The notes under the pieces were generated by a model. The model searched no databases. It was given only the letters and a program-made list of their open reading frames with translations, and was not told the origin of the DNA. A program made the translations under genes and the position numbers. This document shows, piece after piece, positions 1-64,000 of a DNA stretch of 64,000 nt. Source of the stretch: Novibacillus thermophilus (lineage in GTDB: Bacteria > Bacillota > Bacilli > Thermoactinomycetales > Novibacillaceae); assembly GCF_002005165.1 (NCBI RefSeq), contig NZ_CP019699.1, positions 3,534,001 to 3,598,000 on the forward strand, written 5' to 3'. Position 1 is the stretch's first letter. Each line of letters begins with the position of its first letter.

Positions 1-516
1 CGGTTCGTCAATGACGAGAATGTCCGGTTCCATCGCAAGGATGGAAGCGATGGCCACCCTTTGCTTCTGACCACCGGACAGCTCCTGCGGTTTGTGATCT
101 TGTAATTCCTCAATTCCTAACAATTGAAGAGTATGCTTGACTTTCTGTTTAATCTCGCGTACCTCAACCCCTAAATTTTCAAGCCCGAACGCTACTTCCT
201 CGAATACGGTGTCCTTGACACCACTGATCTGGGTGAAGGGATTTTCGAAGACAAACCCGATCTTCTGCGCGAGATCCCCTAACGCCCACTCTCGGATGTC
301 TTTCCCTTCCACTAAGACCTTCCCCCGCAGATCTCCGTTGTAAAAGTGGGGAATAAATCCTCGCATCACATTGCACAGGGTGGTCTTCCCACTCCCATTC
401 GTTCCGATGAGGGCGTACACACATCCTTTTTCGATATTGATGTTCACTTGCCTCAACACATCTTCCTTACTCGTCGGATAACGGTAGGAGAGGTCAATCA
501 TTTCAATCTGTTTCAC
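1..516 (-). CDS. ECF transporter ATP-binding subunit (EcfA type), partial at the window edge
   Basis: This is an ATPase subunit of an energy-coupling-factor importer. The frame runs off the left edge, so only the N-terminal 172 codons are visible. I read a GTG start at 516 that overlaps the EcfT stop (GTGA). Walker A (GTNGSGKTT) lies near residues 38-46, a Q-loop region follows (FENPFTQ), then the signature [13 protein letters not shown] and a Walker B ending in LVIDEP at the edge. The gene follows the S component and EcfT in one tightly packed operon that begins with a nucleoside hydrolase, so it very likely energises uptake of a nucleoside-related substrate. ECF systems usually have two ATPase domains; whether a second one follows cannot be seen here. 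Confidence 0.9.
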   Translation of the reverse strand, partial: MKQIEMIDLSYRYPTSKEDVLRQVNINIEKGCVYALIGTNGSGKTTLCNVMRGFIPHFYNGDLRGKVLVEGKDIREWALGDLAQKIGFVFENPFTQISGVKDTVFEEVAFGLENLGVEVREIKQKVKHTLQLLGIEELQDHKPQELSGGQKQRVAIASILAMEPDILVIDEP

Positions 517-1259
517 AAGACGAACCTCCAGACGACAATGATGATCAATAAAATGAGGATCAGGGCCCGAACGCCAGTGTCTTTCTTTGTTTTTTTCAAC
601 TGATATAAGCTCGTCTTTTTCACGGGAACGGTGAAGGCCCTCGCTTCCAATGTAATGGCTCGCTCTTCAGTATGAGCGATCGACGTCAGGATGAGCGGAG
701 CTAATGTCGGTAAAAACGCCTTTGCTCGCACGAGTAGATTCCCCTCCGTCTCTACCCCGCGTGTTTTTTGAGCGTCCATGATCGCAAGTGATAACTTGTG
801 CATTTCGGGAATAATGTTGAAGGTCGCCAAGACCACATATGTCGCCTTCGGTGAAAGCCCGAGCTTCTCAAGCGCATAAACAAAGTCCTTCACGGGTGTG
901 ACCCTAAAAAATAAGATGATAGCAGAACCGACCGCGACAATGCGCGAGGTTAAAATCAAGCTGAAATCAATTCCCTCTTGTGTGATCGACAGTGTATGCC
1001 ACGTCCACCACACCGTCTCACCGGGGTGAAAAAAGATCTGGAATAGGAAAATAAACAGGCAGATCGGCAACAGGCCTTTCATCACCAAGCTCCACAACTC
1101 TTTCGATGTTTCAGTAAAGTAAGCAATGATGAGACAGACAGGCAGCATCAAATACGCATACCAATACCCTTCAACGAGAAATGCTGAAACCACCATAAAC
1201 AACGTGACGAAAAGTTTGGTAGTCGGGTAGAGCTCCAGAAACCAGTTCGTCTTTTCCAT
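513..1259 (-). CDS. ECF transporter transmembrane coupling subunit (EcfT)
   Basis: Predicted 248-residue membrane protein of the EcfT family, which couples the substrate-binding S component to the ATPases. Several hydrophobic segments fill the N-terminal half. The C-terminal half carries two short motifs that fit the ATPase-contacting coupling helices of EcfT (KTRG and EARAF). The frame is open further upstream, but the ATG at 1259 has a good GGAGG ribosome site seven bases away, so I chose it. It sits between the S component and the ATPase gene, overlapping the latter by four bases. Confidence 0.87.
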   Translation of the reverse strand: MEKTNWFLELYPTTKLFVTLFMVVSAFLVEGYWYAYLMLPVCLIIAYFTETSKELWSLVMKGLLPICLFIFLFQIFFHPGETVWWTWHTLSITQEGIDFSLILTSRIVAVGSAIILFFRVTPVKDFVYALEKLGLSPKATYVVLATFNIIPEMHKLSLAIMDAQKTRGVETEGNLLVRAKAFLPTLAPLILTSIAHTEERAITLEARAFTVPVKKTSLYQLKKTKKDTGVRALILILLIIIVVWRFVL

Positions 1260-1330
1260 GCGTGATCCTCCGCTCTGTAAGGGACAGAAAAGTCCGCACG
1301 ACCGAGCTTCTCTGCCCCTGTCATTCATCC

Positions 1331-1924
1331 CTACTTCTTCTTAATATAAGGTGACCCGTAGTTCAGTTTGGATAAATACCGATCAGACATACTGCGTACG
1401 ATGAAGTAAGCGATTAAAATAGATACAATCTTGTCGATGCTCTCCACAATGATATTTTTTGTAAAGACCGCGGTCCATATTTCTTGCCCCGAGGCCAATA
1501 ACAAGGCGGTGATCGTGTCGGAAGACGTTCCTGTGGCTCCCCCATATAGGAAAACGGAAATGAAGGATGACATGACGACGGCAATGAGTGTGATGATGAT
1601 ACCGGTCACAATCGTTCTGCCGATATTCGTCAGCATCTTCTTTTTGGATAAATAGCCTACGGTCAGTCCGATCGCAATCGATACGAGGGCAAACGGCAAG
1701 ATCGTCGGTTGAAAGATAGATAGAATGAGATTGTTCGCTAGGCCGACGACGGCACCCACCCAAGGACCGGCAACCATCGCCGTGATCATCGTTCCAATAA
1801 CATCTAAGTAGAGCGGAATCTTTAAAATTTGAACGAGCTGCCCGATGACAACGTTTACAGCGACCCCGATCGGAATCAGCAATATCGCCACCAGCGTGAA
1901 GTCGTGCTTCAGCCCTCTCTTCAT
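1331..1924 (-). CDS. ECF transporter substrate-binding S component (putative)
   Basis: A 197-residue hydrophobic protein with about six membrane segments, sized and placed like the substrate-specific S component of an ECF importer. A TTG start at 1948 would overlap the nucleoside hydrolase stop, but the ATG at 1924 has a clear GGGAGGG site, so I prefer it. The substrate cannot be read from sequence. The upstream nucleoside hydrolase in the same operon suggests a nucleoside or a related base; a thiamine- or pyrimidine-type ligand is an alternative. Family assignment rests on context and topology more than on a motif. Confidence 0.75.
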   Translation of the reverse strand: MKRGLKHDFTLVAILLIPIGVAVNVVIGQLVQILKIPLYLDVIGTMITAMVAGPWVGAVVGLANNLILSIFQPTILPFALVSIAIGLTVGYLSKKKMLTNIGRTIVTGIIITLIAVVMSSFISVFLYGGATGTSSDTITALLLASGQEIWTAVFTKNIIVESIDKIVSILIAYFIVRSMSDRYLSKLNYGSPYIKKK

Positions 1925-1944
1925 TATCAGTACCCTCCCTAATC

Positions 1945-2847
1945 TCAATTTAATTTTTTGAGTGAGTCGTAAAGCAAATCGACCATTCGGTCTCGCTCCA
2001 CATCGAAAGCGACCTCTGCATTTTTGAGTTGGCTCATTCGATCCACTACGGTTTGACCCGCCGTTAATTCGCTGTTCGTCTCAACTTGGACATGACACGG
2101 CGTGAGCGTGAATAAAGAAGGATCTAGAAGGTACGCAATCGTACAAGGATCATGCATTCCCATGACGCGGTCATCCCTGCTGTAAAAATCCAACATCTTG
2201 GCCACTAATTCGCCTGTTCGGTTGCCTATATTGCGAATAGCCTCAATCTCATGCTTGAGAATCGTGACTTTCATCGTCACATCTAAACCAAACATTTGAA
2301 TCGGAAGTCCCGAATCGAAGACGATCTTAGCCGCGTGAGGGTCCACGTAAATGTTAAATTCCGCTACAGGTGTCGTGTTGCCACCATCGCACGCACCCCC
2401 CATGATGGTGACCTGTTCGATCCGGTCTCGAATGTCCGGATACGCTTTCAATAACAGGGCCACATTCGTTAACGGACCAATCGCCACAATCGTCACTTTC
2501 TGTTCGGAGTGTATCAGCACATCTCGCATCGCCTCCCATGCCGATCGTTTACTAACAGAGTAGTTGGCGTCTCCCAACTGTATGCCTCCCAGCCCTGTCT
2601 CACCATGCACCTCCTCAGCCACCACTAATTCTTTGAGCAAAGGTTCCTTAGCCCCTGGAGCCACTTCGATATCGTGTCCGACGAAGCTCAGCAACTGCAG
2701 TGCGTTACGCGTGACGGTGTCCAGCGAAAGATTCCCTGCACACGTCGTCACGAGTTTGACGTCGAGTTCCTCGGAAGCGATGGCGAGAAACATCGCAATT
2801 GCATCATCAATGCCGGGATCACAATCGATGATGATCGGTTTGGCCAT
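1945..2847 (-). CDS. Inosine-uridine preferring nucleoside hydrolase family protein
   Basis: Hydrolyses the N-glycosidic bond of ribonucleosides to give free base and ribose. The 300-residue length is normal. The N-terminal DCDPGIDDA motif, which coordinates the catalytic calcium and the ribose, is intact near residues 8-16. IMGGA and FNIYVDPHAA match conserved parts of the fold. An AAAGGAGGA ribosome site precedes the ATG. It is the first gene of the operon with the ECF importer, which suggests that an imported nucleoside is cleaved directly after uptake. Exact nucleoside preference is not predictable. Confidence 0.92.
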   Translation of the reverse strand: MAKPIIIDCDPGIDDAIAMFLAIASEELDVKLVTTCAGNLSLDTVTRNALQLLSFVGHDIEVAPGAKEPLLKELVVAEEVHGETGLGGIQLGDANYSVSKRSAWEAMRDVLIHSEQKVTIVAIGPLTNVALLLKAYPDIRDRIEQVTIMGGACDGGNTTPVAEFNIYVDPHAAKIVFDSGLPIQMFGLDVTMKVTILKHEIEAIRNIGNRTGELVAKMLDFYSRDDRVMGMHDPCTIAYLLDPSLFTLTPCHVQVETNSELTAGQTVVDRMSQLKNAEVAFDVERDRMVDLLYDSLKKLN

Positions 2848-3040
2848 GTTCCGTCCTCCTTTAGGTTAATCTTCCAATTTTTTCGTGCTATGACGGATTA
2901 TGAGGGATGGATGGAGAAAAAGTTACCCGATACGATACGGCTATGATCCATTGGCAGCCTATATAACCACTTAATGCGATTCTTTCTGAATTGCAAATGA
3001 TACGGTAATCGGTAATACAAATGATGCGAACGCAGACATA

Positions 3041-3082
3041 AAAATAACCAGCCGAAAACGGGTCCAAAGTTTCCGACTGGTT
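3041..3082 (-). terminator. Intrinsic terminator after yknZ
   Basis: On the minus strand, AACCAGTCGGAAAC pairs with GTTTTCGGCTGGTT and is followed by ATTTTTAT. It lies about 60 bases past the yknZ stop and would separate the export operon from the nucleoside hydrolase operon. The rest of the 2848-3143 gap shows no gene; a promoter for the nucleoside hydrolase presumably lies there but is not distinct. Confidence 0.75.
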
Positions 3083-3143
3083 AAGGCAAGCCTCTATGTT
3101 TTCTCATCCGCCATCGTCGGCCATGGTGTCCCTCCACACGGCT

Positions 3144-4337
3144 CTACTCATACCGGAGCGATTCAATGGGATCGAGGCGCGACGCCTTGTTGGCAGGCAG
3201 GAGGCCAAAGATAACGCCGATCAGCATAGAGAACAGAACCGCTCCGACGACGACGTACCACGAAACGAGGGACGGCCAACCGGCGAACAGCGAGACGAGG
3301 GAGGCCGCACCCCATCCGAGCAAAATGCCGATGGTCCCGCCGATGAGCGTCAGAGTCATGGACTCGACGAGAAATTGAAACATGACTTGACCTCGCGTCG
3401 CTCCGACAGCCATGCGGATGCCGATTTCCCGCGTCCTCTCCGTGACGGAGACGAGCATAATGTTCATCACGCCGATTCCGCCCACGAGCAACGAGATGCC
3501 GGCGATGCTCCCGATAATGGCGGTCATGATGCCGGTAATTTGTCCGATCCCCTCCGCCAACGCTTCCATGTTAAACACTTGATACGAATCTTCTGTCTGG
3601 TGCGCGCGGTTTAAGAGGTCCGCCGCTTTCTCCCCAGCGATCTGGAGCGATTCCGCGTCTTTCGCCTGCAGCGTCACCTGGCTGATGTCACTTTTCCCGT
3701 AAATGGTGCGCCACGTGTTCCAAGGCACATACACTTCATTGGCCCCGAGGGCGAAGACGCCTGTCGGCTTTTCCAAAACGCCGACAATTTCCACGGGCTG
3801 GACCCCGATGCGGATTATTTCGCCAACGGCCTTGTCTTCTCCGAACAGTTCTTCCTCTACAGAGGCCCCAACTAGTGCTACGCGGCGTCCGCCGAGAAAG
3901 TCGGCGGACGTGAAAGCGCGCCCGTCTTCCACGTTCAGTTCGTTCAAGTTAAAATACGCTTCGTTCACGCCGGTAATGGACGCTTCCAGCGTTTCTTCCC
4001 GAAAGCGGACGTTGCCGAACTCCGAACTGGCTGTCACCACTTGCTCCACTTCCGGGATACTCTGCAATAAGCGAATGTCTTCCTGTGTAAAGGGCGGCTC
4101 GAGAAAGATGTTCGGGTTGGACTGAATCTCTTCCTCACTCGGTTGGTACATCACTTCGATCGTATTGCCCGGTCCCGTCAACTGGGATTTCAACATTTCC
4201 TCGCCGCCCTGGCCAATGGCCACGACGACAATGACTGAACCCACTCCGATAATGATGCCGAGCATCGTCAGCAATGAGCGCATTTTGTGCGCTCTGATGG
4301 AAGAAAAAGCGATTCGGACGCTTTCCCACACACTCAT
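3144..4337 (-). CDS. yknZ: MacB/FtsX-type ABC transporter permease, YknZ-like
   Basis: A 397-residue permease, the same length as B. subtilis YknZ. It has one N-terminal membrane helix (around residues 20-42), a large extracytoplasmic MacB-type domain, and three C-terminal helices including the conserved [19 protein letters not shown] stretch. It overlaps the ATPase stop by four bases (ATGA). With YknW, YknX and YknY it should form an export complex; in B. subtilis this system protects against the SdpC toxin (known for that organism, inferred here). A terminator follows at 3041-3082. Confidence 0.93.
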
Positions 4338-5035
4338 GTGACGTTCGCCTCTCCTTCCGTTACACTGTCCCCTTCACCCATGATCACACCGTCGCGGACA
4401 AGGACGGTGCGTTCGGCGTATTCCGCCACTTCCGGCTCGTGTGTGACGACGACGAGGGTTGTCCCCTCTTCGTTTAACTGTCTAAACTGTTCCATGATGG
4501 ACGCGCTCGTTTTCGTGTCTAAAGCTCCAGTCGGTTCGTCCGCGAGAATGATCGCCGGTTGATTCACAATCGCCCGGGCGATGGCGACGCGCTGCTTCTG
4601 TCCGCCTGACAGTTCATTCGGCAAATGGGTCATCCGGTCAGCGAGGCCGACTTTCTTCAGTGCCTCTGCCGCCCTTTCCTGACGCTCTTTTTTCGGAATA
4701 CCAGCGTAAACCATCGGGAGTTCGACATTTTTCAACGCGTCGAGACGCGACAACAGTTGAAACTGCTGAAAGACGAACCCAATCGAGCGGTTGCGCACTT
4801 TTGCCAGCTTCGTGTCGTCGTACTCGGACACCCGTTCGCCGTTGAGCCAATAGTCCCCGCTCGTCGGCCTGTCGAGGCACCCGATAATGTTCATCAACGT
4901 CGATTTGCCTGAACCGGAAGGCCCCATGATCGCCACGAATTCTCCCTTAGACACAGTGACACTCACACCCTTTAAGACGGGAACAACTTCTTTCCCGATG
5001 GTGTAGCTTTTCACAATATTGTCCAGGCGGATCAT
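4334..5035 (-). CDS. yknY: ABC transporter ATPase, YknY/MacB-type
   Basis: A 233-residue ATPase of the LolD/MacB group. Walker A is GPSGSGKST (about residues 38-46), the Q-loop lies in [10 protein letters not shown], the signature is [14 protein letters not shown], Walker B is [11 protein letters not shown], and the switch His is in VVTHEPE. It overlaps both neighbours by four bases, showing translational coupling with the adaptor upstream and the permease downstream. It powers the YknWXYZ exporter. Confidence 0.95.
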
Positions 5036-6195
5036 TTGACTGTCACTTCCGCGCCGTCTTTCAAATCGTCCGGCGGATCGACAATGACGTGTTCATCCGG
5101 TTCCAGTCCGTCCTTGATTTCAATGCGGTCGTCAGACACGATGCCAACTTCCACTGGGCGGCGCTCGGCTTTTCCGTCTTTTACGACGAAAACGTAATGC
5201 TCTTCTTCACTGGACGCCTCCGTTGAATCGCCATCGACTGCCGCTCGACTCTCTGAGATGACGGCGCTGAGGGGAAGTGTCGGGACCTTCCGTTTCTCTG
5301 TCTCGATTTCCATAATCATTTGGAAACCGGGCTTCAAGGGGATGTCCTCGCTCTCAACCGCTACTTCCACAGCGTACTGGACGGCTTCCGTCTCGCCGTT
5401 CATGCTGTTGCTCTGCTCCGGCAAATACCCGATGTGGGTGACTTTTCCTTTCCACTCCTCGTCCGGCACGACGTCTGAACTGAGGACCACTGCCTGCCCT
5501 TCTTCCACTTTCAACGTATCGTATTCGGAAATAACCCCTTCTACGATGAGCTCGTCCAACGCGGCGATGCGGATGACCGGTTGAGGCTCCGTCTGATTCG
5601 TAGCATGAGCGGCCACTTCGTCAACGGATAGCACGGTGCCGTCCACCTCGCTCTTCACCGTTAAGTCTTTCAACTGTTTATCGATCGTTTCTTTTTGCAG
5701 TTGAGCTTGCTTTAACTCAATGTTGGCCATGCGCCGCTCCATTTCGAGCTGGTCGCGTTCGTCTTCAATGGACTGAACCGCTTGTTCCCCGCCGATTTGT
5801 TCGTCCGCTTCGTCTTCCTTTTCGTCCAGACGATCCAACTGCTTTTTCAAGTGGTTGAGGCGAAGATAATTCGATTCAATCGTGAGGGCATTTTGCTCTT
5901 TCTCCAGTTCAAGCTGCTCGTTCGCATAACGAAGCAGCGCATCCCCCTCCTTAACCTGGTCCCCTTCTTCCACCAGGATCTCATCCACCTCTCCCTTTTC
6001 GGGAGAGGCGTAGACCGTCTGCTCGTTTTTCAATTTCAGCGTCCCCGGTGTCATGACACTCGACGCAATTTCCCGCTGTTCCAACTGTGTCGTTTTCACC
6101 GTTAAGCCTTCAGCCGCCACTTGGCGCCAGACATTGATACCAACCAGTAACACGATAACGGTTGCGACTCCGATTGCAATCCAGATCTTCTTCAC
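5032..6195 (-). CDS. yknX: HlyD/MacA-type adaptor protein, YknX-like
   Basis: A 387-residue periplasmic-adaptor-like protein, which in Gram-positives is anchored by one N-terminal helix (about residues 5-24) and acts outside the membrane. A biotinyl-lipoyl-like half motif is followed by a long Glu/Lys-rich coiled-coil region (about residues 90-190), then the second lipoyl half and beta-barrel domain. It lies immediately downstream of YknW with no gap and overlaps YknY by four bases. Length and order match the B. subtilis yknWXYZ operon. Confidence 0.92.
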
Positions 6196-6867
6196 CTAGA
6201 CACCTGCCGTTCCTGAAAATACTCCACCGACTACAGAAAAAATCAAGCCAATGACGAAAATGACGATGGCAACTGTCCACGCAGCTCCTTTCGACAGTCT
6301 GCCCACTTTGTACAGTCCTATGGCTGTCAGCACTGTCGCCCAGATAGAGAACAGCTCGATCCCACCCAGGATTCCGGCGGTCATCCCTTCAGCCTCCACT
6401 AACGAGCCAAGGCTGGTCACAAAGACGACAGGATCTCCTCCAATCGCCAGGCGGATCAGAGCGTTTAACAGCTGCCCGATCCCTGAAATAAACATGATGT
6501 ATGTGTTCAGCGAAAACAGTTGCCTGAACGTCGTGTCTTTTTGCGCTAGTTTTGTAATGAGGAACATAATCAGCGCCGAAATGAGAATGCCGATGGGTGT
6601 CCCGATCAAGGCATCTAAAACGGCAGTGACGGCACCCATCGTTTTTGCCATGGCCAGTTGTTCTTCTGTCAACTGCATCCCCGGCACGTCGTACATGTCA
6701 TCCGGCATGGCGTAAAAGAGTATCATTGAAGCCGCGACGGATAACAAAGTGACAATGATGAGCGCTCCCCAAAAAACTGGGCGCTCCCGCATGCGTTCAA
6801 ACTGCTCACCCGGGCTCCAGACCATCCCGAGTAACGACGGTTTTGACACGGTCGACTGGTCACTCAC
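6196..6867 (-). CDS. yknW: Yip1-domain membrane protein, YknW-like
   Basis: A multi-pass membrane protein of 223 residues with about five hydrophobic segments and a Yip1-type layout. In B. subtilis, YknW helps assemble the YknXYZ complex. The frame is open to an ATG at 6891, but the GTG at 6867 has a GGAGAGG site seven bases upstream while the ATG has none, so I prefer the GTG. It is first in the operon. The 6868-6993 stretch upstream is AT-rich and probably holds the promoter; no clean boxes were identified. Confidence 0.87.
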   Translation of the reverse strand: MSDQSTVSKPSLLGMVWSPGEQFERMRERPVFWGALIIVTLLSVAASMILFYAMPDDMYDVPGMQLTEEQLAMAKTMGAVTAVLDALIGTPIGILISALIMFLITKLAQKDTTFRQLFSLNTYIMFISGIGQLLNALIRLAIGGDPVVFVTSLGSLVEAEGMTAGILGGIELFSIWATVLTAIGLYKVGRLSKGAAWTVAIVIFVIGLIFSVVGGVFSGTAGV

Positions 6868-6993
6868 ATAAATCCTCTCCCATTCTAGCATAATGTCACC
6901 AAAGAGACCTCATGTCAGGGCTATTCTAAACACATATACGTGTGAAACAATCAAAAGTTGCAAAAAAATAAAATTTAATCTTCACAACGTGAA

Positions 6994-7173
6994 TTATCCT
7001 CTTTTCACTGTCCCGTTGCCGTTCTCCTTGTATCTCCCCGCCTTTTTGGCCGACATTTTTAACAGAAACTCGATTTGTGCATTCACACTGCGGAACTCAT
7101 CTGCTGCCCACTTCTCCAGCACTTTGTACAGCTCGGGATCGAGGCGCAGGAGGAACCGCTTTTTTTCACTCAT
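6994..7173 (-). CDS. Small Arc-like ribbon-helix-helix protein
   Basis: A 59-residue basic protein. Its start reads [20 protein letters not shown], followed by [19 protein letters not shown], which is the pattern of Arc/MetJ ribbon-helix-helix DNA-binding proteins (short strand, two helices with the [10 protein letters not shown] second helix). The C-terminal tail is Lys/Gly-rich. Its ATG overlaps the stop of the SPFH gene (ATGA), so the two are translationally coupled. It may repress its own operon; that is inference. It is too short for many gene callers. Confidence 0.82.
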
Positions 7174-8027
7174 GAGTACAATGTACCGGTGTTAATGACC
7201 GGCTGCGCGTCCCCTTCCGCGACAAGAGCGACCATTAAATTGTTCACCATCGACGCTCTTCGCTCGTCATCCAACTTGACCAGGTGTTGCTGCTCAAAGT
7301 GGGTAATGGCCATTTCCACCATGCTAACCGCACCTTCAACAATCTTTTCCCGGGCGGCGATAACGGCTTCCGCCTGCTGCCGCCGCAGCATCGCCTGGGC
7401 AATTTCCTGGGCGTAGGCAAGGTGGCTGATGCGCGCTTCCATGACTTCCACACCCGCGACTTGCAACCGCTCCTGCACTTGCCGTTTTAACGCGTCCGCC
7501 ACTTCGTCAGGAATTCCCCTGAGTGACGCCACGTCTTCCTCGTAGCTGTCGTACGGATACTGGCTCGCCAAGGCCCGAATCGCGGTCTCCGACTGGATGG
7601 ACACAAACTCTTTGTAATCGTCGACGTCAAACATCGCCTTTGCCGTATCCACCACCCGCCACACGACGACTGCCCCGATTTCGATGGGGTTTCCTTTCGC
7701 GTCGTTCACTTTTAACTTTCCGCTGTTAAAGTTGCGCACGCGCAAAGACACACGGCTCTTCCACGCGAAGGGATTGGCCCAGAAAAAGCCAGACTCCCGA
7801 ATGGTCCCTGTATACCTGCCCAAGAAAGTGAGCACGCGGGATTCATTCGGATGGACGATCACGAAACCCGTTACTGTCAAGGCTATCACAACGAAAAGAA
7901 AAACACCGAGCGGATTCCCCCACGCAACGAGCAAAATTCCGGCAATGAGGAGGATGACGTCCGCCAACAACATGAGAAAACCGTTCACGCGCCACGCTCG
8001 TTTTTCACTGATTGGCCTCACTCGCAT
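7170..8027 (-). CDS. SPFH/Band 7 domain membrane protein
   Basis: A 285-residue protein with two adjacent N-terminal hydrophobic segments (about residues 15-57) and a stomatin/prohibitin-type SPFH domain ([15 protein letters not shown], then [21 protein letters not shown]). An Ala/Glu-rich coiled coil follows ([19 protein letters not shown]). Such proteins organise membrane microdomains and scaffold partners. The start is either ATG 8027 or GTG 8021; the AAGGGG site is better spaced to the GTG. It is paired with the downstream ribbon-helix-helix gene, an unusual partner for a scaffold. Confidence 0.9.
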
Positions 8028-8127
8028 TTCCCCTTTTTTTGAATTGTTATCAATATGATATCATAATATTATCACCTCGTCACCTGTTTTATTGGGCGCG
8101 GTCTATCGTAATGCAATATACTAGCAA

Positions 8128-8166
8128 ATGGACAAGCTACCTTATGTAGAAAGGTAGCTTGTCCAT
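8128..8166. repeat. Perfect 16-bp inverted repeat between the XRE and SPFH genes
   Basis: ATGGACAAGCTACCTT is followed by a 7-base loop and its exact complement. It lies about 50 bases past the stop of the XRE gene and about 100 bases before the SPFH gene, both on the minus strand. There is no strong T-run after it (TTGCTAG on the minus strand), so it is either a weak terminator for the XRE gene or a regulatory hairpin or operator. Confidence 0.7.
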
Positions 8167-8211
8167 GTAAACGGTGCAAAAGTTCACAAACGTAAACACG
8201 GCGGTAAAGTA

Positions 8212-8625
8212 TTACGATTCTTTGGAATTAAAAAGGGATTTGACCGATTGGATCACATCCGTCAAAAACACCATGGTGAGCAACCCGACAATCGTGAACG
8301 CGTAGGACAGTGAATGATCAAAAAGGACTAACCCGAGAAAAACCAATACGATTCCTATGTAGAACCCCGGGTCCGAGAATTGTTCAAACGACCTTTCTTC
8401 GTCAATACTAATCTTATCCTGCAACTTTTTATCACTTCTGATGAGATCGTCTATGGTCACGTCAAACATGTCACTCAATCTGATCAAATTGTGTATGTCA
8501 GGGTAGCCTTTATGTGCCTCCCACTTGTAAACCGCCTGGCGGGAAACGTTTAACTTCTGGGCCAACTCTTCCTGGGACAGATTGTGTTCTTCCCTCAACT
8601 TCTTCAGTTTGCTGCCAAATTCCAT
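8212..8625 (-). CDS. XRE-family regulator with C-terminal membrane segments
   Basis: A 137-residue protein. The N-terminal 65 residues form a Cro/CI-type helix-turn-helix (LSQEELAQKLNVSRQAVYKWE, read as adjoining helices). The C-terminal part has two hydrophobic segments (YIGIVLVFLGLVLF and AFTIVGLLTMVFLTDV), so the repressor is probably membrane-tethered. A GGGGAGGTGATC ribosome site precedes the ATG. Membrane-anchored XRE proteins often respond to envelope or peptide signals, but its targets are unknown. Confidence 0.87.
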   Translation of the reverse strand: MEFGSKLKKLREEHNLSQEELAQKLNVSRQAVYKWEAHKGYPDIHNLIRLSDMFDVTIDDLIRSDKKLQDKISIDEERSFEQFSDPGFYIGIVLVFLGLVLFDHSLSYAFTIVGLLTMVFLTDVIQSVKSLFNSKES

Positions 8626-8796
8626 GTGATCACCTCCCCACCTAACAGCTTACCCCAATCCCGAAAAATGCGAAACAAACCTATTGTTACACGTGTCAAC
8701 TAACGGTTTACAAACACGTTTTGGCATTTGGCAGCCAGTGTGTACAGTATGTTTGCAATGCTGGCTAGAGAAGATAATGCTTGCGTTCTAATAGTC

Positions 8797-8901
8797 TCAT
8801 TTGCTGCCACCCTCCTCGTAAAGAAACACTTCCTCCACCGTCGTGTTGAATGCTCGCGCAATTCGGATGGCGAGCGGCAGTAACAGGTTCTCATCACTGT
8901 T
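8797..8901 (-). pseudogene. 3' remnant of a second XRE-family regulator
   Basis: The last 34 codons of a frame on the minus strand read LAIRIARAFNTTVEEVF and then LYEEGGSK before a TGA. This is the typical C-terminus of the roughly 68-residue YvaO-like XRE regulators (helix 5 plus the acidic end). The helix-turn-helix N-terminus is missing: upstream, the DNA is already the end of the YcdB-like gene, in another frame, with an 8-base overlap. I infer a deletion that joined the two genes. Nothing clear follows between 8626 and 8796. Confidence 0.7.
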
Positions 8902-10365
8902 CACAAATGACCTCGCCCGTGACCGCGTCGATAAAGGGGATCGTTTTTTGCGTGTCGCGATGACACAGTTTGTAAACGAGCATGTACGCGTCTTCCCCTT
9001 TGTCGTCATCTTTTTGCCAGGTGAGTTTAAAGTCGAGGGCCTGTAAATAGTTTGCTTTCGCCGTTTCCCGCTCCACTTCGGGGGAAGTGGGAACAAGGTC
9101 TAACTGGGTCGGATCGATGTCCATTCCGGTAAAATGGTCGACATAACCCGTCGTCCGGTTCACACATATTTGCACATACTGTAAATAAACGGGAACATTG
9201 CCTGCGTACAGGCGGAACGTGAACATTTCCCGGCGGCTATCAGTCTCTTCATCACTCCATCGCTTGAGACGTAAGTAGCGGTGTGGTTCGGGAAGGATTT
9301 GTTGCAAAAACGACAGGGCTATGTGCAAGCATTCCTCGCGCGTCAACGCCAGATCGCCGTTTCGTTCCGCAAACCACATGAACGAGCACAACCGTCCACT
9401 CTTCTTGTCGATCATCGCTTTCACCGTATCCTGTGTACGTCGATCGAAAAAACCTTTCAGCGACCGGTCTTCTGTATCGTCCCGCCACTTTCGGTCACGC
9501 CACACGACCCCCAACTGGTCGCCCATGTCCAGTTCACGCACTCTCTCAAGCTGGGATTCATCAACCCCGATCAACTGCTCGATAGAACTGCCGTGGGAAA
9601 TACCCCCGTCTGGCAACAGTTCAGGCAGTGGTTCAAATGAAACGTATTCGCCTTCTTCGTCTGATCCTCCGCTTAGCGGCTTCCCGTCATCAGCCCTGAA
9701 CGAGACCACGCGCGGGAGAGGTTCATACACGAGTCGCCATTTCCCGTTACCCCCTCGTATATCTCTTCGTGCAGACAAGCGACTTGCAACCGGAGGTCGA
9801 GACTGTCCGCCACGTGTTGCCGCAAGCTCTCTTTGGAAACGAGTTCTGCCGGAACGTCTGGCGCCGGTTTCTCACCGTGATAGGTAAATCCGACAATGTC
9901 CCCGCTGTCATTTACTTTCACGTCACAACCGCTGTGCGGAAGCGGCAAGCCCATCACTTTCTGTTCATACGTGAACTGTACGGCCCCTCTTTTCTCATTT
10001 GTGTGCGTCAAGTGAAACAACTTGAGCGCCTCGGGATAGTGCTTCGTCATAAATTGCTCAGCGCGTTTCTGACGTTCAGAGAGAGGGAGTAGACGTACAG
10101 TTGTATTCTCTTCGCCCTCCCGGTCAACTGTCAGATCGATAAGGTCGCAATTCTTCCCGAGTGTGACCAAAATCCCTTCGCCGGTCTCGGGGTCCGACCA
10201 AACAAACATCGCCTCACCTGATTCCGGCTTAGCTTCGTTCTGCATAAAGTCTTCTATTTCAAGGGCATAGTGTTCCGGTACGTCCGCGATGGCACGGGCC
10301 TGCTCTTTCAGTTGTTCCAGAGTCACCTTGTGCACCACTCCCGTCATTTTTTGTTTCAATAACAC
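8894..10365 (-). pseudogene. YcdB/YcdC-repeat protein, frameshifted
   Basis: Two overlapping frames together make one protein of about 490 residues. The N-terminal part (10365 to about 9755) reads as a PepSY-like YcdB domain, and the C-terminal part (about 9755 to 8894) as a second one ending in FIDAVTGEVICEQ. The frames join cleanly at a run of five G (five C on the plus strand, 9750-9754); adding one G gives a continuous HEEIYEGGNGKWRLVYEP. So one base is lost from a homopolymer, or misread. I see no signal peptide in the N-terminal part. The GTG at 10365 lies eight bases after the cah stop with an AGGGG site, so it is co-transcribed with cah. Confidence 0.8.
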
Positions 10366-10373
10366 CTTTTCCC

Positions 10374-11333
10374 CTACAAGGTGAGAAAGCGTTGAAAAAC
10401 TCTGTCACTCAACTGCGGTAAGTGTTCATGGCCGTACTCATGGTACAACAGCAATTCCTTCTTCGCTTTAATTTTGTTGTAGGCGGCAAACTGCGTCGAC
10501 GGCGGACAAGCCATGTCGTTCAAAGCCGTGACCCACAACACACTGGCCTCTATTCGCTCAGCTAAGTGCTGAATGTCAATGTAGCCCAGTTTCTGAAAAA
10601 TCTCGTCTTCCCTTTCGTGATTCGGATCGAACATTTTAAAGTAATAAGAAATCTCTTTGTAAGCCGAGTTGTCTATGTCCAGTTCCCACACCCGCTTGTA
10701 ATCGGACAAAAACGGGTAGACGGCGACCACCTCTTTGATGCGCGGTTCCAACGCCGCACACGCGACAGCGAGGGCCCCTCCCTGCGAAGCGCCGTACACG
10801 CCGACTCGCCCTGGGTCCACCTCTTCCATCGCCATCAAGATTCTCGCTGCTTGCACTGTATCAAGGAAGACGTGGCGGTAGTACAAGCGGTCCGGGTCCG
10901 GGTCGTCCACCCCGCGAATAATGTGGCCCCTCACTGTCGTCCCTTTGACGTGAAGATTGTCTTCAGACCGCCCGCCTTGCCCGCGGCAGTCCATGGCCAG
11001 TACCGTCACGCCGTGGGCGGCGTAGTTCACTTTGTCGAACCAGTCGCCGCTGTTCACCGTATACCCGTGAAACATGACGATCCCCGGTCCTGTCCCGGAC
11101 CTCCCCTTTGGCTTCGCCAGCTTACAGTGAACTTTCGCGCCGCCGACACCAGTAAAGTACAGGTGATAGCAGTCTGCCTGATCAGACTGAAATGCCGCCG
11201 GCTCGAGTTCATAAGCGAGCGACTGCTGATCCAGTTCCTTTAACCCCCGTTCCCAGTACGCTTCAAAGTCTTCCGGTTTCGGACTTTTCCCCGTATACGC
11301 TTTCAGTTCTGACAAAGGCATGTCAAACTGCAT
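10374..11333 (-). CDS. cah: Acetyl esterase, cephalosporin-C deacetylase / acetylxylan esterase family
   Basis: A 319-residue alpha/beta hydrolase with the length and motifs of B. subtilis Cah, which removes acetyl groups from acetylated xylo-oligosaccharides and from cephalosporin C. The oxyanion region is MFHGYTVNSGDW, the nucleophile Ser is in GASQGG, the Asp in TALNDMACPP and the His in EYGHEHLPQ. The RGQGG motif is also typical. There is no signal peptide, so it is cytoplasmic. A GGGAGAG site precedes the ATG. The 266-base gap to pbpG (11334-11599) holds no supported feature. Confidence 0.93.
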   Translation of the reverse strand: MQFDMPLSELKAYTGKSPKPEDFEAYWERGLKELDQQSLAYELEPAAFQSDQADCYHLYFTGVGGAKVHCKLAKPKGRSGTGPGIVMFHGYTVNSGDWFDKVNYAAHGVTVLAMDCRGQGGRSEDNLHVKGTTVRGHIIRGVDDPDPDRLYYRHVFLDTVQAARILMAMEEVDPGRVGVYGASQGGALAVACAALEPRIKEVVAVYPFLSDYKRVWELDIDNSAYKEISYYFKMFDPNHEREDEIFQKLGYIDIQHLAERIEASVLWVTALNDMACPPSTQFAAYNKIKAKKELLLYHEYGHEHLPQLSDRVFQRFLTL

Positions 11334-11599
11334 CGTCCCACTCTCCCGTTAAAAAATGTTCCATTCGCATTATAACCCGTCTCGCGAACTAAGCAAAAGG
11401 CCGGCTGCACAAGCCTTTCGACCGTCCCCTTGAAGTTGCGAAAAGATCCTCTTGGAAGATTCGTGAAACCTTGGAGATGAAGGCTCCCTCTCACCGCGAC
11501 AGTCATCCGTCTAAACAACGTATAGAACGGCGTGATCTCTCCCATACTATGTGGAAAAGCTTGCTAGTCGTCTGACTGCTTTCGAAAGGTTCGATTCCC

Positions 11600-13681
11600 A
11601 TGGGAGACGAGATGCAAAAGCCGAATGCCAGACCATCCCCCGGCTGGACGCCACTCACGGAAACGAAGTGGTTTCAGAGGAGCCGGCTGTTTTTCAGGTG
11701 GACGTTTTACGGGCTCGCAGGCTGTGCAGCTTCTGTACTGCTGGGCTTCTTAGTGTTGAAATCGCAGCCGCTGCCGGAGCCCGTACAACCTCTCACCACG
11801 CACATCTACAGCGACGACGGCCGTTTGATCGACGAACTGCACAGCGGTGAAAAGCGAGAATACGTGCCGTTGGAAAACATTCCGCCCGCTCTCATTCAGG
11901 CGACGATCGCCGTTGAAGACCGCTTTTTTTACGACCACTTCGGCCTGTCACCCCGGGGCATTCTGCGGGCAGCGTGGACGGATTTAAAGGAAATGGCCCT
12001 CGTAGAAGGAGCCAGTACGATCACCCAGCAGCTGGCGCGCAATTTGTACTTGAGCCATGACCGGACGTGGGCGCGCAAACTGAAAGAAGCGAAGTACGCG
12101 CTCCAACTGGAAATTCACTACGACAAAGATACCCTTTTGGAAATGTACTTAAATGAAGTTTACTTCGGGCACCAAGCTTACGGCGTGGGGCAGGCGGCGA
12201 AGATGTTTTTCGGAAAAAAACCAGAAGACCTGACCGTTGCCGAGTGCGCCCTCCTCGCGGGCATCCCGAAGGGAGCGGGAACGTACTCCCCTTACATACA
12301 CCCCGACAACGCCAAGGAGCGACAGCTCGTCGTACTGAAGGCAATGGAAAGGGAAGGTTATTTAACACGCGATGAAGTGAACGAAATCGCACGCCAACCG
12401 CTGTCGTACAAACCGCCGCAGACGACGGAAACGCAAGCCCCGTATTTTCGCGACTACATTAAGTCTTTGGCCGTCCACCGTTACGGACTGAATCAAGACC
12501 AAATCGAAAACGGCGGCCTCCACATCTACACGACCCTCGACCTGGACTTGCAACAACAAGCGGAACGAGCGATACAGCAACACATTGACACCGATTCGGA
12601 ATTGCAAGCTGCGCTCATCGCCGTTGACTCCAAAACAGGGGCCATTAAAGCGATGGTGGGCGGAACGGATTACGAGAAGACCCAGTACAACCGCACGCTG
12701 GCCAAACGGCAGCCCGGCTCGGCGTTTAAACCTTTTTTGTACTTGTCCGCGCTGGAAGACGGGTTTACACCGGCCACGATGATGAAGAGCGAGCCGACGA
12801 CGTTTACATACGGCGACGATGAAGTCTACAAACCGCAAAACTACCACGGCCAGTACGCCTATAGGCCGATTACGATGCGGGAAGCCCTCGTGCGGTCCGA
12901 CAACGTGTACGCCGTGAAGACACACTTCAAACTCGGTTTGCAGCCGTTAGTGGAAACGGCTGAACAGCTCGGCATCAAAGAAAACCTTTCACCCCACCCT
13001 TCCCTCGCCCTCGGCTCCATCCCCGTCTCCCCCCTGGAGATGACTGAAGCGTACACGACCATCGCCCGGCAAGGGGAGCACGTCGGGTTGACGGCGATTA
13101 AACGCATTGAGGACAGCAGGGGGAACGTACTGGCAGAGGCGGATATAACCTCCGAGCGCGTCGCCTCGCCCGCCTATACGTTTGTCCTCACCCACATGAT
13201 GCAAGGGGTGTTTGACGACGAGGGGGGCACGGGGAACATCGTGCGCCAACTCGTAAAGCGCCCGGTCGCGGGCAAAACCGGTACGACCGACTGGGACAGC
13301 TGGATGATCGGTTTCGACACGGACCTCGTGACGACCGTCTGGGTCGGTTACGACCAGAACGAGAAACTTTCTTACACCGATGCGCGCGCTGCGAAGTGGG
13401 TGTGGGGCTCGTTCATGCAACGCGTGACCCGGGGAAAAGCGAACCGGGTTTTTGAAGTGCCGGAAGGTGTCACCCCCGCTTACATCGATCCGGCCAGCGG
13501 ACGCCTGGCCACCGAAAATTGTCCAAATTACTACTTGGAGTACTTCGTCACGGGAACACAACCGACTGAAACGTGTGACGTCCACGGAGGAAGCCGACCG
13601 GCAAAACCGGTCCCCGTGGAAAGGAAGGAAGTCCCGGAACGCTCCTGGTTCGACCGCTTAAAGGATTGGTGGCAGCATTAA
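11600..13681 (+). CDS. pbpG: Class A penicillin-binding protein (PBP2d type)
   Basis: Bifunctional peptidoglycan glycosyltransferase and transpeptidase, 693 residues, close to B. subtilis PbpG. One N-terminal helix (about residues 33-55) anchors it. The glycosyltransferase domain has the catalytic Glu in AVEDRFFYDHFG and the EGASTITQQLARN motif. The transpeptidase domain has the active Ser in QPGSAFKPF (about residue 374), the SDN motif (VRSDNVYAVK) and KTG (AGKTGTTDW). The next gene but one is ywhD, its neighbour in B. subtilis too, where pbpG acts in sporulation. An ATG at 11612 has a better-spaced GGGAG site and is a possible start. The stop overlaps a convergent small gene. Confidence 0.93.
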   Translation: MGDEMQKPNARPSPGWTPLTETKWFQRSRLFFRWTFYGLAGCAASVLLGFLVLKSQPLPEPVQPLTTHIYSDDGRLIDELHSGEKREYVPLENIPPALIQATIAVEDRFFYDHFGLSPRGILRAAWTDLKEMALVEGASTITQQLARNLYLSHDRTWARKLKEAKYALQLEIHYDKDTLLEMYLNEVYFGHQAYGVGQAAKMFFGKKPEDLTVAECALLAGIPKGAGTYSPYIHPDNAKERQLVVLKAMEREGYLTRDEVNEIARQPLSYKPPQTTETQAPYFRDYIKSLAVHRYGLNQDQIENGGLHIYTTLDLDLQQQAERAIQQHIDTDSELQAALIAVDSKTGAIKAMVGGTDYEKTQYNRTLAKRQPGSAFKPFLYLSALEDGFTPATMMKSEPTTFTYGDDEVYKPQNYHGQYAYRPITMREALVRSDNVYAVKTHFKLGLQPLVETAEQLGIKENLSPHPSLALGSIPVSPLEMTEAYTTIARQGEHVGLTAIKRIEDSRGNVLAEADITSERVASPAYTFVLTHMMQGVFDDEGGTGNIVRQLVKRPVAGKTGTTDWDSWMIGFDTDLVTTVWVGYDQNEKLSYTDARAAKWVWGSFMQRVTRGKANRVFEVPEGVTPAYIDPASGRLATENCPNYYLEYFVTGTQPTETCDVHGGSRPAKPVPVERKEVPERSWFDRLKDWWQH

Positions 13682-13896
13682 CAGTCATCGCTGCCGCCGA
13701 TGTTCCCCGAACCGTCGGCCCACACCTCATCGTTGTACAGCGTAATCAGGCCGGCCTCGTTCAATTCGCTGAGCACTTCGAACAAACTGTCCCGCTTGTG
13801 CGAGGGTAAGCTGCGTACAAAGGCGTTAATCTCTTCAGGCGGGCAGTTGCTCCGAAAGTGAACGCCGCCGTGACGGGCAAAGTGTTCGTGTTGCAC
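13678..13896 (-). CDS. Small conserved-looking protein of unknown function
   Basis: I do not recognise this 72-residue protein. The N-terminus is His/Cys-bearing (VQHEHFARHGGVHFRSNCP), followed by EEINAFVRSLP and a helical stretch (LFEVLSELNEAGLITLYND). A GAGG motif eight bases before GTG 13896 sets the start; a GTG three codons earlier is less well placed. It converges on pbpG and overlaps its last four bases. The His/Cys pattern could bind a metal, but only one Cys is in the N-terminal block, so this is weak. Confidence 0.6.
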   Translation of the reverse strand: MQHEHFARHGGVHFRSNCPPEEINAFVRSLPSHKRDSLFEVLSELNEAGLITLYNDEVWADGSGNIGGSDDC

Positions 13897-13969
13897 AGGA
13901 ATCACCTCAATCTCATATTGGATTCATTTGTACTGTACCCAACCCTCTAGCGGTTATGAATGCAGACAA

Positions 13970-14005
13970 CCCAGAGGGCAGGTGCTGATGCACCTGCCCT
14001 CTGGG
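13970..14005. repeat. Perfect 15-bp stem-loop downstream of ywhD
   Basis: CCCAGAGGGCAGGTG is followed by a six-base loop and its exact complement. The stem is GC-rich. On the minus strand it comes about 90 bases after the ywhD stop but is followed by TTGTCTG rather than a T-run. It may stop ywhD transcription or shield the mRNA end; a classical intrinsic terminator is not supported. Confidence 0.7.
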
Positions 14006-14091
14006 CGTCCTAGTATATGTGGTTATACCATTCAATTTTACCTAGGGCCGTATCACGCGACAAGCGGTTTGTTTCCTTTTTCACAAAGCGT

Positions 14092-14610
14092 TCACGTTTC
14101 ACTTTCCAATGCCGCTTTTGTCTCTTCGGGCGTATTGTTCCACATCTCCTGGCTGTGGTCGATTAACAACTGTTTAAGCGCCCTTTTCGCCCGGTTGTCT
14201 AAAAACTTTATTTTTACTTTGCGCTTCATAGCGGCGTCCATCTGGTTCACGTGTTCGGCCATGTTTTTAAACCCGCGGCGCGCTTTCCGGTCGATCTGTA
14301 CCGTGCAGTCGCCCAATCCAGCGTAAAACGGTCCGTTCGGTCCGCGGTCGACGGCCACCCACACGATGTAGTACGTTTTTGGGTTCGGCAGTTCCGCCTC
14401 CATTTGGCTCGGGTCATCGATAAACTTAATGCCCCGCTCTGCTTTGCTCTTTCCGTGTATAGCGCCCAGGTCGATCGTCGCTTCGTCGCCATCTATCAGT
14501 ACGGCGGAAATGTTGTTCAAATTTAACGTTCCGGTCACGTAACCGCCGTGTGTCGTCGAATCGGCACCGAGAATTTGAAATCCACCGCCTAAATCTTTCT
14601 TCCTCGGCAT
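14092..14610 (-). CDS. ywhD: YwhD family protein
   Basis: A 172-residue protein with the length and overall sequence of B. subtilis YwhD, whose function is not established. It starts MPRKKDLGGGFQILGADSTT and includes YYIVWVAVDRGPNGPFYAG. It is cytoplasmic, with a basic C-terminal third (MKRKVKIKFLDNRAKRAL). Its place next to pbpG matches B. subtilis gene order, which supports the call. An AAGGAGGC site lies before the ATG. Confidence 0.88.
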   Translation of the reverse strand: MPRKKDLGGGFQILGADSTTHGGYVTGTLNLNNISAVLIDGDEATIDLGAIHGKSKAERGIKFIDDPSQMEAELPNPKTYYIVWVAVDRGPNGPFYAGLGDCTVQIDRKARRGFKNMAEHVNQMDAAMKRKVKIKFLDNRAKRALKQLLIDHSQEMWNNTPEETKAALESET

Positions 14611-14727
14611 TGCCTTTGCCTCCTTAAGTCAGCCTGAAGTAATGACACTACGATCATTTTACCCCCTTCGTCGTCCACATGCAAAAGAATGTACGACGGT
14701 TTAACGCCACCCCTTGCATATCGATAA

Positions 14728-14772
14728 AAAAACGAATATTATTAGCTGTGTTGCTGTTATTTATTCGTTTTT
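14728..14772 (+). promoter_or_regulatory. Likely PurR operator (paired PurBox)
   Basis: Two inverted copies of AAAAACGAATA flank a spacer; the central CGAA (14733-14736) and TTCG (14764-14767) are 27 bases apart. B. subtilis PurR binds two inverted PurBoxes built around CGAA, with 16-17 bases between 14-base boxes, which gives 26-27 bases between the two cores. The match in core, AT-rich flanks, spacing and target gene (a purine permease) is good. No purine riboswitch is visible in this leader. Confidence 0.68.
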
Positions 14773-14793
14773 ATGTCGTAGGAGGACGGTTCT

Positions 14794-16098
14794 ATGGAGA
14801 AATTCTTTCAGTTTCATCAACATAATACGAATCTCCGAACTGAAACCCTTGCCGGAGCGACGACCTTTTTGACGATGGTGTACATCGTCGTCGTCAATCC
14901 TGCCATCCTGTCGGAAACAGGGATGGACTTCGGCGCCGTTTTTGTGGCGACGGTGTTAGCCGCCTCGCTCAGCACGCTCATCATGGGCGTGTTCGCCAAC
15001 TATCCTATCGCCATCGCGCCGGGAATGGGGCTGAACGCTTATTTCGCCTACAGTGTTGTGGGACAAAACGGTGTCGGATGGGAAACGGCGATGGGGGCGG
15101 TACTCGTCGCGGGACTGTTGTTCTTGCTGCTCACCCTTACGACGTTGCGCGAAAGTTTGATTAAGGCGATTCCCACCAGTCTCAAAAACGGCATAACGGC
15201 CGGGATCGGACTGTTTATCGCGTTTATCGGTTTGAAATCAGCCGGTATCATCGTCGACGACGAGGTCAACCTCGTCGGATTGGGCGACTTGCACGCTCCA
15301 GTGACTATCCTCAGTTTGGCCGGGTTGCTCTTCACCCTGGTACTCATGACGTTGCGCGTACCGGGAGCGCTCTTTTTCGGCATGGTGTGCACGGGGGTCG
15401 TCGGTTGGCTATCGGGAATGCTCCACATCGAGGGACCGTGGGTGGCAGCACCTCCGAGCCTCGCCCCAACGTTCGGTGAAGCCGTCGTTGCGCTTCCTGA
15501 CGTGTTCAGTCAAGGATTGTACGCCGTCATATTCGCCTTCCTGCTCGTGACGTTGTTCGACACAACAGGGACGATGATCGGTGTCGCCGAACAAGCGGGA
15601 CTCATGAAGAACGGTGTTTTCCCGCGGATGAAACCGGCACTGTTCGCCGACGCCCTCGGGATGACGACCGGGGCTGTCATGGGGACGACTCCAACGAGCG
15701 CCTACATTGAATCGTCTGCCGGTGTGGCAACCGGCGGACGCACCGGCTTTACGGCTGTAGTCGTCGGTGTCTTGCTCCTCGGGACACTGTTTTTCGCACC
15801 GGTCGTCAGTGCCATCGCCGCCCTTCCGGCCATTACTGCGCCGACACTGATCATCGTCGGCTGCTTTATGATGGGCGGTCTGGCCAAAGTGGAGTGGAAT
15901 GACTTTGACGAGGCGTTCCCCGCCTTTATCGTCATGTTGAGCATGCCCCTGACGTCGAGCATCGCCACCGGGATCGCCCTCGGTTTCATCACGTACCCGC
16001 TGTTGAAAATCGTCCGCGGCAATTTCCGCGACGTCCATCCGCTCCTGTACGTGTTCATGTTGTTGTTCACGTTACAGCTGGCGTTTCTACCAGAATAG
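14794..16098 (+). CDS. NCS2-family purine permease (guanine/hypoxanthine type, PbuG/AzgA-like)
   Basis: A 434-residue, about 12-helix permease importing purine bases with protons. AzgA-group features include FANYPIAIAPGMGLNAYFAY near the N-terminus, DTTGTMIGVAEQAG in the middle and GTTPTSAYIESSAGVATGGR, all conserved in PbuG/PbuO. A TAGGAGGAC site precedes the ATG. The upstream PurBox pair suggests PurR repression when purines are plentiful. PbuG and PbuO cannot be told apart here. Confidence 0.92.
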   Translation: MEKFFQFHQHNTNLRTETLAGATTFLTMVYIVVVNPAILSETGMDFGAVFVATVLAASLSTLIMGVFANYPIAIAPGMGLNAYFAYSVVGQNGVGWETAMGAVLVAGLLFLLLTLTTLRESLIKAIPTSLKNGITAGIGLFIAFIGLKSAGIIVDDEVNLVGLGDLHAPVTILSLAGLLFTLVLMTLRVPGALFFGMVCTGVVGWLSGMLHIEGPWVAAPPSLAPTFGEAVVALPDVFSQGLYAVIFAFLLVTLFDTTGTMIGVAEQAGLMKNGVFPRMKPALFADALGMTTGAVMGTTPTSAYIESSAGVATGGRTGFTAVVVGVLLLGTLFFAPVVSAIAALPAITAPTLIIVGCFMMGGLAKVEWNDFDEAFPAFIVMLSMPLTSSIATGIALGFITYPLLKIVRGNFRDVHPLLYVFMLLFTLQLAFLPE

Positions 16099-16103
16099 CG
16101 GGC

Positions 16104-17543
16104 TCACAACAGCGGGGAGAACAGGCGGGCGCTTGATTCCTTCAGTTTTTGCCGCAGGGGCCGGCCGTACACGTCCCCGAGAGTGACGCGGCGGCTGTCC
16201 TTGAGGTCTTGCTGAAAATCCTCCTCTAACCGCTTCACGATCCCCTCATCATATATGAGGGCGTTCACCTCAAAGTTGTAATAAAAACTGCGGATGTCCA
16301 TATTGGCAGTTCCCAGCGAGGCGACGACCCCATCCACGATCAAAATTTTGGCGTGGATAAACCCCTTTTCGTACAAATAGACGTTCACACCGGCTTCCAG
16401 CAGTTCTTGCACGTACGACATCGTAGCCCAGAACACGATCTTGTGATCAGGGCGGGAAGGAAGAATCAGTTTGACGTCCACACCACTTAAAGCCGCTGTC
16501 TTGATTGCCATCAGCATGCTGTCGTCAGGGATGAAGTACGGCGATGTGATGTGTACTGACTGGGTCGCGGACGTGACAGCGGTAAAATACGCTTGCATGA
16601 TCGCCTCCCATTCGGAGTCCGGTCCGCTGGCGGCAATTTGTACAAATTGTTTTTCACGCACATTGTGCGCCGGAAAGTAGATTTCCTCCTGCAGCCGGTA
16701 GTGGGACTCCCCCTTCACAAAATCCCAATCCATCAAAAAGATCGCCTGTAACAAGGCCACTGCGTCTCCCCGCACCTCCAGATGGGTATCCCGCCAAAAA
16801 CCCATCCGCGGGTCTTTCCCCAAGTATTCATCCCCGATGTTGAGGCCGCCCATAAAGGCGACCTTTCCGTCAACGACGACAATTTTTCGGTGATTGCGGT
16901 AGTTCAGTTTACTTGTAATGACCGGAAACGCAACAGGTAAAAACGGATAAATTTCCACACCGGCCTCTCTCAACTCGTCGATGTAGGAGCGGCGCAAGTC
17001 CATGCTGCCCACTCCGTCGTAGATGATCCGCACTTCTACACCGGCACGGGCCTTTTCAATCAAAACGCGCTGAATGTCCCGCCCAATTTGGTCGTCGCGC
17101 CAGATGTAGTACTGCATGTGGATGTGGTGCGTCGCTTCGTTCAACGCCTGAATGATAGCGCGAAACGTCTCCACACCGTTCGTCAAAATGTGAATCCGGT
17201 TGTGCACAGTAAACGGCGACCGTGAATTGCGCAGCACGAGATTTACCAGGCGGCGCCGGTTGACATCCTCCGCTAAGATGGGTTCCGATTCCCGGACTCC
17301 CAACTGCTTCTCCGCGACTTGCTGCAGCCCTCCGAAGTCAGCCAGCTCCTTCCGGCGGAACCGCTTCTTCTTGCGGATATTTTGTCCAAACACGAGGTAA
17401 AAGAAAAAGCCGACGATGGGAAGGAAAGTCAAGACAATGAGCCAAGCCAGCGTCTTGGACGGATTGCGGTTCTCCAACACAATGACCACAGCGATAAAAC
17501 CGAAAAATATAAACGCGATACCCGAAGCGAAGATCCCCACCAA
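16104..17543 (-). CDS. cls: Cardiolipin synthase
   Basis: A 479-residue phospholipase-D-superfamily enzyme that joins two phosphatidylglycerols to make cardiolipin and glycerol at the membrane. Two N-terminal helices are followed by two HKD motifs: HRKIVVVDGKVAFMGGLN, and HAKILIVDGVVASLGTANMD. The start is a TTG (17543) or the adjacent GTG, with a GAGGCGG site upstream. It lies 30 bases after the HAD phosphatase stop, so the two may be co-transcribed. Its stop is only five bases from the convergent permease stop. Confidence 0.93.
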   Translation of the reverse strand: MVGIFASGIAFIFFGFIAVVIVLENRNPSKTLAWLIVLTFLPIVGFFFYLVFGQNIRKKKRFRRKELADFGGLQQVAEKQLGVRESEPILAEDVNRRRLVNLVLRNSRSPFTVHNRIHILTNGVETFRAIIQALNEATHHIHMQYYIWRDDQIGRDIQRVLIEKARAGVEVRIIYDGVGSMDLRRSYIDELREAGVEIYPFLPVAFPVITSKLNYRNHRKIVVVDGKVAFMGGLNIGDEYLGKDPRMGFWRDTHLEVRGDAVALLQAIFLMDWDFVKGESHYRLQEEIYFPAHNVREKQFVQIAASGPDSEWEAIMQAYFTAVTSATQSVHITSPYFIPDDSMLMAIKTAALSGVDVKLILPSRPDHKIVFWATMSYVQELLEAGVNVYLYEKGFIHAKILIVDGVVASLGTANMDIRSFYYNFEVNALIYDEGIVKRLEEDFQQDLKDSRRVTLGDVYGRPLRQKLKESSARLFSPLL

Positions 17544-17573
17544 TCCACAGCATTCCGCCTCACATTCTGCGAC

Positions 17574-18317
17574 TTATCGTGTACCTAGCACCCATCGGTG
17601 TATAGCCGTGGCCACACCGTCTTCCTCATTCGTCACGGTCACCCAGTCGGCCGCTTCTCTGACCCGTTCCTGGGCGTTGCCCATCGCCACTCCGATGCCG
17701 GCAGACCGGATCATGGCCACGTCGTTCAAACTGTCCCCAACTGCGAGAACGTCGTCCATGGAGAAGTTTAACTGGCGGCACACCGTTTCCAGTGCAGCCG
17801 CTTTGCTGACCCCTTTAGCATTCACCTCGATATTCGTCGGGGTCGAGTTGCTCACCTCAAGCTCGCCGGTTTCCACAAGCTTCTTCCAAATGGTGTTGCG
17901 GACGTCATCCTTTTCAGTATCGAAGCCGAACTTTAGCCATTTGTGGTCGTGGACACTGCCCGGGATGGCGCCTCCATCCCAAACCCGCTCAGCCGTCGCT
18001 CCCCAGACGCGAGTCCTGTACTGTTCCCCCATGCGGTACATCCACTCCACCAACTCCGAAGACAACGCGCGCCTGTGCCACAACTTCCCTGACGCATCCC
18101 ACACTTCCGCCCCGTTACTCGTCACCAGATAGGACGTCAAACGAAGTGAACGGGCGTACTCCCGTGTGCTGGCTATAAACCGTCCGGTGCTCAGTACAAC
18201 GTGAACCCCTTTTTGTTGTGCCAGGTGAATAGCTTCCCGGTTAGCCCGCGAGACCTCCAAGTCTCTGTTCAGCAACGTGCCGTCCATATCCAATGCAATC
18301 AGTTTGATGGACTTCAT
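17574..18317 (-). CDS. Cof-type HAD-superfamily phosphatase
   Basis: A 247-residue cytoplasmic hydrolase. HAD motif I (LDMDGTLLNRD) is at the N-terminus, motif II (VVLSTGR) follows, and motifs III/IV are in KGVSKAAAL and VGDSLNDVAMI with a type IIB cap between. These enzymes dephosphorylate sugar phosphates, nucleotides or flavin/PLP cofactors; the substrate is not predictable. A GGAGAC site lies before the ATG. It lies directly upstream of cls. Confidence 0.9.
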   Translation of the reverse strand: MKSIKLIALDMDGTLLNRDLEVSRANREAIHLAQQKGVHVVLSTGRFIASTREYARSLRLTSYLVTSNGAEVWDASGKLWHRRALSSELVEWMYRMGEQYRTRVWGATAERVWDGGAIPGSVHDHKWLKFGFDTEKDDVRNTIWKKLVETGELEVSNSTPTNIEVNAKGVSKAAALETVCRQLNFSMDDVLAVGDSLNDVAMIRSAGIGVAMGNAQERVREAADWVTVTNEEDGVATAIHRWVLGTR

Positions 18318-18412
18318 TCCGCAAGTCTCCTCCGTTTTTCTCCTTTAACCCTACATCTTATCACACAAAGACGCAAAAACTAAGGGCAGAACACTGCAGG
18401 TGAAGGGAGATG

Positions 18413-18577
18413 ATGCCAGTGTCTAAAAAACACCGCCAGGCTAACAAACGCGGGGAACAGCTGACGCCGGAAGAATGGTCAGCAGAACAGCTCGAACACA
18501 AGCAGGAGAACGACGGGCGGGAAAAAGAGCCGATCGAGAACCGCAGGACGGACGGACCGAATATTCCGTCGACTTAA
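18413..18577 (+). CDS. Small very hydrophilic protein, unknown function
   Basis: A 54-residue protein rich in Glu, Lys, Arg, Gln and Asn (starts MPVSKKHRQANKRGEQLTPE). It has no hydrophobic segment or Cys and looks unstructured. An AAGGGAG site lies just upstream of ATG 18413; ATG 18410 and GTG 18419 are alternatives. It sits alone between two minus-strand genes, facing the NhaC gene. It could be a sporulation-type small protein, but nothing proves it. Confidence 0.5.
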   Translation: MPVSKKHRQANKRGEQLTPEEWSAEQLEHKQENDGREKEPIENRRTDGPNIPST

Positions 18578-18603
18578 TGTTAAAAGCGTTATACACGACT
18601 GCC

Positions 18604-18663
18604 ATCCAAAAAAACCGCGCGAAGGTCCTTTCCTCCGTGGAAGAGGTGCCTTTCGCGCGGTTT
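18604..18663 (-). terminator. Intrinsic terminator after the NhaC-family gene
   Basis: On the minus strand an AAACCGCGCGAAAGG arm pairs across a roughly 25-base apical region with a CCTTCGCGCGG arm and runs into a T-rich tract (GGTTTTTTTGG). It begins five bases past the stop of the antiporter gene and may also act on the convergent small gene. Confidence 0.85.
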
Positions 18664-18668
18664 CTCGG

Positions 18669-20159
18669 TTAACGATCCCCTTTGGGAGGTTGTTTCGCTT
18701 CTTCTCCATCCCTCCCTTCAAAGCGCAAACCCCAGCCTGTTAAAGCGGCCAACAGCATCACGATGACGAGAAACCACCCTTGAAAGACGAACGGGAAGAC
18801 AGAGGTCGGCTGTACAACGGGCAGCCACTCGTAGCGCTCTTGCAATCCGACCATCGTGCCTAATCCGAGCAACACTGGAGCACCCCAAGGAAAAATGTAA
18901 CCGAGCGCCGATGTCATCGCATCCAGCATATTCGCCCGCCGGTAACGGTGTATGCTGTACTTTTCACCAATTTCCTTTACAAAGGGAGCAGCCGCAATTT
19001 CAGCCGCCGTATTGATCGTAATAGCACTGTTCAGCAGGGCGACTATGCCCCAAATGGCCAATTCTGCCCTGCGGACGATGCCGTTGATCCATCTCATCAA
19101 GGCGCGCGTCATGACTTCCATCGTTCCGCCTAAGCGGAGTAAATGGGATGCCGCAACAATGAGCAAAATGAGAATGGCCATGTTCACGTACCCAGCTATT
19201 CCGTCAACTAAAGCCCCTTCCACATAGACGTCCGACTCCGGGTTGAAACGGATAATGTCGCCCATCGTCCCCAAATTCAAACCGATGACAATGGGAATGG
19301 AAGACACAATGCCCCACGTCAAGGAAGTAATCAGATGTTGTCCGGAGAGGGCGAGGACAATGACGAGGATAAACGGTATGAGCAACACAAGTCCTGCAGG
19401 ACTCGTGGACTCTTGCATCGCCTGCAGCGCAGTTGTATCCGTTATTTCTGTCTCGCCGCCTCCGCCAAATACGGCAAAGAGGATGAGAGCCGGTACCGCT
19501 GCAGCAATGGAGTATTTAAAGCGCGAACGCACGACTCCCGGCACATCGGCATCCTGCGTCGTCGCCGACACGATCGTCGTGTCCGAAACAGGTGCCAGAT
19601 TGTCTCCAAACACTGCCCCTGCCAAAATGGCGGCAAAGAGCATCGTCGGATCGGCACCCGTGGCCACGCCTGCCGGGTACATGAGCGTGCAAAACGCGAC
19701 CGTCGTCCCGTACCCGGTGCCTACAGCGGTAGAAAAGACAGAAGCCAACACAAACGTCGTCGCTACAAACAGCGAGCCGGTGACACCCGACGCTTGCCCC
19801 AACCAGACGAGCCCTTCGACCAATCCCCCCGCCTGCAACACCTGGGCAAACATCCCGGCCCAGAACCACGCCACCATGGCGATGACCCCGACCGGCTGTG
19901 CCAACCCATCAAACAACCCCTGGGCGTAATCCTCCCATTTACTTTTACAGAAGAACAAGCCCACAGCCAGGCCGATCACCGCACCCAGAACGAGCCCGAT
20001 TTCAGAAGACACCCCGAGCACGCTCGTCGTCACGGCCCAAATGACGAAAATCAGCAACGGCACCGCCGCACCGAAGGCACCAAAGCGAAACTCCAATTTC
20101 TGTATGCGCTTACCTCCTGCTGCGCGTGAAAAGACTTCTTTCTGGCCGCTTAACTCCAT
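18669..20159 (-). CDS. NhaC-family Na+/H+ antiporter or organic-acid antiporter
   Basis: A 496-residue membrane protein with about 11-12 helices. Family features include the GTGYGTTVAFCTLMYPAG stretch, AGAVFGDNLAPVSDTTIVS (the conserved GD-N-PVSDTT signature) and NTAAEIAAAPFVKEIG. Members exchange Na+ for H+, malate/lactate or amino acids. The frame is open to 20282, but ATG 20159 follows a GAGGAGGG site and gives the family's usual N-terminus. It is divergent from the AraC-type regulator. Confidence 0.88.
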   Translation of the reverse strand: MELSGQKEVFSRAAGGKRIQKLEFRFGAFGAAVPLLIFVIWAVTTSVLGVSSEIGLVLGAVIGLAVGLFFCKSKWEDYAQGLFDGLAQPVGVIAMVAWFWAGMFAQVLQAGGLVEGLVWLGQASGVTGSLFVATTFVLASVFSTAVGTGYGTTVAFCTLMYPAGVATGADPTMLFAAILAGAVFGDNLAPVSDTTIVSATTQDADVPGVVRSRFKYSIAAAVPALILFAVFGGGGETEITDTTALQAMQESTSPAGLVLLIPFILVIVLALSGQHLITSLTWGIVSSIPIVIGLNLGTMGDIIRFNPESDVYVEGALVDGIAGYVNMAILILLIVAASHLLRLGGTMEVMTRALMRWINGIVRRAELAIWGIVALLNSAITINTAAEIAAAPFVKEIGEKYSIHRYRRANMLDAMTSALGYIFPWGAPVLLGLGTMVGLQERYEWLPVVQPTSVFPFVFQGWFLVIVMLLAALTGWGLRFEGRDGEEAKQPPKGDR

Positions 20160-20299
20160 GGCGATAAAACCCTCCTCTTTTTTTATCCTTCCACAGTGTA
20201 GCACAAGTGTCCAGACCCTTGCTATTTCCCGACTGTTAAGGTATTTTTTTAACACGCTTACACGTTTGGAATGTATATGCAACGGAAGGTGACGACATC

Positions 20300-21802
20300 A
20301 TGGGGACTATTTTAATTGCAGATCGGGACCAGACTGAACGCTTCGGCATACGTTGGTTCATCCAGTCTAACCGCATACATTTTGACCGTGTCAGCGAAGC
20401 CGGAAACCTGAAAGACGCTGTGGAGTACATCAAAATGTACAAACCAGACGTCGTCTGCATCGAGTTGGAGATGGTGCCTCCCCAGCACATGCGCGACATT
20501 GCGCTGTTGCTGCGCCAATACGCTCGCTGGACTATATGCTTGACAGCCGAACCGGTCTATGAACGGGCCCTGCAAGCGATCGATTTTCACGGCAGGAGCT
20601 TATTAGTGAAACCGTTGTCGCCAGAACAACTGAAGCGGTCACTGTTGCAGGCGTCACGACAGTATTCGCGGAAATCCCAAACAGACACCATCCTACCCGC
20701 GCCGGACATTGTGCACTCCCACTTTTTCATTCCGCACCCGCTGTACGAACGGAATTACAGTTTGATCGTGTTGCGTCCGGAAGAAACCCGTCACCTTTCA
20801 ACGCTGTACAACTGGATAGAACAGTACGCTTTCCCCCACCTTGTGAAACACTTCGCTTTGCAACACGACGTCGTGTGCGTCCTTAAAATCCCTAAGGAAC
20901 AAGAAAAGGCGGTCCTCCAACAGGAAGGGCAGCGCATACTGGAGCGGTGGGTCAGCGATCACCCGCACTGTCGATTGAGTCTCGCCGTCCACCCCTCTTC
21001 AGTCCCCGCCGCCAGTATCCACGACATGTACACAAGAACAGCGGACATGTTTAAACTGAGTTTTTTCAAAGGGCTGCAACAGCTTTTTTGGGTGGACGAA
21101 AACGTGATATTTAATCCTGTGGACCCATTCCTGACTCCCGAAGAACAGCGGGAATGGATGACCATGCTAGATGACGGAGACAAACATGCCGTCAAAGAGT
21201 GGCTGTACCGCCGATTCACTAGTTTTCAAAACCCGTACCCCGATCCGGAGTTGATTCGGGTCCGCCTGACGAGTGTCCTGGCGCAACTGAGGCGGTTTAT
21301 GAAAACGTATCACTTGGACCGCAAAGAAGACACGGAGACTCGCTACCACGACATTTTCCAAACCATACTGTCCGCCCCCGTTCTCTTCAGCATCGTTCAA
21401 GAAGTGGTGTTGTTCGTATTTGACCTCATCGATGAAGCGAACAAACAGAAAGAGCAGTCCACGACGAACGTCATCGAAAGAGGCCTCCGGTACATAGAAC
21501 AAAACTACCGGACCCCCCGGTTAAGGTTGCAGGACGTCGCCGAACACGTCAACATGAGCCCCAGCTATTACAGCCACCTGTTGACGAAAGCGACGGGACA
21601 GTCGTTTAGACAAATACTAAAAAGCGTTCGATTGAAGCACGCCAAGAAACTGTTGGCGGAGTCGACGTGGACGGTACAAGAAATTACGGAACACGTCGGA
21701 TTTACTGACGCCAATTACTTCAGCCGCATTTTTAAGGAGGCCACCGGAGAAACTCCGAGAGAATACCGCCAAAAGAAAAGTAAGAAATCAAAAGAAAAGT
21801 AA
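20300..21802 (+). CDS. AraC-type response regulator with a degenerate receiver
   Basis: A 500-residue regulator. The N-terminal 120 residues look like a receiver domain: acidic pair in IADRDQ, conserved Lys in LLVKPLS. At the expected phosphorylation site the sequence reads VVCIELEMV, with Glu where Asp is usual. A middle region of about 250 residues has no recognised domain. The C-terminal 100 residues hold two AraC helix-turn-helix units (LQDVAEHVNMSPSYYSHLL and VQEITEHVGFTDANYFSRIF). It lies just upstream of hutU in the same direction, so it may control the hut genes; no cognate kinase is nearby. A terminator follows. Confidence 0.87.
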   Translation: MGTILIADRDQTERFGIRWFIQSNRIHFDRVSEAGNLKDAVEYIKMYKPDVVCIELEMVPPQHMRDIALLLRQYARWTICLTAEPVYERALQAIDFHGRSLLVKPLSPEQLKRSLLQASRQYSRKSQTDTILPAPDIVHSHFFIPHPLYERNYSLIVLRPEETRHLSTLYNWIEQYAFPHLVKHFALQHDVVCVLKIPKEQEKAVLQQEGQRILERWVSDHPHCRLSLAVHPSSVPAASIHDMYTRTADMFKLSFFKGLQQLFWVDENVIFNPVDPFLTPEEQREWMTMLDDGDKHAVKEWLYRRFTSFQNPYPDPELIRVRLTSVLAQLRRFMKTYHLDRKEDTETRYHDIFQTILSAPVLFSIVQEVVLFVFDLIDEANKQKEQSTTNVIERGLRYIEQNYRTPRLRLQDVAEHVNMSPSYYSHLLTKATGQSFRQILKSVRLKHAKKLLAESTWTVQEITEHVGFTDANYFSRIFKEATGETPREYRQKKSKKSKEK

Positions 21803-21823
21803 GGTGTAAGACCTTACTTTTTT
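21797..21823 (+). terminator. Intrinsic terminator after the AraC-type regulator
   Basis: AGTAAGGT and ACCTTACT form an 8-bp stem around a five-base loop, followed by TTTTTTG. It overlaps the stop codon region of the regulator gene and shows that hutU has its own promoter downstream. Confidence 0.87.
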
Positions 21824-21951
21824 GTCGGCCGAATTTTCAATTAAATTAAATGCGTATATTCAAATAAAAATGGCCTATCTATTTTGACATGTGGGCGATT
21901 AAGATGGTGGTAAACCACTAAACGGTACTTGACGAATGCGGAGGTTTTCAC

Positions 21952-23607
21952 ATGTCACACAGAACAGCCATTCGCGCCCCGCGGGGCACAACATTGAACA
22001 CGAAAGGGTGGATTCAAGAGGCCGCTCTGCGCATGCTCATGAACAACCTCGACCCGGAAGTGGCAGAACGGCCGCAAGACCTCGTCGTGTACGGCGGCAT
22101 TGGAAAAGCAGCCCGCAACTGGGAGAGTTTCAACGCCATCGTCGACACGCTAAAGCAGTTGGAAGACGACGAAACAATGCTCGTCCAATCGGGCAAACCC
22201 GTGGCCGTGTTTAAGACGCACACCGATGCGCCCCGCGTCTTAATCGCCAATTCCAACCTCGTCCCGGCGTGGGCCACGTGGGAGCACTTCCACGAACTGG
22301 ACAAAAAAGGGTTGATCATGTACGGACAGATGACGGCCGGCAGCTGGATTTACATCGGCAGTCAAGGCATCGTCCAAGGAACGTACGAGACGTTCGCCGA
22401 ATGCGCCCGGCGACATTTTAACGGCACGCTGAAAGGCACGGTTACCGTCACCGCCGGCCTGGGCGGGATGGGCGGCGCCCAACCCCTTGCCGTCACGATG
22501 AACGACGGCGTCGTCATCGCGGTGGAAGTGGACGAAACGCGCATCCAGCGGCGCCTCGACACGCGATACCTCGACATGAAGGTGGATACCCTCGATGAGG
22601 CCATTCGTCTGGCGGAAGAAGCAAAGCAAAAGGAGAAGGCTCTCTCGATTGGCTTACTCGGCAATGCGGCAGAAATTTTGCCCGAAATGGTGCGGCGCGG
22701 ATTTGTCCCAGACATCGTGACGGATCAGACGTCCGCCCACGATCCCTTCAACGGCTACGTTCCCGCTGGGGTAACCCTGGAAGACGCACGCGAGATGCGC
22801 CAAGCGTCGCCTGACGCTGTCGTGAAAAAAGCCAAGGAGAGTATGGCCGTACACGTAGAGGCCATGCTCGAGATGCAGAAAAAAGGCGCCGTCGCCTTTG
22901 ACTACGGCAACAACATTCGCCAGGTCGCCCACGACGAAGGTGTGAAAGATGCCTTTAATTTCCCCGGTTTTGTGCCGGCGTACATCCGGCCGCAATTTTG
23001 CGAAGGCAAAGGCCCCTTCCGCTGGGTCGCCCTCTCCGGCAACCCGGAAGACATATACAAAACGGACGAGGTCATTTTGCGGGAGTTCCGCGACAATGAA
23101 CACTTGTGCAACTGGATTCGCATGGCCCGCGAAAAAATTGCCTTCCAGGGACTCCCGTCGCGCATCTGTTGGCTCGGCTACGGGGAGAGAGCCCGCTTCG
23201 GCAAAATCATCAACCAGATGGTGGCAGACGGCGAACTGGAAGCGCCGATCGTGATCGGACGGGACCACCTCGATTCCGGATCGGTCGCATCGCCAAATCG
23301 TGAAACCGAAGCCATGAAGGACGGCAGTGACGCCGTCGCCGACTGGCCGATCTTGAACGCCCTCATAAACGCCGTTGGCGGTGCCAGCTGGGTGTCCGTC
23401 CACCACGGCGGAGGAGTCGGCATGGGGTATTCTCTGCACGCCGGCATGGTCATCGTCGCCGACGGTACGAAAGCAGCCGAGGCGCGGCTGGAGCGCGTCT
23501 TAACGACCGATCCCGGCATGGGCGTGGTCCGTCACGCCGACGCTGGCTACGAGCTGGCGCAAAAAACCGCCCGCGAACGGGGTGTACACATCCCGATGTT
23601 GAAATAG
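21952..23607 (+). CDS. hutU: Urocanate hydratase (urocanase)
   Basis: Second step of histidine degradation: urocanate plus water to imidazolonepropionate, in the cytoplasm, with NAD+ bound as electrophile. The 551-residue length matches the family. Conserved parts include [42 protein letters not shown] and the C-terminal [24 protein letters not shown] site precedes the ATG. A TTGACA at 21894-21899 and a small palindrome GTGGTAAACCAC (21907-21918) lie upstream, but no good -10 is visible. hutI and hutG follow on the same strand. Confidence 0.97.
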
Positions 23608-23739
23608 GACAGTGAGCGCCGCATGAAAAGGACGTCCACAGTTGCCCGCATAACCCGAAGGTTGCGAATGTACTGAAAGGATGCACTTTGAGGATGACTG
23701 TCTATCGAAGCGTTAGAAATACAGCAGAGGAGGTCCGTC

Positions 23740-25014
23740 ATGACGAAACCACTGTTTGTCCGCCGTGCAGCGCAACTCGTCACACTGCGCGGAACGTCTG
23801 AAACGCCGGTTAGTGGAAAACGCATGAGTGACTTAGGGATCATTGAAGACGGATCTGTTTGGGTCGAAGACGGAACCATTCGCTACGTCGGCCATGATTC
23901 AGACGTTTTGGCACAAGTGGGTGAGCGCCTGTCTGAAGCCGACCAGATTGATGCCCGCGGCAAAGTCGTCACCCCCGGCCTCGTCGACCCGCACACGCAC
24001 GTCGTCTTCGCCGGAAGTCGTGAGAACGAGTTCGAAATGCGGCTCAGCGGGGCCACCTACATGGAGATTATGAATGCCGGCGGCGGCATTCACAGTACGA
24101 CCCAAGCGACACGGAATGCATCAGAGGAACAGCTGTATCAGGAGACACTTCCACGGCTTGACCGCTTCCTGCAACACGGGGTGACCACAGTAGAAGCAAA
24201 AAGCGGTTACGGCCTGTCGCTGGAGCACGAACTGAAACAGTTGCGCGTCGCCAAACGGTTAGACGACGATCACCCCGTCGACATCGTCTCCACCTTTATG
24301 GGCGCCCACGCAGTCCCTGAAGCGTACAAAGACGATCCAGACCGCTTTGTCGACATTGTCATTCACGAGATGATCCCGAAAGTGGCCGAAAGCGGCCTAG
24401 CCGAATTTAACGACGTGTTTTGCGAACTGGGCGTCTTTACCCCGGAACAGTCAGAACGCATTTTAACCGCCGGAAAAGAACACGGCCTGTTGCCGAAAAT
24501 ACACGCAGACGAGATTGAACCGTACCGAGGGGCGGAGACCGCAGCCCGGGTCGGTGCCGTGTCGGCCGACCATTTGCTGCGCGTTACAGACGCAGGAATT
24601 AAGCAAATGGCCGATGCTGGTGTCGTGGCCGTTCTGCTGCCTGGGACCGCGTTCTTCCTCATGACTGAAGCGGCAAACGCCCGCAAAATGATCGATGCCG
24701 GCGTGCCGGTGGCGTTGTCGACAGACCGCAATCCCGGCTCATCGCCGACAGAATCGCTGCCGTTTATCATGAACTTGGGCTGCCTTTCAATGAACATGAC
24801 GCCGGCTGAAGTCATTACTGCCGCCACGATCAACGCCGCCCACGCCATCAAGCGCGGCCACGTCATCGGTAGCGTCGAAACTGGCAAACAAGGCGATCTC
24901 GTCATTTTCGACGCTCCGAACGTCGCTTACATGCAGTACAATTACGCCGTCAATCTCGTCGACACAGTCGTGAAAAAAGGAAAGGTCGTGGTCAAACAAG
25001 GATCGCTCCTTTAA
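23740..25014 (+). CDS. hutI: Imidazolonepropionase
   Basis: Third step of histidine degradation: imidazolonepropionate to N-formimidoyl-glutamate. A 424-residue amidohydrolase with the metal-binding DPHTHVVFAGSR near the N-terminus, KSGYGL, HADEIEP, and the late STDRNPGSSP motif. A GGAGGTC site lies before the ATG. The 132-base gap to hutU holds no gene or clear terminator. hutG begins 20 bases after the stop. Confidence 0.97.
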   Translation: MTKPLFVRRAAQLVTLRGTSETPVSGKRMSDLGIIEDGSVWVEDGTIRYVGHDSDVLAQVGERLSEADQIDARGKVVTPGLVDPHTHVVFAGSRENEFEMRLSGATYMEIMNAGGGIHSTTQATRNASEEQLYQETLPRLDRFLQHGVTTVEAKSGYGLSLEHELKQLRVAKRLDDDHPVDIVSTFMGAHAVPEAYKDDPDRFVDIVIHEMIPKVAESGLAEFNDVFCELGVFTPEQSERILTAGKEHGLLPKIHADEIEPYRGAETAARVGAVSADHLLRVTDAGIKQMADAGVVAVLLPGTAFFLMTEAANARKMIDAGVPVALSTDRNPGSSPTESLPFIMNLGCLSMNMTPAEVITAATINAAHAIKRGHVIGSVETGKQGDLVIFDAPNVAYMQYNYAVNLVDTVVKKGKVVVKQGSLL

Positions 25015-25034
25015 ACAAAGAGCAGGTGATGAAC

Positions 25035-26033
25035 ATGACGACTTACCCGTACCCGCAATTAAATCCACCGCCTTTTGTCTGGCAAAAGGAAACCGGTGTC
25101 CGTGAACCCAAAGTTCACGAGTGGATCAGGTCGTTAAGCCCCGGCGCCGATCACGTTGAATGGCAAAACGTCGATGTCACCCTGTTGGGGGTCCCGCTGT
25201 CCCGCTCGTCGATCAGCGCCTCTGCCGCCAGTGAAACGCCCCACGCCATGCGCCAAGCGTGGAAAGGGTTTGTCCCGTACAACCTTGATTACGACGTAGA
25301 TTTGACGCCGCTAAACGTCGTCGACTTGGGAGACGTGAAGCAGCACGTGACCGACATCGCCTGGAGCCACAAAGCCATTACAGATGCGATGTACGCCATG
25401 CGCACACACCATCCGAACACGTTTCCGCTGGCACTGGGCGGCGACCATTCGATAACGGCCATGCTCGTGAAGGGGTGGAAAAAAGCGCACCCAGACGAGC
25501 GGATCGGCATTTTGCAGCTGGACACCCACTTTGACCTGCGCAGTCTAAAAGACAACGGCCCGAGCAACGGGACTCCCATTCGAAACTTGATTGAGAGCGG
25601 CACCATTAAAGGGGAAGACGTCTGGAACATCGGACTGCACGGTTTCTTCAACGCCAAGTCCCTCAAAGAGTACGCAGACAGAGCGGGAATCCGATACGTG
25701 ACCATGCGTCGCGCGCGCCAGCGCGGCTTAGATGCCGTGATCCAGGAGGCGCTCCTCGATCTAAAGCGCCGCGTGGACACCGTTTATGTCACTGTCGACA
25801 TGGACGTCCTCGACATAGCGTACGGTCCTGGAGCCCCAGCTACGACACCCGGCGGCATGCAGACCGACGAACTGTTCACGGCGGTCACGGCAGCCGGACG
25901 CGACCCGCATGTGAAAGCGATGGACATCGTCTGCCTCGATCCGCACAAAGATGTCGCACAGGCCACTGTCAAAGCCGGCGTACACACGATGCTCAGTTTC
26001 CTGACGGGATTCTACTTGCGACAACACGACTGA
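25035..26033 (+). CDS. hutG: Formimidoylglutamase
   Basis: Last Hut step: N-formimidoyl-glutamate to glutamate and formamide. A 332-residue arginase-superfamily enzyme with manganese-binding motifs GGDHSI, LDTHFD and DMDVLD. I chose ATG 25035 because AGCAGG is nine bases before it; GTG and ATG codons just upstream (25026, 25029) are possible. It is followed 17 bases later by the yjiH gene. Confidence 0.93.
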   Translation: MTTYPYPQLNPPPFVWQKETGVREPKVHEWIRSLSPGADHVEWQNVDVTLLGVPLSRSSISASAASETPHAMRQAWKGFVPYNLDYDVDLTPLNVVDLGDVKQHVTDIAWSHKAITDAMYAMRTHHPNTFPLALGGDHSITAMLVKGWKKAHPDERIGILQLDTHFDLRSLKDNGPSNGTPIRNLIESGTIKGEDVWNIGLHGFFNAKSLKEYADRAGIRYVTMRRARQRGLDAVIQEALLDLKRRVDTVYVTVDMDVLDIAYGPGAPATTPGGMQTDELFTAVTAAGRDPHVKAMDIVCLDPHKDVAQATVKAGVHTMLSFLTGFYLRQHD

Positions 26034-26049
26034 AAGGAGTGTTCACACA

Positions 26050-27377
26050 TTGGATGGACTACATCGGACAAAAACAAACCAAACACTCGCACAGCCTCCC
26101 GTGTCACCAGCCGCGGCATGTCGATTCTTTCTGTTCAGTGCCATCGGAATCTTTATGTTTTTCATTCCGGTGACACTAAACGGCACGAACTCCATTATGC
26201 TCGATCACATCGTCTCGGGCTTTCGTACGGCGTTCTCTAGTCTGACACCTTATTACGCACTCTTCGTCATAGCGCTGGGAGCCGTTTACCCCTTTGTCGC
26301 CAAAACGTGGAAGGAAAACGCGGTCGCTCTCACGTTTTCAGTCCTAAAAGTTCTCGGCTTCATCATCACCGTCATGCTCGTCTTTGAATTCGGTCCAGCC
26401 TGGCTGTTTCACGACAACATGGGCCCGTTTTTGCTCAATTCCCTCGTCATCCCCGTGGGGTTGCTCGTTCCAATCGGCTCCATATTTTTAGCCCTGCTCG
26501 TCGGCTACGGATTGCTGGAGTTTATCAGCATCCTCATGCAGCCGGTGATGAAACCCGTCTGGAAGACGCCGGGCCGGTCAGCTCTCGATGCCGTGGCGTC
26601 CTTCGTCGGCAGTTATTCCATCGGTCTGTTAATTACTAACCGCTTATTCAAAGAGGGGAAGTGCACGGTCAAAGAGGCGACTATCATTGCAACCGGTTTC
26701 TCCACCGTGTCCGTCACGTTTATGGTGGTGGTGGCCGACACCCTCGGTCTGATGGACATGTGGAACGCTTACTTCTGGACAACCTTTGTCGTGACGTTTG
26801 TGGTGACAGCGATCACAGTCCGAATTTGGCCTCTGAACCGTATGAGTGAAAACTACTATGACGGAAAAGGGACCCCGGAAATCACAATAGAAAACAACCG
26901 CCTGCGCCACGCCTGGATGAAAGCGATGGAAACGGCGGAAATTTGTCAAAAAATGTATGGCAAAATTTAAAAGACGGCTTCGTGATGACGATGAGCATTT
27001 TACCGTCCATCATGTCTGTCGGGCTCATCGGACTCGTGTTAGCGGAATATACGCCGCTTTTTGATTTCCTCGGCTACTTGTTCTACCCGTTTGCGGCACT
27101 CGTCCAACTGCCTGAACCGCTGCTCGCCGGGAAAGCTGCAGCCCTTTCCATTGTGGAGATGTTCTTGCCAGCCCTGTTGACAGTGGACGCCGCCCTGATG
27201 ACGAAATTCGTTACCGGCATCGTGTGCGTGTCTGCGATTTTATTCTTCTCCGCTGTCATACCCGTCATTTTGTCCACGGAGATCCCGGTGAGCATTCCCA
27301 AGTTGGTTGTCATTTGGTTCGAACGCGTCGTGTTGACCATACTGATTGCCACTCCCCTCGCTTACTTGTTGCTGTGA
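26050..27377 (+). pseudogene. YjiH-family membrane protein (nucleoside-transporter gate domain), frameshifted
   Basis: Two frames form one YjiH-type protein of about 440 residues. Residues 1-300 come from 26050-26936 and the rest from about 26943-27377. At the break, frame one ends AWMKAMETAEI and frame two continues SKNVWQNLKDGFVMTMS; restoring one A in the AAA run near 26940 gives AENLSKNVWQ. The protein has about ten helices. The start is TTG 26050 with an AAAGGAG site. YjiH proteins often lie beside hut genes and may be transporters; the substrate is unknown. Either a real mutation or a homopolymer read error. Confidence 0.8.
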
Positions 27378-27457
27378 GCCGAAATGTGGGCGACTGCCCG
27401 AGTTGTCAAAAAGGAGCTTAGGAGGAATACACCGTCTGTGGTTGGCAGCTCCTGCTG

Positions 27458-27463
27458 TGTTAT
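27458..27463 (+). promoter_or_regulatory. Probable extended -10 box of the thiazole operon
   Basis: TGTTATGAT about 50 bases upstream of the TPP aptamer fits an extended -10 promoter. A matching -35 is not clear. An imperfect hairpin with AGGAGCT/AGCTCCT arms (27413-27451) precedes it. Confidence 0.45.
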
Positions 27464-27511
27464 GATACGATGGAGTCAAACAGCTGACGAAAGCGAAAAC
27501 ATGAATACAAA

Positions 27512-27607
27512 ATCACTAGGGGTGCCTTTGGAGAAAGGCTGAGATTAAAGTGACACTTTAAAACCCTTTGAACCTGATCTGGGTCAATACCAGCGTAGGG
27601 AAGTGAT
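27512..27607 (+). ncRNA. TPP riboswitch (THI element)
   Basis: The conserved cores are all present: AGGGGTGCC, GGCTGAGAT, CCTTTGAACCTGATCTGG and the closing CAATACCAGCGTAGGGAA, with a P1 helix pairing ATCACT (27512) with AGTGAT (27602). It binds thiamine pyrophosphate. With the terminator just downstream it should shut off tenI-thiS-thiG when TPP is plentiful. Confidence 0.97.
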
Positions 27608-27625
27608 GGGAGAAACGTGAGCCTC

Positions 27626-27657
27626 AACCACTTTCCACAACTGGGAAGTGGTTTTTT
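27626..27657 (+). terminator. Riboswitch-controlled intrinsic terminator
   Basis: AACCACTTTCC pairs with GGGAAGTGGTT and is followed by six T. It lies 19 bases after the TPP aptamer and 20 before tenI, the usual expression-platform position. Confidence 0.92.
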
Positions 27658-27676
27658 AAATGGCAGGTGAAGCGGA

Positions 27677-28321
27677 ATGAATTTAAAACAGGCGAAACAC
27701 GTCGAGCTCCACGCCGTGACCGATGGCTCCCAAACGGTGGAGGAATTGTCGGAAATTTTATTACTCATCCAGCGTGACGTCGACTTTATCCACATCAGGG
27801 AAAAAAATAAACAGCCAAAAAAAATCGTGCAACTGATCCAAGCTCTCGTTGACAGCGGAGTCCCGAGAGAGAAGTTAGTCGTAAACGACCGTGTGGATAT
27901 CGCCCTTCTGCTCGGCCTCCACAACGTTCACCTCCCTTCCGCAGGGATCCCCGTCGAACGGTTGAAGGAAAAGTTCCCCGAGTTGAAAGCCGGCGTTTCC
28001 GTTCACACGCTGGAAGACGCCCTCCAAGCGGAACAAAAAGGTGCCGATTACGTCATGTTCGGGCATATCTTCACAACCCGTTCAAAGCCCGGTTTGTCTC
28101 CGAGGGGGTTGGACGCTTTAAGGGCGGTCGCCCACACGGTGAAACGGCCCGTCGTCGCCATTGGGGGCATTCATCCACACAACGCAAAAGACGTTGTTGA
28201 AGCGGGTGCCGCCGGCATTGCCGTCATGTCTGCTCTTTTTTCGGCGGAAAATCCGCAAAAAGCTGCTCGCTCGTTCCATTTTGTGCACAAGGGGGGAGGC
28301 CATGGAACCCGACCCGTTTAA
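27677..28321 (+). CDS. tenI: Thiazole tautomerase TenI
   Basis: A 214-residue TIM-barrel protein of the ThiE/TenI family. TenI aromatises the thiazole made by ThiG. It starts like TenI (VELHAVTDGSQ), has VDFIHIREKNKQP, the catalytic His in FGHIF followed by TTRSKPGLSPRG, and ends GIAVMSALFSAENPQ. A role as thiamine phosphate synthase is less likely because the pyrophosphate-binding features of ThiE are not obvious. First gene behind the TPP riboswitch. Confidence 0.88.
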   Translation: MNLKQAKHVELHAVTDGSQTVEELSEILLLIQRDVDFIHIREKNKQPKKIVQLIQALVDSGVPREKLVVNDRVDIALLLGLHNVHLPSAGIPVERLKEKFPELKAGVSVHTLEDALQAEQKGADYVMFGHIFTTRSKPGLSPRGLDALRAVAHTVKRPVVAIGGIHPHNAKDVVEAGAAGIAVMSALFSAENPQKAARSFHFVHKGGGHGTRPV

Positions 28322-28415
28322 CCGTTGGCGCTACGACAGGGACATCTCACCGGCAGCACGTTTCTTCGACGGACCTTCAAAACGGAAAGGAACGTCGTCT
28401 GTTCAAGCCAAGTAA
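28302..28415 (+). CDS. Tiny ORF between tenI and thiS
   Basis: A 37-codon frame (starts MEPDPFNRWRYDRD) with a strong GGGGGGAGG motif just before its ATG, overlapping the tenI end. I do not recognise it. In B. subtilis the position between tenI and thiS is held by thiO; this peptide shows no FAD-binding motif and is not a recognisable ThiO piece. It may be a translated spacer or a relic. Confidence 0.35.
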   Translation: MEPDPFNRWRYDRDISPAARFFDGPSKRKGTSSVQAK

Positions 28416-28459
28416 GTCCGTATGACCGCTCTTCCGTCGACCGAGAGGAGGTGACTGCG

Positions 28460-28663
28460 GTGGAATTGCACGTGAACGGTCGTGAGGTGACACTTGACGA
28501 CAGCGTCCAGACGATTTCCGATTTACTTCAGTTTTTCCATCTGCAAGACCGGATTGTCATCGTCGAACACAACCGGGAAATTGTGGACAAAGAGCACTAC
28601 CCCTCGAAAAAACTCGATCAAGGCGACCGCGTGGAAATTGTTCATTTCGTCGGAGGAGGTTGA
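28460..28663 (+). CDS. thiS: Sulfur carrier protein ThiS
   Basis: A 67-residue ubiquitin-like protein that carries sulfur as a C-terminal thiocarboxylate for thiazole synthesis. It starts at GTG with a GAGGAGGTGA site and ends in the required Gly-Gly (VHFVGGG as read at the C-terminus). N-terminal [14 protein letters not shown] is typical. The stop overlaps the thiG ATG by one base. No thiF is present in this operon to adenylate it. Confidence 0.93.
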
Positions 28664-29436
28664 TGGCCGTGTTGAAAATAGCCAATAAAACGTTTCACTC
28701 GAGATTGCTTTTGGGAACGGGCAAGTATCCATCGCTGGATGTCCAGCGCAAAGCCGTACAAGCGGCAGAAGCTGAAATCTTGACGTTCGCTGTCAGAAGG
28801 ATGAACATTTTCGAGCCGACGCAACCGAACTTTCTAGAGCAGTTAGATCTCACTCAATACACGCTGTTGCCCAACACTGCCGGTGCCAAAACTGCAGAAG
28901 AGGCGGTCCGCATCGCCAAACTGGCAAAAGCGTCAGGATTGTGCGACATGGTCAAGGTAGAAGTGATCGGGTGTGACAAAACGTTGTTGCCGGACCCTGT
29001 CGAAACGTTGAAAGCGTCTGAAAAGTTGTTGGAAGAAGGTTTTATCGTCCTGACGTACACGTCAGATGACGTCGTATTGGCGAAGCGTCTAGAGGAGCTG
29101 GGCGTCCATGCGGTCATGCCGGGGGCCTCCCCCATTGGTTCCGCCCAAGGCGTCGTCAATCCGTTAAATCTATCCTTGATTATTGAGCAATCCGACGTCC
29201 CGGTCATCGTGGACGCTGGCATAGGCTCCCCCCGCGACGCAGCATTCGCCATGGAGCTCGGAGCCGACGGCATCCTTCTCAACACAGCCGTTTCCTCCGC
29301 AAAAGACCCGGTCAAAATGGCGGAAGCGATGAAGTTGGCCATCGAGGCAGGGCGCTTGGGCTTTGAAGCGGGGATCGTTCCAAAGAAGCGGTACGCGACG
29401 GCCAGCAGTCCAGTGGAAGGTGTGCCAGCCCCTTAG
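28663..29436 (+). CDS. thiG: Thiazole synthase ThiG
   Basis: A 257-residue TIM barrel that condenses deoxyxylulose phosphate, dehydroglycine and ThiS thiocarboxylate into the thiazole of thiamine. Key parts: [44 protein letters not shown] (the imine-forming Lys is in VKVEVI), [12 protein letters not shown] and [14 protein letters not shown] 28663 has a GGAGG site. It is the last gene of the operon and lies 40 bases from an IS element. Confidence 0.97.
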
Positions 29437-29466
29437 AGACGTTGCACCACACCAAACGGCCAACGC

Positions 29467-29476
29467 CATCGGAAAA
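29467..29476 (+). repeat. Left target-site duplication of the IS4-like element
   Basis: CATCGGAAAA directly abuts the left inverted repeat and is repeated exactly at 31249-31258. Confidence 0.9.
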
Positions 29477-31248
29477 CTGAAAAGATAACTTAAGGCGAAA
29501 AATGATGATTTTGTCGAAAAACGGCAGTCTCACGGGGAGACTGGTCTTTAACTTGACCTCCCATAAGCTGAACAAAGGTCATGAGATGGAAGATACCATA
29601 ATAAGGGCCACTGAACACAATGATCTGATCTTGATTTTCTTGCATAAGGCGACGACGCCAATTGCGAATCCCTTTCGACGGCTGATTAGAGGATTCACTC
29701 TCTTCGCCTTCTTCCGTTTGCTCGGCACACCAAGTTCGATAAGCCGTTGTCAGGGCAATGGTCAAAAACGTGAAATAGACGTGCGATACCATGCCATTGG
29801 CCGTTTTGGTTGGCGCATGTTCCAGATTCCAGCCCTGTTTGCCTTCACGAAAAAGTAAATTCTCAATAAGGCTGCGCCCATCATAAGCATCATACGGAAC
29901 AAAAGGGCGGTCAACGGGACTGTTGGTCAAAAAAACAGGGCATTTGTCTGCCGGGATCTCCTCGTTTCGGTAGCGTTGAATGACCACGGCGTTGATTGGG
30001 CAACCGCCGCCGCCCGTCTTACTGTATTGCTTTGCGGGCTTTGCCGGGTCCCGATAATCGACATAACTGGTTAACGCCTTGACACCAGTAACTTGGGTCT
30101 CGAGGATGTGCTCGGTTTTGCTTTTGCCACGACCGGACGTCTGTTTTTCTTGGCGTGTATCCGTCACCCCCATGGACGCTTGAGCCAAGTCCCGTGCATC
30201 CTGGGCGACGTCCATGTTGGAGCGTGCGGGAATCACAAATGTGATCTTTTGTTGGTCGAGCCAATATAAGGTGGTGCCGTCCAGAAAGCCCCGATCCATC
30301 AACACTTGGGTGATCCGGCTGTGCTTGCCCAGATTGCGCTGAGCCTGCTCGATGAGCACACGCGTATATTTGGACTCGTGTTCATGAATGGGGACGACTT
30401 TTAGAGCAAGGGGAATTTCCGTGTGCTGGTCAAACAACACAATCGCTTTCCATCCGTAAACGACACACTCGATCTCCCGGACGCCCTTTTTGTTGTGGAT
30501 TTTCTTTTTGCGCATCACTTTTCCGGCACCTTCGTAGTTCGGCGTCGTTTCGATATCGGTGCCATCGATGATGCCCGTCACTTGTTGGTAGAAAGCACCA
30601 GATGCCGCTAAGTTGGCGATATTGGTGTTAAACAGTTGTTCAATCTCCTGTGGTGTCGCCTTATTCATGAATTCTGCCAGTGTCTGAGGGGTAAACGGGC
30701 TGGCGGGTGGGGTGTCGTTATGCCGTTTACCGGCACCCCGATTACAGTACCCTTCTTCCAACACCATAGCCGAAAAGCCCAAGGTTCGCATCACACCCTG
30801 ATCACTAAACAACAGAGCAGGCAAACTTTTCATCGCCTTAATGCCCAGCAATGTTTTGGCCAAATACGTGATCAAGAAGTAATAAAACGGAATCATCACC
30901 CGTTGATACTGGCTAGCTTGAAAGGTGGAAAAAGAATGGAGGACACCGGTTTCTGACAAGTAGCCCATAAAATCATCCAAGATAGCTTCATCTTCCAGGT
31001 TGTGTACGCTGTCCATCGTTTTCGTGGTGCTGATCACCTGGGCGACGTATTCATCATCCCTTGTAGCGGCCACAATGGAAAAACGGTCGTTTAAGATGTG
31101 GGCGAAGTTACTCATCAATCATCCCTCATTCCGATTTTTATCTGGAATGAAGACATTCGCTCCGGAACCACTATTTTCCTTGTAGACTGACCCATTTCGA
31201 CAAAACTAATGGTGATTCGACAATTGATTAGCTATGTTATCTTTTCAG
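29477..31248 (-). mobile_element. Complete IS4-like insertion sequence, 1772 bp
   Basis: The ends are 13-bp perfect inverted repeats: CTGAAAAGATAAC at 29477-29489 and its complement at 31236-31248. Both sides are flanked by the 10-bp direct repeat CATCGGAAAA. It holds one transposase gene on the minus strand. A 10-bp duplication and a DDE transposase of 542 residues fit the IS4 group. It is inserted between thiG and the hutH promoter, whose -35 box starts eight bases past the right duplication. Confidence 0.93.
29490..31118 (-). CDS. IS4-like DDE transposase
   Basis: A 542-residue transposase. Candidate catalytic parts are IIDGTDIETTPNYEG (first Asp), QVLMDRGFLDGTTLYWL (second Asp) and the late DGRSLIENLLFREGKQGW (Glu). 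A linker TSGRGKSKTEH lies between. The reading frame is intact and nearly fills the element, so it may be active. The start is most likely the second Met or nearby; the first codons lie about 120 bases from the right end. Confidence 0.88.
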   Translation of the reverse strand: MMSNFAHILNDRFSIVAATRDDEYVAQVISTTKTMDSVHNLEDEAILDDFMGYLSETGVLHSFSTFQASQYQRVMIPFYYFLITYLAKTLLGIKAMKSLPALLFSDQGVMRTLGFSAMVLEEGYCNRGAGKRHNDTPPASPFTPQTLAEFMNKATPQEIEQLFNTNIANLAASGAFYQQVTGIIDGTDIETTPNYEGAGKVMRKKKIHNKKGVREIECVVYGWKAIVLFDQHTEIPLALKVVPIHEHESKYTRVLIEQAQRNLGKHSRITQVLMDRGFLDGTTLYWLDQQKITFVIPARSNMDVAQDARDLAQASMGVTDTRQEKQTSGRGKSKTEHILETQVTGVKALTSYVDYRDPAKPAKQYSKTGGGGCPINAVVIQRYRNEEIPADKCPVFLTNSPVDRPFVPYDAYDGRSLIENLLFREGKQGWNLEHAPTKTANGMVSHVYFTFLTIALTTAYRTWCAEQTEEGEESESSNQPSKGIRNWRRRLMQENQDQIIVFSGPYYGIFHLMTFVQLMGGQVKDQSPRETAVFRQNHHFSP

Positions 31249-31258
31249 CATCGGAAAA
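31249..31258 (+). repeat. Right target-site duplication of the IS4-like element
   Basis: CATCGGAAAA follows the right inverted repeat directly, an exact copy of 29467-29476. Confidence 0.9.
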
Positions 31259-31266
31259 AAAGCCTG

Positions 31267-31295
31267 TTGCGTTAACCGGTTACATTTGTTATAAT
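31267..31295 (+). promoter_or_regulatory. Sigma-A promoter of hutH
   Basis: TTGCGT (31267-31272), a 17-base spacer and a perfect TATAAT (31290-31295). It predicts a transcript start near 31302 and an untranslated leader of about 110 bases containing a terminator. Confidence 0.82.
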
Positions 31296-31351
31296 CTGGG
31301 GAAACAGCATTCACAATAAGCAATGTGACCTAAAGTTAGTGAGTTCATGAG

Positions 31352-31389
31352 GAGGTCGCACCAGTTTGGTGTGGCCTCTTATTTTGTTT
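31352..31389 (+). terminator. Leader terminator before hutH (possible antitermination site)
   Basis: GAGGTCGCACC pairs, with two wobbles, with GGTGTGGCCTC around a short loop and runs into TTATTTTGTTT. It lies between the promoter and the hutH start. In B. subtilis the hut operon is controlled by HutP, which binds NAG triplets in the leader and prevents termination. NAG triplets do occur upstream (31333-31350), but their spacing is not a clear HutP site and no hutP gene is in this window. Confidence 0.78.
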
Positions 31390-31411
31390 CTGTGGAGGGA
31401 CCACAAACACC

Positions 31412-32881
31412 ATGATGTTGCTTGACGGAAACAACCTGACGTTGGAAAAGTGCCAAAAAGTTATCTATCAAAACGAAAAAGTGGGGCTGACGGAAGCGGC
31501 GTGGCAAAGGGTAGAAGCCAGCCGAAAAACAGTCGATCAAGCGGTCTCAGACGACACTGTCGTCTACGGGGTAACGACTGGATTCGGCAAGTTCAGCGAC
31601 GTGACGATTGAGAACGATTTAGTGGCAGACTTGCAAATGAACCTGATTCGCAGTCACGCCTGTGCTGTCGGGACACCGTTTCCCGAACCGGTCACCCGCG
31701 CGATGATGTTACTCCGCGCCAATGCTTTGGCAAAAGGCTTTTCCGGCGTGCGCCGGGAACTGCTGCAATTGTTGCTTGACCTGTTAAATCACCGCATCCA
31801 CCCCGTCATTCCCCAACAAGGTTCCCTCGGGGCCAGCGGCGACTTAGCACCGCTCGCCCACTTGGCGTCGGTATTGATCGGGGAAGGAGAGGCATTCGTT
31901 GCCGGCAGGCGCATGGCGGGCAAAGATGCCCTCGCTCAAGCGGGGCTCAAACCCGTGCGTCTAGCGGCCAAAGAGGGACTGGCCCTCATTAACGGTACCC
32001 AAGCGATGACCGCCGTCGGGCTCATCGCCTACCTCGAAGCAAGAAATCTCGCGGACCGGGCGGACGAGATCGCGGCGATGACGTTGGAATGTTTGCGCGG
32101 CGTGACAGACGCCTTCCATCCCGACGTGCACGCTGTGCGCCCTTATCCAGAACAAGCGGAGGTTGCCCGCCGGATCCTCGACCAAGTTGACGGCAGCCAG
32201 CTGGTCACCCGCCAAGGAGACATTCGCGTCCAGGACGCCTACTCTTTACGCTGTATCCCGCAAGTGCACGGCGCCAGTCGCCAAGCTTTGCGCTATGTAA
32301 GGGAGAAGCTGCTGATCGAGATGAACGCCGCCACGGACAATCCGCTCATTTTTGCCGAAAGGGGTGACATTGTGTCTGGAGGTAACTTTCACGGGCAGCC
32401 CATCGCCCTCGCCATGGATTTTTTGAAAATTGCCATGGCAGAACTGGCCAACGTCAGTGAGCGGCGCATTGAGCGCCTAGTCAATCCGCAACTGAACGAC
32501 CTTCCCGGCTTTTTAAGTCCGAAACCCGGCTTGCAGTCGGGGATGATGATCCCGCAGTACGTCGCTGCGTCCATTGTGTCGGAAAATAAAGTGTTGGCCC
32601 ACCCGGCCAGCGTAGACTCCATCCCGTCCTCTGCCAACCAGGAAGATCACGTCAGCATGGGAACGACGGCGGCGCGCCACGCCCTTAAGGTCGTGCAGAA
32701 CGTGCGCAAAGTGCTGGCCATCGAAGCGATGTGCGCCGCCCAGGCACTGGAAATGCGGGGAGTGGACAAAGCCGGGAGGGGAACGCGGCAGTTGTACCGC
32801 GACATCCGTCAACGCGTCGCACCTCTCACCCGCGACCGTTCGCTGTCCAAAGACATCGAGCGGTTATCCGAATGGTTATAA
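31412..32881 (+). CDS. hutH: Histidine ammonia-lyase
   Basis: First step of histidine degradation: histidine to urocanate and ammonia. A 489-residue enzyme with the MIO-forming Ala-Ser-Gly in [15 protein letters not shown], plus [10 protein letters not shown] at the N-terminus, [21 protein letters not shown] and [10 protein letters not shown]. The ATG lies 17 bases after GTGGAGG. It is separated from hutU/I/G by the thiazole operon and the IS, and has its own promoter. Confidence 0.97.
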
Positions 32882-32893
32882 TCTCCTTCCTTT

Positions 32894-32919
32894 CCGTTAA
32901 GGTGGCACACCTTAACGGT
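32894..32919 (+). terminator. Stem-loop after hutH
   Basis: CCGTTAAG and CTTAACGG form an 8-bp stem (inner bases GTGGCACAC), 12 bases past the hutH stop. It lacks a strong T-run, so it may be a weak terminator or attenuator before the transporter gene. Confidence 0.5.
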
Positions 32920-32932
32920 TCACATAGATGAA

Positions 32933-32946
32933 TGAAAGCGCTAAAA
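32933..32946 (+). promoter_or_regulatory. Candidate cre (CcpA) site
   Basis: TGAAAGCGCTAAAA matches the first ten bases of the B. subtilis cre consensus and loses the CA end. It lies 77 bases before the transporter start, where carbon-catabolite repression of histidine use would be expected. Confidence 0.4.
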
Positions 32947-32971
32947 AAAAACGCTCAAGTTTTCAACACGG

Positions 32972-32989
32972 TACCAATTTAATTTGGTA
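32972..32989 (+). promoter_or_regulatory. Inverted repeat overlapping the transporter promoter
   Basis: TACCAA and TTGGTA flank six bases. A TAAAAT that could be the -10 box overlaps its right end, with TTCAAC upstream as a weak -35. A repressor site is plausible; the protein is unknown. Confidence 0.4.
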
Positions 32990-33022
32990 AAATAAATGAG
33001 AAGTAAGGGAGGAATGGTCGTT

Positions 33023-34342
33023 ATGTTCTGGAATCCCGTTGTCCTATCCGTACTCGTGTTAGCCGTGTTAAGTTTGGCACGCGTCAATGTCATTTTCGGC
33101 TTGCTCATCGCCGCCGCCGTCGCTGGCTTTTCCGCAGGGCTGACCCTTGAGGAGATTTTCTCCATCTTGATCGGCGGCCTCGGCGGGCAGGGTGAGACAG
33201 CACTCAGTTACATTTTGCTCGGGATTTTCGCCGTCATGATTGCCCGCTCCGGGATTACGACGGCTTTAATCAGGCGCGTCCTGCCCCTCATGCAAGGAAG
33301 GCGCGGCTTTGTGCTGTTTACCATCGCCGCCCTCTCCTGTCTGTCGCAAAACGTCATTCCCGTGCACATCGCGTTTATCCCGATTCTCATTCCGCCTTTA
33401 CTCGCCGTCTTTAACCGGTTGAAAGTCGACCGCCGCGCCGTTGCCTCCGCTTTGACGTTCGGGTTGAAGGCGCCTTACATGCTCATCCCGGCCGGATTCG
33501 GATTCATCTTCCACAATATTATCGCGGACGAGATGGCCGCCAGCGGCATGGCCATCGAGCTGTCGGCAATCCCTGTGGCCATGGCGATTCCAGTCGCAGG
33601 GATGCTGCTCGGCCTCGTGCTCGCCATTGTCGTCACATATCGGAAGGCGCGGGAGTACGCCGACATTCCGACGCATTTTACGAGCGAATCGGCGGCAACT
33701 GGAGAAGACGCCGATCAACATTCGTGGCAGTGGAAACACTCCGTTACGTTGCTGGCCATAGGGGTCACCCTCGTACTGCAGATCGTCTTCCAATCGCTCG
33801 TTATCGCCGCGCTCGGCGGTATATTGACGATGTTCATTTTCCGCGGAGAAGCGTGGAGAAACGGGGACACTGTGGTAGAAGGGGGCGTGAAGATGATGGG
33901 GACGATCGCGTTCGTCATGCTCATCGCTTCCGGCTACGCCTCCATTTTGACTGAAACAGGCGCAGTGGACAACCTTGTAGAATCCGCCAGTGCCTGGCTC
34001 GGCGACAACCAGTTTATGGCGGCAGTCGTGATGATGTTCGTCGGACTGTTGGTCACGATGGGGATTGGCACATCTTTCGGCACGGTCCCGATTTTAGCGG
34101 CTATATTTGTCCCGCTCTGTTCCGCGATGGGCTTTAGCCCGCTGGCCACTGCATCGTTAATTGGAACGGCCGGCGCTATTGGAGATGCCGGGTCCCCAGC
34201 GTCCGACAGTACCCTCGGCCCGACATCGGGGCTGAACGCCGACGGCCAGCACCATCACATTTGGGACACGTGCGTCCCGACGTTTATCCACTACAACATC
34301 CCTTTATTTGTCTTCGGCGTCATCGCCGCCCTGGTGTTGTAG
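33023..34342 (+). CDS. YuiF-type Na+/H+ antiporter-family transporter (putative histidine transporter)
   Basis: A 439-residue membrane protein with about 11-12 helices, similar in layout to B. subtilis YuiF. Features: SLARVNVIFGLLIAA at the start, CLSQNVIPVHIAFIPILIPP, GTSFGTVPILAAIF and GAIGDAGSPASDSTLGPTSG near the end. YuiF-like proteins lie next to hut genes in several Firmicutes and are thought to carry histidine or urocanate; here it follows hutH. ATG 33023 has the better spacing to AAGGGAGGA; the frame is open to 32996. Confidence 0.83.
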   Translation: MFWNPVVLSVLVLAVLSLARVNVIFGLLIAAAVAGFSAGLTLEEIFSILIGGLGGQGETALSYILLGIFAVMIARSGITTALIRRVLPLMQGRRGFVLFTIAALSCLSQNVIPVHIAFIPILIPPLLAVFNRLKVDRRAVASALTFGLKAPYMLIPAGFGFIFHNIIADEMAASGMAIELSAIPVAMAIPVAGMLLGLVLAIVVTYRKAREYADIPTHFTSESAATGEDADQHSWQWKHSVTLLAIGVTLVLQIVFQSLVIAALGGILTMFIFRGEAWRNGDTVVEGGVKMMGTIAFVMLIASGYASILTETGAVDNLVESASAWLGDNQFMAAVVMMFVGLLVTMGIGTSFGTVPILAAIFVPLCSAMGFSPLATASLIGTAGAIGDAGSPASDSTLGPTSGLNADGQHHHIWDTCVPTFIHYNIPLFVFGVIAALVL

Positions 34343-34413
34343 ACGATTGCCTCTCCTTCCTATATACTTGTGTTTAGTAAGTAAATATTCACATGTCAAG
34401 GAGAGAGACGTCC

Positions 34414-34965
34414 ATGACGCTGAACGATTGGTTTAAGAAAGGTATGACCATTGAGCAGTATATCGACAGTATGGCGGTCAACAAAGAGGAAATGTTGCAA
34501 ATATACGACAACTTCCAGTTGTCACCGGACGACCGGGCGTTCTTTGAAACCTTGAAGGAAAAAAACTGGCGCGTCATCGTGCTGACGGCCGACTGGTGTG
34601 GCGACGCCATGCTGTGCGTACCTGTCTTCATGCGCATTAGCGAGGCCGCATCCATCGAGATGAGCTTGCTCATCCGCGACGACAACCTCGAACTGATGGA
34701 CCAGTACTTGACAAACGGCAAATCCCGTTCGATTCCGATCTTCATCTTCATCGACCAGGACGGCAACGAGCAGGCGGTTTGGGGACCGCGGGCACCGGAA
34801 GTGCAGCAACTCATTGACGACATGCGAAACAGTCTGCCAGATAAGGAAGACCCGAGTTTCGAAGCGAAACAAAAAGAAATGTACCGGAACTTCAAACAGC
34901 GCCTGTTGTCCGACCGCTCTTTGTGGAAGGCCGTGAGCCACAGTTTCCGGGAGCGGCTGTCATAA
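34414..34965 (+). CDS. Thioredoxin-family protein
   Basis: A 183-residue cytoplasmic protein with a thioredoxin-like core. The redox motif region reads TADWCGDAMLCVP, so the two Cys are spaced by five residues rather than two. The cis-Pro loop is in SRSIPIFIFID. Such proteins may act as reductases or bind a metal; the wide CxxxxxC spacing argues against classic thioredoxin chemistry. ATG 34414 follows AAGGAGAG. It stands alone, without an obvious operon. Confidence 0.83.
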   Translation: MTLNDWFKKGMTIEQYIDSMAVNKEEMLQIYDNFQLSPDDRAFFETLKEKNWRVIVLTADWCGDAMLCVPVFMRISEAASIEMSLLIRDDNLELMDQYLTNGKSRSIPIFIFIDQDGNEQAVWGPRAPEVQQLIDDMRNSLPDKEDPSFEAKQKEMYRNFKQRLLSDRSLWKAVSHSFRERLS

Positions 34966-35098
34966 GCGAAGAGCATTCGACACGCACGGTCGGCAACCAC
35001 TTGCGCCACTCAGAGTCGTTAGCTCACCCCCCTGTGAAAGTCCAAACGCCGATCGCCGATACTTTAAACAAATGGACACAACAAGGGGGAAAGTGTCA

Positions 35099-35581
35099 GT
35101 GAACTGTATGCGAGAACTAACTTGCGCCGTTTTCCGACTCAGCGAGGATGATTACGCCCTCAACATTGAGCATATAACTGAAATCACGAAACCCGGCGCG
35201 TTTAACGTGTTGCCGGAAATGCCGCCGTACATGCTCGGTCTCTTCCGCTTTCGCCACCGCGTCGTACCGTTGATCGACCTGAAAGCGAGACTGGGGTTAG
35301 CCGAGAGAGCACGCCCGTCTCGCGAAACAGGAGAACGGATCATTGTCGTCAACGATGACGGTCGCTGGATTGGTTTTAAAGTAGACGCCGTACATGATAT
35401 TGCAGACGTACCCGTGACACAGGCAGTCGAACTTAAAAAAGGTTTCCGCGACTTAAACGAAGTGATAGACGGTGTGTATACAGTGGACGATCGTTACGTC
35501 GTACTGTTGAAGTTTCAAGCTGTCGTGGACCCCGACCAATCGATCGACTTGTCGAACTGGAAAGAAGCTGTGGGGGTATAA
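35099..35581 (+). CDS. cheW: CheW-domain chemotaxis adaptor, orphan
   Basis: A 160-residue single CheW domain (FRLSEDDYALNIEHITEI, then MLGLFRFRHRVVPLIDLKARLGL and the C-terminal DDRYVVLLKFQ). CheW links receptors to the CheA kinase. No CheA, receptor or flagellar gene is near, so this is a standalone copy. GTG 35099 is nine bases after AAGGGGG; GTG 35093 is an alternative. In B. subtilis CheV is a CheW-receiver fusion; no receiver is present here. Confidence 0.87.
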   Translation: MNCMRELTCAVFRLSEDDYALNIEHITEITKPGAFNVLPEMPPYMLGLFRFRHRVVPLIDLKARLGLAERARPSRETGERIIVVNDDGRWIGFKVDAVHDIADVPVTQAVELKKGFRDLNEVIDGVYTVDDRYVVLLKFQAVVDPDQSIDLSNWKEAVGV

Positions 35582-35613
35582 GGTGTTTACCAACATCAGG
35601 TGTCGACCTGGAA

Positions 35614-35641
35614 GAGGACGGATGACGATGAGGCCGTCCTC
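35614..35641 (+). terminator. Stem-loop between cheW and panE
   Basis: GAGGACGG and CCGTCCTC form an 8-bp stem with a 12-base loop, 33 bases past the cheW stop. The following GGTTATGTTTTTG has a late T-run, so it is a modest terminator candidate. Confidence 0.5.
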
Positions 35642-35743
35642 CCGGTTATGTTTTTGAAACCGTTTCCGGTAAAATTTAAAACTGTAGGACGGCGTCTTCA
35701 TTTGATCAAATACCGGAGATAACCCTTCTGGAGGTGTGCTCAC

Positions 35744-36679
35744 TTGCGCATTCTCATCGTGGGAGCAGGGGCCATCGGCGGATATTTCGGCGGCCGCCTC
35801 GCTCAAAACGGAGCAGACGTCACTTTTCTCGTCCGGCCGACAAGGCAGCGGCAGTTACGGGAAACAGGCTTAACCATCCGCAGCCGTCACGGCGATTTTA
35901 ACGGCCCGGTTCATGCAATCTGCAGCGGCGAAAGCGCCAAACCTTTCGATCTCCTCATTCTGGCCGTTAAGGCGTACCACCTAAAGCAAGCGATGGAAGA
36001 CGTGCGACCGTACGTCGGAGATTCGACAGCCATCCTTCCGCTCTTGAACGGTTATACGCATTTCGAACAGTTGACGAAAGCCTTCGGAGCGGACAAAGTG
36101 CTGGGCGGGCTCTGTTTTATCGAGGCGACCTTGGACCGACAGGGTGAAATCGTGCAAACGAGTGAACGCCACGACCTCGTCTTCGGCGAGTGGGACGGCT
36201 CGAGAACCGGGAGAGCCGAGACCATTTTGTCACACCTGCAACGTGCTCACTTTAACGTGACGTTAAGTGAGAACGTCCAGACGGACATCTGGCACAAATA
36301 CATTTTTATCACGGGCATGAGTAGCATCACGACGTTAATGCAAGCGCCGATCGGGCCCATCCTCACCAATGCGCACGGCAACGCGACGTACGAAAAACTC
36401 ATACGTGAACTCGTCTCAATCGCCCGCCACATCGGGGCACCTGTCGCCGAAGACGCAGCCCGAAAAACCCTTACAACGACGGAAGCCTGCCATTACGACA
36501 TGAAATCGTCCATGCAGCGCGATATGGAGAAACATCTCCCCGTTGAAGCCGATCACCTTCAGGGCGCGTGGCTGTCCTTGGCTGTCGAAAACGGAGCTGA
36601 TCTTGCTGAATTCCCTGTACTAACGGCCGTGTACGCCAACTTAAAAATTTACGAAGCGATGTTGGACGATTCATGTTAA
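35744..36679 (+). CDS. panE: 2-dehydropantoate 2-reductase (ketopantoate reductase family)
   Basis: A 311-residue NADPH enzyme that reduces ketopantoate to pantoate for coenzyme A. It has the Rossmann GAGAIGGYFGGRL at the N-terminus, AVKAYHL, LPLLNGY, and the catalytic Lys-bearing DIWHKYIFITGMSS. It starts at TTG with a GGAGGTG site ten bases ahead. Other pantothenate genes are not in the window. Family members with other 2-keto acids as substrate cannot be excluded. Confidence 0.88.
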   Translation: MRILIVGAGAIGGYFGGRLAQNGADVTFLVRPTRQRQLRETGLTIRSRHGDFNGPVHAICSGESAKPFDLLILAVKAYHLKQAMEDVRPYVGDSTAILPLLNGYTHFEQLTKAFGADKVLGGLCFIEATLDRQGEIVQTSERHDLVFGEWDGSRTGRAETILSHLQRAHFNVTLSENVQTDIWHKYIFITGMSSITTLMQAPIGPILTNAHGNATYEKLIRELVSIARHIGAPVAEDAARKTLTTTEACHYDMKSSMQRDMEKHLPVEADHLQGAWLSLAVENGADLAEFPVLTAVYANLKIYEAMLDDSC

Positions 36680-37172
36680 TTCAATACAAAGGCGGTTTGG
36701 GGTGCGGTTCCCTCGGGATCGTATCATGAACGGAGACAGGTGCTGGCATCAGAAACGGTTTTGGCCCGTAGGCAGGCGATTTGGCGACATACGGGTATTT
36801 GCTGTCTGCCCGGCTGTTCCACCCTTGAAATAAATACTGAATCACCACAGTCAATTCACCGTGAGCTTTTTTGCGTACACCGGATCGGGGCGTTCAGGTC
36901 GGGCTTGAAAAACATGTGCTCCCATCACACTCATCAACATCCTATGTCGCGGGTGAGAATAAGCGCTCGCGCGAATCCCCGCTTTCCAGTTGGTTCGGCA
37001 GCGGAATCACCGTCAGTCTTCCGAATGAACGCCCCACTGGAACTCCTATCTACACACTTTCGCCTCGGTCTTCCTTGGAAAGAGCAGAATGGGCTGATCG
37101 CTCCTGCAAGGCGTCTTGTTCCACTATCCGACCGAGGCAGGAACGCCATTTGGAATCACGTTGCACCGATTT
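36680..37172. other. 493-bp stretch with no supported gene
   Basis: Open frames here on both strands have no recognisable domain, no good ribosome site and strange composition (Ser/Arg-rich). No terminator for panE or inverted repeat stands out. It could be a decayed gene, since the length is unusual for this window, but nothing can be named. Confidence 0.5.
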
Positions 37173-38156
37173 TCACCCGATTCTCAGTACAATTTTCCCG
37201 ATGTTTGCATTCGATTCCATGTAACGGTGTGCTTCTCTCACGTCCTGCCAGTCGAAGACGCGGTCGATCACGGGTTGCAAGCGCCCGTCTGCAAAACGCG
37301 GCAAGGCAAATTCGCTGAACTCTCGGGTTAATTTAATTTTGTCTTCCACGCTGCGCGACCTCAAGGCTGTCCCGACGATGCTGAGACGCCGCATCAAAAT
37401 GTCCGTCAAGTTCACGTCGCGCACTTTCGCACCGCCCAACGTGCCGATGATGATTAACCGGCCATCGACAGCAAGACTGTCGACATTGTCTTTAAAATAC
37501 GGTGCTCCGACGAAATCGAGGATGAGGTCGACGCCTTTCCCCTCTGTCAGCTCTTTCACCCACGGAGCGAACGAGCCGTCCTTGTAGTTCCACCCGGCTG
37601 TAGCGCCTAGTTCACGGCAGCGTTCCAGTTTTTCCTTCGATCCGGCCGTCACCATCGCTTCTGCCCCGAGCTCCCGAATCAGCTGGATCGCTGCCGTCCC
37701 GACACCACTCGCGCCGGCGTGTACCAGGACGCGATCCCCTATTTTAAGATCTCCAAACCAAAACAAGTTGGAATACGCCGTCAAGAACACTTCCGGGATG
37801 GCGGCTCCTTGTTCAAAAGAAAAGTGGTCGGGCAAACGCATCGCCATGCCTGCCGGAATGGCAACGTATTCGGCATAGCCACCGCCGGGGAGCAAGGCGC
37901 ACACGCGGTCACCCGGTTTCCACGCCGTGACTGCAGAACCCACATCCACGACTTCCCCCGCCATCTCCAAACCGAGAATGTCGGAGGCCCCCTTTGGCGG
38001 CGGATACGCCCCTCTGCGCTGCAACAAATCGGCGCGGTTCAACGCCGTCGCCCTGACCCGGACGAGCAAGTCCCCCTCACCCAACTCGGGGTCTGGATGT
38101 TCTCCGATATGTAAGACGTCTGTTCCGCCGAACCCTTGCATCAGTACAGCCTTCAC
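37173..38156 (-). CDS. NADPH:quinone oxidoreductase, zinc-type alcohol dehydrogenase superfamily (PIG3-like)
   Basis: A 327-residue medium-chain reductase. The start KAVLMQGFGG, then NRADLLQRRGAYPPP, the catalytic-domain PGDRVCALLPGGGYAEY and the nucleotide-binding VHAGASGVGTAAIQ are typical of the quinone oxidoreductase PIG3/TP53I3 group. There are no zinc-binding Cys clusters, as usual for this group. GTG 38156 gives the family's normal N-terminus (frame open to 38186). Confidence 0.9.
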   Translation of the reverse strand: MKAVLMQGFGGTDVLHIGEHPDPELGEGDLLVRVRATALNRADLLQRRGAYPPPKGASDILGLEMAGEVVDVGSAVTAWKPGDRVCALLPGGGYAEYVAIPAGMAMRLPDHFSFEQGAAIPEVFLTAYSNLFWFGDLKIGDRVLVHAGASGVGTAAIQLIRELGAEAMVTAGSKEKLERCRELGATAGWNYKDGSFAPWVKELTEGKGVDLILDFVGAPYFKDNVDSLAVDGRLIIIGTLGGAKVRDVNLTDILMRRLSIVGTALRSRSVEDKIKLTREFSEFALPRFADGRLQPVIDRVFDWQDVREAHRYMESNANIGKIVLRIG

Positions 38157-38234
38157 ATTCTCCACCCTCTCCATCACATGTATCACGTTTTATTTTACCA
38201 AAATGCACAATATCCCCACAGTGGAAACACAAAC

Positions 38235-38253
38235 GGTCCCGTGCGACGGGACC
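38235..38253 (-). terminator. Terminator of the small membrane-peptide gene
   Basis: GGTCCCGT and ACGGGACC form a perfect 8-bp stem with a three-base loop, followed on the minus strand by CGTTTGTGTTT. It starts 16 bases past the stop of the small gene at 38270-38374. Confidence 0.72.
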
Positions 38254-38269
38254 ATCGTGAAAAGTTGGG

Positions 38270-38374
38270 CTATTGAGTGATGGACCAGATGAGGGCGATC
38301 AACCCGGATACGACGACTAAAATAGTGATGACCGTGGCCCAGATGGCTTGCTTCCCGTTGCCTCTTATTCTCAT
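38270..38374 (-). CDS. Small single-helix membrane protein
   Basis: A 34-residue peptide: a basic start (MRIRGNGKQ) then one hydrophobic helix (AIWATVITILVVVSGLIALI) and WSITQ. An AGGGGTG motif lies about 11 bases before ATG 38374; ATG 38398 in the same frame would add eight residues. It has its own terminator, which supports real expression. Similar tiny basic-plus-helix proteins (for example the DUF4044 type) are common in Bacillales; function unknown. Confidence 0.6.
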   Translation of the reverse strand: MRIRGNGKQAIWATVITILVVVSGLIALIWSITQ

Positions 38375-38558
38375 TCGTTTGTTTACACCCCTGTCCATTT
38401 TTCAGTTAGTATGCCCATTTATCTCATGTCCATATTTGATAGATCTTCATCGCCACCAGTCAAAAATTGTTATAATTAAGAGACAATCAAATTCTTGGTT
38501 TTCTCTCATCTTTAGGCTATGATGTCACAGTAGAAACTTACATGCGAGGGGGAAGAAG

Positions 38559-39371
38559 ATGCCACTCTACAAAGCCTTGACGATTGCCGGTTCCGACAGC
38601 AGCGGCGGCGCAGGTATCCAGGCCGATTTAACGACGTTCCAGGAACGCGGCGTTTACGGCATGTCCGCCGTCACGACCATCGTCGCCATGGACCCGTACC
38701 ACAACTGGTTTCACAACGTGTTTCCTGTAGACGTCGAAACAGTGAGGAAGCAGCTCGACACGAGTGTCGTCGGCGTCGGTATCGATGCCGTCAAAACAGG
38801 GATGCTCGGTTCACCGGCCATCATCGAACTGGCCGCCCAAGTGATCGAAAAACACCGACTGAAGAATGTCGTCATCGATCCGGTCATGGTCTGTAAAGGG
38901 ACCGATGAAACTGAGGAATTGCAGCCGGAAAACACGAAGAGCTTGCGGGAAGTGCTCGTCCCGAAGGCTACGGTTGTCACCCCTAACTTGTTTGAAGCAG
39001 CGCGATTGAGCCAAATGCCCCCCATCCAGTCCGTAGACGACATGAAGGAAGCTGCCGCCAAAATTCACGAACTCGGGGCACAGTACGTGCTCGTCAAAGG
39101 TGGAAGCAAGCTGGATGCCGTCGACATTCTGTACGACGGGAACAAGTATGAAGTGCTCGAGTCGGAAAAAATCGAGACGACTTACACGCACGGAGCTGGC
39201 TGCACGTATTCCGCGGCGATCACAGCGGAGTTGGCCAAAGGGCGTTCCGTCATGGAGGCGGTCAAAACGGCCAAGGCCTTCATCACGTCTGCCATCAAAC
39301 ATTCGTTCAGGCTGAACGAGTACGTCGGGGCCGTGAACCGCTCAGCATACCGCGAACACGGGGAAGGATAA
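38559..39371 (+). CDS. pdxK: Pyridoxine kinase of the ThiD type (PdxK/YwdB-like)
   Basis: Phosphorylates pyridoxine, pyridoxal or pyridoxamine in vitamin B6 salvage. The 270-residue sequence resembles B. subtilis PdxK (YwdB), a ThiD paralogue: KALTIAGSDSSGGAGIQADL, SAVTTIVAMDPYHNW, VVIDPVMVCKGTDE and THGAGCTYSAAITAELAKG. The last contains the catalytic Asp-equivalent/anion-hole region; the expected D of GTGCTFS-D is replaced by GAGCTYSAA as in PdxK. A hydroxymethylpyrimidine kinase role is less likely. A GAGGGGGAAG site precedes the ATG. Confidence 0.88.
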   Translation: MPLYKALTIAGSDSSGGAGIQADLTTFQERGVYGMSAVTTIVAMDPYHNWFHNVFPVDVETVRKQLDTSVVGVGIDAVKTGMLGSPAIIELAAQVIEKHRLKNVVIDPVMVCKGTDETEELQPENTKSLREVLVPKATVVTPNLFEAARLSQMPPIQSVDDMKEAAAKIHELGAQYVLVKGGSKLDAVDILYDGNKYEVLESEKIETTYTHGAGCTYSAAITAELAKGRSVMEAVKTAKAFITSAIKHSFRLNEYVGAVNRSAYREHGEG

Positions 39372-39382
39372 AAGAACGTCAA

Positions 39383-39411
39383 AAGACACCGCCGTTTGTT
39401 GACGGTGTCTT
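39383..39411. terminator. Shared terminator between pdxK and ycsI
   Basis: AAGACACCG and CGGTGTCTT form a 9-bp stem with an 11-base loop between two convergent stops. The minus-strand side continues as CTTTTGACG, the plus side as CTTACTTAC, so it serves ycsI better than pdxK. Confidence 0.72.
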
Positions 39412-39413
39412 AC

Positions 39414-40193
39414 TTACAATACAGCGTGCTCTTCCTCTCTTATATCGGTCATGAACATGTGACCAGGGGCGTGGGTAATCATGAGGTCCGGCTTGCTTGC
39501 CATGGCAACTGCCTGTGGTGTAACCCCACATGCCCAAAACACCGGGACTTCGCCTTCGTATACCGTGACCGGATCTCCGAAATCAGGCTGGGTCAAATCG
39601 CGAATGCCAATCTCCTCTGGATGGCCGATGTGTACCGGCGCCCCGTGAACAGACGGAAATCTCGACGTGATCTGAACGGCGCGGATTACATCTCGGGATT
39701 TCATCGGCCTCATGCTGACCACCATCGGTCCCTTGAACACCCCTGCCGGATGACAGGGAATATGGGTTCGGTACATGGAAACGTTGCAGCCCTCGTCAAT
39801 GTGCCGAATCGGGATTCCGCTTTGGAGCAAAGCTTTTTCAAACGTAAAACTGCAGCCGAGGAGAAAGGAAACGAAATCGTCTGACCAGTAGCCCGATATG
39901 TCGGTCACTTCATCTTCCAAAACGCCTTTGCGGTAAATGCGGTATTTCGGAAGATCTGTTCGCAAGTCAGCTTCCGGAGCCGTTTGCCGCGGAACAGGGG
40001 ACCCCGTATCTGTCACTTCTAACAACGGGCACGGCTTCGGGTTGCGCACGCAAAACAGCAAAAAGTCATAAGCGTATCGTTTCGGCAAAATCACCAGGTT
40101 CGCCTGGGTGTAGCCTGGTGCTAACCCAGTGGTCGGTCGGCACCATTCCCCCTGGCGAACAGCCTTGCGAACGGTTTCAACGTCTTGATTCAC
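39414..40193 (-). CDS. ycsI: Putative hydro-lyase, YcsI/DUF1445 family
   Basis: A 259-residue protein of the YcsI family (D-glutamate cyclase-related in eukaryotic homologues; bacterial role not settled). It has TTGLAPGYTQANLVILP at the start, DFVSFLLGCSFTFE, and TPQAVAMASKPDLMITHAPGHMF at the end. In B. subtilis ycsI lies in the pxp (ycsF-kip) operon, and here too it is last in the same cluster, suggesting a link to 5-oxoproline or D-glutamate chemistry. GTG 40193 has GGAGGG eight bases before it. Confidence 0.88.
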   Translation of the reverse strand: MNQDVETVRKAVRQGEWCRPTTGLAPGYTQANLVILPKRYAYDFLLFCVRNPKPCPLLEVTDTGSPVPRQTAPEADLRTDLPKYRIYRKGVLEDEVTDISGYWSDDFVSFLLGCSFTFEKALLQSGIPIRHIDEGCNVSMYRTHIPCHPAGVFKGPMVVSMRPMKSRDVIRAVQITSRFPSVHGAPVHIGHPEEIGIRDLTQPDFGDPVTVYEGEVPVFWACGVTPQAVAMASKPDLMITHAPGHMFMTDIREEEHAVL

Positions 40194-40264
40194 ATCGATC
40201 CCTCCAGAGTTCAATTCAGACTAGAGGGCTCCCCGCTTAAAGGAGGCGCCCTTTTTAAAAAGTA

Positions 40265-41569
40265 CTACTTTACAGCACGCGTCGCGGCCTTCACTAACTC
40301 GACTGTCTGATCAACCGTCACAGTGCGGTGATGTTGGAACGCCGGGTCAATGTACACAGTACGGTCCTCAGGATAAAACTCTAGCGCCGCGATGTGCAGA
40401 TGGCCCCCTGGAACGTCGAAGGCACCGAGTCCAAGGCGGACACGGTTGGAACGGTATTGACTTTCGTTCGAGAGGTAGTTTCCGCCACCGCCGGATTGTG
40501 CCCTGGAGCCTGGTGTCGGTCCGTTTTCATGACAGCCGACCTCGTCAAAGGTAGGTGGCAACCATTCACACACTTGGTCATTGCGAAACACAGGCCAAGG
40601 CCCAGTCTGATCCTCCACCATCGCTTCGACGGGAAGTGCCGTCTCAATGAATTCAGGAAGAGGATCTGGCATAAGCCAGTGGGAGACGGTCGGGATGACA
40701 CTGGAGCGGGATTCCATTTCATTGTCGACACCGGTATGCCACCTCCCGGCGTAACCTTCAATCGCCATTTGGCGAGCGCCTCCCTGACTAATCGTCATCA
40801 TTAAGTTAATCCGTTGCGTTGTACGCTTCTTTAAGTACGGCCCAAACGTATCTTCCACTATCCCTTGCTCAAAGTCTCGCCAGCGAACAGGGAAGTTCAC
40901 AGCTTGAATGAAAGCCGGCCCCTTGTCTGTGTTAACCTTTAACCCGTCTAACTGGAGGGCGGAAGCCCCAGACGGGTTGCTTCGCCGAAAATCTCCTTCT
41001 AGTCTATAGGGGTCAAAACCGCTGACGAGGACCCGTTTAACTCCCTTCCCTTTGGGGAAGTCGATAGAGGAGATACCCCGAGAGGTGTACTCTAAACGCT
41101 TTAACAAATCTTGCCGCTCCGTCCCCTTTAACTGAAAATCGGGGGCCCACTATCGTAGGGCTTTGGTCATGTGCAGCCGTGCCCAATAAAGGGGACGGTC
41201 GTCGTAACGGTCCAGCTTTCCTAAATCCGGACGCTTTCCTTGAGCGCGGTGGACCGCTGTCTTCCACAACTGTGTCCCGTGCCTCTCTACGATTTTTTGT
41301 GCGTGTTTCACGTTTTGTGCAGCACACAGATCGCGTTCGAACTTTTCGACGAATTGATCAAAGCGGCTATCTTTTAAAATTCGCTGCGGGATGGGCGCAC
41401 CGTCTGTCATTCGCTGTTCCTCTTGGGTAACGGGAAGACTGGGATCAAAACAGACGGCCTCACTTTTGGCAAGGGTGATGGACGGCAAAGGGGCGAGTGA
41501 TGACAAAACTAGTAAACTCGCAGTCACGACAATCGCAAGGCGATGCACACCACGGGTTCGACTACCCAT
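40265..41569 (-). pseudogene. Secreted pyroglutamyl-peptidase-like protein with an internal amber stop
   Basis: One frame of 434 codons is cut by a TAG at 41150-41152. The upstream piece starts at ATG 41569 (AAAGGAGAGG site) with a signal peptide (AIVVTASLLVLSSLAPLP) and ends HMTKALR; the sequence then continues WAPDFQLKGTERQDLL in the same frame, so the stop is probably a CAG to TAG change. The downstream piece has VLVSGFDPYRLEG, RRSNPSGASAL and a late Cys/His-bearing region (EVGCHENG, GGHLHIAALEF), as in the C15 pyrrolidone-carboxylate peptidase fold. It would release pyroglutamate outside the cell, feeding the neighbouring 5-oxoprolinase genes. Confidence 0.83.
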
Positions 41570-41691
41570 CGTTTGACCTCTCCTTTAAACTTTTTCTCTA
41601 TATCCTGAATTGCACCAAGCTTTCGATTTCCGCGACTGTTTCCCACATCCTTTCGCCATGCTTTTGAATAGACTTGATGCAAGGGATACCT

Positions 41692-43035
41692 TTATAGAAA
41701 TCCGTTCTTTTCTAAAAATTTTGTATTAAAGTTCCCACTCACAAAATCCTCATGACGTAACACTTTTTCATGAAAAGGGAGTGTCGTCTCGACCCCCTCA
41801 ACGACAAATTCACTTAGCGCGCGCTTCATTCTCGATATGGCCTCTTCTCGTGTCGGCCCCCAGGCAATAAGCTTTGCAATCAATGAGTCATAGTGGGGCG
41901 AAATGACACATCCCGGATAAGCTGCGCTGTCCACGCGGATACCGGGACCTCCCGGAGGCAAATAAAGGTTCAATTTTCCGGGAGAGGGCACAAAATTTCT
42001 GTCAACGGCTTCGGCATTGATCCGGCACTCCATCGCCCAGCCGTTCATCGAGATGTCACTCTGGGTGAAACTAAGTGTCTTTCCGGATGCCACCGAAATC
42101 TGTTCCTTCACGAGATCAATACCGGTAATACACTCCGTCACGGGGTGTTCCACCTGTATGCGGGTGTTCATCTCCATGAAGTAAACGCGTCCAGCGCCAT
42201 CGTAAATGAATTCGACCGTTCCCGCTCCGACATAACGGACTGCTTTTGCCGCCCGGACGGCCAGCTCTCCTATTTCCCTTCTCTTTTCTTCTGTCACGGC
42301 TGACGAAGGGGCTTCCTCGATCAATTTTTGCAGCCGCCGTTGAATGGTGCAGTCCCGTTCGCCGAGGTGGACCACATTGCCGTACTGGTCCGCCATAATC
42401 TGTACTTCTACGTGACGAAAATCCTCAACGTACTTCTCCAGGTAAACCCCGGGATTGCCGAATGACGCAGCGGCTTCCTGCCGCGTAATGCGGAAACCGT
42501 TTTCCAGCTCAGCTTTATTGCGGGCAAGCCGTATTCCCTTTCCTCCCCCGCCCGCAGCGGCTTTAATTAAGACAGGAAAGCCGATGTTCTCCGCCACTTC
42601 CGCCGCTTCGTTCCAGTCCCGAACGAGGCCATCTGAACCCGGTACGACAGGAATCCCCGCATCCGCCATCGTCTTACGGGCGACGTCCTTCGCTCCCATC
42701 TTGTTCATAGCGTCTGCATCCGGCCCGATAAACGCAACATTGCAATCGGCGCACAGCTCAGCAAAGTCTGCGTTCTCCGCTAAAAAACCGTAACCCGGAT
42801 GAACCGCGTCACACCCTGTCAACGTCGCTATACTCACGATGTTGATAACATTTAAATAGCTGCCCATGGGAGACGCCGGCCCGATACAATAGGCCTCGTC
42901 GGCGAGTTGAACGTGAAGGGACTCCCTGTCTGCCTCGGAAAAAACGGCAACCGTACGGATCCCCATTTCCCGACAGGTGCGAATAATTCTGACGGCAATT
43001 TCCCCGCGATTGGCGACTAACACTTTGCGAAACAT
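41692..43035 (-). CDS. accC: Biotin carboxylase (AccC-type) of the pxp cluster
   Basis: A 447-residue ATP-grasp biotin carboxylase. It has ANRGEIAVRIIRTCREMG, HPGYGFLAENADF, the glycine-rich KAAAGGGGKGIRLA, and EMNTRIQVEHPVTE. It lies 13 bases after accB in a cluster with pxpC, pxpA and pxpB. The same grouping is known from staphylococci. Because it is not with the carboxyltransferase genes accA/accD, it may serve the PxpC-type subunit rather than fatty-acid synthesis; a second accBC copy elsewhere would be expected. Confidence 0.92.
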   Translation of the reverse strand: MFRKVLVANRGEIAVRIIRTCREMGIRTVAVFSEADRESLHVQLADEAYCIGPASPMGSYLNVINIVSIATLTGCDAVHPGYGFLAENADFAELCADCNVAFIGPDADAMNKMGAKDVARKTMADAGIPVVPGSDGLVRDWNEAAEVAENIGFPVLIKAAAGGGGKGIRLARNKAELENGFRITRQEAAASFGNPGVYLEKYVEDFRHVEVQIMADQYGNVVHLGERDCTIQRRLQKLIEEAPSSAVTEEKRREIGELAVRAAKAVRYVGAGTVEFIYDGAGRVYFMEMNTRIQVEHPVTECITGIDLVKEQISVASGKTLSFTQSDISMNGWAMECRINAEAVDRNFVPSPGKLNLYLPPGGPGIRVDSAAYPGCVISPHYDSLIAKLIAWGPTREEAISRMKRALSEFVVEGVETTLPFHEKVLRHEDFVSGNFNTKFLEKNGFL

Positions 43036-43048
43036 CGTCTCTTCCCTT

Positions 43049-43537
43049 CTACACGGGCTTTACTAAAAATAACGGCTGTCCGTATTCGACGAGTTGCCCG
43101 TTCTCTGCCAAAATGTCCACAATCTCTCCGTTCACTTCCGCTTCAATTTCATTCATTAACTTCATCGCCTCCACAATACACACAACCGTCGATTGCTGGA
43201 CGACATCGCCTTTTTGGACGTACGGTTCTGCGTCTGGAGCAGGTGCTCGGTAAAAGGTCCCCACCATGGGACTGACGATTTCATGGACATCCTCGTCAAG
43301 TTTTTCCTCTTTCGGAGGTTCACTTATGGCGGAGGACGCTTCACCGGACACCTCCTGAGATGTAACCCCTTCCTCCGTCACGTCATCTCCTGGCGCGGGC
43401 GGCTGAGGGGAGTTAGCGCTTTTTTCTTTTCTTTTTCTAATCGATAGTTTCTGCCCCGAACTCTCGTAATCAAAATGGGTAATGCTCGTTTTATCGATGC
43501 TTCCAATGAGCTCTTGAATATCTTTCAAGCTCAACAC
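43049..43537 (-). CDS. accB: Biotin carboxyl carrier protein (AccB-type) of the pxp cluster
   Basis: A 162-residue carrier. The N-terminal dimer-type segment ([17 protein letters not shown]) is followed by a Pro/Ala/Glu-rich linker and the biotinyl domain with the acceptor Lys in [13 protein letters not shown] near residue 123. GTG 43537 is preceded by GGAGGC. It lies between pxpC and accC. Confidence 0.92.
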
Positions 43538-43555
43538 TTATCTCATGCCTCCTAA

Positions 43556-44536
43556 CTAACGTTCATACACGCCTGCCGCAATGCTGAGCTGACGCAATAG
43601 CGTTTCCCGCTCGATCCATAACCGATGGGCTTCTTCGACGCTAACCGCCTCGAACGTAAGTTTTGAACCGGGAGGCAGCTGCGCCACATAAGGCAAATCA
43701 ACGGAAGTGACCGTCGCCACCCTCGAATAGCCGCCCGTCGTCTGGCGATCAGCCATGAGCACAATCGGTTCCCCGTTGGCCGGAACTTGAACGGTGCCAG
43801 GCATAATGGCGTCGGAAATTATGTCGGCACCTGACGTGTGCTTGAGCTTTGGGCCCGACAAGCGATAGCCCATGCGATCTGATTGGGTCGTCACTCGGTA
43901 CGCTTCGGACAAAAACGTTTCGATACTTTCGAGATCGAACAATTCATGATCAGGCCCGAGTACGACCCTTATGCTTTTAGAAGGGCGGTAGTCCGGTACG
44001 TTGGAAGGCGGTATCCCCCTCCTTCCGACTTGCTTCACTCTGTCCGCCATGTCTTCAGCCTTAAGCACATCCCCTTTTTTGACATACCGTCCTTTTACGC
44101 CCCCCAACCTCGCTTTGGCGTACGTCGACTTACTGCCCATCACATCCGGGACACGGATGCCCCCCGACACGGTCAAGTAGGCGTACACCCCGCTCCTGGG
44201 CTGTCCGAACGTTAATGTCTGACCCTTTTTCACCTGGACGGACTTCCATACCGGAATTGGGACCCCATCTACAGTGGGAGAGAGATCAGCACCGCAAACG
44301 GCGATCGTCGTATCGCGAAGGATTCCCAGTTCCGGCCCCATTAACGTGATTTCCAATCCAGCGGCGCCGCGGCGATTCCCGACGAGGAGATTCCCCACTT
44401 GCAGTGCGTAAGCGTCCATTGCGCCGGAGACGACCACACCGTACTGTTGGTATCCCGTGCGGCCGAGGTCTTGAACAGAGGTCGCCAAACCCGGTTTGAT
44501 CACTTCCAGTACGCCGCGTCCCATTTTACGTTCCAA
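43556..44536 (-). CDS. pxpC: 5-oxoprolinase subunit PxpC (KipA / biotin-dependent carboxyltransferase family)
   Basis: A 326-residue protein with the family start [20 protein letters not shown], then [17 protein letters not shown] and [20 protein letters not shown] followed by QTTGGYSR. PxpA, PxpB and PxpC together hydrolyse 5-oxoproline to glutamate with ATP. KipA in B. subtilis also counters the sporulation inhibitor KipI. The start is TTG 44536 or ATG 44524; both overlap or abut the pxpA stop. Confidence 0.92.
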
Positions 44537-45290
44537 CCCGCTTGATAAAAATGCCGTGATCCGTCAGTGCTTGTCGCAGCTTTTTCACGAATTGTAAAGC
44601 TTGCGGTCCATCGCCGTGAACGCACACGGTATCTGCTTTAATCTCAACGTCCGAACCGTCCACCGCTTCCACCTTCCCTTCTTTGACCATGCGGACCACC
44701 TGTTGGACAGCCTGCTCTGCATCGTGAATCATAGCATTTGGCTCAGTGCGGGAAGTTAACGACCCATCAGGTTGATAGGTCCGGTCGGCGAACACTTCCT
44801 GCGCTACCGTCAACCCGACCTTTTCCCCTGCTTTGACGAGCTCGCCACCTGCCAAGCCAAACAAAATCAGCCGGGGGTTGATCGCATAAACGGCTTCAGC
44901 GATCGCCTGCGCGAGGGTTTTATCTTTTGCCGCCATGTTAAAAAGGGCCCCGTGCGGTTTGACGTGACTAAGTTCCGCCTGGTACAGATGGGCAAACGCC
45001 TGTAAAGCCCCCACTTGGTATACAACCATGTTGTACACATCTTGGGGGTCTACCTGCATCGGACGGCGCCCAAACCCGATTAAGTCCTGTAACCCCGGGT
45101 GGGCTCCCAGCCCCACATTCAGTTCGACTGCCTTCTGAACCGTCCGCCTCATGACATTGTGATCGCCGGCGTGATACCCGCAGGCAATGTTGGCAGACGT
45201 AATGTGGCGGAGAATGAGCTCGTCCTGTCCGATCGTGTACGCGCCAAAACCTTCGCCCAAATCGCTGTTTAGATCAACCTGCACAACCAT
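44526..45290 (-). CDS. pxpA: 5-oxoprolinase subunit PxpA (LamB/YcsF family)
   Basis: A 254-residue protein starting [17 protein letters not shown], the LamB/YcsF hallmark, with [14 protein letters not shown] and [13 protein letters not shown]. It is the catalytic-type alpha/beta barrel part of the ATP-dependent 5-oxoprolinase. ATG 45290 follows GGGAGGAGG; the frame is open further upstream but inside pxpB. It overlaps the pxpB end by 17 bases, indicating coupled translation. Confidence 0.93.
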
Positions 45291-46032
45291 CTTCCTCCTC
45301 CCGATACGGTTCGACGTGGGGGTGAAACGTTCCATTGCGGACCGTTTCCAGAATGTCTTTGTACTCTTCCTCCGATACAGGGTGAAACCTGACGTAGTTT
45401 CCGGCCTTCAGCAATATCGGCGGGTCCCGATCCGGGTCATACAATTTCAACGGGGTCCGGCCGATGATCTGCCACCCACCCGGTGTCTCCATCGAGTAAA
45501 TCCCCGTCTGTTCACCGGCAATCCCGACAGACCCCGGCGCGATTTTAGGTCTCGGAACAGTTAACCGCGGCGTGGCAATTTTCTTGGACATCCCGCCCAA
45601 ATAAGGGAAGCCGGGCGTAAACCCCATCATATAGATTAAATAATTCGTTCCGGAGTGGATCTTCACCACTTCTTCTTCTGTTAATCCGTTATGGTCGGCC
45701 ACTTGTGCCAAATCTGGCCCTTTGTCCCCGCCGTAGCACGTCGGAATGTGCACGACGTCCGCCTTTGGCAAGTTGATGCGCGTCATCTTCTCCTTGAGAT
45801 CCAAGACAAATTGCTCAAGCTCTGCGTAAGAGATCACGTAGGGATCGTAAACGATCGATAACGCTGTGTAAGTGGGGATCCACTCCAGTATACCGTGAAG
45901 TTTTTCCTGCTCGAGTAAAACTGCAAAGCTGCGAATCCGTTGGTTCGTTTTCGGCGAAATGGTCTCTCCAAACTGTATTCGCAGCCCACTGTCACCAAAT
46001 GCGCTCACTTTGAACAACGCCAATCCCACCAT
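45274..46032 (-). CDS. pxpB: 5-oxoprolinase subunit PxpB (KipI family)
   Basis: A 252-residue protein with [16 protein letters not shown] at the start and [19 protein letters not shown]-type and [20 protein letters not shown] motifs (read as neighbours) typical of KipI/PxpB. In B. subtilis KipI inhibits the sporulation kinase KinA; as PxpB it works with PxpA and PxpC. It lies six bases after the broken NRAMP gene. Confidence 0.93.
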
Positions 46033-46038
46033 ACATCG

Positions 46039-46760
46039 TTAAAATAACTGAGGTATCGAACTTATGAGCGTGTCGACGCCGAGATAAGCGGTTAACGCGA
46101 CGACTACAGCGCCGAACACCGTCAACCACACCGGATGCCGGTAGCCTCCTACGATTTTTTTATTGTGGGCCGCAAGCAGCACAGACCCCAAAGTTAAGGG
46201 CAAAATCAATCCGTTTACAGCCCCCGCTAAAATTAAGAGGGTGACCGGCTGTCCAACTAAAACAAAGACGACTGTGGAGAAAACGATGAACCCGATGATC
46301 CAATACTTGTAGTGCTGGTCGATCTTTCTGTGGAAAGACCGCAAGAAGGAGACGGACGTATAAGCGGCGCCGATCACGGACGTAATGCCGGCAGCCCACA
46401 GCACTAAACCAAAAATTTTGTAACCGACAACACCAGCAGCGTGTTGAAAAGCAGACGCAGGCGGATTGTCCGGATCGAGGCTAAATCCCGATGACACGAC
46501 ACCCAAGACGGCCAAAAACAGGATGATGCGCATGATCGACGCCACGATAATCCCGGATACGGACGAGCGCGTCACTTCTCTGACGTTCTCTTTTCCGGAC
46601 ACGCCGGCCTCCAGCAAGCGGTGTCCGCCGGAGAACGTAATGTAGCCGCCAACCGTCCCTCCCACAATGGTGACGATAGCGAAAAAGTCCAGCTCCAAAG
46701 GCGCTACGGTCCGTAAAGCCGCTTCGCCTACCGGCGGGCTGCTCGTGAACATGACGTAAA
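46039..46760 (-). pseudogene. NRAMP-family transporter (YcsG-like), 5' half deleted
   Basis: The last 240 codons match the C-terminal half of YcsG-type NRAMP transporters: TSSPPVGEAALRTVAPLEL, GGTVGGYITFSGGHRLLEAG, ITSVIGAAYTSVSFLRSF. Homology begins abruptly at YVMFTSSPPVG; the first roughly 160 residues, including the metal-site helix 1, are absent, and the DNA upstream belongs to a sodium-solute symporter in another frame. In B. subtilis ycsG sits in the pxp operon. The longer open frame to 47181 is the shadow of the symporter gene. Confidence 0.85.
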
Positions 46761-47342
46761 AGCAGCCAGCAGAGAACCGGCGATAATTAAACAAAAATTC
46801 AAAGCGTCTGTCCGTGCGACGGAAAACAGGCCGCCATACGTCGTATAGAGTAAAAACAAATACACGAGAAAAATGGCAACGGTGTACGGAATGTCCAACA
46901 AGAACGAGATGACGATACCAAACCCGCGAATTTGAATCACAATGTACAAAATGTACGTGATCACCAGAATGAGGCCGGTAAACATCTGCAGCTTGGCGCT
47001 GCCGTACCTCTTGTAAAAAAAATGGGGGATGGTCACGACATTGTACGACCGCAACCTCTTGGCCAACATAATAATGAACAAGGAACCCAAAAACCAGCAA
47101 ACGACACTGTACAAAATAGCAGAATAGCCGTACTCGTAAATGAGACCAGGGAGACCCAACATGGAGGCTGCGCTGAACCACGTAGCGCCAAACGTCGACA
47201 CACTTAAAAACAACCCGAGGGAACCGCTGACCGTATAGTAATCTCGCAACGTTTTTGAACGGTCAATGCCGTACTTTCCCAGCCACAGAATGAGCACGGT
47301 GTAGATTAAAAAGAAGACCATGTACAGCAGTGGATTAAACAT
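46728..47342 (-). pseudogene. Sodium:solute symporter (SSS family), 3' part deleted
   Basis: The first 195 or so residues are a good symporter N-terminus: GIDRSKTLRDYYTVSG, STFGATWFSAASMLG, TIPHFFYKRYG, with about six helices ending at CLIIAGSLLAAF. Then the frame runs a few codons into NRAMP DNA and stops. About 300 residues are missing. The junction is near 46760. A partner small gene lies upstream, as usual for this type. Confidence 0.85.
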
Positions 47343-47472
47343 CTTTCTGCTGCTTCTCCTGAGATTCGTACTTCTTTATCAGCCATTCGGCCAAAAGGAA
47401 CGGCGAGAGGACAGCCAATGCGAAGGGAATCCCGGTAAACATCCACGTCATCCACGGCAGTTGCATTTTCAC
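47335..47472 (-). CDS. Small membrane partner of the symporter (DUF3311-like)
   Basis: A 45-residue peptide starting at GTG 47472 with a GGGAGGA site. It has one helix (MFTGIPFALAVLSPFLLAEW) and a charged tail (IKKYESQEKQQKDV). Such short proteins commonly precede SSS-family symporters and overlap them, as here (eight bases). It is intact, but its partner is truncated. Confidence 0.68.
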   Translation of the reverse strand: MKMQLPWMTWMFTGIPFALAVLSPFLLAEWLIKKYESQEKQQKDV

Positions 47473-47534
47473 CTTGTTCCTCCCTACTATGAGTCTCCAG
47501 TGTTTTTGACGGCTCCAAGTGTCTCCCCCTATCT

Positions 47535-47965
47535 CTACCGCATCGGGTAAGCCCCTTCCCAAACGACTCTGCGGTAATGGGCTTCGTCGGTATCCCCTTC
47601 CGTGTTAATCAAAATAACGGACGAACTTCGGTTTAACCCGAGTTTTTCTTTCACCTGTTCAAAACGGCGGTCCCTCGCCAGGCAGTACAGCAAACCGGCT
47701 GAAACCGCCCCGGACTCTCCGGATACGATGCGCTGGTCACTCTTCAGCGGATGACCTAAAATGCGCATCCCCCATGCCGCTCCCCTGTCATCACACGAAC
47801 TAAACCAAAGCGGTGCGCTTCATCTTTGACAAACACGCGTTGACATCCAAGGTATTGAGCTAAATGGGACAAAGAAATGAGCGGCGTCTTCACGTAATCT
47901 GGGTGTGTGCTCTGAAAACGGTGAATCTCCGCAACCGTACCCAGTGAGAAATCCGCCGTTACGTC
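47535..47965 (-). pseudogene. dpaL: Diaminopropionate ammonia-lyase remnant, middle deleted
   Basis: Two ends of a DpaL-type PLP enzyme remain in different frames. The N-terminal piece (about 47965-47801) reads TADFSLGTVAEIHRFQ, then YVKTPLISLSHLA and VFVKDEAHRFGL. The C-terminal piece (about 47801-47535) reads DDRGAAWGMRILGHPLKSD, IVSGESGAV, then INTEGDTDEAHYRRVVWEG, as in E. coli YgeX. DpaL is about 400 residues; roughly 250 internal residues, with the PLP lysine region following FGLN, are gone. The junction is near 47801. Confidence 0.83.
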
Positions 47966-49014
47966 ATGGATTCCTTCACTTTTTTTATCTGATTGAACTG
48001 CCACTTTATCAACGTCTGACCCCTCTGAGGCAAGGGACGCACCTCCCTGTTTGACCGACTCACCGTAAAACTGCACGACAGCATGGGCCATCTTGACCAC
48101 TTCACGGGCTAAACAGCTCGGTTCCACGACTTTCATGTTGTCTCCAAACCCTAATACGAACGCCTTCGCCTCTTCTTCCGTGTCGAAGCAAAGGGTGACA
48201 GGTATCCAACCGCTGTCCAAAGGATGGCCGACTGCACGAATTTTCGCGAACCAACCGGCGTATGGCAATTTTGGAAGAACGGAGGGCGCTGCTTCCACCT
48301 GTATTTCGTATTCCGGCAAATGATCTATAAACGCCTGAGTAGAAGACTCCCAGTACTGGGCCAGATCAAAGTCCGTCGGACGGACAAACCTCTCATTCGT
48401 CGACGCCGCCGACAGGATGCGCGACGCTCTGTACGTCCGCACTGTCTCATCGATTGATGCGACTAAATACCAAACACTCCCTTTCGCCACCAGTCCGAGG
48501 GGGTCCACTGTACGCTCCACCGTGTCACCGTCTGAACGCCGGTAGAGGATGTGCAATCTCTCTTCTTCCCAAATCGCCTGCTGCAGTGTTTCAAAGGCGG
48601 CAACCGTCTCCTCCGGCTTTCTCCACGCACGGGTGTCGACGTGTATGCGCTGCCAGACTTCTTTTGCACCGTGACGGTACGTGTCAGGGATGGCAGCGAG
48701 CAATTTGTTCCTGGCATCTTCTGCCGATCGCGTCAAACCTAAATCGTCCAGCAAGTGGGCGGGAGGCGACACGAACAACGCTTGAATCTCTTTCTCCTTG
48801 AACCCAGTCAAATTCGTCCGGTATTTTTCCATCAAGCGCCACCCTCCCCCACGCCACGGTCGGCCACAACGGGAATGCCAGCTCGACTGAGGGCCTCCAT
48901 ATCCCGATACACGGTTCTCTCCGACACTTCCAGCCGTTCCGCCAGCTGCTTGGCTGTCATTCTCCCGTGAGATTGCAGTAACAACAAGATGGATATCAAT
49001 CGGTCCGCTCTCAT
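47756..49014 (-). pseudogene. HTH-WYL regulator (YobV-like), frameshifted and fused to dpaL
   Basis: The HTH part starts at ATG 49014 (AAAGGAG site): [40 protein letters not shown]. It breaks at a run of five G near 48845; adding one G restores [19 protein letters not shown] and the WYL domain (ILYRRSDGDTVERTVDPLGL, WYLVASID, YRASRI). The frame does not stop after the WYL C-terminal region (REVVKMAHAVVQFYGES) but continues into the N-terminal piece of dpaL from about 47965. Such regulators often control a divergent gene; here that is the SDR at 49123. Confidence 0.82.
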
Positions 49015-49122
49015 CCCAATCTCCTTTAGGGTTAGCTAAATTTATTCAAAAATATGACATAAGGTGTCAAGAATACGTGCCTATACTTCAAATTATACAC
49101 CACATGAAAGGAAGGATGGCCC

Positions 49123-49959
49123 ATGCAGTCGTTGAAAGGAAAAATTGCCCTCGTCACAGGGGCGAGTCGGGGAGCGGGGCGGGGAATCGCCCTGGAATTA
49201 GGGATGGCCGGTGCCACTGTCTATGTGACAGGGAGAAGTGTGAAAGGGGACAGCACGCACAACTGGCCGGGGACCATTGACGACACGGCTTCCGACATTG
49301 AAGCGTCCGGCGGTAAGAGCGTAGCCGTTCGCTGCGACCATACGAACGACGACGAGGTGAAGGCGTTAATCGAGCGCATCCGGCGAGAACAGTCCCGGCT
49401 GGACATTCTCGTCAACAATGTGTGGGGAGGAAACGAGCTGCCAATCGAGGAGAAGCCGTTCTGGGAATTGCCGTTAACACACTGGGATCATATGTTTACC
49501 GCTGGTGTGCGCGCCCAACTGGTGACCAATTACTACGCCGTGCCGTTCATGCGGGACACAGGAAGCGGATTAATCATCCATACGACCTCTTGGGACGACG
49601 ACGCGTACATCGGCCACTTCTACTACGACCTGGCCAAACACGCCCTTACCCGCATGGCGTACGGCTTATCAATAGACTTAAAAAAGGACGGCATTGCTGT
49701 ACTGGCTGTTTCTCCGGGATGGATGCGGACGGAGCTCGTCTTGAAAGCGTTTGGAACGGACGAAGCGCACTGGCAGGACGTCGAGGCCTTAGCCCAGACC
49801 GAATCTCCCCGCTACGTCGGACGTGCCGTCTGCGCCCTCGCCTCTGATCCAGAAGTGCTGAAAAAAACAGGGCAAGTCCTGCGGACAGGGGACCTGGCCA
49901 AAGAATACGACTTCACCGACATTGATGGACGACAGGTTCCCCCTTTCCGAGTGTCGTAA
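49123..49959 (+). CDS. Short-chain dehydrogenase/reductase (DHRS1-like)
   Basis: A 278-residue NAD(P)-dependent oxidoreductase. The cofactor motif is VTGASRGAGRGIALELG, followed by DILVNNVWGG and a catalytic Tyr-Lys in FYYDLAKHALTRMAYG; SPGWMRTELVL follows. It is close to the DHRS1 group by the VWGGNELP and HWDHMF stretches. AAGGAAGGA precedes the ATG. It is divergent from the WYL regulator. Substrate unknown. Confidence 0.9.
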   Translation: MQSLKGKIALVTGASRGAGRGIALELGMAGATVYVTGRSVKGDSTHNWPGTIDDTASDIEASGGKSVAVRCDHTNDDEVKALIERIRREQSRLDILVNNVWGGNELPIEEKPFWELPLTHWDHMFTAGVRAQLVTNYYAVPFMRDTGSGLIIHTTSWDDDAYIGHFYYDLAKHALTRMAYGLSIDLKKDGIAVLAVSPGWMRTELVLKAFGTDEAHWQDVEALAQTESPRYVGRAVCALASDPEVLKKTGQVLRTGDLAKEYDFTDIDGRQVPPFRVS

Positions 49960-50001
49960 AGCTTTTTGTTAAACGACGGGCAAGTACCGGTTCTTCTCTA
50001 T

Positions 50002-50673
50002 TCACAGATCCGGTATTTGCCAATCAATTTCTGGACTTCCGATCTCGCGCAAGAACTGATTCGCCTTGGAAAACGGCCGACTGCCAAAGAACCCTCTGTC
50101 AGCCGAAAACGGACTCGGGTGTGGAGACTCGATGATGTAGTGACGAGAGGAAATGAGCTGTTTTTTTGCCTGGGCGTTTCTCCCCCACAGGATGAAGACG
50201 ACTGGCCTCTCCCTCTCGTTCAGCGTGCGAATGACCTGGTCGGTAAACGTCTCCCACCCGATGCCTTTATGTGAATTCGGCATTCCCTTTCTGACCGTCA
50301 ACACCGTGTTCAACAGCAGGACTCCTTGTTCTGCCCATTTCACGAGACAGCCGTGATTCGGAATCGTACACCCTACATCGTCCCGCAATTCTTTAAAAAT
50401 ATTTTGCAACGAGGGAGGCGCCTTCACGCCCGGTTGCACGGAAAAGCTTAACCCGTGGGCTTGTCCAGGGCCGTGATAAGGGTCCTGACCTAAAATGACG
50501 ACTTTCGTCTCCTCAAACGGCGTATAGTGCAACGCATTGTAAATGTCGTACATGTTCGGGTACACGATGCGCGTTTTGTATTCTTTTATTAAAAATTGGC
50601 GCAATTTGATGTAATACGGCTTTTTAAATTCCTCTTCCAACAGCGGTGCCCAATCGTTTTTCAAAATGGCCAT
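50002..50673 (-). CDS. ung: Uracil-DNA glycosylase, family 1
   Basis: Removes uracil from DNA in base-excision repair. A 223-residue protein with the catalytic water-activating motif [34 protein letters not shown] and the DNA-intercalating [17 protein letters not shown]. All key residues are present. In B. subtilis ung (ywdG) is near pdxK (ywdB), a loose synteny also seen here. Confidence 0.97.
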
Positions 50674-50767
50674 CGGTCATGCGACACATCCTTGTCTAAC
50701 TTGCTCTACCATTTGTTTTCGACACGAAAAAACGAGAACCCTCCTCCAACCGGGAGTTTTAACCTTC

Positions 50768-51811
50768 TTAATTTTTTATTCCGTACAACTCCCGATTCCG
50801 CTCTTTAAACGCGCTGTGGTGAGAAGACACCATCTCCACCGGACTGGCGTCAGGCTGGATAAACTGTTTGGCTTTGTTGACTGCGTTCGCCGCATCCTGG
50901 AAAGCGCCGGCGATCAAATTGACCTTTCCGTCGTACTGTAAGATGTCCCCGGCGGCGTAGAGCCCGTCGACAGACGTCTCACTGCTCGCACTGCCGGCGA
51001 TGTAACGGTTGTCCACCATTCTAATCGGCAGTGTACTCTTCTCCAGCAAAGACGTATCACACTCATACCCGTGGTGCACGATGACGTCATCAATGCGCAA
51101 CTCGAACACGTCTCCTGTCTTGAGGTTCGTCAATTGGACACGTTCTATGACACTGTCGTCATCACCTGCCACAAGCTTCGTCAGCTTTGAATGAAAGATG
51201 CATTCCACCGAACTGTTTAACAGTTCCGTCACCTGTGCCTCATGGGCAGACAACGAACCGTTTCTGCACACTACATAAACTTTCTCAGCCACGGGCTCAA
51301 GTTCAATCGCCCAATCGACCGCCGAGTTCCCTCCGCCTGAAATGAGCACCGTTTTATTTTGAAACCGCCGGATTGACGGAACAGCATAGTGCAAATTCAA
51401 ACCTTCAAACCGGTCCGCACCTTCTAACGGCAGTTTTTTCGGATTGATGATCCCGCTGCCTACTGCGACAATGACGGTTTTCGTGTAATGTTTTTGCCCG
51501 GAAGCCGTCTCTAAGACGAATATCCCTTCCCCGTCGCGTGTCACAACCTCCACTTTTTCGTTCAACACGACGGTCGGGTTAAACGTCAAGCCTTGTGCCA
51601 CTAGGTGTTGAATGAGCTCGCCGCCCGAAATCGGTACGTGCCCCCCAACGTCCCAGATCATTTTCTCCGGGTAGACGTGAAGCTTTCCACCTAATCGTGG
51701 CTGACATTCGATCAATTTCGTTTTCATTTCCCGGAGTCCGCTGTAAAAAGCGGCGTAAAGTCCGGCCGGCCCGCCTCCGACGATAGTCACGTCAAACAAC
51801 TCGTTCTGCAC
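50768..51811 (-). CDS. Ferredoxin-NADP+ reductase, thioredoxin-reductase-like (YcgT/YumC type)
   Basis: A 347-residue FAD/NADPH flavoprotein: FDVTIVGGGPAGLYAAFY (FAD), VLISGGGNSAVDWAIEL (NADPH) and the C-terminal GLYAAGDILQYDGKVNLI. It lacks the CxxC of thioredoxin reductase, as expected for the FNR2 group. GTG 51811 follows GGGAGTGG; the frame is open to 51904. It is divergent from the siderophore transporter, next to a Fur-like site. B. subtilis YcgT is Fur-controlled, so YcgT is the likelier orthologue than YumC. A T-run after a weak stem near 50710-50750 may terminate it. Confidence 0.88.
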   Translation of the reverse strand: MQNELFDVTIVGGGPAGLYAAFYSGLREMKTKLIECQPRLGGKLHVYPEKMIWDVGGHVPISGGELIQHLVAQGLTFNPTVVLNEKVEVVTRDGEGIFVLETASGQKHYTKTVIVAVGSGIINPKKLPLEGADRFEGLNLHYAVPSIRRFQNKTVLISGGGNSAVDWAIELEPVAEKVYVVCRNGSLSAHEAQVTELLNSSVECIFHSKLTKLVAGDDDSVIERVQLTNLKTGDVFELRIDDVIVHHGYECDTSLLEKSTLPIRMVDNRYIAGSASSETSVDGLYAAGDILQYDGKVNLIAGAFQDAANAVNKAKQFIQPDASPVEMVSSHHSAFKERNRELYGIKN

Positions 51812-51839
51812 GTCTGTCCACTCCCTAAAGCAGCCCAGT

Positions 51840-51854
51840 TGATTATCGTTCTCA
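51840..51854 (-). promoter_or_regulatory. Candidate Fur box of the reductase gene
   Basis: TGATTATCGTTCTCA matches 11 of the 14 defined positions of the 7-1-7 Fur consensus and lies about 30 bases upstream of the GTG start. Confidence 0.55.
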
Positions 51855-51897
51855 GTTAAGTGTACGCTAATTTTTTTCTTTTTACAATCAAAATGTC

Positions 51898-51927
51898 TTG
51901 ACAAGACCCCCCCGTTCCCTTTAAAGT
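51898..51927 (+). promoter_or_regulatory. Sigma-A promoter of the siderophore operon
   Basis: TTGACA at 51898-51903 and TTAAAG at 51921-51926 with a 17-base spacer. The Fur box starts about 20 bases downstream of the -10. A second weaker pair (TTGCCT/TATCAT) overlaps the Fur box itself. Confidence 0.6.
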
Positions 51928-51944
51928 AAAGGTTGCCTTAGTGT

Positions 51945-51959
51945 TGATAATCATTATCA
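51945..51959 (+). promoter_or_regulatory. Fur box, perfect 7-1-7 repeat
   Basis: TGATAATCATTATCA is an exact inverted repeat and equals the B. subtilis Fur consensus. It lies 24 bases before the ATPase start and predicts repression by iron. Confidence 0.92.
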
Positions 51960-51982
51960 TTTATGGTTGCGAGGGAATCACG

Positions 51983-52774
51983 ATGGGCCGACTGTACACG
52001 GAAAAAGTCAACATTGGCTACGGAGAGCGGTTGATTGTAAAGCAGCTCACAGTCAACATTCCCGATCAAAAAATCACCGCCATCATCGGTCCGAACGGCT
52101 GCGGAAAATCGACGCTGCTCAAAGCGATGACGCGCATTATTTCGCACCGGTCGGGTGCGGTCGTGTTAGACGGTAAGGACATCGCCACGGAACGCACAAA
52201 GAAACTGGCCCAAAAAATGGCGATTCTCCCCCAAAATCCTGAGAGCGCCAGGGGGTTAACGGTAGCAGAACTCGTGTCCTACGGCCGGTTTCCTTACCAA
52301 AGAGGGTTCGGGCGCTTAAGTCAAAAGGACCGTGAGGCCATTAACTGGGCCCTGGACGTGACGGGGACGAAAGACTATCGATACCGACCGGTCGATGCCC
52401 TCTCCGGCGGCCAGCGCCAGCGCGTTTGGATTGCCATGGCCCTCGCCCAACAAACGGAGATCATCTTTCTCGACGAACCGACGACTTATTTAGACATCGC
52501 CCACCAGCTGGAAGTGCTGGAGCTGTTAAAGAGGTTGAACAAAGAGCAACAGCGCACGATCGTCATGGTGCTCCACGACATTAACCAGGCATCCCGGTAC
52601 TCCGATTACATGATCGCGTTAAAAGATGGAGAAGTTGCCAAGGCCGGAACGTGTGAAGAAGTGATCACCCGCGACGTGCTGAAAACAGTCTTTCACATTG
52701 ACGCCGACATCCAACTCGATCCTCACACGAACAAGCCGATGTGCCTGTCGTATCACTTAATAAAGGGAGAATGA
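51983..52774 (+). CDS. Iron-siderophore ABC transporter ATPase (YusV/FecE type)
   Basis: A 263-residue ATPase with Walker A GPNGCGKST, the family's LPQNPESARGLTV Q-loop, ALSGGQRQRVWIAMALAQ and LDEPTTYLDIAHQ. It closely resembles B. subtilis YusV, which powers several siderophore importers. ATG 51983 has GCGAGGG upstream; the frame is open to 51941 but that would run through the Fur box. First gene of a four-gene iron operon. Confidence 0.93.
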   Translation: MGRLYTEKVNIGYGERLIVKQLTVNIPDQKITAIIGPNGCGKSTLLKAMTRIISHRSGAVVLDGKDIATERTKKLAQKMAILPQNPESARGLTVAELVSYGRFPYQRGFGRLSQKDREAINWALDVTGTKDYRYRPVDALSGGQRQRVWIAMALAQQTEIIFLDEPTTYLDIAHQLEVLELLKRLNKEQQRTIVMVLHDINQASRYSDYMIALKDGEVAKAGTCEEVITRDVLKTVFHIDADIQLDPHTNKPMCLSYHLIKGE

Positions 52775-52779
52775 TCGAC

Positions 52780-53706
52780 GTGAGAAAACGGTCGCTTTTC
52801 TTCTCACTGTGTGTCCTGCTGCTTCTCGGCGCCTGCAATAGCGGCCCGCAAGCAGCAGATGAAAGTGATTCTGCCAACGGCGGCAATCAGAAAGATACGA
52901 TCACGTACGAATCGGAAAACGGGCCCGTGGAAGTGCCGGCAGACCCACAACGGGTGGTCGTCCTGTCGTCGTTCGCCGGCAATGTCATGGCCTTAGATGT
53001 CAATCTCGTCGGAATCGACGCGTGGACCAAAATGAACCCGCGTTTCCAAGACGCGTTACAAGGTGTGGAGGAAGTGTCCGATGAAAGTCTGGAAAAAATC
53101 ATTGAACTGGAACCGGACTTGATCATCGGGTTATCGAACATTAAAAACGTCGACAAATTAAAGCAAATTGCGCCTACCGTTACGTTTACATACGGAAAAG
53201 TCGACTACTTAACCCAGCATATTGAAATCGGAAAACTGTTAAACAAAGAAGAAGAAGCCCGGGCCTGGGTGGAAGACTTTAAAGCACGAGCCCAACAGGT
53301 CGGTCAACAAATTAGAGACAAAATCGGGGAAGACACGACCGTGTCGGTCATTGAGGACTTTGACAAGCAACTGTACGTATTCGGCGACAACTGGGGCCGC
53401 GGCACCGAAATTTTGTACCAGGAAATGAAATTAAAAATGCCTGAGAAAGTGAAGGAGATGGCGTTAAAGGACGGTTACTACGCCTTATCGTTAGAAGTCC
53501 TTCCCGAGTTCGCCGGGGACTACCTCGTTTTTAGCAAATACGACGACCGGGACACGTCCTACGAAGAAACGGAGACGTATCAGAACATTCCCGCCGTCAA
53601 AAACGGACGCGTTTTGGAAGTGGATGCCAAAGCTTTCTACTTTAACGATCCGCTAACGTTGGAATACCAACTGGAAGTATTTGAAGAATACTTTCTGAAC
53701 CGATAA
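52780..53706 (+). CDS. Siderophore-binding lipoprotein
   Basis: A 308-residue solute-binding protein. A lipoprotein signal with the lipobox LLGAC at about residues 14-18 anchors it outside the membrane. It has a FhuD/FepB-type fold: PADPQRVVVLSSFAGN, LEKIIELEPDLIIGLS and IPAVKNGRVLEVDAKAFYF. GTG 52780 is nine bases after AAAGGGAG; an ATG at 52771 overlaps the ATPase stop. Siderophore class is not predictable. Confidence 0.92.
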   Translation: MRKRSLFFSLCVLLLLGACNSGPQAADESDSANGGNQKDTITYESENGPVEVPADPQRVVVLSSFAGNVMALDVNLVGIDAWTKMNPRFQDALQGVEEVSDESLEKIIELEPDLIIGLSNIKNVDKLKQIAPTVTFTYGKVDYLTQHIEIGKLLNKEEEARAWVEDFKARAQQVGQQIRDKIGEDTTVSVIEDFDKQLYVFGDNWGRGTEILYQEMKLKMPEKVKEMALKDGYYALSLEVLPEFAGDYLVFSKYDDRDTSYEETETYQNIPAVKNGRVLEVDAKAFYFNDPLTLEYQLEVFEEYFLNR

Positions 53707-53729
53707 CGACCAGAAAAGATGATCGCATC

Positions 53730-54740
53730 ATGACCAAAGAGGACCGACGTTCCATCCCCTTTCGATACAAGCTGTCAGCGGGAATGATCGTTCTCATCGG
53801 CGCGTTTGTCGCGGCGATGGTATTCGGGGCCGCTGACACGACTCTCTCCTCTCTATGGCGGGCCCTGGTGACACGTACAGCGGACGATTACGCGTCTGTC
53901 ATTCGGGAAATTCGCCTGCCCCGAGAAATCGCCGCCGCTCTCGTCGGAGCGGCGCTGGCCGTTTCCGGCGCCGTGATGCAAGGGATGACGCGCAACCCCC
54001 TTGCCGATCCGGGACTGTTCGGATTGACAGCGGGCGCCAATGCGGCACTGGCCATTACGCTCGCACTGGGCCCTGCTACCCATTACCTCGGGATCACGAT
54101 CAGTTGTTTCATCGGCGCAGGGGTCGGCGCCGTGTTGGTGCTCGGCATCAGTGCCGCCAAAAGAGGCGGGCTTTCCCCGCTTCGCCTCGTATTAGCCGGC
54201 GCAGCCGTGACAGCGTTTCTGAACGCCGTTGCGGAAGGCACCGGCTTATACTTTAAACTCTCTAAAGACGTCTCGATGTGGACGGCTGGAGGCATGATCG
54301 GCACTTCTTGGAGCCAGCTTCACGTTGTCGTCCCGTTTATCGCCTTAGGGATCGCTGTCGCGCTCTTTCTATCCAGACAACTGACGGTTCTCAGTTTAAG
54401 TGAGGAGGTCGCCGTCGGGTTGGGGCAACAGACGACAGGCGTGAAGACCGTGTTATTCATCGTCGTGATCGTCCTTTGCGGATCTTCTGTCGCACTCGCC
54501 GGCAACATCGCCTTTTTCGGTTTGATGGTGCCGCACATCGTCCGCGCCGTCGTCGGGACGGACTACCGCTTCATCGTGCCGATGTCGGCCATTTTAGGTG
54601 CAGCCTTTATGCTGTTGGCCGATACGCTGGGACGTACCGTCAACGCCCCCTACGAAACACCTGTCGCAGCGATTGTGGCCATGATGGGCTTGCCCTTTTT
54701 CCTGTTCATCGTCCGCACGGGGGGGAAAGCAGTTTCATGA
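53730..54740 (+). CDS. Siderophore ABC transporter permease, FecCD family (first)
   Basis: A 336-residue permease with about nine helices. FecCD motifs: REIRLPREIAAALVGAALAV, GAVMQGMTRNPLADPGLFG, GTSWSQL and the C-terminal IAFFGLMVPHIVRAVVGTDYR. Forms a pair with the next permease and overlaps it by four bases (ATGA). Start ATG 53730 is 23 bases after the lipoprotein stop. Confidence 0.95.
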   Translation: MTKEDRRSIPFRYKLSAGMIVLIGAFVAAMVFGAADTTLSSLWRALVTRTADDYASVIREIRLPREIAAALVGAALAVSGAVMQGMTRNPLADPGLFGLTAGANAALAITLALGPATHYLGITISCFIGAGVGAVLVLGISAAKRGGLSPLRLVLAGAAVTAFLNAVAEGTGLYFKLSKDVSMWTAGGMIGTSWSQLHVVVPFIALGIAVALFLSRQLTVLSLSEEVAVGLGQQTTGVKTVLFIVVIVLCGSSVALAGNIAFFGLMVPHIVRAVVGTDYRFIVPMSAILGAAFMLLADTLGRTVNAPYETPVAAIVAMMGLPFFLFIVRTGGKAVS

Positions 54741-55747
54741 TCCATCCGGCATTGCGGAAAAAACAGCGTTTGATCCTGTTCGCTTTGCTCGCCCTCATTG
54801 TGGCGACGAGCGTGATCGGCATCGGCATGGGGGTCTCCTCCCTGTCTTACGACCGACTCATTCCGACACTGCTCGGGCAAGGGTCGTTTAAAGAAACGTT
54901 CATCCTGTATTCGGTCCGTATGCCGCGCCTCATTATCACACTCTTGGCCGGCATGGCGTTCGCTTTATCGGGTGCCATTTTACAAAGCATCACCCGCAAT
55001 GACTTGGCGGACCCTGGCATTATCGGGATCAATTCGGGAGCAGGTGTGGCGGTCACGGTCTTCTTTTTGTTTTTTCCCATAGATGCCGGTTCTTTTGTGT
55101 ACGCCCTTCCCTTGGTCGCTTTCGCCGGGGCTTTCATTACGGCTTGTCTCATCTACTTTTTTTCGTACGACAGGTTCGCCGGACTCCAGCCAGTCAAGTT
55201 AGTGCTTACCGGCGTCGGGTTTTCCATGGCGTTTTCCGGGGCGATGATTGTCTTCATTTCGTCAGCTGAACGCGCTCAAGTCGACTTCATCGCCAAATGG
55301 CTCGCGGGAAGCATTTGGGGAACCGACTGGCCTTTCATCTGGGCCCTCTTGCCGTGGCTGGCTGTGCTCATCCCCTTTACGCTGTCCAAAGCCCATCGGT
55401 TGAATCTGCTCGAATTGGGCGAACCGGTCGCCATCGGCATCGGAGTGGCCGTTGAAAAGGAACGCGTCGCCCTGCTTCTGACGGCGGTTGCCCTTGCCGC
55501 TTCCGCCGTTTCCGTCACGGGCGGGATTGCGTTCATCGGGCTCATGGCTCCCCACATGGCCAAAGCGCTAGTCGGACCGAGACATCAACTGTTTATCCCT
55601 GTCGCCCTTTTAATGGGCGGATGGCTGTTGCTCTTGGCCGATACCGTCGGCCGCCAGCTAGTGGACCCCGACGGCATCCCGGCCGGCATCGTCGTCGCCC
55701 TTATCGGAGCCCCCTACTTTTTGTATTTACTGCTAAAAAAGCAGTGA
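54737..55747 (+). CDS. Siderophore ABC transporter permease, FecCD family (second)
   Basis: A 336-residue permease. Motifs: SVRMPRLIITLLAGMAFALS, GAILQSITRNDLADPGIIG, GSIWGTDW and IAFIGLMAPHMAKALVG. The frame is open far upstream inside the first permease, but homology starts at ATG 54737, coupled to the preceding stop. Last gene of the operon. The next 130 bases (55748-55877) hold no clear terminator or gene. Confidence 0.95.
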   Translation: MIHPALRKKQRLILFALLALIVATSVIGIGMGVSSLSYDRLIPTLLGQGSFKETFILYSVRMPRLIITLLAGMAFALSGAILQSITRNDLADPGIIGINSGAGVAVTVFFLFFPIDAGSFVYALPLVAFAGAFITACLIYFFSYDRFAGLQPVKLVLTGVGFSMAFSGAMIVFISSAERAQVDFIAKWLAGSIWGTDWPFIWALLPWLAVLIPFTLSKAHRLNLLELGEPVAIGIGVAVEKERVALLLTAVALAASAVSVTGGIAFIGLMAPHMAKALVGPRHQLFIPVALLMGGWLLLLADTVGRQLVDPDGIPAGIVVALIGAPYFLYLLLKKQ

Positions 55748-55968
55748 GCACGACATGTTCTTAGACGAGTCCTTTTTGTCTTCTGCACTCACGTCTCGTC
55801 CCACTCTTCTACCGGCGACGCTGAAAAAAGTCAATAATTCCCCCTGATCAATTGTTGTGAAAAATGAGGAGCACAGGTCATAAAACCTTTCGTACATACT
55901 GATTCTCGCCCTGATCTTTCACAACTACTCCCAGCTCATTTAGATCCATTTTTAAATTTTTTGCCTTT

Positions 55969-55973
55969 TTCTT
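55969..55973 (+). repeat. Left target-site duplication of the IS1634-family element
   Basis: TTCTT abuts the left inverted repeat and recurs at 57898-57902 on the other side. Confidence 0.83.
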
Positions 55974-57897
55974 CCCGAGTTCGACAGTAAATAGGCACAA
56001 ATTCACTTTTTAATAAAATGTATTTCCTATGATATCAATCTTTTCGTGGATTTGTGCTTAAAATTTTTTGAATTTTACATAGGCACACGTTTAATAAAAT
56101 TTGTGTTTACATTATAATGTTTATGAATTATAATATAGGCATGTATATTAGAAGGGTGACTCGCAAAAACAAAGATGGATCAAGAGTTTCGTACATTCAG
56201 CTCGCTCATAACGTGTGGGATCCGAAGGCCAAATATGCGAAAGCGAAGGTGATCTATTCATTCGGTCGTGAAGATGATCTCGATATGGACGTACTCGAAC
56301 GACTGGCCCAAAGTATCAATAGATTCCTCTCACCCGAAGAGGCACTGAAGTCGAAACAAAAAATTAGAGATACAGCTGAATTTTTATTCCGGTCTGTCAA
56401 GCAACTGGGTGGCATTTGGCTATTTGATCAACTTTGGAAAAAATTAGGGATGGATACGATTCTCGAAGAGATTTTTAAAGAGCGCAAGCACGAAATCAAT
56501 TTAGAACGTGCCATTTTTGCAATGGTCGCAAACCGTGCGCTTGCCCCTTCCAGTAAATTAGGAATGGAAGAATGGATATCCGAAGATGTCTATCTCCCTG
56601 GGCTTCCAAGTGTTCATTGCCATCAGCTTTACCGTGCCATGGACGAGTTATTGGATGCCCAAAGCTTGTTGGAAGATCGTGTATTTGACAATGTTTCCAA
56701 CCTGTTCAATCTGGAAGTTGATCTTCTCTATTTCGATACGACATCCAGTTACTTTGAAGTCGCTCCCAACGAAACCCCGGAAGATGACGATTTTCGGCTT
56801 CAAGGATACTCGAAAGATAAACGTCCGGACCTCGTACAAACGGTGATTGGACTAGCGGTTACACGTGAAGGCATTCCCATTAAAGTGTGGTCTTGGCCAG
56901 GAAACACGATGGATATGAATGTGATTGAGGAAGTGAAGAAAGATTTGATGGGTTGGCGCCTTGGGCGCATAATCCATGTGATGGATCGTGGTTTTTCCTC
57001 CGAAGAAAATCTACGCATCCTACAACGTGGTGCCGGACATTATATTATTGGCGAACGGATGCGGGCAGGCAAAAAGGATGTGGAAGCTGCACTTAATAAA
57101 CGTGGACGGTTCCATGCCATTCGTGAAAACCTCTTAGTAAAAGAATCGATTGTTGGAGATGGCGAAGCCAGAAAACGCTATGTGATCGCCTATAATCCGG
57201 AAGAAGCCGAACGTGACCGCCGTCAAAGAAAGGAAATCATCTGTGCCGTTGAGGAGCAGCTTGAAAATTTGAAACAATTACCGAATGAAGCCCACCACAA
57301 ACGGGCATGTGCTTTACGGGTGCATAAAGTGTACGGGAAATATATCCGCCAATTGAAAGATGGTACCTTGAAACTGAATAAGCAAGCCATACGGGATGAA
57401 GAGAAATACGATGGCAAATACTTAATCCGGACATCAGACGATACGTTATCCCTTGAGGATATTGCGTTAGGGTATAAGCAGTTACTTCAAGTCGAAAGCG
57501 CTTTTCGAACGTTAAAGTCCACATTAAACATACGGCCGATGTACCATCGGCTAGAGAGACGAATTCGAGCTCATATCATCATTAATTGGCTGGCACTTTT
57601 GCTTGTCAGGTTGATTGAAAATGAAACCGGCTCGAGTTGGGATTCCGTGCGTCGTGAGGTCCAAAGGCTTCAAGTGGGTCATTTCACCACGAAGGATGGA
57701 GATCTATATCGTACGACGACACCAACCGCCAAACAGAAAGAGATTTTCAATAAAGTAGGCGTGAATCTGCCTCCTGAAATTTTAGAAATCAAACCGAAAA
57801 GCTAGTAACACAATAATTATGCCCTTTTTACCCCTCAAAACCTTGATACACAAAGCTTTGAGGGGCATTCGTTTACCTAGCAACTGTCGAACTCGGG
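55974..57897 (+). mobile_element. Complete IS1634-family insertion sequence, 1924 bp
   Basis: Both ends read inward CCCGAGTTCGACAGT, a 15-bp perfect inverted repeat (55974-55988 and 57883-57897), then TAGG after three more bases. The flanking TTCTT duplication is 5 bp. It carries one transposase gene on the plus strand with 167 bases of AT-rich leader. The ends are confirmed independently because removing the element restores the yqeB frame. Confidence 0.93.
56141..57805 (+). CDS. IS1634-family DDE transposase
   Basis: A 554-residue transposase counted from MYIRRVTRKNKDGSRV, the usual family start (the frame is open to 56117). Candidate catalytic Asp residues are in DLLYFDTTSSYFEV and RIIHVMDRGFSSEENL; the Glu is in QLLQVESAFRTLKSTLNIRP. 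The C-terminal IRAHIIINWLALLLVRLIE is conserved. The frame is intact, so the element may be active. Confidence 0.9.
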   Translation: MYIRRVTRKNKDGSRVSYIQLAHNVWDPKAKYAKAKVIYSFGREDDLDMDVLERLAQSINRFLSPEEALKSKQKIRDTAEFLFRSVKQLGGIWLFDQLWKKLGMDTILEEIFKERKHEINLERAIFAMVANRALAPSSKLGMEEWISEDVYLPGLPSVHCHQLYRAMDELLDAQSLLEDRVFDNVSNLFNLEVDLLYFDTTSSYFEVAPNETPEDDDFRLQGYSKDKRPDLVQTVIGLAVTREGIPIKVWSWPGNTMDMNVIEEVKKDLMGWRLGRIIHVMDRGFSSEENLRILQRGAGHYIIGERMRAGKKDVEAALNKRGRFHAIRENLLVKESIVGDGEARKRYVIAYNPEEAERDRRQRKEIICAVEEQLENLKQLPNEAHHKRACALRVHKVYGKYIRQLKDGTLKLNKQAIRDEEKYDGKYLIRTSDDTLSLEDIALGYKQLLQVESAFRTLKSTLNIRPMYHRLERRIRAHIIINWLALLLVRLIENETGSSWDSVRREVQRLQVGHFTTKDGDLYRTTTPTAKQKEIFNKVGVNLPPEILEIKPKS

Positions 57898-57902
57898 TTC
57901 TT
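57898..57902 (+). repeat. Right target-site duplication of the IS1634-family element
   Basis: TTCTT follows the right inverted repeat, an exact copy of 55969-55973. Confidence 0.83.
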
Positions 57903-58499
57903 ATCTCCTTCTCTAATGGCCTTTCTTCGTTCATACAAGATTGAATTGACCTTCTCCCCAAGGGTATGATCATCTAGAGTCCAAAGCACGTATTCATCTG
58001 CATAAGGATCCTGTTCACACCAAGGGTAATGATAGGTCCGGAAGATTTTTCGTATTTTTTCCTTTGTAATGTCCGTTTTTTCCCTTAAAAGTTCTTGACC
58101 TTTATTCCCTGTTATTACAACCTCGTTTTTTTCCATAAAGATTTCTTTTACCTCTGGTTTTTTAATTATTTTTTCATGATTATCTTTATTGATCAGTATC
58201 TCTTGGTCATTTACGCTCATTTTCAGTGCTTCACTATAAACCGTTAGCGATAAAAGTACACCAATAACTACACCTGCGGACATCAAAATAGTAGATACCC
58301 AGAAAGGATTGAATAATTCCAATAGTTGGATGATTTTAGAATCAGAAAATAAAGGTATTCCCTTTATAAAATCCAACAACTTTGGAATGAACCAACCTAT
58401 CGTTCCTAAAACAACAGGAAAGCATACTGCAAACAATTTTTCCAAGAAACCCATACCAATTGTGGCCGTATTTTTCATTGGAATTAACACCTTTTGGAT

Positions 58500-59096
58500 T
58501 TACATGACTATTTTTGTTATCATTCGGATTAATTCATCCTTATATTTCTCATAACTAAAGGATTTATTTTGATAAAGCATACTCTCCTCTATTGCCCCTT
58601 GAATCAAGATACACAACATTTCTGGATCAAAACCATCAGAAAACTCTTTTCTCTTTTGCCCCTCAAATAAAATATCCTTGAGCAGTGCATTTAACTGATC
58701 TTCTTCATCATGAACAGCTCTATAATAAGGCACACCTTCTTCATCTTTAGCATTAAAGACAATCTCGATTAATGCAATGTTATTTTTATAATTTGCCACT
58801 TGGTAAGCTAAACTAGCTTCAATATATGCTTTCAATTGTGAAATAGACGTTTGTTCTTGAACAACCTTTCCACTAATAAAATCTAATTTTTTGTTAAGTA
58901 AATACAGTAATGTTTGATTCATTAAATCCATTTTGCCAGAAAAGTGATACGAAATTAATCCTGTACTCACTTTTGCCTTTTGAGCGACTTTGGTTAAACT
59001 GACGTTTGTATAACCATATTCGTTAAGTGCATCAATACACGCTTGTATCATCTGTTCTCTTCGTGCCTCAGCGATAAAAGATTGTTTGTTCTCCAT
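58500..59096 (-). CDS. TetR/AcrR-family regulator
   Basis: A 198-residue regulator with the N-terminal TetR helix-turn-helix: ARREQMIQACIDALNEYGY, VSLTKVAQKAKVSTGLISYH, then FSGKMDLMNQTL. It is of the BetI-like sort by the ISYHF stretch. The C-terminal ligand domain is all-helical. ATG 59096 follows GAGAGGC; frame open to 59129. Base use is clearly more AT-rich than in neighbours outside 55.8-59.3 kb. It is followed by the broken yqeB. Likely autoregulated (see 59132-59187). Confidence 0.88.
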   Translation of the reverse strand: MENKQSFIAEARREQMIQACIDALNEYGYTNVSLTKVAQKAKVSTGLISYHFSGKMDLMNQTLLYLLNKKLDFISGKVVQEQTSISQLKAYIEASLAYQVANYKNNIALIEIVFNAKDEEGVPYYRAVHDEEDQLNALLKDILFEGQKRKEFSDGFDPEMLCILIQGAIEESMLYQNKSFSYEKYKDELIRMITKIVM

Positions 59097-59131
59097 CAAA
59101 ACCTGCCTCTCAATAAATTGAATGTGCAATA

Positions 59132-59187
59132 TTTATTTTAGTCATCCAATCAATTTTTATTTTAGTCATATACTTCAGTGTTGTCAA
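59132..59187 (-). promoter_or_regulatory. Promoter and direct-repeat operator of the TetR gene
   Basis: On the minus strand TTGACA (59187-59182), a 17-base spacer and TAAAAT (59164-59159) form a strong promoter. Two exact 14-base copies of ATGACTAAAATAAA, 24 bases apart, cover the -10 box (59156-59169) and the start region (59132-59145). The arrangement fits binding of the TetR product to its own promoter. Confidence 0.7.
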
Positions 59188-59301
59188 TACAAAATTAATA
59201 CGCCCACCTTCTTCTAATCCTTATTTAGTTAAATCACTCACACATTTTCAATACCGCTTCCGAATAAAAAATTACCATCTGACCTGCAACAATTTTTGCC
59301 T

Positions 59302-59781
59302 CTATTTATGGTACGGCTCCCCCCTCATGATCTTAAACCCGCGGTAAATTTGCTCAAGCAAAATGAGGCGCATCAGCTGGTGAGGAAATGTCATGGGGGA
59401 GAAGCTGAGACGGAAGTCAGCACGGCGCAAAACGTCGTCGGAAAGGCCGAGGGACCCCCCAATGACAAACGCGATGTGACTATTGCCATAGGTGGCCAAA
59501 CGGTCGAGGTGGGCTGCGAACTGTTCCGAAGAGAGACTTTTTCCCTCGATAGCTAAGGCGATAACGTAATGGTGGGCTTTAAGGTGCGATAAGAGGCGCT
59601 TTCCCTCGCGCTGTTTGACGAGCTCTGCTTCTTTGTCGCTTAACGTTTCGGGGGCCGGCTCCTCGAGTACTTCCACGATTTTTAAGTTGGCGTAAGCGCT
59701 GAGGCGCTTTTCGTATTCCGCGACCCCTTGTTTTAAAAATGTCTCCTTCAGTTTGCCGACGGTGAGTACGTGAATGTGCAA
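59302..59781 (-). CDS. rlmH: 23S rRNA pseudouridine-1915 N3-methyltransferase
   Basis: A 159-residue SPOUT methyltransferase acting on the assembled 70S ribosome. It has [12 protein letters not shown] at the start, the knot SAM site [14 protein letters not shown], and the C-terminal [18 protein letters not shown]. It starts at TTG with a GGGAGAG site. It is downstream of htrA, as in B. subtilis (yydA). Confidence 0.97.
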
Positions 59782-59935
59782 AACGGTTACTCTCCCTGCC
59801 GTTCAAGATTGTGGGCTGTGAAGCCACTTCACTCGTGTCTACGCAGTTTCCCGATGGCGTGGCGTGACGGCAATGTTTCGTCTTTTCCTCCGATAACATG
59901 ATCCCCCGCATGGTCCCGCTTCTACTTGTATGGAT

Positions 59936-59961
59936 AACCCCGCCCTCTACGGAGCGGGGTT
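59936..59961. repeat. Stem-loop between htrA and rlmH
   Basis: AACCCCGC and GCGGGGTT form an 8-bp stem with a 10-base loop. No T-run follows on either strand. The htrA-rlmH gap (59782-60022) holds no convincing gene; some Bacillales have a small CxxH/CxxC protein here, and an HCRHA stretch is read in one minus-strand frame but the rest does not fit. Confidence 0.5.
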
Positions 59962-60022
59962 GGCGAGGTTATGCCTATGACGCGGGGGAGTGACTACGGC
60001 TGTCGATGCCGCGCTCAAGTCT

Positions 60023-61243
60023 TTACCGTGTCAGATCGAGGGGCGTTTCCCCTAGCGTCATTTCAATGGTCTGTTTTTTGCCCTCGCGGTAAAAGGTCAG
60101 GGACATGGCGTCTCCGACGTCTTTTTTCGTGTACAAGTACCGTTGCAGTTCGGCCGGTTTTTCGATCGTTTCACCGTCTACGGCAACGATCACGTCGTTT
60201 TGCCGGAGTCCTCCTTCGTACGCCGGTCCGCCCCGTTCAATTCTGTAGACGAGTACGCCTTTCGTGACATCGTCGGGGAGGTTGAGAACCCGTTTCCGGT
60301 CGTGAATAGATATCGCTTCAAGATCGACGTGAATGATCCCCATGTACGGTCGTATGACGCGGCCGTTTTCAATGAGATCTTTAATGATCGGCTTTGCGTC
60401 GTTGCTCGGAATGGCGAACCCCAATCCTTCAACCCCTTGCTGGGCGATTTTCAAACTGTTAATGCCGATCACCTGTCCGGCCACATTCACGAGGGGACCT
60501 CCGCTGTTCCCCGGGTTAATCGCCGCATCCGTCTGCAAGACGTGCACGGAAGTCGATTCGTTGACTTGAATCGAGCGGTCTGTCGCGCTAATGACGCCGG
60601 TCGTAACCGATTGGGAGAGCTCCAATCCCAACGGGTTGCCGATGGCGATGGCCGGTTCTCCTGCTCTCAGCTTGCTGGAATCTCCGAACTCAGCCACCGC
60701 CTGCACCTTTGACGCGTCAATCTCTAACACGGCGAGGTCCGTTATTTCGTCTGAACCGAGCAGTTCTGCTGAAACGTGCTCTCCGTCGCTCATGACGACT
60801 TCAATCTCTTCCGCCCCGGCTACGACGTGATCGTTCGTTACGACGCGGGCTTTGTCTCCAATTTTTTCAATGATGACACCAGACCCGGTGCCTTGCTGAA
60901 CCGTTTGCACATCTTGTGTCCACGGGTCCACATTTTTTGTTAAATTCACAACACCGACGACGGCCGGCCTCACTTTTTCGACAGCGTCCACTATATTGCT
61001 TTCTACATCGACACTGACAGTTTCCGTGCTCCCGATCTTCGTTTCGTTTTCGCCGTCACCGTTCTCGTCTTCCATTGCGCTACCCGGCATTAAACCGTTC
61101 GCCATGAGCGTCGGGGTAGCCAAGAGGACGAGCATACCTCCGATCACCGCCGAAATCAAGCTCGTCCAAATGTAGGAGCCGCGCTTGGACTGCCGCTTGC
61201 CTTCTCTCCGACTTTCGTCACTGTAGTCGTCGTAGTAGCCCAT
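60023..61243 (-). CDS. htrA: HtrA/DegP-type membrane-anchored serine protease
   Basis: A 406-residue quality-control protease. A short cytoplasmic start, one membrane helix (about residues 28-50), then a trypsin-like domain with catalytic His (VVTNDHVV), Asp (ITDLAVLEID) and Ser (NPGNSGGPLVN), and a C-terminal PDZ domain (YEGGLRQNDVIVAVDGE). It acts outside the membrane on misfolded proteins. It lies after walJ, as htrC/yyxA does in B. subtilis, but 230 bases away with its own promoter candidate. Confidence 0.94.
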   Translation of the reverse strand: MGYYDDYSDESRREGKRQSKRGSYIWTSLISAVIGGMLVLLATPTLMANGLMPGSAMEDENGDGENETKIGSTETVSVDVESNIVDAVEKVRPAVVGVVNLTKNVDPWTQDVQTVQQGTGSGVIIEKIGDKARVVTNDHVVAGAEEIEVVMSDGEHVSAELLGSDEITDLAVLEIDASKVQAVAEFGDSSKLRAGEPAIAIGNPLGLELSQSVTTGVISATDRSIQVNESTSVHVLQTDAAINPGNSGGPLVNVAGQVIGINSLKIAQQGVEGLGFAIPSNDAKPIIKDLIENGRVIRPYMGIIHVDLEAISIHDRKRVLNLPDDVTKGVLVYRIERGGPAYEGGLRQNDVIVAVDGETIEKPAELQRYLYTKKDVGDAMSLTFYREGKKQTIEMTLGETPLDLTR

Positions 61244-61311
61244 ATATGATCATCATCCTTCCGAATAATTCTTCCTCCAAACCTTTATCTACGCGCTATT
61301 CTCTCTCTAAT

Positions 61312-61339
61312 ATTATCTTAACCATGTTCGGCGCCTCAA
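61312..61339 (-). promoter_or_regulatory. Promoter candidate for htrA
   Basis: On the minus strand TTGAGG and GATAAT are separated by 16 bases, about 70 bases before the htrA ATG. The rest of the 61244-61472 gap shows nothing else. Confidence 0.5.
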
Positions 61340-61472
61340 TTCCTTCGCGCGTTAGTTCGAAAACGTGTTAAAAACGCAACAGGCTAGGAAATCCGGTTTA
61401 AGGAGGACAGAATAGAAGTTTGCAGGAGATGAACGCCGCCGCTCCCAAGTAACCATCGTAGAGTGAAAAGAA

Positions 61473-62285
61473 TCAACGACCGAGCAGTGACCGCTGCGGC
61501 AATTCTGCAAGGGGTGTGGGACGGTCGTGATATGTATCGTGAAGTTTTACTTCTTTTCCAACGTCTACCCCCGCTTCTTGCAATTTTTGGCTCACTGTCA
61601 TGCGGGCCAAATCGATCATATTGTTGTCACGACTCAAATGGGCGAGGTAGACATCTTGACAGCGGGAATCTAAAATGTCCAGCAAGGCGTCCCCCGCTTC
61701 TTCGTTGGACAAATGACCAACGTCGCTTAAAATGCGCCGTTTCACATTCCACGGATAGCGTCCCATCCGCAACATTTCGATGTCGTGGTTCGCTTCGCAA
61801 ATGAGGACATCGGACTCCCGCACTTGCCCTTTTATTTTGTCGCTGACGTAACCGAGATCAGTCATGATACTCAATTTCCCTCGCTTGTGATACAGGCAAA
61901 ACCCCATCGGCTCGGCAGCGTCATGGGACGTGCCGAATGTCTCCACTTCCAAGTCGGCGATGGCCATCGACGTTCCCGTCGCTAAAATGCGCTTTTGGCG
62001 TTCATCAATGTCTCCAACGGGTTTCGGCAAGGCTTGCCACGTCGCCTCGTTCGCGTAAATGGGCAACTGAAAACGCCGTGCCATGACTCCGAGTCCTTTT
62101 ACATGGTCCATATGTTCGTGGGTTAAAAGCACAGCGTCGAGGGCCTCCGGCTGTACTCCAATCTGTCGGAGCAAAGACGTCATTTGTTTTCCGCTTAAGC
62201 CAGCGTCGACGAGGAGCCGCACGTTGTCCGTTTCAATGTAAATTGCATTACCGGTACTCCCGCTCGCCAAAATACTGAACCGCAT
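61473..62285 (-). CDS. walJ: Metallo-beta-lactamase-fold exonuclease WalJ (YycJ)
   Basis: A 270-residue protein. It begins MRFSILASGSTGNAIYIE and has the metal site THEHMDHVKG, SIMTDLGYVSDKI and LICEANHDIEM plus LAHLSRDNN late. WalJ is a 5'-3' exonuclease-like protein linked to replication and cell-wall homeostasis in Bacillales. It follows walI by 24 bases in the wal operon. Confidence 0.94.
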   Translation of the reverse strand: MRFSILASGSTGNAIYIETDNVRLLVDAGLSGKQMTSLLRQIGVQPEALDAVLLTHEHMDHVKGLGVMARRFQLPIYANEATWQALPKPVGDIDERQKRILATGTSMAIADLEVETFGTSHDAAEPMGFCLYHKRGKLSIMTDLGYVSDKIKGQVRESDVLICEANHDIEMLRMGRYPWNVKRRILSDVGHLSNEEAGDALLDILDSRCQDVYLAHLSRDNNMIDLARMTVSQKLQEAGVDVGKEVKLHDTYHDRPTPLAELPQRSLLGR

Positions 62286-62309
62286 CGTTTCTCTCCTCTT
62301 ACCGTTTTT

Positions 62310-63041
62310 CTACTCTTGTTCACGGGGCCAGTCGCCTGTCTCCAGCCCTCCTGTCAACGCGTTCACGTAAAGGGGGGCTTGCCCGTCCGCCAAGATACGC
62401 CACACTGGCACGATGAATTGGGGTTCTTCTGCATGTAACTGCCCTGTGTAACCGAGACTGACATCTTGAACCGTACTGCCCGACGGAATGAGTTGAGCTT
62501 CTACGACTGACTGGAGGGCGGCATGGGGGGAGATGACGACGTGCTCCTTTTCTCTCGATTCGACTTCGATCCTAACTTGGCGGTACGCCGTCAAAAAGTT
62601 CCCCTCCCGCTTCAATTCGACCGGTGCCGCGTATACGGGATAGTCTCCGACAAGTTGATAGTAGATCCACTCCCCTCTTTGTACAGCCCCTTCGTCCAGC
62701 TCGTACTCCGAAAGGTGTTCTACTTGCGCCTCCAGTGCTTCGGTGACATTTTCCGCCTCATCCGGCACAGCGTCTACCCGCGGCCGCAAAGTTTGCCACT
62801 CGTTCCCACGTTGTGTGACAGTGATGCGCAAGTAGCCAATTTCCGGCAATTCCGTGGGCAAAGTGTCGGATAACGTTATCTTTTCTGCTGCCAACAACTG
62901 GTTCAACTCTTCCACCGTTTGCACACTGACCTCGCTCGCTTTACTCTGCTCGTTCCACGTCGTCCATACCTGGTACCCGAGTAACGCGTTTAGCAGGGTG
63001 AACGAGATGATCAAAATCGTTTTCGCTCTACTCCAGTCCAT
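62310..63041 (-). CDS. walI: Two-component regulatory protein WalI (YycI)
   Basis: A 243-residue single-pass protein: a short basic start (MDWSRAKT), one helix (ILIISFTLLNALLGYQVW), and an extracytoplasmic YycI domain. With WalH it restrains the WalK sensor kinase at the membrane. ATG 63041 follows GGGGGAGGAG and overlaps the walH end by 14 bases; the frame is open to 63134 inside walH. Family members show weak identity, so the call leans on order. Confidence 0.9.
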   Translation of the reverse strand: MDWSRAKTILIISFTLLNALLGYQVWTTWNEQSKASEVSVQTVEELNQLLAAEKITLSDTLPTELPEIGYLRITVTQRGNEWQTLRPRVDAVPDEAENVTEALEAQVEHLSEYELDEGAVQRGEWIYYQLVGDYPVYAAPVELKREGNFLTAYRQVRIEVESREKEHVVISPHAALQSVVEAQLIPSGSTVQDVSLGYTGQLHAEEPQFIVPVWRILADGQAPLYVNALTGGLETGDWPREQE

Positions 63042-64000
63042 CCGCTTCTCCTCCCCCGTCCGCGCTAGGTTCAAACCACGTTTCATCTCCGTTCGCAAAC
63101 TGTATGCGCCAGCCAGGAACGTAACGGAGGACACCGTCTTCCCGCGTTACGCGGTAGGCCGGAAACATGTCGCGGACGTCTGCCATGTCGAACTCTGTCG
63201 TCAATCGCTCTAAGTCGAACATCCCGTTGACGACCGGGCGAGAGGCGATGTACTCTTCTTCAGACGCAAAATGGAGTGAGCGGTCGTAACGCAACACGTG
63301 GCCGCCTTTACTTTCAACGGTCAACAGTGTACCGCGCCAGTCGTCCCCTTGGGCATAAACAGGAAGTCCGTCTTTCATCAGCCGAAATTCATAGCGGTTC
63401 CCTTTGTCTCCGTTTTTTGCTTCATCCAGGTTCGCTAAGTAGTGATCGCCCATCCATCCGCCGTGGTGGTTCACAAACTGTACGGCGTCGTGAAAATCTT
63501 GGACAATGGGTGTCACGTCCAATTTCACTTTATAGTTTTGGTAGTAGATCATACGGTTCGCTTCAACGTATCGTACAGTGCGCGATCCGTCCTGCATCAC
63601 GACGGCACCTTCTTCAGCGTCGGTCACCGTCCGAACGAGAGATGGATCGAGAAACAACAAGTTTTTTAATTGCTCTAAGTCAATTTCTTCCAATGACGCC
63701 TCCCACTCTGGCATCGACATTTCCCCTTCAGGAAAGTAGTGAATTTTCATTCTGATCGGCTCGTAAGGGTTTGCCGACACAATTCTCTCCATAACAGGCG
63801 TCACACGCAACGGCCCGAGTTCGCTCACCTGTTCGAACACGTCTTCACCGCTGTCGAGGATCAATTTCCCTTCGTACATTCGGTTTTCCACATCAGAAAT
63901 CAGGAGGACGTTCCACTCATTCTGCAACCGGTATACCCATATTCGGTCAATCTCCGTCAGTCTTTCTCCAGGTTCCATCCCGGGGGACAACCGTTCTGCA
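63028..64000 (-). CDS. walH: Two-component regulatory protein WalH (YycH), partial
   Basis: The last 323 or so residues; the 5' end, with the membrane anchor, lies beyond the right edge. The visible part is the extracytoplasmic YycH domain (LTEIDRIWVYRLQNEW, YRVTREDGVLRYVPGW). WalH and WalI control WalK, the essential cell-wall kinase; walK and walR should lie just past the window. Confidence 0.9.
   Translation of the reverse strand, partial: AERLSPGMEPGERLTEIDRIWVYRLQNEWNVLLISDVENRMYEGKLILDSGEDVFEQVSELGPLRVTPVMERIVSANPYEPIRMKIHYFPEGEMSMPEWEASLEEIDLEQLKNLLFLDPSLVRTVTDAEEGAVVMQDGSRTVRYVEANRMIYYQNYKVKLDVTPIVQDFHDAVQFVNHHGGWMGDHYLANLDEAKNGDKGNRYEFRLMKDGLPVYAQGDDWRGTLLTVESKGGHVLRYDRSLHFASEEEYIASRPVVNGMFDLERLTTEFDMADVRDMFPAYRVTREDGVLRYVPGWRIQFANGDETWFEPSADGGGEADGLE

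Follow-up and report, generated by a model that had tools for sequence, protein, structure and literature searches.

A possible biotin-linked variant of 5-oxoprolinase in Novibacillus thermophilus, with a duplicated fatty-acid-type accBC in its pxp operon

The PxpABC 5-oxoprolinase, encoded by ycsF/kipI/kipA in Bacillus subtilis and ybgJKL in Escherichia coli, reportedly works without biotin in both species. PxpBC belongs to a carboxyltransferase (CT) family, yet is described as biotin-independent. Type-2 (lysine-type) pxpB2-pxpC2-BCCP-BC-pxpA clusters bring together a PxpBC-family CT, a biotin carrier protein (BCCP), a biotin carboxylase (BC), and PxpA. Some have GabT/GabD-like or molybdenum-hydroxylase-like neighbors. 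Urea carboxylase (BC-CT-BCCP) and allophanate hydrolase likewise combine a BC, a BCCP, a CT_A_B/CT_C_D-family CT, and a hydrolase. Bicarbonate-dependent, ATP-driven lactam opening also has precedent: caprolactamase CapAB, which is from an unrelated protein family and has no biotin, needs ATP and bicarbonate for ring opening (PMC8453981). PxpA (YcsF) has been related to LamB of Aspergillus nidulans, and lamA/lamB are under joint control with gatA and gabA (PMC3412718 and PMC8016842, respectively). These lactam utilization genes are fungal. For Lactiplantibacillus pentosus, one study lists both a species-specific extra BC and BCCP and pxpB/pxpC, discussed as separate features (PMC12427679). We found no paper on a biotin-linked PxpABC in the literature searched, the coverage of which excludes most subscription journals.

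Here, we analyzed a 64,000-nt window of N. thermophilus (NZ_CP019699.1, 3,534,001-3,598,000), in which all coordinates are given. On the minus strand, one tight string of genes runs pxpB-pxpA-pxpC-accB-accC, followed by a peptidase-like remnant and a D-glutamate cyclase. This agrees with the first-pass annotation, which had placed accB and accC inside a 5-oxoprolinase cluster, directly after pxpC. The PxpB/PxpA and PxpA/PxpC reading frames overlap, gaps of 18 and 13 bp separate PxpC from AccB and AccB from AccC, and 122 bp lie between accC and the next ORF. All five pxp/acc ORFs are full length. A promoter and terminator scan found no site between pxpC, accB, and accC. The scan placed a minus-strand promoter-like site within pxpA (44620) and minus-strand terminator-like sites within pxpC (43716) and accB (43204). 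Promoters were fewer (3 versus 5.6) and terminator-like sites more numerous (17 versus 10.5) than in shuffled sequence.

Beyond accC lie an ORF with a signal-peptide-like start, judged by eye, and no Pfam match (41150..41569, minus strand) and an ORF with a weak pyroglutamyl-peptidase match (40265..41107, minus strand; Peptidase_C15, E 0.027; 14.9 bits, below the cut-off of 22.7). These are probably the first and second parts of one gene split between frames. The D-glutamate cyclase, or putative hydro-lyase, lies at 39414..40214 (minus strand). On the other side of pxpB, a transporter remnant (46039..47342, minus strand) starts as a sodium:solute symporter, changes frame, and ends as an Nramp-like transporter. 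Broken genes nearby include this chimera, the split peptidase-like gene, and a gutted diaminopropionate ammonia-lyase.

The three Pxp subunits are encoded together, as in the described 5-oxoprolinase. PxpB (45274..46032; CT_C_D, 6.9e-76) is KipI-like and passes the equivalog TIGR00370 (223.6 bits, cut-off 145.55). PxpA (44526..45335; LamB_YcsF, 7.1e-104), the LamB/YcsF lactam hydrolase subunit, passes the subfamily models NF003814 (371.9 versus 226) and NF003816 (270.1 versus 213), and is under the cut-off in all three PxpA equivalog models (best 372.6 versus 392). PxpC (43556..44536; CT_A_B, 1.4e-98), a KipA-like member of the biotin-dependent carboxyltransferase family, passes the broader domain model TIGR00724 (339.8 bits, cut-off 230.2). 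The operon also shares with PxpABC systems the D-glutamate cyclase, the Nramp-type transporter (here a remnant), and the Arg-type PxpB residues. In contrast to those systems, it has its own BC and BCCP, and its PxpC falls short of the PxpC equivalog model NF045499 (292 bits, cut-off 500).

The accB and accC paralogues look like intact, fatty-acid-type duplicates. AccB (43049..43537) is a full-length fatty-acid-type BCCP (TIGR00531, 168.4 bits, cut-off 115.2) with its biotinylation motif EAMKL, and AccC (41692..43035) is a fatty-acid-type biotin carboxylase (TIGR00514, 738.3 bits, cut-off 626.5) in which all seven BC motifs sought were present. The first-pass annotation had allowed that this might be the only accBC in the genome, and thus simply the fatty-acid enzyme. 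A separate accBC at the spoIIIA locus rules this out. The housekeeping context spoIIIA-accBC-asp23-nusB-folD is present at that copy and absent at the pxp-linked one.

The duplicate might instead be an additional source of acetyl-CoA carboxylase subunits for the AccDA of the genome, with its place in the pxp operon reflecting nothing more than co-expression during growth on glutamate- or 5-oxoproline-rich substrates. We consider this unlikely, although several observations fit it. Both proteins score as fatty-acid equivalogs, and the operon AccC groups with the genome's own fatty-acid AccC (support 99/95 and 94/95 in trees). The only PF01039 matches in the genome are two neighboring genes, read as accDA. 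Two fatty-acid-like accC (PF02785 score of at least 140 bits) occur in 2 of 42 genomes of the order, N. thermophilus and G268. Both G268 copies lie on contigs other than its PxpC contig, so a second copy does not imply a link to pxp. Furthermore, the pxp cluster of genome G132 is embedded in the fatty-acid accBC locus. The pxp-linked accC of G206 carries a gene-conversion tract: about 900 nt, most of its length, match the fatty-acid copy at 1.00 (rounded). Recurrence of the linkage to pxp speaks against this reading, and two observations are hard to square with acetyl-CoA carboxylase supply: accB kept beside a deleted accC, and long BC proteins adjoining PxpBC fusions in proteobacteria.

We find that accB-pxpC linkage is rare, but more frequent than chance. 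Among 157 other PxpC neighborhoods, 4 have a fatty-acid-type accB within about 6 kb of pxpC, 12 a short carrier, and 1 a urea-carboxylase-like gene, leaving 140 with none of these. From the share of a genome that such a neighborhood covers (12.8 kb in about 4 Mb), simple arithmetic gives a chance expectation of ~0.5 in 157 for the fatty-acid-type accB. Three of the four are on the same strand as pxp (genomes L087, L090, and L097). Plasmids from Rhizobium, Sinorhizobium, Klebsiella, Pantoea, and Lactiplantibacillus also link pxp with biotin genes (8 of 12 hand-picked records). The L. plantarum plasmid order is pxpB-pxpC-BCCP-BC-hydrolyase-pxpA-Nramp, and Klebsiella, two Sinorhizobium, and Pantoea encode PxpA, a PxpBC fusion, and a long BC protein. 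The association crosses phyla and recurs in distantly related bacteria. On the other hand, G001, from the same family as N. thermophilus, has pxpBAC without accBC nearby. The first-pass wording "in this lineage" was therefore both too narrow and too wide.

The carrier is the part retained at pxp-linked loci. L090 keeps accB beside an accC cut to 80 aa, at three type-2 loci the stretch examined encodes a BCCP and no BC, and in G206 AccB is 50% identical to the fatty-acid copy, in contrast to the converted accC. It is very unlikely, in our estimate, that accBC simply landed in a decaying locus, without function. The broken transporter, peptidase-like, and ammonia-lyase genes would suit such a history, as would G128, where the pxp-linked accC is itself deleted; the full-length state of all five pxp/acc ORFs and the recurrence in other lineages argue against it.

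On how often fatty-acid-type accBC was captured independently, the evidence points both ways. AccC trees favor more than one capture. A single clade is rejected for the four pxp-linked AccB (AU test, p 0.015), a hypothesis named after the tree was seen, and for the three pxp-linked AccC (p 3.9e-16), a set that includes G206 with its gene-conversion tract. On the other side, a clade of the operon AccC and L097 AccC is not rejected (p 0.454; 15 rows), and the AccB tree has no starred branch; it groups L087, L090, and L097 (81/83), and puts the operon AccB together with L020 and three further rows, two from its own order and one from a different family (80/97). G171 has two fatty-acid-like accC, neither in a spoIIIA context; the second comes with a degenerate AccB and lies next to a PF01039 gene. 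The fatty-acid-type clade does not include the BC of L. plantarum, that of Rhizobium, or that of the fused proteobacterial form.

Where urea carboxylase has its general-base Lys (KlUA Lys1605), the operon PxpB has Arg156, the residue found in ordinary 5-oxoprolinases. Across 165 PxpB rows, Lys occupies this position in 23, of which 21 are BC/BCCP-linked, and Arg in 142, of which 5 are linked. Four columns discriminate type-2 clusters from the operon: PxpB has Lys/Phe/Tyr and PxpC has Asp in type-2 clusters, and the operon has the 5-oxoprolinase residue at each. Type-2 clusters also have a carrier of 80-92 aa and a BC from a separate clade. At PxpB 175, the three fused proteobacterial rows carry Phe, as in the lysine type. 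No PxpB or PxpC column clearly splits the five Arg-type linked Bacilli rows from unlinked rows, and we found nothing in this comparison that would mark an Arg-type PxpBC as a user of carboxybiotin. In four columns of PxpB and four of PxpC, at least four of the five linked rows share a residue that 13-29% of the unlinked rows also carry; we treated these as noise. The urea-carboxylase model TIGR02712 gave partial matches only, short of a full-length score. The operon further differs from urea carboxylase in having separate subunits, and PxpA in place of allophanate hydrolase.

N. thermophilus also has a second, lysine-type pxp cluster, frame-broken in this assembly and adjoining aminotransferase and aldehyde-dehydrogenase genes. 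This cluster has the look of a genuine biotin-dependent lactam enzyme.

The four columns are also compatible with an ordinary ATP-dependent 5-oxoprolinase, in which PxpBC with AccBC carboxylates another small substrate or the biotin carrier plays a regulatory role. The chain list of PDB 9yx5 fits this too: it combines homologues of PxpB and PxpC with two PF01039 chains and the alpha3 subunit of a biotin-dependent acyl-CoA carboxylase, and we found no PxpA among them. We regard this as improbable, and beyond the D-glutamate cyclase and the broken peptidase-like gene we recognized no gene for another substrate in the operon.

A functional tie between pxp and accBC is supported by the recurrence in several lineages, by carriers kept without an intact carboxylase, and by 9yx5, as a list of chains rather than of contacts. 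This much of the first-pass proposal stands. Its chemical part, namely carboxybiotin use or a further carboxylation, is unproven, and Arg156, shared with PxpB that have no biotin partner, counts against it. Building on the observed gene order, intact motifs, fatty-acid-type duplicate, and recurrence, we suggest, with somewhat less than even confidence, that the operon is a biotin-linked variant of 5-oxoprolinase that captured a duplicated fatty-acid-type accBC. The separate fatty-acid accBC and the lack of a spare PF01039 partner favor this reading; Arg156, G001, the 140 neighborhoods without BC/BCCP, the lack of a separating column, and the biotin-free enzyme reported for E. coli and B. subtilis weigh against it.

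In this biotin-linked variant, AccC would charge the biotin of AccB with CO2, spending ATP, and the AccB arm would dock on the carboxyltransferase formed by PxpB and PxpC. There, the ring amide of the lactam might be carboxylated, the substrate being 5-oxoproline or else 5-oxo-D-proline, which the neighboring D-glutamate cyclase would be expected to supply. Amide activation by carboxylation is the proposed parallel with urea carboxylase. PxpA would hydrolyze the activated ring, and the resulting carbamate would lose CO2 to give glutamate. Bicarbonate would thus act catalytically, as it does when urea is processed by urea carboxylase and allophanate hydrolase.

More tentatively still, PxpABC with AccBC could be a biotin-dependent 5-oxoprolinase in which the lactam is activated by carboxybiotin rather than by direct phosphorylation alone, and bicarbonate serves as a catalytic co-substrate. 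In that case, Arg-type PxpBC could use carboxybiotin wherever a carrier is supplied, either a dedicated one or that of the fatty-acid enzyme, in several phyla. If so, the recurring BC/carrier pairing would explain the family name of PxpBC. Some "acetyl-CoA carboxylase" pairs annotated beside pxp may not serve fatty acids. Biotin enzymes would extend to lactam opening, and glutamate salvage would be tied to bicarbonate and biotin status.

In the window, pxpB (46032-45274), pxpA (45335-44526), pxpC (44536-43556), accB (43537-43049) and accC (43035-41692) follow one another on the minus strand, all five at full length. The PxpB and PxpA reading frames overlap, as do those of PxpA and PxpC, and gaps of 18 and 13 bp flank accB. 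AccB contains EAMKL, and AccC contains all seven biotin-carboxylase motifs searched for. On the same strand follow a gene apparently split between reading frames (41569-40265), with a secreted-looking product and a weak pyroglutamyl-peptidase match, and a D-glutamate cyclase gene (40214-39414). Neither this peptidase-like gene nor the transporter upstream of the string is full length. The transporter (46039-47342, minus strand) starts as a PF00474 sodium:solute symporter (1-165 of 406), changes frame and ends Nramp-like (PF01566, 96-354 of 357), as if two transporter genes had been joined via a deletion. At 47535-48835 (minus strand), a WYL-domain regulator ORF runs into the first part of a diaminopropionate ammonia-lyase (model 16-71 of 396); the last part (325-396) is a separate following ORF, and the middle was not found in this interval.

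The first-pass annotation had suggested carboxybiotin use or an additional carboxylation by this cluster, a reading that would fall if its accBC were the only copy in the genome. The 3.63-Mb, single-contig genome has four matches to the biotin-carboxylase (BC) C-terminal domain: pyruvate carboxylase, a match at 1.93 Mb, and two accC genes, one at 2.75 Mb and the window copy at 3.576 Mb. The accBC at 2.75 Mb is flanked by spoIIIA genes on one side and asp23, nusB, and folD on the other (names read from sequence), and the two PF01039 matches make up a pair of adjacent genes at 0.774 Mb that reads as accD plus accA. The only-copy objection therefore falls away. Window AccC and AccB are 67% and 52% identical, respectively, to the genome's fatty-acid proteins. 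Window AccC is sister to the genome's own fatty-acid AccC in a 42-row BC tree (99/95), with a branch roughly double in length (0.51 vs 0.25), and again in a 31-row tree (94/95). It thus classifies as a fatty-acid-type duplicate. Grouping it with the pxp-linked AccC of genome G171 was not rejected (P = 0.454, 15 rows); duplication within this lineage is tentatively favored.

PF02626 is present in 186 of 250 genomes of the class. We sampled 157 distinct PxpC neighborhoods, mostly 6 to 7 kb on each side: places among the best-scoring matches listed (minus the window's own), same-family genome G001, and seven named loci, with one duplicate (L233) dropped and lower-scoring PxpC outside the sample. 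Among these neighborhoods, 140 of 157 have neither a BC nor a biotin carrier protein (BCCP) gene, 9 have a short BCCP with BC, 3 have a short BCCP alone, and 1 has a urea-carboxylase-like ORF. Fatty-acid-type accB occurs in four (L087, L090, L097, and L065, from G206, G128, G171, and G132); by our arithmetic, chance would place about 0.5 of 157 within the sampled distance. For G132, the fatty-acid locus itself contains the pxp cluster, which separates spoIIIAH from accB and runs in the opposite direction; the fetched locus (L247, 3993-17935) holds a complete pxpB-pxpC-pxpA-Nramp-hydrolyase cluster within the spoIIIA-accBC housekeeping genes. G171 also encodes an AccB paralogue (L249, 5311-5778) with ETLKL replacing EAMKL at the biotin site, adjoining accC and a carboxyltransferase gene.

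In urea amidolyase of Kluyveromyces, the carboxyltransferase probably uses Lys1605 as its general base (PMC5770610). This lysine corresponds to Arg156 of window PxpB, both by profile alignment to bacterial urea carboxylase and by PDB alignment (query 159 = chain 1608, extended three residues back). The 165 PxpB rows divide into 23 with Lys and 142 with Arg; a same-strand BCCP or BC lies within 3.5 kb of 21 of the 23 Lys rows vs 5 of the 142 Arg rows, the window included. Four columns are >90% fixed to different residues between the types (PxpB 156, 175, and 187; PxpC 241). At each of the four, the window shows the 5-oxoprolinase residue, so by sequence its PxpBC is an ordinary 5-oxoprolinase pair. 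Two lysine-type pxpBC loci (L062 and L063; Cytobacillus and Neobacillus) have no PxpA, BC, or BCCP in the fetched stretch.

A second, lysine-type cluster lies at 1.926-1.938 Mb of the same genome (L019, 3824-15565), encoding a class-III aminotransferase, aldehyde dehydrogenase, PxpB, PxpC, short BCCP, BC, and PxpA; PxpC, BC, and PxpA are each split across two reading frames in this assembly. Its PxpB scores 128 bits with the urea-carboxylase model vs 75 with the PxpB model (both below cut-off), and its BC fragment falls within the clade of lysine-type-cluster BCs (100/97). GabT-like genes occur in 5 of 15 lysine-type loci compared (this cluster included) and GabD-like genes in 4. Three of five loci whose neighbors were inspected by eye encode apparent molybdenum-hydroxylase, XdhC-like, or MobA-like proteins; these names, and the name "sigma-54 regulator", come from inspection rather than from profile matches. 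We read the lysine-type cluster as a putative biotin-dependent lactam enzyme, perhaps acting on 2-pyrrolidinone. A relation to LamB and the Aspergillus omega-amino-acid regulon both fit this reading (PMC3412718, PMC8016842).

Linkage extends to other phyla. In 8 of 12 plasmid records, hand-picked rather than randomly drawn from a ranking of 743, BC or BCCP adjoins pxp genes. In two Sinorhizobium records, Klebsiella, and Pantoea, genes for PxpA and a fused PxpB-PxpC precede one for a long BC protein; in the three records that show the end of this protein, a carrier motif lies close to it. These BCs form one clade (100/100) separate from window BC, and at PxpB 175, three fused proteobacterial rows share Phe with the lysine type. 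Three Rhizobium leguminosarum records are linked; in one, accC and pxpB flank a third acc-like gene (L264, 2866-3300), which by eye looks carrier-like but lacks a biotinylation motif. A Lactiplantibacillus plantarum plasmid has the order pxpB-pxpC-BCCP-BC-hydrolyase-pxpA-Nramp. The other four records (Bradyrhizobium, Paenibacillus, Deinococcus, and Methylobacterium) have no BC or BCCP beside pxp in their annotation, and ORF searches agree for the first two. Of eight further plasmid PxpB rows, one has Lys (Rhizobium, linked) and seven have Arg (five linked, two not).

Judged by its chain lists alone, PDB 9yx5 combines a PxpC match named "Allophanate hydrolase subunit 2" and a PxpB match named "Allophanate hydrolase subunit 1" with the alpha3 subunit of a biotin-dependent acyl-CoA carboxylase and with two sequences named "Propionyl-CoA carboxylase beta chain". 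No 9yx5 chain matched in a PDB search with PxpA. The alpha3 name is consistent with AccA3 of mycobacteria, a protein with both BC and BCCP domains (PMC11001197). PxpB of PDB 3mml has Arg at the Lys1605 position and scores against the window almost exactly as the 9yx5 chain does. Because other Arg-type loci carry BC or BCCP and 3mml PxpB is also Arg, this residue is compatible with a biotin partner.

The carrier appears to be the stable part of the linkage. G128 retains a full-length pxp-linked accB, but an internal deletion has cut accC to 80 amino acids, a single case that a locus in decay would also explain. The stretches fetched for three short-carrier loci contain no BC; one of these genomes, G042, has a BC related to that type at a distance of about 80 kb. 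In G206, the pxp-linked and fatty-acid accC (L087 vs L248) have a rounded identity of 1.00 over six consecutive 150-nt windows and 0.57 in the last, a tract of about 900 nt with a divergent end that is likely gene conversion, and the two AccBs are 50% identical. Keeping a carrier beside pxp without its carboxylase would be odd if these genes merely supplied acetyl-CoA carboxylase, and would be expected if PxpBC uses the carrier.

The pxp-accBC association, apparent from database names, is real and recurring; our literature search found no description of it as a functional unit. The aligned Arg of window PxpB is the main evidence against a carboxybiotin mechanism. Caprolactamase, an unrelated protein, opens its lactam in a bicarbonate-dependent, ATP-driven reaction, with a carboxylated lactim among three proposed intermediates; the same paper notes that previous studies of oxoprolinase had reported no dependence on bicarbonate (PMC8453981). 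What is observed here is limited to the genes, their state, and their recurrence. For the window, we propose chemistry of the same logic, all of its steps inferred, with carboxybiotin as the donor: PxpBC would transfer the carboxyl group, and PxpA would hydrolyze the activated lactam.
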